Shown one piece after another: positions 1 through 12,607 of a stretch of DNA of 12,607 nt; position 1 is the stretch's first letter; each line of letters begins with the position of its first letter. A model generated the notes under the pieces. The model did no database searches, was not told the DNA's origin, and saw only the letters and a program-made list of their open reading frames with translations. The position numbers and the translations under genes were made by a program. The stretch spans positions 1 through 12,607 of the forward strand of contig JAJKFJ010024683.1 in assembly GCA_027382625.1 (NCBI GenBank), read 5' to 3'. The stretch comes from Tetmemena sp. SeJ-2015. Taxonomy: Eukaryota; Ciliophora; Spirotrichea; Sporadotrichida; Oxytrichidae.

Positions 1-77
1 AACTTTAGCGATTGAGTTATTATTATGAGCCATGAATAATTATTGATTTCAGTAATAATAAATTGTGAGGTTATAAA

Positions 78-2144
78 ATGTCTGCCAAGAATTTTATGAA
101 GGATGCCATGAATACGGGAGTGAACACCTTCTCTCGAAACTAGTCTAACATCCTGAATCTGCAGCACTCTGCCTTCGACATCTCTAATTAGCTCTACGCC
201 TTCATTTCATAAAAGGAGAAAGATTATTTTGTCATGATAATGAATTGTTGTGCATTTCATGGATGAACTCGTTTGAATTCATATCAGATGAGAGAAGTGA
301 TTCAAACGCAGTGGAGGGTAGTTGCCCCGCCGTGCAAGTTAATCATCCCATAGCATTCCATGACTACAATCATATAAATGGCATGGGCTATGGCCTAAAG
401 GCCCTCTCTAGCATCAAACAAGGAGAGGTCATTCAATCATTCATGCTTTTTATTTACAATATGCAAACTAGTTATCTATTAACACATTTATAGTTCGAAT
501 ATTCATCATAGATTATCTAGTTGAAAACTGCTCTGGGTATCACTCCAGACTCGATCTTGGGCAAATCATTCGGCTCTCAATAAATAAAAGCACTCTAGCA
601 AGATGAAAGCAAGCCTCAGGATGAGAAGATTTTAATCTGCATTTTTAAATTGATGCGGACGATTTGCTGGATACTTAACTCTTTCTATAACTGAATTATT
701 TATTGTCTTTCATTACTTTAATAAACTCAGTTCTCTTACTGAACGCGTGGCCACTCATTTCTTCCCACATCCACAGTAGCACGTCCACAAAAGCAGATTA
801 TAGCAGCAACTCATGCTCACACAGAAGATAATAATGCTGGAGAGGGTATCTGAAAATAGCATGAGAACTTCAGTGTAGAATCTCATTAACTCTTATCTCG
901 ATTTAATGCCCAGACAAGACATGACAAGCATCCTCTTCTGGAATAAAAATGTCCAAGTAGAGATAGACTCAGAGATTTAATTAGTATGTGTGTTACATGT
1001 TCTTGATATATATGAGATATTGAGATCGCAAATGATGGAGACCAACAACTTCTACTAAAGGATTTATCATCAGCTCACCAAGGGCGATGAGCAGTCACCT
1101 TATTCATAAAAAAAATTTAAACTGTACTCTTTAATCTTACCCTATAAGGATAAGAATCCCCTCTCTATTGACGAATTCATGTGGGCCTTCTAAACTGCAT
1201 CCTCTCGGCATCTCGTATTCGATAACCAGGGTTCAAGTGAGTCACCACTCTTGATGCTTCTCCCACTTGTCGACATGATAAATCACTCGCCCACTTTCGA
1301 TCCAAACGTCGTTGTGCTGCCCTATGAGGATAAGGTGCGAGAAGAGAGCTTTGTTTTAGTGAGGGCGATAAAAGACATTCAAAAGGATGAGTAGCTTTAC
1401 ATGTCCTATGGCGCTCTTAGCAACAGTCATCTTGTGCAAAAGTACGGCTTCACCTTAGAAAATAATCCACATAACGTCATCTCTCAAGCTTACCCTCTGG
1501 GCAGCTACTGCAGATTCGCACTTCAAGAGGAGGGCTTAAAGCATAGTCTCTCACAGAAGCTTAAGCTTCCATTCATAGATCCTGAGCTAAATAATAGTTC
1601 ATAGCCGATAAGTGTATATTAGAGGTAGGGAAACTGAATATGAGCATGTGGTCGAATAGATTCAACCAGGAGGTGTTCAAGGCTTTGAGACTGCATTTCC
1701 TGAACAGTCAAATGATCATGGACAGAGGCGGTACTGACGCCTTCACCAGAATCTGTGGAGATTTCAGCAAGCCTATCGACAGGAATAATGAGGAGCTAAA
1801 TATATAAGTGTGAACAGATTTCCTCATTTTTTGAATTCTAGCTTTGCTATGAATTCCTTCTAGAGTCAATCGACAGGAGCTACTCTCAGCTGAAGCCCAT
1901 AGACTTCTATCAAGAAAAGATAGAGGCTATCAAGCACTCCCTCAAAATAGACCAAACAGGAGTTTAATCAGAAAGCCCTATTATAATCAAAGACTCTATC
2001 ACGAATCTGCCAGCCATAGACTAATACAACTTGCTAAATGCCTACAGACTTCAGATAGATGAGAGCAAGATACTCAAAGCTAACTTGGAGTTCCTCAAAA
2101 AGAATAAGTCAGAGGCGGTCAAGAGACTCATTCAGTAATCATGA
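78..2144 (+). CDS. SET-domain protein lysine methyltransferase (Rubisco-LSMT/SETD3-like), IES-interrupted
   Basis: Predicted S-adenosylmethionine-dependent lysine methyltransferase of the plant Rubisco LSMT/SETD3/SETD6 type; substrate unknown. After removing IESs and introns it is about 560 residues. The SET start motif GMGYGLKALSSIKQGEVI lies at 381-433, a YLDLMP..D...ILFW block at about 886-945, and the catalytic-core motif MINHS at about 1276-1290. The closing SET motif MSYGALSNSHLVQKYGF is at 1401-1451. A substrate-binding C-terminal domain follows (LEVGKLNMSMWSNRFNQEV, then NLLNAYRLQIDES) and ends at TGA 2142-2144. ATG 78 is chosen because its frame runs straight into the first IES junction. 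GT-AG introns are placed at 846-873 (28 nt), 984-1016 (33 nt, in frame, less sure) and 1808-1841 (34 nt). In-frame TAA/TAG are Gln. Two IES junctions shift frame and are strongly supported (203/253 and 1572/1598); three in-frame junctions are tentative. Family assignment is confident; mitochondrial or other targeting cannot be judged. Confidence 0.85.
203..260. other. IES with 8-bp pointer CATTTCAT (copies 203-210 and 253-260)
   Basis: The direct repeat CATTTCAT flanks 42 bp of insert (211-252). Deleting 50 bp joins ...LYAF to ISWMNSF and brings the reading frame from the ATG at 78 into the SET-domain frame. Unremoved, the first frame stops at a TGA at 261-263. There are no GT-AG ends, so it is not a spliceosomal intron. 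Confidence 0.85.
431..514. other. Probable IES inside the SET domain start (tentative pointer ATT)
   Basis: The protein leaves homology after GEVI and resumes at LKTALGITPDS (521 onward) in the same frame. Removing one ATT copy plus the insert 434-511 gives GEVIIQLKTALGITPDS, which suits the family. The pointer is only 3 bp. A 93-nt GT-AG intron at 428-520 is an alternative, so the exact ends are uncertain. Confidence 0.45.
655..747. other. Probable IES (pointer GCG 655/745 or ACG 659/743)
   Basis: An AT-rich insert with an in-frame TGA at about 692 separates ...ICIFKLMR from GHSFLPTSTV. Both flanks are in the same frame. Two short direct repeats, GCG (655-657/745-747) and ACG (659-661/743-745), each give an open join and differ by two residues. 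An insert is clear; its exact ends are not. Confidence 0.55.
1101..1145. other. Possible IES, in frame, pointer TAT
   Basis: This is a 39-bp AT-rich stretch (1104-1142) between two TAT copies. Deletion would be in frame and give ...EQSPYKDKNPLSIDEFMW, a tidier match to SETD proteins than the read-through residues. There is no TGA inside, so it could also be coding. Confidence 0.35.
1572..1604. other. IES with 7-bp pointer TTCATAG (copies 1572-1578 and 1598-1604)
   Basis: A 19-bp insert (1579-1597) lies between two perfect TTCATAG copies. Removing 26 bp shifts frame and yields KLPFIADKCILEVGKLNMS, which continues the substrate-binding domain. Without excision the upstream frame ends at a TGA at 1635-1637. 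It is the shortest well-supported IES in the window. Confidence 0.85.
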
Positions 2145-2222
2145 ATAAGAAGGTGAAGGCTCCTTCTAAGTATCGAGGTCTGCGGTATTTTAATTTAATT
2201 ACTCTCAATCAATTAAAAAGAG

Positions 2223-4332
2223 ATGAGTTGTTAATACCCATTTTCTTAGTTATTTAAATTCACTTAAACTAACAAGAATCCATGCGGGTAGGTTGGTATC
2301 GCTTTGTTGAAAGCTTGGGGTTAACCTCTTGGCTACTACAAAGGAGTTGTGAATGAAGCCACTCCCTTGAGAGGAGGGAAGGAAGAGGTGGAACTATTTT
2401 TTTGTAAAGAGAGACTAAGCTTTCAAGAATCAGGACTATGAGCTCTAGCAATAATATATTTATTGTGGTCAAAGATCTTAAAATAGTGTTCGAGGTAAGG
2501 ACTATTAATTTATCTTTTCACTCTCTTATAATTGTAACGCCGCTATTTGTAGATCGGAAACGACATCCTGAAACTCAAAAGGAAATAATTAAAATTTATC
2601 CTTTACCTTATTAAATCACTCATATTTTATATGCTAGCAGCAAAGAGACTAGTACGATGCTTTATATGAGACCACTCGTTATGAGGACATGATAATGATG
2701 GCAAGGCCTTCAACTGCTCAACTTAGAGCTGTCCAATTGGCTGAAGAGGAAGACGCAAGAAGGAGGATGATGCTTTGTAAGATATAAATCCTTGCTTGTT
2801 TACCTTGAGTTTAGAGAGGCAGAGAGAACTGGAAGATGAGGAAGCGAGAGCAAGGCGCATGATGGAAATGGACGAGCAGGAAAGGCTTCGCCGCCTTAAG
2901 GAGGAGGAAGAAGAGAGACGCAGAAAACAGGCTGAAGATGCCGAGAGGAGAAAGAATGCAGCCGATAACAGAAAGTCCAAAGTGAAGGAGACCTTTACTA
3001 ATTAGAAAGGCAAAGACACTGACATCAACATTAAGGGAGATCCACTTGAGTCTAATGATGGAGATATTGATCTGGAGCCTTACCTGAATCCCTTACTGTC
3101 TGCAGCTGGAGGTAACGTGGAGAAGCTTGGATTGGAAGCTCTCAGGAGAGCCCTATCAGATGGAACGCTTCTAGTGTGTGGAGTCAAACTCTGGACAGCC
3201 TTGCACTCTGATCAATGGAGACACAGAGAGAGTTCAGTTCAGGCCTTTTTGGAATATTTAAACTTCTATTTTGAAATAAATAAATCTAATTGACAATGTA
3301 ATATCTTTAGGCTCCCCTGAAGAAAAAGTACATAGGAAAGACGAAGCGTTTGTTCCTGGCTGCATGCGATGTGGCAACTATAGCTTGCAGAGATAAACTG
3401 CTATAGATTTACTATGTGGGACTTAAGATCCTGCAGTCTGCTATGGCCCCTCCCATCTGCGGAGATGACATCCCTCCCAAGATAATCAACAACGCTGTCA
3501 AGCCCTTCATAATAAAAAATATTTGCATTTATTCATATTTTCTATCCTTCATTACTCTTCTGATCGACAAGATAAAAATTATATTATAATTTAGATAAAT
3601 TTGATGTTAAAGATAAGTGAGTTGAACTATCGTGCACGTGATGTGTCTCTGCATGCGCTTATCTCTCTGTTCCGCCACCCTGCAGTGGATATCAGATAGT
3701 TGATCGAAGGTATAATGGATATTACTGAGAAGGGACCCTCCCCTGACAAGGTGCAGTGGCGTATCGTGCTTGCTAGACTGGAAATACTGCTGCACATAGT
3801 CTAGGAGTTTAGAATTAATGACAAAGCTTGGGACTGGAGAGTTGTCTTCTAGAAGTTAACAATTAAAGTTTGATTATTGATAGGCGTGTTAAAGTTAGTT
3901 GCTCCTTCATTCTTCAATCACAACCCAGATGTGAGACTGATTGCGATTGAGGTGACATTGGAGATGTACAAGATCACGGGGGCAGAGCTAAAACGCATGG
4001 TCCAAGAGATAGACGGCCTTAAGCCTAACCTACTCCAGACTATTACATCAAATATAAAGCTAAAAGTATTTAAAGTAATTGCTATTACAAAGAGGATGAA
4101 AATAATTGATGAGGGTGGTGGTACTAAGTACGTCTTGGGATCTTAAGATCCAGAGGGAGGCATAGGCACGGCCAAGGAAAATGTAATTGGTGGTTTGGAA
4201 TAACTTCAAAAAGTTTATTCTTTAAATTCATAGTGAGAATAAGTGGCTGAGACGCATGAGTGGAGTGAATAAAGTCCCACTGGCGGAAGCAAGAACAAAA
4301 CTAATCAGAACTTTAATCAGTAGCCCTAGTGA
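2223..4332 (+). CDS. CEP104/FAP256-like ciliary tip TOG-domain protein, 5' part missing
   Basis: CEP104/FAP256 proteins sit at ciliary and flagellar tips and bind tubulin through a TOG domain. The frame from about 2223 carries NPCGQVGIALLKAWGQPLG, like the end of the N-terminal jelly-roll domain. Next come KNQDYELQQ and an EIGNDILKLKRDQYDALYE stretch resembling the family's repeated DYD-type helices. A strongly charged coiled coil follows (2815-2990), then a TOG-like region: SDQWRHRESSVQAFLEYL, VATIACRDKLLQIYYVGLK, ELNYRARDVSLHALISLF and NPDVRLIAIEVTLEMY. The end is polar (NQNFNQQPQ) with TGA 4330-4332. Introns are 2388-2409 (22 nt, tentative), 2495-2552 and 2777-2814. Seven IESs break the gene. 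Roughly the first 100 or more residues and the family's C-terminal zinc-finger region are not seen. One frame step near 2449-2465 is unexplained. The start given is only the open end of the frame, not a claimed initiator. Confidence 0.75.
2578..2645. other. IES with pointer AAAG (2578-2581 and 2642-2645)
   Basis: A 60-bp AT-rich insert (2582-2641) has no GT start. Excision of 64 bp shifts frame and joins ILKLKR to DQYDALYETTRYEDM. The pointer is short, but the frame logic and base composition agree. Confidence 0.7.
3253..3304. other. IES with pointer AATAT (3253-3257 and 3300-3304)
   Basis: A 42-bp insert (3258-3299) contains a TGA at 3291-3293. Removing 47 bp shifts frame and gives SSVQAFLEYLQAPLKKKY within the TOG-like region. 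An alternative AGGC repeat (3241/3309) also restores frame but would delete FLEYL, which fits the helix less well. Confidence 0.75.
3504..3552. other. IES with 7-bp pointer CCTTCAT (3504-3510 and 3546-3552)
   Basis: A 35-bp AT-rich insert (3511-3545) lies between perfect CCTTCAT copies. Excision of 42 bp is in frame and gives NAVKPFITLLIDK, removing an implausible Ile/Tyr/Phe-rich run. Confidence 0.8.
3569..3616. other. IES with 7-bp pointer AAGATAA (3569-3575 and 3610-3616)
   Basis: A 34-bp insert (3576-3609) carries an in-frame TGA. Removing 41 bp shifts frame and joins LLIDK to ISELNYRARDVSLHAL. Only about 16 bp of MDS separates this IES from the previous one. Confidence 0.85.
3853..3897. 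other. IES with 6-bp pointer AAGTTA (3853-3858 and 3892-3897)
   Basis: A 33-bp insert (3859-3891) has a TGA at 3871-3873 in the upstream frame. Excision of 39 bp gives DWRVVFQKLVAPSFFNH, a continuous helical-repeat sequence. A longer overlapping repeat TTAAAGTT (3863/3889) would break the frame. Confidence 0.8.
4040..4089. other. IES with 8-bp pointer CTATTACA (4040-4047 and 4082-4089)
   Basis: A 34-bp AT-rich insert (4048-4081) lies between perfect 8-bp repeats. The 42-bp excision is in frame and gives LLQTITKRMKIIDEGGG, removing SNIKLKVFKVIAIT. The insert has no TGA, so the support is the repeat length and base composition. Confidence 0.75.
4198..4242. other. IES with 6-bp pointer GAATAA (4198-4203 and 4237-4242)
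   Basis: A 33-bp insert (4204-4236) ends in an in-frame TGA at 4234-4236. Removing 39 bp extends the protein by a polar tail, GLEQVAETHEWSEQSPTGG, to a new TGA at 4330-4332. Confidence 0.7.
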
Positions 4333-4401
4333 TCAGCACTATAAATTTAGGTTCAATTCAAGTCTAACTTTAAAATTAATCATTCACAAATTTGAAGAAT
4401 A

Positions 4402-5160
4402 TCAACTCTAGAGTGCATATGCTATTTAAATGTAGAGCGTAGCGAGGCAAATCTTTCTGTAGCTGAGTGAGTAGCAGATTCCACTGACTACTGCCTTCAC
4501 GTCGGGGTCTATCTCTATCCTAGAAAACTCATCTGCACTCATAGAGTCTCCTTCCCTTTCTTCACTTTCGTTATCTGAGTTAACCACCTAGAATCCCTCA
4601 CTTCGAAGTGCATCTTTCAAACCTTTTTCTCCAATCACGTAAACCTTCTCACCTTAGGTAGAACTAAGATTTTAGGTTTCTTTAACATCAGCATGCTCAG
4701 TAAAAAGCTTCTTCAGATAATTGGCAGTAGCATAGGCACTCGTATATATCTAGGAGGATGGTATGAGTTTATCCAAATCGCCTTAAAATTTAGCAAGTTT
4801 CTCATTTATTACTTGCTCTGCTGTCTTTGAAGAATTGTTAGTGACCAGGAAGATATTATAAAAGCTCATATAGGAAAATATTAAACTTATTAGCATATAT
4901 TTTAAGATCTTCTTAGTGTGAGAGTATTCAGGATTAGTCAAAATTGAACTGATAGCCTGGAGGGCATTAGGAATCTCTGTGTCTCCACACCACAGCACTC
5001 CATCACAGTCAAACAAGAAGTAATCGTACTTGGCAACCAAGTATTCAAAGCTAGCACTAAACAAAGATAATCAGATTATACGGTTAAATTCAAACTAGAA
5101 ATCTACCTACTACGGAAGTTGCTCTCCACTTTAGACCACTATCTCTTCTTTTGCTTCCAT
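4402..5160 (-). CDS. HAD-superfamily phosphatase (phosphoglycolate/p-nitrophenyl phosphatase-like), C-terminus missing
   Basis: Predicted small-molecule phosphatase using an aspartyl-phosphate intermediate. Motif I is YFLFDCDGVLW (about 5000-4970), with nucleophile and acid/base aspartates. Motif II is FLVTNNSSK after IES removal. A C2-type cap follows with IPSSQIYTSAYATANYLK, KVYVIGEKGLKDALRSEGF and DPDVKAVVSG, then SYRKICLATLYIQ. ATG 5160-5158 opens MEAKEEIVV; a 57-nt GT-AG intron (5057-5113) joins QLP to ASFEYLVAKYDY. One IES lies at 4850-4908. After ATLYIQ the frame becomes unlike the family and stops at a TGA at 4404-4402. About 90 family residues, including the conserved lysine and the GDxxxTD motif IV, are absent; the next DNA is the converging CEP104-like gene. 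The family call is firm. Whether the gene is completed elsewhere or is broken is open. Confidence 0.85.
4850..4908. other. IES in HAD phosphatase gene, pointer AAGAT (4850-4854 and 4904-4908)
   Basis: A 49-bp AT-rich insert (4855-4903). On the minus strand, excision of 54 bp joins HTKKI directly to FLVTNNSSK, restoring HAD motif II spacing and removing a foreign Tyr/Ile/Leu/Phe-rich run. It is in frame with no GT-AG ends. Confidence 0.85.
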
Positions 5161-5291
5161 TAAACTCTTTCTCAATTTAAAATTAATGATTGACAATTAA
5201 AGAGATGCATAATTTTAAGCGATTAGTTAAGTGATCTCATTATAATAATAATTAGTGCTATAAGTTAATAATAAGAATATATCGCTTCAAT
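5161..5291. promoter_or_regulatory. Divergent intergenic region between HAD phosphatase and small membrane protein genes
   Basis: This is 131 bp of strongly AT-rich DNA between two start codons on opposite strands, so it presumably holds both promoters and leaders. No specific element can be named. A chromosome breakage or telomere-addition point could also lie here. Confidence 0.4.
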
Positions 5292-5576
5292 ATGGATCAA
5301 AGTCCCTTCAAGTTCGACAGCGCCAACCCCCGCTTCGTGACCAACGCTTCTGAAAACAAAACCGTCTACTACGCAGCTGGAGCCCTCTTCCTCCTCTCCA
5401 TGCGCTTCTACCACAAGAACATCTTCCGCGTGAACGAGAGATCCCTCGACTTCGCTGCCTTCACAGTTGGATCCCTCTTCTCCTCATACGCCATCGCTAA
5501 CTTCGCCCTCGAGAGCCCCAACAACCAAGCTGCTCTTTTGAACAACTCACTCGAGAACCAGGTTGCCAAGCACTGA
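5292..5576 (+). CDS. Small hypothetical membrane protein, 94 residues
   Basis: A complete frame from ATG 5292 to TGA 5574-5576 with no in-frame TAA/TAG, no intron and no IES. It is markedly GC-richer than its surroundings. Two hydrophobic stretches, TVYYAAGALFLLSM (about residues 24-37) and FAAFTVGSLFSSYAIANFA (about 54-72), suggest two membrane helices joined by a basic loop. The polar tail is Asn-rich (NNQAALLNNSLEN). The clean codon usage suggests a well-expressed gene. I do not recognise the family; a small organellar or vesicle membrane protein is possible but unsupported. Confidence 0.8.
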   Translation: MDQSPFKFDSANPRFVTNASENKTVYYAAGALFLLSMRFYHKNIFRVNERSLDFAAFTVGSLFSSYAIANFALESPNNQAALLNNSLENQVAKH

Positions 5577-5661
5577 GCAAGCAGCATTCTCTGACAGGGA
5601 GACATGCTACTTAGGCTTAGTAAAAAATATATCTCTAATATGCTTACTATAAGGAGGCTTG

Positions 5662-5973
5662 ATGATAAATGACAGTTAGAACTCGAGCCAGAAGATTGAT
5701 GGAGATGCGAGAGAGTTTCAGTGGTATCTTATTCTCGGGAGACGATCGAGCACTGCCTCACCTCTTCAGGCTCTTATCTTTAAGTTAAACTTAACTCAAT
5801 TCCTTCTCTTCTGTCTCTCCTTAAGCCTAGTTAATAATCCTCACTTTTTTCTACTTCTCTCTTAGGCTCTATCTATATTAATTATATATAGTTAACTCCT
5901 CTTCAACTTAAGTAAGGATCTAACTCGAATTTATTAAGACAGATTCGATTATCTATTTTCCAGAATCAACTGA
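5662..5973 (+). CDS. Uncertain ORF, 103 codons under the UGA-only stop code
   Basis: The ORF runs from ATG 5662 to TGA 5971-5973, with TAA/TAG read as Gln. The first third (SQKIDGDAREFQWYLILG) has coding-like composition. The rest turns Leu/Phe/Tyr-rich and AT-rich, as expected for non-coding or IES DNA. It could be a first exon or MDS of an unrecognised gene running into an IES, or chance. No family is recognised. Confidence 0.3.
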
Positions 5974-6109
5974 GATTATTTATCTGGATTAGCTTATATG
6001 AAATTTTAGGATTTTAAACATTTGAACCATTAAACTGAGCTTCAAAATAAACTTTCTTGCTAAATAACTCTCCTTCGTTACAAGGGAGAGTTTCTAATTA
6101 GATTTTCAA
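5974..6109. other. AT-rich intergenic stretch
   Basis: Together with the weak ORF upstream, this fills the 533 bp between the small membrane protein gene and the end of the minus-strand Gln/Asn-rich gene. I see no RNA gene, telomere repeat or convincing coding sequence here. Confidence 0.5.
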
Positions 6110-7754
6110 TCAGTAGATATCTTCACAGTCACTCATGCTCTCTATCTCCTCAGTAGGTTACTATCTGCCGTTTGCATTTGGGTCATTTCATCATTAGAAT
6201 ACACAAATGCAATATAAGTAATTTCCCAGAGCAGCATTTCTATCTCTTAGTCTCTTTCGACCACCGCCACTTTTTGGAGTGTGAGGCTCGTGATCGACAT
6301 CACCTGAGAGCTTGGCAATTTAATTAAAGGAGTCTAAGGCCATTTTGTTAAGAGGCTTTTGAGTATTATGATGAGGGAAGCTAGCCCCACACATGGGTCT
6401 AGCTCTACCATAGATCTAAGGAGTCAAGTTTGGATTATCCTTTTGATTATTAGGAGGAGACTACTGTTTTTTATTAGGATCTAGCACGTTTGTGAAATAT
6501 GCAGTTGCTTAAACGTTTGAATTTATTGGCTGGAGCATTTGAGCAGGCTGCTCCGAAGGATGATGGCGATGGAGATTTCCTGAAAGTGGATGCTTGGGAT
6601 AATTCTTGTGATGGTTGTTACTTATTACATTTGGAGAAACCTAGCTTATATTAAGAAAGCGTTAAAATTGAGATAGATACAAGCTGTGAATAACTTTCTT
6701 TTCCTCATTCTTAGTTTCGAGTTTCTTCGTATTAAGTTACGAAGGCTAAGTAGTGACTTGCAATCTGCTCTAGTTCTATGAGTTAATGTTGCTAGCTCTT
6801 TGCCTCTCAAACATGTTTCTTTAGTGTAGGTTGTTGGTAGGCGAGGGTATCTTTGAACCAATTTGCATCTTCTACTTGGGGCTTAAGCTATGTTTGAACT
6901 CACTTTTTTAAATGCGGGTGCCTTTCATCTTGCTAGCTGTATTATCTAATTTGGTATGCTGACTCTAAGAGTGAATGCGGCCCTTTTTGAAACTGCTTGT
7001 CTACTATTCCTAGCCAGACATAGATCCTCTAAGGTTAACCTAGGCATGAGCAGCAGCTTTGGCTGACATGTCATGTTGCCTCAAGGCAATCTTGAGGGCT
7101 ATTAAATCCATTTCAGCTAAACTGGCACCTGTGAAGCCACCTAGACTCTACTAATTGATCTTATGGATTTGATTAGTAGGGGATGTGACACCTCCCTTGG
7201 GAAGTGCTCCTAACTTATCTTCTGAAGTCAACTTCTCCCCAGAAGACTCTTGCTTCATAGCTCTTGAAATATCCCTACGCCTGGAATCTCTAAAGTCTAT
7301 ACTTTGATTGATAGCGTTGATGTAGGAGCTACTGTTCTACTGATTGGCTTTGCTCTCTATGAAATCCTCATCTTGAACATAGTCGCTATCAAGATCATCA
7401 GAATTTAGTTCATTAGAGGAGCTGAGAGGACTCTTATTATCAGGCAAGCTGGTTGAAGATTTTTAAAAAGAGGAATCAGAACGAGCAGGAGAATTGTCCT
7501 CATCTTAGCCAAATTAAGGATGCCTGCTAGCTATATGTCTTAGAGGAGGAGGGTTTAGGTGAATGCGTCTCTCCACAGTCTTGGTCTTCGAATTGTCAAA
7601 GCTTTATTCATGGTTATGATAAGTGGTCTACTGCTACTATTGCTACTTGGGCTAAGTCAAAGAATTTAAGGGGTTAGTGCTTGTTGCAAAGAAACTGTTT
7701 TACGAATGTGGCCTACCCTTGTTGATTGAGCTACTTTGAGTAGAAAATATCCAT
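6110..7754 (-). CDS. Long Gln/Asn/Ser-rich low-complexity protein, function unknown
   Basis: About 507 residues after processing. ATG 7754-7752 opens MDIFYSKQLNQQG; a 22-nt GT-AG intron (7695-7716) joins it to FFATSTNPLNSLTQPK. The frame then stays open to TGA 6112-6110. It contains a poly-Gln run encoded mostly by TAG/TAA/CAA (about 7634-7655), acidic Ser/Asp segments (SSNELNSDDLDSDYVQDED) and an Arg-rich patch (FRDSRRRDISRAMKQ). A short helical block (LAEMDLIALKIALRQHDMSA, about 7050-7110) follows, then long basic Gln/Asn/Pro/His-rich stretches. The C-terminal KSGGGRKRLRDR patch resembles a nuclear localisation signal, and the protein ends SMSDCEDIY. Mostly disordered; a regulatory or nucleic-acid-associated role is a guess from composition. 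Two IESs, at 6174-6239 and 6643-6685. It is divergent from the CAP gene. Confidence 0.7.
6174..6239. other. IES near the C-terminus of the Gln/Asn-rich gene, pointer GCATTT (6174-6179 and 6234-6239)
   Basis: A 54-bp insert (6180-6233). On the minus strand, unexcised reading ends in a hydrophobic tail (LYCICVF) and TGA. Excision of 60 bp gives RDRNANGRQQQPTEEIESMS and a natural polar end at TGA 6112-6110. Confidence 0.8.
6643..6685. other. Probable IES, pointer AGCT (6643-6646 and 6682-6685)
   Basis: A 35-bp AT-rich insert (6647-6681) within a polar region. The in-frame 39-bp excision removes LYLSQFQRFLNIS and gives KKVIHSQVSPNVISNNHH. Support is composition plus a short pointer; there is no internal TGA. 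Confidence 0.6.
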
Positions 7755-7907
7755 CGCTCAAATCATCAAACCCTCTTCATCATATTCCGATCTGCTATTA
7801 CAAATGCGATGTCAAGATATATCTGAATAGTACTTGCTGTAGCTTTTTGATTGATTTTTATAGTAATATATCTTAATTTCAACACAGCGTTAAATCTCTT
7901 AAAAGAT
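7755..7907. promoter_or_regulatory. Divergent intergenic region between Gln/Asn-rich gene and CAP gene
   Basis: 153 bp, AT-rich, between two opposite start codons, presumably holding both promoters. No specific element is recognised. Confidence 0.4.
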
Positions 7908-9217
7908 ATGGAATCCAGACTTGAGCAACTACTCAACCGATTTGAATCACTAGTCAATAGACTTGAGGGAGCCGGCGGTGCCACTAGTGGCTAAGCTTCC
8001 TCATCAACTGGAAGTGCCCCAAAATCTACTTCATTGCCAAAATTGGTGAAGGACTTCGATAATGAAATGAACTCTAAGATCAAAACACTCGAGGATGCGA
8101 CTGCCTCTTTCGGATAAGAAGTCGTCTCAACCATTGTAAGCTGCTTTGCTAATTCTAGTAGTTCTCTTTGTCTCATTCTTCTAATTTAGACCAAGGAATA
8201 TGTGAAGATCCTTCTGAGCCAGAGAGACATCTTGATCACCATGAGTTAGAGTGCAAGACCTGCTAATTTCCAATTCCTGATTGCCCCTGTCTCTAAGGCC
8301 AAGAATGATGTGAAGGGTCTTAAAAATAAGGATCTCAAGCTCTAGAATCATGTCTAGACTGTGGCTGATGGCTTCGACCTCTTTGCCTGGTTTGCTCAGG
8401 TACGAACTTTCCTCTCTGCTAATGAAATATGTAGTCTGACTTGAAGGATGTAATCGAGGACTAGCTGAAGCAGATTGACTTTTATGGATTCAAGGTGTTG
8501 CAGCTGAAGTAAGACCCAGACACTGCTTGGTACAAGGCTTACAAGGAAGTGGCTAAGACTTTTGTGGACTTCTTAGTTCAAAACGCAGACGATGTGGTCC
8601 AGTGGAAGGGACAGGGCAACGCTGAAGACGTGTTCGCCTCCACTTTTGGTAGCTCAGAGCAAGTTTTCAGAGGTGATACAGGCGCAACTTCTGTTAAGAA
8701 GCAAGTCGAAGAGGTGAAGGCCCAAGCTGGCAACCTCTTTGCAGATATTACAAGTGGCAAGACCATGAACTAGAATAAAATTATCATGAATAATCCATTT
8801 TACAAGACTTCTCTTTTAAATCTAATAAAGTTTTAGAATTTGGTACATGTGGAGAAGAATGCACACAAGAAGGACGGTCCACTACAGCCCATTGAAAAGA
8901 AGTAGGTTGCTCCAAGACAACCAGCAGCTGGAGCAAAGGTCGAAGTAGTCAAGGACCCACACTTAAATATTAAATGCCCTATTTTCATAATTATAAGACC
9001 CAAAGACTGAATTCAAAATGAACACCTACTACATTTATCAATCATTAAGAGTAATTTTATTATGAATTAAATTAGAATTTAATTGTAAGAAGATGCTTAT
9101 AGTTTAATGCTTTACTCTTAGGAGCACTATGGAAAGGAGGTTTTGAAGTATTCAGGCGACCAACTAGAATCCAACTATGCTTTCGCTATGATCAAGTGCA
9201 AGGACACCACTTTCTCA
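7908..9217 (+). CDS. Adenylyl cyclase-associated protein (CAP/Srv2), actin regulator, C-terminal end not found
   Basis: CAP binds actin monomers and, with cofilin, recycles them; it acts in the cytoplasm. ATG 7908 opens MESRLEQLLNRFESLVNRLE, the family's N-terminal oligomerising helix. The helical CAP_N domain follows: KEYVKILLSQRDILITMSQS, QSARPANFQFLIAPV, NHVQTVADGFDLFAWFAQ, DFYGFKVLQLKQDPDTAWYK and VDFLVQNADDVVQWKG. Then come NLFADITSGKTMNQ and, after IES removal, NLVHVEKNAHKKDGPLQP, matching the LKHV-type WH2-like motif. A Pro-rich linker and the start of the beta-helical actin-binding domain (NYAFAMIKCKDTTFS) follow. Introns are GT-AG at 8136-8189, 8400-8434 and 9051-9121. TAA/TAG encode Gln in conserved columns. 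After TTFS (9217) homology is lost and the frame stops at TGA 9311-9313; roughly 100 family residues are missing or unrecognised. Confidence 0.92.
8771..8839. other. IES in CAP gene, pointer TAGAAT (8771-8776 and 8834-8839)
   Basis: A 57-bp AT-rich insert (8777-8833). The in-frame 63-bp excision joins SGKTMNQN to LVHVEKNAHKKDG, restoring the conserved WH2-like motif of CAP. The repeat itself encodes Gln-Asn at both copies. Confidence 0.85.
8954..9002. other. IES in CAP gene, pointer GACCCA (8954-8959 and 8997-9002)
   Basis: A 37-bp insert (8960-8996). The 43-bp excision shifts frame and joins VEVVKDP to KTEFKMNTYYIYQ; without it the frame stops at a TGA shortly after. Confidence 0.85.
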
Positions 9218-9322
9218 AAAATAAAACTGAAGCCCTTTTTTACTCTAATTTCTTATAATTTACTCCTTTATAAATATTATAACTTTATCCTTTTCAGTTT
9301 ATCCTTTATTTGAGAGTAAGTT

Positions 9323-9583
9323 ATGTTTAAATTTGAAAATGTGTTCCTTATAAACGACATCGAGATAAATATAATAAATGTACCATAAAATAGCTGGGTG
9401 TCATCATTTTTAGTTGCAAATATGAAATTTGGTTAGAATAAAGACCCGAGCTATTCTTATGATTTTAACATAGTCTAAAGTTACAATCATATGCTGCAGA
9501 AGCTCAAGAATCATACTTAAAATATTTTTATCACTTATTTTAGAGCTTTAATACTTCCCTAGCTCGAGAAGGATTCAAGATGA
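9323..9583 (+). CDS. Uncertain ORF, 86 codons; possible CAP C-terminal fragment
   Basis: Open under UGA-only stops from ATG 9323 to TGA 9581-9583. Its start, KFENVFLINDIEIN, loosely resembles the CAP beta-helix segment written FENV...VEIIN in relatives, and it lies just after the point where CAP homology ends. The following residues (NSWVSSFLVANMKFGQNKDP) do not match CAP. The codons ATAAATATAATAAAT at about 9365-9379 contain a tandem repeat that could be a tiny insert. Either a degraded or unrecognised MDS of CAP, or chance. Confidence 0.3.
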
Positions 9584-10113
9584 GCGAGTTAAAAATATTT
9601 TCAACAATAAAATATACTTAAGATTTATAAAAATAGCTACTTTAAATTAAATATAGGATCATATCCAGTGAAATTTTTGAATTTATATTTTAAAAAATAT
9701 TCTTACAAATTTTTTATCGAGTACTCTCCGAATTGACATTAAGTTAAGCCATCTTCTGAAAATCAGGACTTCCAATTTAAGATGGCGATTTTAATTAAAT
9801 ACCAATTTTATGAGGTATTCGAAATTATTGCTTGCCCTCAAAGTCACTCGGCCTCAAATCTTTATCTTCTTAAAAAATAATATAAAAAGTTTAGATGAAA
9901 TAATTTAATTTATTCTAATGTAAGTAACTGATGACATAAAGAATTAATTAATCTTCTGAATCAGAGATCCGAAAATTGGTAGTAAATGTTTTTATTTTAT
10001 CTTCTTGTTACTCTAGTTATTTCTCCATAGTTGCACGCTATACCACGTCGGTACATTCTCTCTCTGATTTATATTTTTATTCTAATTCTTTGACATTTAG
10101 TCTCACTTTTTAT
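9584..10113. other. AT-rich non-coding stretch with a hairpin
   Basis: No gene is recognised. It contains an 8-bp inverted repeat (9748-9755/9779-9786) and a short UGA-only ORF from ATG 9782 that is too weak to call. No RNA gene or telomere repeat is seen. Confidence 0.5.
9748..9786. repeat. Inverted repeat GCCATCTT / AAGATGGC with 23-bp loop
   Basis: Arms 9748-9755 and 9779-9786 are perfect reverse complements. The arms are GC-richer than their surroundings. It could be a transcription end, a small structured RNA, or chance. Confidence 0.5.
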
Positions 10114-11116
10114 TCAAAGTAATAAAAAAAATATATTCAAATGAACTTTTTGTACCCTGGAAATGTATTGGTATTTTTAGTTAAACTCTATAAATACTTG
10201 CTTGATTAATTTAACAAAAAGATGAATTTAAGATTTGCGAAGTAATTATTTTTTGATGATGCCATTCACGTCTTTAAAGAGTTGCGAGCCGTAGTGGTTA
10301 AAGAATGCGTGTCTTTTAACTTGCTGAAAAAATAAATGAGTATAAGCTATCATCATTCAATTAAATGGAAGTTCTATTTTATACTGTACTGTGGGCCTCT
10401 TTTTTAAGCTGAAAGAGAGCATATGTATTAGCAAATCGATTAGGTAATCCGTCGTCACCTTGAACTGATCAGGAATTTTACTCCCTTATTGCTTTTAAAC
10501 CAAACTTTATACACATACACACAATTAAATATAGATCCATATATATGTGTGTGTGTGTGTGTGTGTGTATGTATATATATTAAACTTCGTATTCTAGAAA
10601 TAAGGTAACCTGGTTATCTGTATTCAGCTTTGCTATAGCATCCACCCTCGTACGGAAACTCTTTGAATCTCAACAAAAAAAGCAACACGCCAAGTTGAAA
10701 TATGTCTATCTTTGTTAAATCCTCAGCAGAAAATTGCTTGACTTAACTTGGATGGTGCTGCAGTAAAATCTGTTCAGGAGCCATGAAATTTAATTCGTAA
10801 ATAAAAAAAATGGGATACAAAGTTTAGGTATCTAAATTAATAGTTCCAGCCTTGAAGTTGAACTTGCCTTTTTGAATGTCTTCTATGGTTTGAGATATAC
10901 CGAAGTCCCCCAGCTTAGTCAGTAAAGGGATTCGAGCTGTCATGAGGTTGGCCGAGTAATCTTTATATTTCTGAAAAAATACGTTGCCGGGCTTGATGTC
11001 CAAATGGAGAATCTTTAATATATTCTCTAAGAGATTTTTAAAAGAATCCCACATGAGTGCATGAACTCAAGAGATAGCAAGAGTTAACGCGCTATAACAA
11101 AGATCAGCCCTTCACT
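10114..11116 (-). CDS. Protein kinase catalytic domain (Ser/Thr-type), IES-interrupted, N-lobe unresolved
   Basis: After IES removal the minus strand encodes ARQLLLSLEFMHSCGIL, then the catalytic loop HLDIKPGNV (HRD position reads HLD, with catalytic Asp, Lys and Asn present). The Mg-binding segment LGDFGIS and activation-segment end AGTINFMAPEQI follow. Subdomain IX is KIDIFQLGVLLFL, then EFPYEGG, then DYLIDLLIHMLSF and KKRPTVQQVKRHAFF, the subdomain XI signature. The tail runs NHYGSQLFKDVNGII into an AT-rich end at TGA 10116-10114. Four inserts interrupt it. The glycine loop, ATP-binding lysine, helix C and hinge are not convincingly found upstream. A GTGAGT...CAG intron candidate lies at 11115-11204, and a frame reading LEKCEFLCLQYYSSF nearby could be a helix C/beta4 piece. 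The specific kinase family is not assignable. Confidence 0.8.
10324..10386. other. IES or intron in kinase gene, pointer CTG (10324-10326 and 10384-10386)
   Basis: A 57-bp insert (10327-10383) contains a minus-strand TGA. Excision of 60 bp between CAG copies (minus strand) gives KRPTVQQVKRHAFF, with the usual spacing between RPT and H. A 66-nt GTACAG...CAG intron would give RPTQVKRHAFF, two residues short. The nature of the insert is therefore open. Confidence 0.6.
10502..10587. other. IES made largely of GT/AC and AT dinucleotide repeats, pointer AAACTT (10502-10507 and 10582-10587)
   Basis: The 74-bp insert (10508-10581) contains (GT)11 at 10547-10568, an ACACATACACACA tract at 10511-10523 and AT runs. 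Removal of 80 bp shifts frame and gives YLISRIRSLVQKQQGSKIP, linking subdomains IX and X of the kinase. The AC-rich and GT-rich parts are near complements, so the insert can fold on itself. Confidence 0.85.
10547..10568 (+). repeat. (GT)11 microsatellite
   Basis: Eleven GT units flanked by AT-rich alternating sequence, entirely inside the kinase-gene IES. Length variation here would be harmless to the protein if the IES is removed. Confidence 0.95.
10786..10838. other. IES in kinase gene, pointer AAATT (10786-10790 and 10834-10838)
   Basis: A 43-bp insert (10791-10833) with a poly-A/T core. Excision of 48 bp turns GTINLDT... into GTINFMAPEQ, the invariant end of the kinase activation segment. 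No GT-AG ends coincide with the required join. Confidence 0.9.
11008..11048. other. IES in kinase gene, pointer AGAATC (11008-11013 and 11043-11048)
   Basis: A 29-bp insert (11014-11042). Excision of 35 bp shifts frame and joins FMHSCGIL to HLDIKPGN across the catalytic loop. It falls exactly where kinases need continuous sequence. Confidence 0.9.
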
Positions 11117-11257
11117 GAAAGGAAATAGAGTTTAATAATTCTTGATTTATCCTATATCATTTAAAATGTGAAGCTTGAATAGTACTAGAGACATAAGAAC
11201 TCACATTTCTCTAGCTTTAAATACGATTTTTAATCATAATGAAGTAAGAAATCAACT

Positions 11258-11932
11258 TCAGAACAGAATCGATATAGCTTGACATAGTATCATCATTTAC
11301 TTTTTAATTATCACCAACTATGAAATTATCAGCATAGAGATAATTCTACTTGCTATTGATTTTTTAAAAAAATTTAATAGAGTATATCTCTAAAGATATC
11401 TTAAATTCTAAAGCTAAATAAAAAAAAAAATTTTACTTTACTTTACTTTACTTTACTTTACTTTACTTTACTAAAGCTTAATAAATAAAGAAGGACGCAT
11501 AAATTTCCCAAATCTTAAACATATTCTTCTCTTTAATAAAATTATAATTGCAATATCGAATTACATCAAGGCTTAACTTCTAGCTTCATCAACTTAACTA
11601 AGTTACTTGTTTTTATATCCAATTTTCGTTTGTTCTAAGGACACGTTGACTCGCTTAAAGTAGTTGCCCATAATTTCTTTATCTTCACTGCTTAGCTCAT
11701 AAATCTCCAGGAAGCCTTTCTCATTTATAGAGCCCTTGAAGCGTTTCCTTAGCTGTTCGTAAATATTTTTCTCATTCTTAAGATTTTTTATGTTCTAAGA
11801 CAGCCCTGTCTCCTTCTAGAGAGGAAGTTTAAATAAGATATTGTCGTGCCCTTATAGCTCTACCAAAATATAATATATAAGTTCTTAAATGTGGATAATA
11901 AGGGGGTGCGAAAGGGAATGGAAAATGGAAAC
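11258..11932 (-). CDS. Unrecognised ORF (224 codons, UGA-only stops), first half coding-like
   Basis: Open from just after a TGA at 11935-11933 to TGA 11260-11258. The part from about 11890 to 11555 looks coding: YYILVELQGHDNILFKLPLQ, NIYEQLRKRF, NEKGFLEIYELSSEDKEIMG, NYFKRVNVSLEQTKIGYKN. Composition is charged with helix-like patterning. Below about 11550 it becomes Ile/Phe-rich and runs through the CTTTA array and a poly-A tract, so it has probably left coding sequence or entered an IES. No initiator ATG is evident, so it is likely an internal segment. It may belong to the 5' part of the kinase gene downstream on the same strand, or to a separate gene. I do not recognise a family. Confidence 0.45.
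11421..11472 (+). repeat. Poly-A tract followed by CTTTA tandem array
   Basis: A run of A (about 11420-11430), TTTTA, then seven perfect CTTTA units (11436-11470). It lies in AT-rich DNA between the coding-like segment and the kinase gene. Confidence 0.95.
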
Positions 11933-12607
11933 TCAGAAAGTGCACAAATTATAGCCAGATAGTGGGCTTAATCGCTGAGTCAAGGGGTAAAATTGGTCGT
12001 GTTGTATTTATCTAGAGGCCAAGGTAGCAACAAATAGTTTGGGCTCTAGTCTGAAAACGAATGTGTGTTGGTGGATTCTTGTATTTTATAGATACTCTAA
12101 TATTTACAATGGGAGAAATATGCAAGCTACAAAAATTCCAATTCTAAAAATAAAAAAGAAATATGATAAATTCAAAGTGACTGGCTGGTCATAGTTCGGC
12201 AAAACTAATTTTAAACTGCAAAGCCTCCTCCCTATTCTTCTATTTAGTGATCTTACTCTGGCTAATTGTAGCAAAAGCTTTTAAGTAAAGGGATGGACTT
12301 GGAGGGATGCAACTCTATTTAACTTCACAGGCTAAAACAGTTATATAATAATACCACTTTCAATGAGAAAAAAATATAATTAAATATATTTCCATTCCTT
12401 AATTTTAAATTTACTTCTACCAACAATCAGCATTTTATAAAAGCATAATTTATCTTTGAAAATATCCTCTATTAAATGCAGACCCTCCCTTTGCGTGGAT
12501 TTATATATTTTATTCTTCTTTTTTTTAATTATTATTATTTTGCTAAAATTCTTCGTGTATATTATCTCCTTCTATTTAATTTTCTATAGCTTAATTTTAT
12601 AAATAAC
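11933..12607. other. Unassigned right end; GC-richer patch 11890-12080 possibly coding
   Basis: From about 11890 to 12080 base composition resembles the MDSs of this window, and several frames on both strands lack TGA. A plus frame reads GMENGNSESAQIIARQWAQS; a minus frame reads RFQTRAQTICCYLGL. I cannot decide which is real. Beyond about 12330 the DNA is very AT-rich and nothing is recognised. Confidence 0.35.

Follow-up and report, generated by a model that had tools for sequence, protein, structure and literature searches.

Pointer-flanked inserts and nested scrambled genes in hypotrich micronuclear DNA, probably from Tetmemena

The 12,607-nt contig analysed here (the window) is almost certainly hypotrich micronuclear DNA, likely from Tetmemena sp.: AT-rich inserts (IESs) flanked by pointers interrupt its genes, some of which are also split between the two strands, and a developing somatic nucleus would have to cut out the inserts, turn pieces round and join them. 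In five genes (SET, CEP104-like, HAD phosphatase, CAP and kinase), removal of 19 inserts, each with one pointer copy, yields continuous proteins, and the conserved frames are open under code 6, in which TAA and TAG specify Gln. The genetic code, the varied non-TA pointers, the C4A4 telomeres, the scrambling and a 15-nt pointer that matches a published Tetmemena one exactly all point to a hypotrich (spirotrich) micronuclear genome, which bears out the ciliate germline reading of an earlier note on this DNA. The note overlooked the scrambling of four genes, whose inverted partner segments lie outside the window, and could not tell introns from IESs.

In the developing somatic nucleus, the AT-rich inserts between direct repeats (pointers) would be removed with one pointer copy retained, and pieces on the opposite strand would be turned round and joined so that a single copy of each pointer remains, giving working genes. 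Rearrangement in Oxytricha uses parental RNA templates as guides, and similar guidance may operate here.

Interrupted genes and the placement of their inserts

78..2144, plus: SET-domain gene with seven likely IESs (spliced alignment to P0006 and P0007, Stylonychia lemnae SET protein)
204-253, plus: likely SET IES, pointer CATTTCAT; both homologs, with no repeat information supplied
431-511, plus: likely SET IES, pointer ATT
632-674, plus: likely SET IES, pointer TTAA; P0006 only, poorly conserved stretch
690-737, plus: likely SET IES, pointer ACTGAA; set by the analyst on the nearest in-frame repeat, poorly conserved stretch
972-1013, plus: likely SET IES, pointer GAGAT; P0007 only
1097-1138, plus: likely SET IES, pointer ACC; P0006 only
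near 1572-1626, plus: SET interruption with uncertain borders, outside the list of 19 inserts
1794-1839, plus: likely SET IES, pointer AGCT; set by the analyst on the nearest in-frame repeat
2263..4236, plus: CEP104-like gene (TOG domain), plus-strand MDSs; 3' end uncertain; spliced alignment to P0012 and P0013
2495-2552 and 2777-2814, plus: CEP104-like introns, GT-AG
3255-3301, plus: CEP104-like IES, pointer AATAT; from P0013 (P0012 alone gave no repeat)
3506-3547, plus: CEP104-like IES, pointer CCTTCAT; from P0012
3569-3609, plus: CEP104-like IES, pointer AAGATAA; from P0012
3853-3891, plus: CEP104-like IES, pointer AAGTTA; set by the analyst on a nearby in-frame repeat
4042-4083, plus: CEP104-like IES, pointer CTATTACA; from P0012
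4426..5070, minus: HAD-type phosphatase gene (glycerol-3-phosphate/phosphoglycolate phosphatase-like), N-terminal part; Pfam Hydrolase_6, PDB match 7po7
4850-4903, minus: HAD phosphatase IES between AAGAT copies; placed by frame and motif
5292..5576, plus: small gene, single open frame, embedded between layers
6191..7738 (ORF 6191-7762), minus: Gln-rich uncharacterised gene, uninterrupted open frame in the window
7908..9213, plus: CAP (cyclase-associated protein) gene, N-terminal three quarters; P0001 69% identity, CAP_N domain, spliced alignment
8136-8189 and 8400-8434, plus: CAP introns, GT-AG
8771-8833, plus: CAP IES, pointer TAGAAT
8954-8996, plus: CAP IES, pointer GACCCA; P0001 alignment exactly on the repeat
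9035-9117, plus: probable CAP IES, pointer TTA; set by the analyst; alternatively a GT-AG intron at about 9052-9121
10357..11200, minus: protein-kinase gene, catalytic part, both ends approximate; by frame and motif, without homolog-guided alignment
10502-10581, minus: kinase IES, pointer AAACTT
10786-10833, minus: kinase IES, pointer AAATT
11008-11042, minus: kinase IES, pointer AGAATC

The 19 inserts are 35-83 nt long, and the IESs are 78% AT as against 57% for the MDSs; no two of their pointers, of 3-8 nt, are the same. They have nothing unusual about them: Conventional hypotrich IESs are likewise short AT-rich inserts with non-TA pointers of which one copy is retained. Of 17 junctions set by a spliced aligner that was given homologous proteins and no information on repeats, 6 carried repeats of at least 5 nt, as against 0 of 140 with shuffled inserts (random placements less than 40 nt apart were skipped, leaving 140 junctions). 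The window contains 359 perfect repeats of at least 6 nt whose copies lie 25-90 nt apart, and five block shuffles gave 241-305; since bare repeats barely exceed chance, it is homology that carries the insert claim.

Borders come from protein-only alignment with at least one homolog for 11 of the 19 inserts, were set by the analyst on a nearby in-frame repeat for four (690, 1794, 3853 and 9035) and were placed by frame and motif for another four (one HAD, three kinase), and several depend on 3-nt repeats or on the analyst's choice of repeat. The homologs disagree over some borders: P0006 gives a 117-nt deletion over 954-1070 where P0007 instead gives GAGAT at 972/1014, and P0013 fuses inserts 3506 and 3569, which P0012 separates, into a single 83-nt deletion. 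Some placements in the CEP104-like gene were dropped: further deletions that P0013 suggested around the 5' part and beyond 4066, a hand-placed AGGC junction at about 3240 (the homologs gave AATAT at 3253), and a plain IES bounded by AAAG at 2578/2642, where the homologs showed a scrambled junction at 2571-2648.

The best single IES is the one at 203..260, where 50 nt lie between two CATTTCAT copies and removal shifts the frame to restore YAF-ISWMNSFEF. This was among six examples in the earlier note, and all six repeat pairs are present as it gave them (CATTTCAT 203/253, TTCATAG 1572/1598, AAGATAA 3569/3610, GACCCA 8954/8997, AAACTT 10502/10582 and AGAATC 11008/11043). Five of the six inserts hold: The protein-only spliced aligner set 203/253 (two homologs), 3569/3610 (P0012) and 8954/8997 (P0001) exactly on the repeats, and the two kinase examples give one continuous frame, with a Pfam Pkinase match that rises from 37.2 bits in the raw ORF to 85.6 bits, over a longer span, in the joined protein. 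The sixth is probably misplaced. Removing the TTCATAG insert restores the frame, but a 47-nt deletion at 1580-1626 outscores it with both homologs (885.5 and 693.5 vs 866.0 and 676.5), and the repeat at 1572/1598 is therefore probably due to chance. Joining also raises domain scores elsewhere, with CEP104-like_TOG reaching 87.8 bits for the joined protein as against 17.0 and 29.8 for the two raw pieces, and Hydrolase_6 in the HAD phosphatase going from 68.3 bits raw to 74.0 joined. The note's extension of inserts to six genes stands for five; no IES could be supported in the small gene at 5292-5576 or in the Gln-rich ORF at 6191-7762, and neither has a Pfam match (5289-5573 for the small gene).

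Scrambled segments on the homologous contig

Four genes (CEP104-like, HAD phosphatase, CAP and the Gln-rich gene) have further pieces 3.8-23 kb away on the other strand of a homologous contig, C3534, and ten pointers of 7-15 nt are common to the window and the scrambled segments there:

2263..2274, plus: CTTAAACTAACA; partner C3534:91705-91716 (minus), N-terminal MDSs of the CEP104-like gene
2382..2392, plus: GAAGAGGTGGA, CEP104-like; partner C3534:101411-101421 (minus)
2406..2412, plus: AAAGAGA, CEP104-like; partner C3534:101281-101287 (minus); common 7-mer, set by protein frame
2440..2446, plus: GAGCTCT, CEP104-like; partner C3534:101245-101251 (minus); not unique, set by protein frame
2468..2476, plus: GTCAAAGAT, CEP104-like; partner C3534:101225-101233 (minus)
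2571..2582, plus: AAACTCAAAAGG, CEP104-like; partner C3534:101167-101178 (minus)
2636..2648, plus: AGCAGCAAAGAGA, CEP104-like; partner C3534:101029-101041 (minus)
4426..4437, minus: CTCTACATTTAA; partner C3534:100487-100498 (plus), C-terminal half of the HAD phosphatase
7724..7738, minus: CAAAGTAGCTCAATC, 15 nt; partner C3534:100433-100447 (plus); frame open across the join
9205..9213, plus: CACCACTTT; partner C3534:88648-88656 (minus), C-terminal MDSs of CAP

Eight of the ten are confined to their own junction pair in the 40 kb of C3534 examined. The gaps in 2392-2648 are mostly junctions of the scrambled gene rather than plain inserts, and seven plus- and minus-strand CEP104-like segments, taken in pointer order with three introns out, form one frame of 338 codons with zero stops. 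On C3534 the unscrambled SET gene sits at the centre of a nest, enclosed in turn by the CEP104-like gene, the HAD phosphatase, the 6191-7762 gene and, outermost, CAP; the exception is one N-terminal CEP104-like block (at 92 kb on C3534), which is interleaved with its neighbours.

The scrambled partners sit on C3534, not on the window's contig, and those in the window's own haplotype are presumably the same. C3534 carries what look like long-read sequencing errors, and its SET gene is garbled in places; single-base differences between the two copies were therefore not used as proof of frame loss. The joined HAD frame runs into a stop within its C3534 half, and the end of CAP there was read only with frameshift-tolerant alignment. 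Divergence between the two copies is 7.9% in IESs, 10.4% in introns and 1.8% in MDSs, with a 339-column SET stretch (20.4%) counted separately.

All four scrambled genes have their missing pieces on the other strand, and the order is mirrored about the SET gene: on either side CEP104-like comes first, then HAD, the 6191-7762 gene and CAP, with only the N-terminal CEP104-like block out of place. The locus might therefore go back to a single large inverted duplication, after which each arm lost pieces that the other kept, and one fold-back of the chromosome would align nearly all scrambled pointer pairs together. We consider this origin unlikely. In a blastn comparison of the arms (C3534 80,000-102,806 vs 102,807-119,999), the best matches (E about 4e-4) were AT-rich and did not lie at mirrored gene positions.

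Alternative readings of the inserts and split genes

The inserts might instead be spliceosomal introns of an ordinary genome, macronuclear or from another eukaryote. In favour of this, four interruptions are GT-AG introns (2495-2552, 2777-2814, 8136-8189 and 8400-8434), that at 9035-9117 can also be read in this way, and introns diverge as fast as IESs between the two copies. Yet no shift within its own repeat gives any of the 19 listed inserts GT-AG borders, and introns could not explain protein pieces on opposite strands joined through repeats of 7-15 nt; we regard this reading as very improbable. A reading of the split genes as artefacts of assembly or as decayed pseudogenes, with ordinary indels for the short inserts, is extremely improbable. 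The homopolymer insertions and garbled SET stretches on C3534 would fit such a view, as would the window's being an isolated 12.6-kb contig, but complementary, non-redundant pieces rebuild conserved proteins through exact pointers, the window-side arrangement is common to both contigs over 12.6 kb, and the 15-nt pointer agrees with an independently published map, as given in a figure legend.

A germline of the Paramecium or Tetrahymena type, with TA-bounded inserts excised by a transposase, would share the short, AT-rich inserts and the TAA/TAG code. The varied 3-8-mer pointers, which are not TA, the C4A4 telomeres and the scrambling make its probability close to nil, and the earlier note was right to set the Paramecium type aside. 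The telomere evidence comes from other contigs of the assembly, where 10 of 30 cut-out telomere-repeat loci terminate exactly in 20 nt of C4A4 repeat; it rests on contig ends, since the repeat pattern is identical read backwards and a backwards control is thus uninformative. With regard to the telomere-bearing (TBE) transposons of hypotrich germlines, the observation is that internal C4A4-repeat ends have a flanking sequence in common at nine loci.

A search for a macronuclear copy with two DNA pieces and one protein recovered only the two germline-type copies; the contigs seen were all longer than 10.9 kb, and gene-sized chromosomes are therefore probably absent from the assembly searched. 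In a comparison within the same assembly, meant as a positive control, telomere-capped C739 ran colinear with C2939 for 9.7 kb; no indel exceeded 6 nt, and no excision was seen. Beyond this stretch, the two diverge at a 0.6-kb stretch with inverted ends.

A probable match to a published Russian doll locus

The 15-nt pointer CAAAGTAGCTCAATC has three exact copies in the 146-Mb assembly, one in the window and two on C3534, at both ends of the bridge (reversed control, 0). The Fig. 6 legend of Feng et al. 2022 (PMC9797194) prints the same 15 letters for TMEMEN_MIC_22886, a 'Russian doll' locus of Tetmemena shown in Fig. 6B. Because the pointer is identical and occurs in the assembly only at this locus, the window is very likely Tetmemena micronuclear DNA and an allelic copy of the published locus, the second Tetmemena Russian doll locus. 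The assembly also agrees with the Tetmemena methods described in that paper, in its 127-nt contig overlap and long-read-like errors.

By legend and text, the published locus, also hypotrich germline DNA, shares with ours a long pointer bridging two scrambled loci together with unscrambled ones; the text has one unscrambled gene beneath the pointer whereas we find two (SET and the small gene), and the legend names no genes. Nested scrambled loci are also described for OXYTRI_MIC_69233 (ctg7180000069233) of Oxytricha trifallax, and such loci reach up to five layers (Braun et al. 2018, PMC5940158). That locus belongs to another species and, as described in the legend of PMC9797194, its pointer is shifted, TAAGTTCAAAGTAG having 8 nt in common with ours.

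The rearranged locus is real and striking, but it is very likely already known and represents no new class of system. What is gained is that the nested layers acquire protein names (CAP, CEP104-like, HAD phosphatase and SET), six words of this kind being absent from the main text of PMC9797194, and that a second haplotype of the locus is indicated, making the divergence of IESs and MDSs comparable. A germline genome could be recognised from raw sequence alone, and the analysis extends that recognition to a map of the rearrangements, linked to a locus already in print.

Inserts between direct repeats

The window is a complete contig of 12,607 bp (C4709) in a 146-Mb assembly of 5,213 contigs, and its first 127 bases are identical to the reverse complement of one end of another contig, C4992, as a k=127 graph assembly gives; the methods passage of PMC9797194 describes SPAdes at k=127 plus PacBio for Tetmemena, consistent with the present contigs. 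The N50 published there, 14.7 kb for 237 Mb, would agree with the present assembly being a subset of long contigs. The whole window has a second copy, at 96% identity, on the homologous contig C3534 (about 102,807-115,339). Reading TAA and TAG as Gln opens the conserved frames in the window; under the standard code, stop-to-stop frames of at least 100 aa number just four.

AT-rich inserts (IESs) were located with a spliced aligner written for the task, whose inputs are a protein, a genetic code and a constant penalty for skipped DNA, with no repeat information. The proteins, from a protein search, were homologs of CAP (P0001, 69% identical), SET (P0006 and P0007, the latter named as from Stylonychia lemnae) and a CEP104-like protein (P0012-P0014). 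Perfect repeats lay at the borders so placed: CATTTCAT, ATT, TTAA, GAGAT, ACC, AATAT, CCTTCAT, AAGATAA, CTATTACA, TAGAAT and GACCCA. The runs were not always concordant: P0012 gave no repeat at the AATAT junction, P0013 fused two adjoining inserts into one, and the SET borders from P0006 and P0007 diverge in weakly conserved parts. Repeats of at least 5 nt occurred at 6 of 17 junctions in three test runs (two of the 17 being introns) vs. 0 of 140 when shuffled inserts were placed at random. The repeat-flanked inserts claimed in the earlier note are real.

The 19 inserts tabulated are 35-83 nt long and 78% AT, vs. 57% in coding segments; nine alter the frame, none has GT-AG within the repeat, and GT-AG introns form four other interruptions. 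Repeats by themselves would not have sufficed to establish inserts, because pairs of at least 6 nt at insert-like spacing are only slightly more numerous in the window (359) than in shuffled sequence (241-305). The pair that the earlier note lists at 1572/1598 has probably arisen by chance in this way, rather than being a pair of pointers (the direct repeats at junctions).

Scrambled and nested genes

The loci along C3534 are nested, with one exception: the CEP104-like N-terminal block lies outside both the HAD phosphatase and the 6191-7762 gene, and therefore interleaves with both.

Gene segments along C3534
88 kb, minus strand: CAP C-terminus
92 kb, minus strand: CEP104-like N-terminus
up to 100.45 kb, plus strand: 5' part of the 6191-7762 gene
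from 100.49 kb, plus strand: HAD C-terminal half
101.0-101.4 kb, minus strand: CEP104-like middle
102.9-105.0 kb, plus strand: SET
105.1-107 kb, plus strand: rest of CEP104-like
107.2-107.9 kb, minus strand: HAD N-terminal half
between the HAD N-terminal half and the 6191-7762 gene: small gene
about 109-110.5 kb, minus strand: 6191-7762 gene
110.7-112 kb, plus strand: CAP N-terminal part

In the window, the CAP match to P0001 ends at about residue 345 of 464; a genome search with this protein placed residues 399-433 in the 88-kb block, with the remaining residues around it, and CACCACTTT is common to that block and the last CAP segment of the window. The CEP104-like pieces absent at window 2392-2648 were found by tblastn at 101.0-101.4 kb, and the three longest exact matches of the two regions (13, 12 and 11 nt) all fall at joins that the protein requires. 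Seven plus- and minus-strand segments, taken in pointer order minus three introns, form a single 338-codon frame with no stop; the N-terminus is reached via CTTAAACTAACA, and after IES removal the protein scores 87.8 bits against the CEP104 TOG domain, vs. 17.0 and 29.8 for two raw pieces.

The HAD gene passes from the window's minus strand to the plus strand of C3534 at 100,487 via CTCTACATTTAA, and its half there has one further interruption, which contains a stop. The 6191-7762 gene continues at 100,447 (plus strand) via CAAAGTAGCTCAATC, its frame open over the join. Within the 40 kb of C3534 examined, eight of ten scrambled pointers are confined to their junction pair; AAAGAGA and GAGCTCT are non-unique and were placed by protein frame.

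Divergence of the copies and telomere repeats elsewhere

Of the columns aligned between the window and C3534, substitutions affect 7.9% of those in inserts, 10.4% of the 182 in introns, 1.8% of those in coding segments and 2.5% of the remainder, excluding a 339-column SET stretch (20.4%) garbled in C3534. Because C3534 contains homopolymer insertions, and part of the divergence may be sequencing error, we use these figures as support only. The garbled SET coding stretches (L004, about 103,360-103,750), whose flanks match the window well, are probably unpolished long-read sequence. Upstream of the kinase gene, 52 nt (window 11890-11941) are missing from C3534 through insertion, deletion or assembly difference, and a TG microsatellite inside a kinase insert (10540-10575) differs by 24 nt between the copies. 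Window 9215-10250 is very AT-rich (about 25-30% GC), with blocks conserved in both copies; four pieces of it scanned against Pfam gave no match, and it may hold segments of another gene.

On several other contigs, internal C4A4 repeats precede a common sequence (ACCCAAGGTGAGAGA... and variants; L038, L045, L046, L048, L050, L051, L052, L055, L059), as expected of the ends of telomere-bearing (TBE) transposons. Contig C739 (L067, L068), whose telomeric cap is exactly 20 nt long, is colinear with the long contig C2939 (L069, L070) for 9.7 kb, with no IES between them over that match, and diverges at a 0.6-kb stretch ending in 73-76-nt inverted repeats.

Very probable identity with a published Russian doll locus

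The Fig. 6 legend of PMC9797194 gives CAAAGTAGCTCAATC as the pointer in Tetmemena at the second Russian doll locus, contig TMEMEN_MIC_22886. The whole assembly holds three copies (C3534:100433, plus; C3534:110521, minus; window 7724, minus), and none of the reversed control pattern. The locus has very probably been published already, and a passage of PMC5940158 treats its Oxytricha counterpart. Here the long pointer spans the scrambled HAD and CEP104-like genes together with SET and the small gene, whereas the corresponding text of PMC9797194 names two scrambled loci and one unscrambled. The germline interpretation of the earlier note was right; the locus is richer than described there, with scrambled and nested genes.

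The developing macronucleus of hypotrichs drops IESs, keeping one pointer copy; RNA from the old macronucleus guides the inversion and reordering of scrambled segments, and telomeres are added. As to rearrangement, passages of PMC9797194 and PMC5940158 concur. From the anatomy of the window locus we infer that its IESs would likewise be excised with one pointer copy retained, and its scrambled segments inverted and reordered.
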